A DNA stretch of 5,421 nt, from contig JAJAZO010000276.1 in the NCBI GenBank assembly GCA_026785745.1, positions 1 to 5,421 on the forward strand, in the 5' to 3' direction. This DNA is from Chitinophagaceae bacterium. Lineage in GTDB: Bacteria; Bacteroidota; Bacteroidia; Chitinophagales; Chitinophagaceae. Both the position numbers and the translations under genes were made by a program. A model generated the notes under the pieces. It was not told the origin of the DNA. It did no database searches and worked only from the letters and a program-made list of their open reading frames with translations. This document shows positions 1 to 5,421 of the stretch, one piece after another (the first letter of the stretch is position 1; each line of letters starts with the position of its first letter).

Positions 1-204
1 GCTCTCAGCCTATTGTTTTATCTTTTGCCGACAACCAACCAATATGCAATCAACATCAAACCCATTCAAAAACCCTGTTACCGCTATAATATAAACGGGG
101 CTTGTTTTATATGGGATTTTTTCCTGGCCGGTAACAAATTTAGAAATAGTCCCATTGAGCCTGGCACCAACGGGGCTTTCGTAATTTCAAAAGCTTTTAT
201 ATAG
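1..204 (+). other. Left-edge region without a supported gene
   Basis: No confident gene is seen here. One plus-strand frame is open from the window edge to a TAG at 202-204 (67 codons). Its product is rich in Ile, Asn, Phe and Tyr, as expected of AT-rich non-coding DNA, and has no motif I recognise. A second frame, entering at position 3, ends with TAA at 87-89 and gives a 28-residue tail. An AT-rich hairpin follows it (arms 89-96 and 104-112) and then six T at 117-122, so it could be the end of a gene lying to the left. The two readings cannot both be right and neither is strong. From 205 to 289 there is only the hairpin listed separately and an A/T-rich leader for the next gene. Confidence 0.2.
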
Positions 205-234
205 CCATACAAATATTAATGGTTTGTATCGGCT
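203..234. other. Inverted repeat, possible terminator or operator
   Basis: The arms AGCCATACAAA (203-213) and TTTGTAT-C-GGCT (223-234) pair over 11 bp with one bulged C at 230 and a 9-nt loop. The hairpin starts at the stop codon of the open frame ending at 204, so it could end a transcript from the left. The following sequence is C/T-rich and not a clean T-tract, so termination is uncertain. It also lies 56 bp upstream of the small gene at 290 and could be a regulatory site for it. Confidence 0.35.
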
Positions 235-289
235 TGCCCTTTTCTCTGCTGGCAAATAAGCATTACCTTTATAAAAAAAAATAATTCCT

Positions 290-454
290 ATGTCATTGCT
301 CAATCAAAACAATAAGAAATGCAAAAAGAAAGACGCTAAAAAAAACAGTGTAGGTAATGCTACGGGCGGATCTAAGTTTATACAGAAATCCGGTAAAGCA
401 TCGGGAGGATTTGTAAGCAAACAAGCCAATACAGGTTCGCAACGGGGAAGCTAA
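290..454 (+). CDS. Small lysine/glycine-rich protein, 54 residues, function unknown
   Basis: This short frame encodes a 54-residue, strongly basic, low-complexity protein. It begins MSLLNQNNKK, continues with a lysine cluster at about residues 9-18 (KKCKKKDAKK), and has a Gly/Ser/Lys-rich second half. That half contains two similar elements, GGSKF at 26-30 and GGFVSK at 39-44, and the protein ends in TGSQRGS. There is no signal peptide or membrane segment. The ATG follows an A/T-rich leader typical of Bacteroidota starts, and a weak -7-like TACCTTTA lies at 264-271. The coherent residue bias and clean start and stop suggest a real gene; the antisense frame over it reads as random. It is probably cytoplasmic, and the basic character would suit nucleic-acid or ribosome contact, but that is a guess. 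It converges on the msrB gene with 13 bp between the stop codons. Confidence 0.62.
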   Translation: MSLLNQNNKKCKKKDAKKNSVGNATGGSKFIQKSGKASGGFVSKQANTGSQRGS

Positions 455-467
455 AAGCGAACTGGGT

Positions 468-1013
468 TTACTGCGGCTTTGAACTTGTTGGAGCTTTACC
501 ACCTTCAGGCACAAATAGCAATGCTGCAGAATTCATACAATATCTTTTCCCGGTTGGGTCTGGACCATCATCAAACACATGGCCCAGGTGTGAACCGCTT
601 TTGCTATCCACTACGGCCCAGCGAACAGACCCAAAACTTTGATCTTTTAATAGTTTTACGGCATCGGATGTAATCGGGGCATAAAAACTTGGCCAACCTG
701 TTCCTGAATTAAATTTTGTTTCCGAAATAAATAATGGCTGTAGTGAAGCCGCAGAATAATAGGTTCCTTTTTCGTAGAAATGATCGTATTTCCCAGTACC
801 AGCTCTTTCGGTTCCTTCCTGCCGAAAAATGTAATATTGATCAGTTGTCAGCATTGACTTCCATTCTGCTTCGGTCAGCCTTATCGGGTACACAGTTTTA
901 CTATTGGCCACTGGCGGGTTTGGATATTTATCCTTTTTTGTTGTTTGTGCCGTACCACAACTTGCTGTTAACAACGTTATAGCTGTTAATAAGATAAAAT
1001 ACTGGGTTCGCAT
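468..1013 (-). CDS. msrB: Lipoprotein peptide-methionine (R)-S-oxide reductase (MsrB)
   Basis: MsrB reduces methionine-R-sulfoxide in oxidised proteins. The 181-residue product starts with a lipoprotein signal ending in LTASC, so Cys19 should be lipidated and the enzyme should act in the envelope. The SelR/MsrB domain spans about residues 43-168, with GTERAGTGKY (67-76), SGTGWPSFY (103-111), HLGHVFDDGP (142-151) and the catalytic Cys159 in RYCMNSA. Both zinc CxxC pairs of the common MsrB form are missing: the usual CxxCG position reads SAASL (87-91), and the stretch before SHLGHVF has no cysteine. The usual resolving cysteine of SGCGWPSF is Thr105. Cys159 is thus the only cysteine after lipidation, which suggests direct regeneration by an external reductant. 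The gene lies 144 bp downstream of the response regulator on the same strand and may be partly co-transcribed, though a palindrome lies between them. The family call is firm. Confidence 0.94.
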   Translation of the reverse strand: MRTQYFILLTAITLLTASCGTAQTTKKDKYPNPPVANSKTVYPIRLTEAEWKSMLTTDQYYIFRQEGTERAGTGKYDHFYEKGTYYSAASLQPLFISETKFNSGTGWPSFYAPITSDAVKLLKDQSFGSVRWAVVDSKSGSHLGHVFDDGPDPTGKRYCMNSAALLFVPEGGKAPTSSKPQ

Positions 1014-1090
1014 AAAAAAAGTTTTATAGTTGTATAAACGAAATATCTGTTTACGGGGTTTTCTAAAAAGTAAAATTATTGGCCAAATTA

Positions 1091-1121
1091 TATTCCTCTT
1101 GTCGTTTAAATGACAGGAATA
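1091..1121. other. Imperfect palindrome between the response regulator and msrB
   Basis: The core TGTCGTTTAAATGACA (1100-1115) is a near-perfect 16-bp palindrome with one G/T mismatch pair. Outer arms TATTCC (1091-1096) and GGAATA (1116-1121) extend it, with an extra TCT on the left side. On the minus strand the hairpin lies 36 nt past the response regulator stop and about 78 nt before the msrB start. No T-tract follows on either strand, so it is a poor intrinsic terminator. It could be an operator or an RNA-processing hairpin. Confidence 0.4.
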
Positions 1122-1157
1122 AAAAAAGCGATGAAATTAACATTCTACAACACCAAA

Positions 1158-1874
1158 TCAACGTTTCAAAAATTTACCTTTTAGCAATTTGTCCATCACC
1201 TCATCTTTTTGATTGCGGCTGATAGGGATATGCTGCTGACCGATAAGTATATCATTTCCTTCAATCGTATCAATCTTTGAAGCAGCCACGATATATGACT
1301 TGTGTACTTTGAGAAACTTATCAGCCGGCAAATAATCTTCTACTGATTTAAAAGTAAGGTAGGTCATATACTTCTTTGCCGGCGTATGAATGGTTACATA
1401 ATTCTGTAGCGCTTCTACATACAACACTTCATCAAATAATATTTTGACCAGTTTATTATCGGCTTTAATAAAAAAATATTCTGTAGCGTCTGCTTCTTTA
1501 CTATTTGTGTTCCTTACTTCATAATACTCTTTTGCTTTTAGTACGGCTTTAAAAAAACGGTCAAAAGAAACAGGCTTTACGAGATAGTCAAGAGCATTTA
1601 CTTCAAACCCTTCCAGTGCATATTGCGGATAAGCAGTCGTAAAGATTACAGGTGGCGGATTCTGCAATGTTTTAAAAAATTCAAGCCCGGTTATTTTCGG
1701 CATCTGAATATCGAGAAAAAATAATTGTACTTCGCCCCTGCAAATCATCCCGGCAGCTTTCAACGGATTATCAAATTCACCAACAAGATTCAAAAAATCC
1801 ACATCGGCAATATACTCCTTCAGGCCTTTTCTTGCCAGCGGCTCATCATCAATAATAATGCAGTTGATATTCAT
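1158..1874 (-). CDS. LytTR-family response regulator
   Basis: This 238-residue transcription factor is the output half of a two-component system. The N-terminal receiver domain (about 1-120) has the acidic pair Asp9-Asp10 in IIIDDEP, the phosphoacceptor Asp55 in FLDIQMP, the switch Thr80 in FTTAYPQYA, and Lys100-Pro101 in YLVKP. The C-terminal LytTR DNA-binding domain (about 132-235) is marked by VLYVEALQNYV, FLKVHKSYIVA and HIPISRNQKDEV. Length and layout match the LytR/AlgR/AgrA type; all the expected receiver residues are present. Its ATG overlaps the stop of the upstream kinase gene as ATGA, so the two are translationally coupled and almost certainly partners. LytTR proteins bind two direct 9-bp repeats 21 bp apart, and such a pair occurs upstream of the kinase gene at 2917-2946. 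The ligand or signal cannot be read from the sequence. Confidence 0.96.
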   Translation of the reverse strand: MNINCIIIDDEPLARKGLKEYIADVDFLNLVGEFDNPLKAAGMICRGEVQLFFLDIQMPKITGLEFFKTLQNPPPVIFTTAYPQYALEGFEVNALDYLVKPVSFDRFFKAVLKAKEYYEVRNTNSKEADATEYFFIKADNKLVKILFDEVLYVEALQNYVTIHTPAKKYMTYLTFKSVEDYLPADKFLKVHKSYIVAASKIDTIEGNDILIGQQHIPISRNQKDEVMDKLLKGKFLKR

Positions 1875-2893
1875 GATAATTGGAGGTTTAATTGTATTGA
1901 AAATGTTTCTTCTGCCTTATCAATTTTTAGTTCCTGTTTTCCAGGATATAAAAGTTCCAACCGTCTTTTTACATTATTCAGGCCGATGCCGCCATGCTGT
2001 TCTGTTGCTCGCTGCTCTTCCCTTGAATTAGTAACAGAAAAAATGAAACTGTTTTTCACCAGGAACATATCCACTTTTACAAAATTTGGTTTATCATTAA
2101 AATGAGAAATATGCTTGAAAGCATTTTCTACAAATGGCACCAGCAATAACGGCTCAATAGAAAACCCTTTAACATCCGGTGTACAGTTAAACTGAACAGT
2201 ATATTTTTCATCCTTTCTCAACTGCTGCAAGTCCATATAATCCTTCAGGTAATGTATTTCCTTTTCAATGGGTATCTTATCATCCTTTACCTCATACAAC
2301 TGGTAACGGAGCATTTCAGAGAATTTATGCAAAGCCCCTCTTGCTTCCTGGTTGTCTTTATGTATCAGAAAATAAACCGAATTCAATGAATTGAAAACAA
2401 AGTGAGGATTGATCTGCGATTTCAGAAAATTCAGCTCAGCTTCGGCTTTTTCTTTGGCCGTCTCTATCATCCTTTGCTGTAGTTTACCATAATCAAGCAT
2501 TAGCTTTACTGCAGCACCGGCAATAACAAGAAAAAAATGCGGGATAATATTATCATACAAACTTTTTTTCAGATTTGCCGACCAATTGATAAGTGCCGGA
2601 CTATTAATCACCCTGCCGAGTATATTCATTTTGATTATACTGCTGCAAAATATCATGGCAATAAAAATAATAGCAAACCATACGTAGTATTTTTTGTAAA
2701 GCAACCGGGGAATTAATACATAGTTGGTAATATAAATCATCAACGCCAGCTCTGCCACTTTTATAAAAGTTACTATAAAAGCTTTCCGTTGCGTTGAATA
2801 ATCATCCATCCGCAGAAAGTACCATACTCCGAACACCAGCATCCAGAAGAATACATGATGTAACTTGTATTTTAACAGTCCGCTGTTTTGCAT
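1871..2893 (-). CDS. LytS/YehU-type sensor histidine kinase
   Basis: This 340-residue inner-membrane kinase is the input half of the system. The N-terminal half carries about four hydrophobic helices (roughly 12-28, 40-62, 70-88 and 115-134) with no recognisable extracellular sensor domain, so sensing is probably within or near the membrane. A short coiled linker (about 136-157) leads to the His_kinase domain of the LytS class, with phosphoacceptor His164 in SQINPHFVFNSLN. The ATPase region has the N-box in PFVENAFKH (253-261) and the G-box GGIGLNNVKRRL (301-312). The domain order and motifs match Bacteroidota kinases that pair with LytTR regulators. The start follows an A/T-rich leader, and the first helix begins soon after Met1. 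The gene is the first of a two-gene operon and is divergent from the dioxygenase-like lipoprotein. The signal it detects is unknown. Confidence 0.96.
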   Translation of the reverse strand: MQNSGLLKYKLHHVFFWMLVFGVWYFLRMDDYSTQRKAFIVTFIKVAELALMIYITNYVLIPRLLYKKYYVWFAIIFIAMIFCSSIIKMNILGRVINSPALINWSANLKKSLYDNIIPHFFLVIAGAAVKLMLDYGKLQQRMIETAKEKAEAELNFLKSQINPHFVFNSLNSVYFLIHKDNQEARGALHKFSEMLRYQLYEVKDDKIPIEKEIHYLKDYMDLQQLRKDEKYTVQFNCTPDVKGFSIEPLLLVPFVENAFKHISHFNDKPNFVKVDMFLVKNSFIFSVTNSREEQRATEQHGGIGLNNVKRRLELLYPGKQELKIDKAEETFSIQLNLQLS

Positions 2894-2916
2894 AATTCAA
2901 AATAAAAGTACAAATA

Positions 2917-2946
2917 ACCATTGGCAAAAGACATTACACCATTGGC
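2917..2946 (+). promoter_or_regulatory. Candidate LytTR operator: two direct ACCATTGGC repeats
   Basis: Two identical 9-mers ACCATTGGC occur at 2917-2925 and 2938-2946, with a 12-bp spacer and 21 bp from start to start. AgrA, AlgR and VirR, all LytTR proteins, bind paired 9-bp direct repeats in this arrangement. The general LytTR consensus is roughly [TA][AC][CA]GTTN[AG][TG]; the 9-mer fits except at the fourth base (A for G) and the ninth. The proximal copy is 23 bp upstream of the kinase start, where binding would probably block or modulate the kinase promoter. Read on the plus strand, the pair points toward the dioxygenase-like gene, whose start is 113 bp away, a plausible upstream activator position. 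The rest of the 166-bp gap has only a weak -7-like CATCTTTG (3037-3044). CCATTGG is also odd-centred palindromic, so a different regulator is possible. Confidence 0.5.
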
Positions 2947-3059
2947 TGTCTTTTCCTGATGACTTGCTGGTTTGCCTTTCGTCAAGCTACATTCACCCCA
3001 TGTGTAAATTATTTCGGCATCACCTGAATACAAACGCATCTTTGGTGAAAGATTCTGCC

Positions 3060-3743
3060 ATGAAATCTCCATATTTTTTCTCAATAGCCCTGCTTATTTC
3101 TTTTTGCAGTTGTTCCCAGAACAATTCGCCATCACAGGTAAATAACAAGCCCTCAGCCAATGAAATAAAAGTGGGTGGAAGATGCGAAGGCTGTGAGGCT
3201 GTATATGAAAGCCCGGTTTCCTTTGACCTGTTAAACGAAGTGGACACCCTGCCTGATTTTAATGAGCCGGGGCCTAAAATTGAAATCAGCGGTACTATTT
3301 ATCACCAAGGTGGAAAAACAGCGGCAAAAGATGTGGTGCTTTACATTTATCACACCGATCAAAAAGGTTTGTATTCCAAAAAGGGAATTGATTCCGATAG
3401 CTATCGGGAAGGTTGGGCAAAGCAACACGGCTATATTCGTGGCTGGGTGAAAACAGATATCAACGGTTTTTACAAATTTTATACGTTGGTACCGGCTTCC
3501 TATCCTAACAGTAATAATACCAAACATATTCATCCCACAATTAAGGAACCCGGTAAAAGTGCTTACTGGATAGATGAGTTTGTTTTTGATGATGATCCAT
3601 TATTACCGGAAGAAGAAAGGACAAGAACAAAACCTGTTGGCGGTAGTGGAGTATTAAAAACAGTATCGAAAGATGGAATGCTAAAAACGAACCGGGATAT
3701 AATATTAGGGCTAAATGTGGCAGACTATCCTGCAGGGAAATGA
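3060..3743 (+). CDS. Intradiol ring-cleavage dioxygenase-like lipoprotein
   Basis: The 227-residue protein resembles the catalytic domain of intradiol dioxygenases (protocatechuate 3,4-dioxygenase/catechol 1,2-dioxygenase fold), which use non-haem Fe(III) to open catechol rings. I chose the ATG at 3060 because a lipoprotein signal follows at once, with a likely lipidated Cys18 in FCSCSQ. The frame is open back to 2865, but that would run through the kinase start and operator. A CEGC motif is at 42-45. The domain covers about 72-190, with GLY (Tyr105), RGWVKTDINGFYKF (127-140), ASYP (Tyr148) and HIHP (His156, His158), giving the four Tyr/Tyr/His/His iron ligands. The arginine usually three residues before the first histidine is Asn153. 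Substrate is unknown; the protein should be anchored in the envelope. It is divergent from the kinase operon and may be its target. The fold call is good; activity is uncertain. Confidence 0.87.
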   Translation: MKSPYFFSIALLISFCSCSQNNSPSQVNNKPSANEIKVGGRCEGCEAVYESPVSFDLLNEVDTLPDFNEPGPKIEISGTIYHQGGKTAAKDVVLYIYHTDQKGLYSKKGIDSDSYREGWAKQHGYIRGWVKTDINGFYKFYTLVPASYPNSNNTKHIHPTIKEPGKSAYWIDEFVFDDDPLLPEEERTRTKPVGGSGVLKTVSKDGMLKTNRDIILGLNVADYPAGK

Positions 3744-3751
3744 AACTACAG

Positions 3752-4228
3752 CTATTTGATAGCAAGGTCACCCTTTACTTTGTAGTAACTTATTGTTCTT
3801 TCTACATAATTGGCGATTAAACCATTTACTTTAATCAGCCATACTTCTTTTTCCTTATCAAATAACACTTCTACAAAGCCACTCGAAACATTGACATAAG
3901 AAACCTGGTCACCGGCATGGAAAGAGTATTTGGCTCCTATCTCACTTTTTCCATTAGGAGTTGTTGAAATCTTATATTTTGTGCTTTTTAGTTTTTTTAT
4001 CCCGAAGAATAGTGTAAACATCTGTTCTCTTTGCTCCACTACCACCGTCAAATCACCTTTTACACGATACACTTTAAGGGTGGCGGGTCTTGCTTCAATA
4101 AAAAAATTGTTGTTGGTAACTGTATCTAAAATAAAAATAGGGCAACGCTTTAATAAAGTATCCCTTTCCTCCTGCGCATAGGCAGACACGGTGAACACCA
4201 TAAATAAGGATAAGATAAAGCTTCGCAT
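3752..4228 (-). CDS. Exported protein of unknown function
   Basis: I do not recognise this 158-residue protein. It begins with a typical Sec signal peptide (MRSFILSLFMVFTVSAYA, cleavage expected after Ala18), so the mature form of about 140 residues is periplasmic or secreted. There is no lipobox, no further membrane helix and a single mature cysteine (Cys29). The mature part is rich in alternating hydrophobic and charged residues, suggesting beta structure. A similar element occurs near both ends, VYRVKGDLTV (53-62) and YYKVKGDLAI (148-157), which may mark the two edges of one domain or an old duplication. The signal peptide directly after the Met supports the start. The gene lies 60 bp downstream of yggS on the same strand, with no convincing terminator between, and could be read from the yggS promoter. 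Its stop is 8 bp from that of the converging dioxygenase-like gene. Confidence 0.82.
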   Translation of the reverse strand: MRSFILSLFMVFTVSAYAQEERDTLLKRCPIFILDTVTNNNFFIEARPATLKVYRVKGDLTVVVEQREQMFTLFFGIKKLKSTKYKISTTPNGKSEIGAKYSFHAGDQVSYVNVSSGFVEVLFDKEKEVWLIKVNGLIANYVERTISYYKVKGDLAIK

Positions 4229-4288
4229 TGAGGTATATTAAAGCAAAAAATACGAATAATTTACTAACTATTCCCAGTTAAAATATTC

Positions 4289-4966
4289 TTACTGTTTTCC
4301 ATGTCTTTCACCAAACAGCAAACTTCCAATTCTTACCATAGTACTCCCCTCTTCTACGGCTATTGTGTAATCGCTGCTCATACCTATAGAGAGAGCTTCG
4401 GGTTTTGAGTTACGAGTTATGAGTTCGGCTTGGTGATTGAAAATTGCCTTAAGTTTTTTAAACTCTTCCCTGACCTGATTCATATTTTCAGTAAAACTTG
4501 CCATTCCCATCAAACCACAAACCCTGATATTTGCCATTTTCAAATTATCCAATTGAGTAATAATCAAATTAAGCTCTTCCTCATCCAGGCCAAACTTCGT
4601 TTCTTCCTGTGCAATATGAACCTGTAGTAAACAATCAATCACCCGGTTATTCTTCTCTCCTTCCTTATTAATCTCTTTCAGGAGTTTTAGACTGTCCACT
4701 CCATGAATCAGTTGCACAAAAGGGGCTATTAACTTTACTTTATTAGTTTGCAGGTGACCGATAAAGTGCCAGTAGATACCTTTTGGGAGTTGGGCAGCCT
4801 TATTTACGAGTTCCTGAACATAATTTTCGCCGAAATCCCGTTGACCCAGGTTGTATAATTCAAGAATATCCTCAACCGGTTTGGTTTTGGAAACAGCAAC
4901 AAGGGTTACATGTTTAGAATCAAGTTCTGCCTTTATTTGCTGAAATGTTTCTTTATTGACACTCAT
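4289..4966 (-). CDS. yggS: YggS/PLPBP family pyridoxal phosphate homeostasis protein
   Basis: This 225-residue cytoplasmic protein belongs to the widely conserved PLP-binding family (YggS, YBL036C, PROSC). Members carry PLP on a lysine in a single TIM-barrel domain similar to alanine racemase and buffer the cofactor supply; no catalytic reaction is established. The PLP lysine is Lys27 in VAVSKTKP. Other signatures are FGENYVQE (45-52), WHFIGHLQTNK (66-76), GLMGM (151-155), LSIGMSSDY (192-200) and the phosphate-binding GSTMVRIG (207-214). Length and all key residues are typical, so it should be functional. In the variable loop before LSIGMSS, residues about 181-187 are encoded by a tandem heptamer repeat listed separately. 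A -7 box match (TACCTTTG) sits 21 bp upstream, which would give a short leader. In many bacteria yggS neighbours division or proline genes; here it lies beside an acyl-CoA dehydrogenase instead. Confidence 0.96.
   Translation of the reverse strand: MSVNKETFQQIKAELDSKHVTLVAVSKTKPVEDILELYNLGQRDFGENYVQELVNKAAQLPKGIYWHFIGHLQTNKVKLIAPFVQLIHGVDSLKLLKEINKEGEKNNRVIDCLLQVHIAQEETKFGLDEEELNLIITQLDNLKMANIRVCGLMGMASFTENMNQVREEFKKLKAIFNHQAELITRNSKPEALSIGMSSDYTIAVEEGSTMVRIGSLLFGERHGKQ
4407..4427. repeat. Tandem heptamer repeat inside yggS
   Basis: Three adjacent 7-bp units occur: GAGTTAC, GAGTTAT and GAGTTCG. On the coding strand they read as repeated AACTC blocks and encode roughly ELITRNS in the variable loop of YggS. 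From memory, strings of this AACTCRT type are common between genes in Bacteroidota; that parallel is recalled, not checked. The reading frame stays open because seven-base units permute through three frames without making a stop here. Confidence 0.6.
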
Positions 4967-4976
4967 AATTTTCTAT

Positions 4977-5014
4977 CACTAAGTTCACAAAGGTATTTCA
5001 CAAAGTACACAAAG
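4977..5014. repeat. Four CAC(A/T)AAG heptamers upstream of yggS
   Basis: CACTAAG (4977-4983) and CACAAAG (4986-4992, 4999-5005 and 5008-5014) form two similar 16-bp blocks offset by 22 bp, differing at two positions. The array sits between the acyl-CoA dehydrogenase terminator and the yggS start and contains the -7 box candidate. Strings of this kind are, as I recall, frequent short intergenic repeats in Bacteroidota, so it may be repeat-family debris rather than a dedicated regulator site. Confidence 0.6.
4988..4995 (-). promoter_or_regulatory. Candidate -7 promoter box for yggS
   Basis: On the minus strand this reads TACCTTTG, an exact match to the Bacteroidota TAnnTTTG box. It ends 21 bp before the yggS ATG, leaving room for a leader of about 15 nt. 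The upstream element is weak: TTT in place of TTG at the expected 19-bp spacing (5015-5017), inside the T-tract of the preceding terminator. The match lies within the heptamer repeat and could be incidental. Confidence 0.35.
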
Positions 5015-5045
5015 AAAAAGCCATCGCTGCTTACAACGATGGCTT
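5010..5045 (-). terminator. Intrinsic terminator of the acyl-CoA dehydrogenase gene
   Basis: A perfect 9-bp stem, AAGCCATCG (5018-5026) with CGATGGCTT (5037-5045), encloses a 10-nt loop. Read on the minus strand, the stem starts 20 nt after the dehydrogenase stop codon and runs directly into TTTTTCTTTG. Stem and T-tract placement are textbook for a Rho-independent terminator. It separates the dehydrogenase transcript from yggS, so yggS needs its own promoter. Confidence 0.8.
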
Positions 5046-5065
5046 CAGCTTTTATTGAACTATTT

Positions 5066-5421
5066 TTATTTCAATATTGAACGGCTGATTACAATCCGCT
5101 GCACTTCGCTGGTGCCTTCATATATCTGGGTAATCTTGGCATCTCTCATCAATCTTTCTACATGATATTCTTTTACAAAACCATAACCGCCATGTATCTG
5201 CACGGCCTCCACGGTGGTCCACATGGCTGTTTCAGAAGAAAATACCTTGGCCATAGAAGAGCTTAATGTATAATCAATCTTATTATCTTTTTCCCAGGCT
5301 GCTTTAAGGCAAAGTAGTCTTGCTGCTTCAATTTTTGTCGCCATATCTGCCAGTTTAAAAGCAATGATCTGGTGATTCATTATCTCTGTACCGAAGGCTT
5401 TTCTTGTTTTGGAATATTCCC
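5066..5421 (-). CDS. Acyl-CoA dehydrogenase, C-terminal part (cut by window edge)
   Basis: Acyl-CoA dehydrogenases are FAD enzymes that make the trans-2,3 double bond of acyl-CoA in beta-oxidation or branched-chain amino acid breakdown, passing electrons to ETF. Only the last 117 residues are in the window; the frame is open to the right edge, and the missing N-terminal two-thirds lie beyond it. The visible part is the C-terminal helical domain. It has [13 protein letters not shown] at the edge, [13 protein letters not shown], the FAD/dimer-contact motif QIHGGYGF and [22 protein letters not shown]. The Glu in YEGTSE sits at the position of the catalytic base of short/medium-chain enzymes. The internal Met in IMNHQ is not the start. 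The sequence looks most like short-chain or butyryl-CoA type enzymes, but the substrate cannot be fixed from this part. It ends in the terminator just downstream. Confidence 0.96.

What the first reader, a model, noticed from the sequence alone, without database searches (positions are those of the whole stretch)
2917..2946. LytTR-type operator between the kinase operon and a dioxygenase-like lipoprotein
Two perfect ACCATTGGC 9-mers sit 21 bp apart start to start, directly upstream of an operon encoding a LytTR regulator. Paired 9-bp direct repeats with a 12-bp spacer are the known binding geometry of AgrA, AlgR and VirR. A perfect 9-mer duplicate at exactly that spacing in a 166-bp gap is unlikely by chance. 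It predicts autoregulation and/or control of the divergent lipoprotein gene.
Basis: partly seen in the sequence, partly recalled or inferred. Interest (0 to 1): 0.75.

Follow-up and report, generated by a model that had tools for sequence, protein, structure and literature searches.

The report
Mirror-image LytTR switch for divergent genes
The gap between a bacterial two-component signalling operon and a neighbouring lipoprotein gene holds two mirror-image paired DNA repeats, kept with few exceptions across 18 genera of its family, where the operon's own regulator likely binds and is predicted to switch on both genes; the repeat first noticed overlaps only half of one of them.

Summary
The two ACCATTGGC 9-mers are real (2917-2925, 2938-2946, step 21), but as a pair they are not the conserved operator: they match 9/9 in 1 of 51 orthologous regions (this window) and at least 7/9 in 3 of 51.

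What is conserved is another direct repeat with the same 21-bp step, CnnTTCRTCAAG-N9-CnnnTGRTGTAA, present once per divergent promoter in mirror image: left (kinase) 2934-2966 (-), right (lipoprotein) 2975-3007 (+). Its core reaches 9/12 in 49 of 51 left and 46 of 47 right regions (6% of shuffles). Copy 2 of the 9-mer overlaps the promoter-proximal left half-site; copy 1 lies in the kinase promoter spacer.

Where the lipoprotein gene is not adjacent, only the left site is seen. In two genomes of one genus where the genes are unlinked, both promoters carry the site. Sixteen same-genus paralogous kinase operons lack it. In 9 of 10 genomes searched these two promoters are the top two hits.

Most likely: AgrA-like binding just upstream of both -33 boxes, giving positive autoregulation and co-activation. 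Binding and direction of control are untested.

The parts
2955..2963 (-). Left operator, distal half-site 1 (GTCATCAGG on the - strand; consensus TTCRTCAAG)
   Evidence: core 10/12 for the left site in the window; conserved in register in the left set (49 of 51 at core 9/12 or better)
2934..2942 (-). Left operator, promoter-proximal half-site 2 (ATGGTGTAA on the - strand; consensus nTGRTGTAA), 21 bp from half-site 1
2925..2928 (-). Predicted -33 element of the kinase operon (TTTG)
   Evidence: Position 32-35 of the left profile; TTTG-like at 31 or 32 in 25 and 34 of 51
2898..2910 (-). Predicted kinase -7 region: TACTTTTA (2903-2910) and TTATTTTG (2898-2905); which one is used is unsettled
   Evidence: TAnnTTTG-like (5 of 6) at position 50 in 47/51 and at 55 in 39/51
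2978..2986 (+). Right operator, distal half-site 1 (TTCGTCAAG)
   Evidence: only zero-mismatch site in the assembly; 46 of 47 right sites at core 9/12 or better
2999..3007 (+). Right operator, promoter-proximal half-site 2 (CATGTGTAA), 21 bp from half-site 1
3012..3015 (+). Predicted -33 element of the lipoprotein gene (TTTC here; TTTG-like at position 31 in 38 of 47)
3037..3044 (+). Predicted -7 element of the lipoprotein gene (CATCTTTG; TAnnTTTG-like at position 55-56 in 23 of 47)
   Evidence: sequence
2917..2925 (+).
2938..2946 (+).
1871..2893 (-). LytS-type sensor kinase (PF06580)
1158..1874 (-). Response regulator, receiver plus LytTR DNA-binding domain; overlaps the kinase gene by 4 bp
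3060..3743 (+). Dioxygenase-like lipoprotein (PF00775), predicted second target

Best explanation
The 166-bp gap carries two LytTR-type direct-repeat operators in mirror image, one just upstream of each predicted divergent core promoter, where the LytTR response regulator of the adjacent operon is predicted to bind and likely activates both its own kinase-regulator operon and the lipoprotein gene. Shown: the two sites share one motif and the 21-bp step, lie at nearly the same distance from -33/-7-like elements, are conserved while the surrounding columns mostly are not, and follow the genes when one is missing or moved. Inferred: (1) the regulator, probably when phosphorylated, binds each pair as a dimer, one monomer per half-site, two helical turns apart on one face of the DNA; (2) half-sites centred near -45 and -66 help RNA polymerase at the -33 box, so the effect is activation; (3) the result is a positive feedback loop plus co-induction of one lipoprotein, with few further targets. 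The ACCATTGGC pair comes from one true half-site plus a look-alike in the promoter spacer.
For: 51 orthologous kinase upstream regions (kinase at least 50% identical; 18 genera by the labels; 47 with the lipoprotein gene divergently adjacent) give two profiles with the same conserved positions: C(-6), TTCRTCAAG(-3..5), C(15), RTGTAA(21..26). The core profiles match only in register: 33.8 at shift 0, best other shift -27.5. Core 9/12 or better: left 49/51, right 46/47; shuffled gaps 6.3% of 1,880. Step 21 is the unique best step in 47/51 left and 41/47 right. TTTG-like boxes peak at position 31-32 and TAnnTTTG-like boxes occur at 55 on both sides. Left site kept, no right site where the lipoprotein is not adjacent: L082, L084, L085 and L217, L222, L224-L227, L229. 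Kinase and lipoprotein unlinked but both with the site in G375 and G329. Of 19 loci not used for the PWM, 14 exceed the best of 1,500 background pieces. 0 of 16 same-genus paralogous kinase operons carry it. In print: LytTR sites are repeats of 9-11 nt with 11-13-nt spacers (PMC4847170, passages), and in S. mutans such repeats lie 4-11 bp upstream of -35 and give positive autoregulation (PMC6193735, passages).
Against: No binding or expression data. The motif was found in the same 51 regions on which most counts rest, and sites were first located with step 21, so the step test is partly circular; only 19 loci lie outside. Exceptions: L037 (right core 8/12, half-sites apparently about 11 bp apart), L042 and L020 (left 7 and 8 of 12), L138 (kinase 57% identical, no site), and among more distant kinases L228, L230, L232, L235. 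Of the 14 held-out hits, four sit at 25-66 nt from the extrapolated start rather than 39-47 (L231, L233, L234, L236). Two of 73 distant Bacteroidota kinases also exceed the background maximum (L152, L160). Half-sites 1 and 2 differ (GTCAAG vs GTGTAA; mean 5.0-5.6 of 13 matches). In agr the promoter-proximal repeat is centred near -60 (PMC4227749, passage), further out than the -45 predicted here. Activation rather than repression rests on position only. The promoter parts of the two profiles align about equally at shift 5 and shift 0, so the kinase -7 box is unsettled.
Confidence: 0.75

Rival explanations
1. One reading: the two ACCATTGGC 9-mers are themselves the LytTR half-sites, perhaps a lineage-specific operator or a third in-phase half-site.
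For: Exact repeat at step 21, rare in shuffles (11 of 20,000); in phase with the true left repeat; C at 36 in 37/51 and a purine at 42 in 46/51 on the kinase side.
Against: 9/9 in 1 of 51; T at 43 in 9 of 51 against 50-51 of 51 in true left half-sites; no such element on the lipoprotein side; lies inside the predicted core promoter.
Confidence: 0.08
2. The two mirror-image sites are real but are bound by another regulator (another LytTR protein or an unrelated factor), with the adjacent regulator acting elsewhere.
For: No binding data. Bacteroidota genomes hold many LytS/LytTR paralogs (up to 29 kinase matches in one same-genus genome), and a few more distant kinases carry the site (L152, L160; L234, L236).
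Against: Site presence follows this kinase clade even when unlinked from the lipoprotein; absent from 16 same-genus paralog operons; lipoprotein promoters in genomes without the kinase mostly lack it (27 of 28 such loci below the 99% background, the one above having a 36-38% kinase neighbour).
Confidence: 0.12
3. The cognate regulator binds both sites but represses, giving negative autoregulation and repression of the lipoprotein.
For: Position upstream of -33 does not exclude repression; the spacer side of the kinase promoter is also conserved.
Against: The repeat ends 4-5 bp before the predicted -33 box, the arrangement of the activating repeats in S. mutans LRS (4-11 bp; PMC6193735); neither half-site overlaps the predicted -33 or -7.
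Confidence: 0.1

Closest known systems
Staphylococcus aureus agr P2-P3 intergenic region (AgrA)
   Same: Divergent promoters, each with LytTR direct repeats just upstream, one driving the operon that encodes the regulator (PMC4227749, passages)
   Different: Other phylum, kinase and promoter consensus; half-site sequence differs; proximal repeat centred near -60 there, near -45 predicted here; target here is a lipoprotein gene
LytTR Regulatory Systems (LRS, e.g. S. mutans HdrRM and BrsRM; Bacteroides LRS-like operons)
   Same: 9-bp direct repeats with 12-bp spacer a few bp upstream of the -35 of the regulator's own operon, positive feedback; the same paper lists Bacteroides LRS-like operons with 11-bp repeats 11 bp apart (PMC6193735, passages)
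   Different: LRS pair a LytTR regulator with a membrane inhibitor; here a receiver-LytTR response regulator pairs with a histidine kinase, and a divergent target shares the gap
E. coli LytS/LytTR systems YpdA/YpdB and BtsS/BtsR
   Same: Same kinase-regulator class; YpdB binds a direct repeat of GGCATTTCAT (PMC4847170, passages); BtsR is the best NCBIfam match to this regulator, 140 bits, below the cut-off of 246
   Different: Half-site sequence differs; no mirror-image pair with a divergent target known to me (recalled)
Pseudomonas aeruginosa AlgR sites (CCGTTCGTC)
   Same: Half-site 1 here, TTCGTCAAG, shares the string TTCGTC with the AlgR core (PMC4064291, passage)
   Different: AlgR sites are not necessarily direct repeats 12 bp apart (same passage); the shared string may be chance

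Membership tests
LytTR-type operator | Two direct repeats of 9-11 nt with an 11-13-nt spacer | tested here: met
   9-mers with a 12-nt spacer; step 21 unique best in 47/51 left and 41/47 right (partly circular); repeat is imperfect
LytTR-type operator | Linked to a LytTR-domain regulator | tested here: met
   PF04397 in the window's regulator; a regulator homologue downstream of the kinase in 7 of 7 long loci L132-L138, of which L138 lacks the site
LytTR-type operator | Located just upstream of -35/-33 | tested here: met
   TTTG-like box 4-5 bp after the repeat on both sides; promoter elements are predicted only
LytTR-type operator | Bound by the LytTR regulator | not testable with these tools
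   Needs EMSA or footprint
agr P2-P3-like divergent pair | One repeat pair per divergent promoter | tested here: met
   Left 49/51 and right 46/47 at core 9/12 or better
agr P2-P3-like divergent pair | Both promoters activated by the regulator | not testable with these tools
   No expression data
   9/9 in 1 of 51, at least 7/9 in 3 of 51
S. mutans-type LRS | LytTR regulator paired with a membrane inhibitor, no kinase | tested here: not met
   Receiver domain and PF06580 kinase present

The most novel reading that the evidence does not exclude
A dedicated two-promoter circuit: across much of the family this sensor kinase and LytTR regulator serve only themselves and one cell-surface dioxygenase-like lipoprotein, through a portable operator-plus-promoter module that comes and goes with the target gene, also drives other divergent genes beside paralogous kinases, and fires a leaderless kinase mRNA.
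Probability: 0.3. Interest if true: 0.55.

Novelty: new member of a known kind. Interest (0 to 1): 0.42.

Why it matters
LytS-type kinases are numerous in these genomes (up to 29 matches in one same-genus genome), yet searches of the held library for LytTR with Chitinophaga, with Chitinophagaceae or with intradiol listed no paper, and LytTR with Bacteroidetes and 'binding site' listed three whose titles concern other topics. Predicted repeats of Bacteroides LRS-like operons are in print (PMC6193735, passage). A defined operator, with its place relative to -33/-7, makes one LytS/LytTR system of the Chitinophagaceae directly testable, names its likely target and gives a pattern for finding the sites of related systems, including targets unlinked to the kinase.

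Tried and rejected
1. ACCATTGGC pair as conserved operator: rejected.

2. The mean match of the 9-mer at step 21 is 3.22 of 9, lower than at step 28 (3.96) and about that at step 22 (3.08). Judged a kinase-promoter feature.

3. The facing TTGACGAA...TTCGTCAA as one palindromic operator: rejected as the unit, because the offset between left and right sites ranges from 43 to 236 (47 in 24 of 47 loci) while each repeat keeps step 21.

4. Inverted repeat AAAAGACA/TGTCTTTT around left half-site 2: at best 41% pairing across relatives, against 17-36% at the other 15 offsets tried; left as a remark.

5. Wider regulon: own-genome pattern with up to 3 mismatches gave 80 hits against 88 for the reversed control. 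A sequence-only model ranked the kinase and lipoprotein promoters first and second in 9 of 10 genomes; in the tenth (G085) the lipoprotein promoter came first, a gene beside a paralogous LytTR system second, and the kinase promoter was not listed at E 0.5. That search scored only the 150 best candidates per genome. G289, G321, G375 and G329 gave no site to the model; all four are among the nine.

6. Rows dropped: own duplicates L001 and L072, duplicates L073 and L078, and kinases under 50% identity. L132-L137 repeat loci already held (same tblastn identities) and were not counted as independent. Of 95 sites with core 9 or better, 44 went into the model alignment.

Full report
OBSERVATION. ACCATTGGC occurs at 2917-2925 and 2938-2946, 21 bp apart, in the 166-bp gap between a kinase-regulator operon (-) and a lipoprotein gene (+). 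The pair is unique in the 2.82 Mb, 73%-complete assembly. At step 21 such a pair is rare in shuffles (11 of 20,000); at any step from 10 to 44 it is less rare (475 of 20,000).

COMPARATIVE SET. A search of 394 family genomes with the lipoprotein and of 42 same-genus genomes with the kinase, plus stretches fetched, gave 51 non-duplicate upstream regions of kinases at least 50% identical. In 47 of them the lipoprotein is divergently adjacent. By the genus labels they come from 18 genera.

WHAT IS CONSERVED. Not the 9-mer pair: 9/9 in 1 of 51, at least 7/9 in 3 of 51. The alignment shows conserved blocks on the kinase side. Aligned on the kinase strand (51 sites) and on the lipoprotein strand (47 sites), both sides give one profile: C at -6, TTCRTCAAG at -3..5, C at 15, RTGTAA at 21..26, with low information in most spacer columns. 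C(-6)/C(15), T(-2)/T(19), R(0)/R(21), T(1)/T(22) and A(4)/A(25) are 21 bp apart: an imperfect direct repeat. In L017, L029 and L030 left half-site 1 reads GTGTAG, closer to half-site 2, which makes the repeat plainer. The two core profiles match only in register (33.8 at shift 0, best other -27.5). Core scores of 9/12 or better: 49/51 left, 46/47 right, against 6.3% of 1,880 shuffled gaps. Step 21 is the single best step in 47/51 and 41/47 (partly circular, since sites were first located with that step).

PROMOTER POSITION. The Bacteroidetes consensus is TTTG / TAnnTTTG at -33/-7, the -7 box spanning -12 to -5 (PMC6847099 and PMC9723704, passages seen). On the lipoprotein side TTTG-like boxes peak at position 31 (38/47) and TAnnTTTG-like boxes at 55 (19/47). 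On the kinase side they peak at 31 and 32 (25 and 34 of 51), and at 50 (47/51) and 55 (39/51). So the repeats end 4-5 bp before the predicted -33 box on both sides, with half-sites centred near -45 and -66 if the box at 55 is used. In the window the kinase ATG begins 4 nt after that box, so its mRNA is predicted to be leaderless, or to have about a 5-nt leader if the box at 50 is used. Leaderless mRNAs are a minority in flavobacteria (5.5% in one study).

GENE-CONTENT TESTS. L082, L084 and L085 keep the kinase without an adjacent lipoprotein. They keep the left site (core 10, 10, 11) and show no right site (best core 7, 8, 8). For L082 (G366) and L085 (G318) no lipoprotein was found in the genome; the genome of L084 was not searched for it. 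L081 ends with its contig. L217, L222, L224-L227 and L229 behave the same way (left PWM 14.9-33.4, right at most -0.3). Of 30 lipoprotein loci without a kinase of at least 50% identity next to them, 3 exceed the 99% background: L036 and L039 (19.5 each, identical sites, one genus, so one event at most) and L051 (13.8). L036 and L039 come from the only two of the 30 genomes that hold a kinase at 56-57% identity elsewhere, and those kinases carry the site too (35.6 and 22.3). L051 has a 36-38% kinase neighbour. Sixteen same-genus paralogous kinase operons score at most -0.5 (background of 1,500 pieces of 160 nt: 99% at 5.0, maximum 10.2). Of 73 distant Bacteroidota kinases 3 reach 8 (15.4, 11.0, 8.0).

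HELD-OUT LOCI. Of 19 loci not used for the PWM, 14 exceed 10.2 (17, scanned over 200 nt; 2, scanned whole). The misses are L138, L228, L230, L232 and L235. Among the eight with kinase identity of 53% or more, seven have the site; L138 (57%, no lipoprotein match in its genome) does not. Eight of the 12 hits lie 39-47 nt from the extrapolated start; L231, L233, L234 and L236 lie elsewhere.

SCOPE. The own-genome pattern search shows no excess over the reversed control (80 vs 88). A 69-position sequence model ranks the kinase and lipoprotein promoters first and second in 9 of 10 genomes, including all four that contributed no site to it (150 candidates scored per genome). This suggests a local circuit, though the own assembly is incomplete and weak sites would be missed.

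MECHANISM. Direct or inverse repeats of 9-11 nt with 11-13-nt spacers are the LytTR signature (PMC4847170, passages). In S. mutans such repeats 4-11 bp upstream of -35 mediate positive autoregulation (PMC6193735, passages). In S. aureus agr, AgrA repeats lie upstream of both divergent promoters P2 and P3 (PMC4227749, passages). The window is built like the last two; that the adjacent regulator binds and activates is inferred. The lipoprotein has a PF00775 domain whose Tyr, Tyr, His and His align with residues that I recall as the iron ligands of protocatechuate dioxygenase (alignment); its substrate is unknown.

VERDICT.

Noticed in passing
L236 and L234, upstream of kinases 37-38% identical: More distant LytS/LytTR operons also score on both strands (L236: 21.1 and 12.6, core 11 on both; L234: 29.8 and 15.4). 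Their divergent genes are other proteins (337 aa, by eye like a secreted metallophosphoesterase; 186 aa, by eye secreted). The mirror design may be reused with other targets.
   Followed up: partly
L254:1470-1620 (G085): Same-type site upstream of a 314-aa gene directly after a paralogous LytS/LytTR operon.
   Followed up: partly
window 3752-4228 (-): 158-aa protein without Pfam or NCBIfam match. By eye a similar gene follows the lipoprotein in L213, and sequence like its 3' end lies next to the kinase in L082, where the lipoprotein is missing.
   Followed up: no
window 2926-2933 and 2947-2954: Perfect 8-bp inverted repeat AAAAGACA / TGTCTTTT around left half-site 2; some relatives show GGTAAAA / TTTTACC there (e.g. 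L003, L005), but pairing is weak overall.
   Followed up: partly
L037 (G201) gap: Right half-sites look only about 11 bp apart, one helical turn less: a possible natural spacing variant.
   Followed up: no
L133 and L135, downstream of kinase: The regulator homologue starts about 0.9 and 1.0 kb after the kinase match ends, so something lies between the two genes.
   Followed up: no
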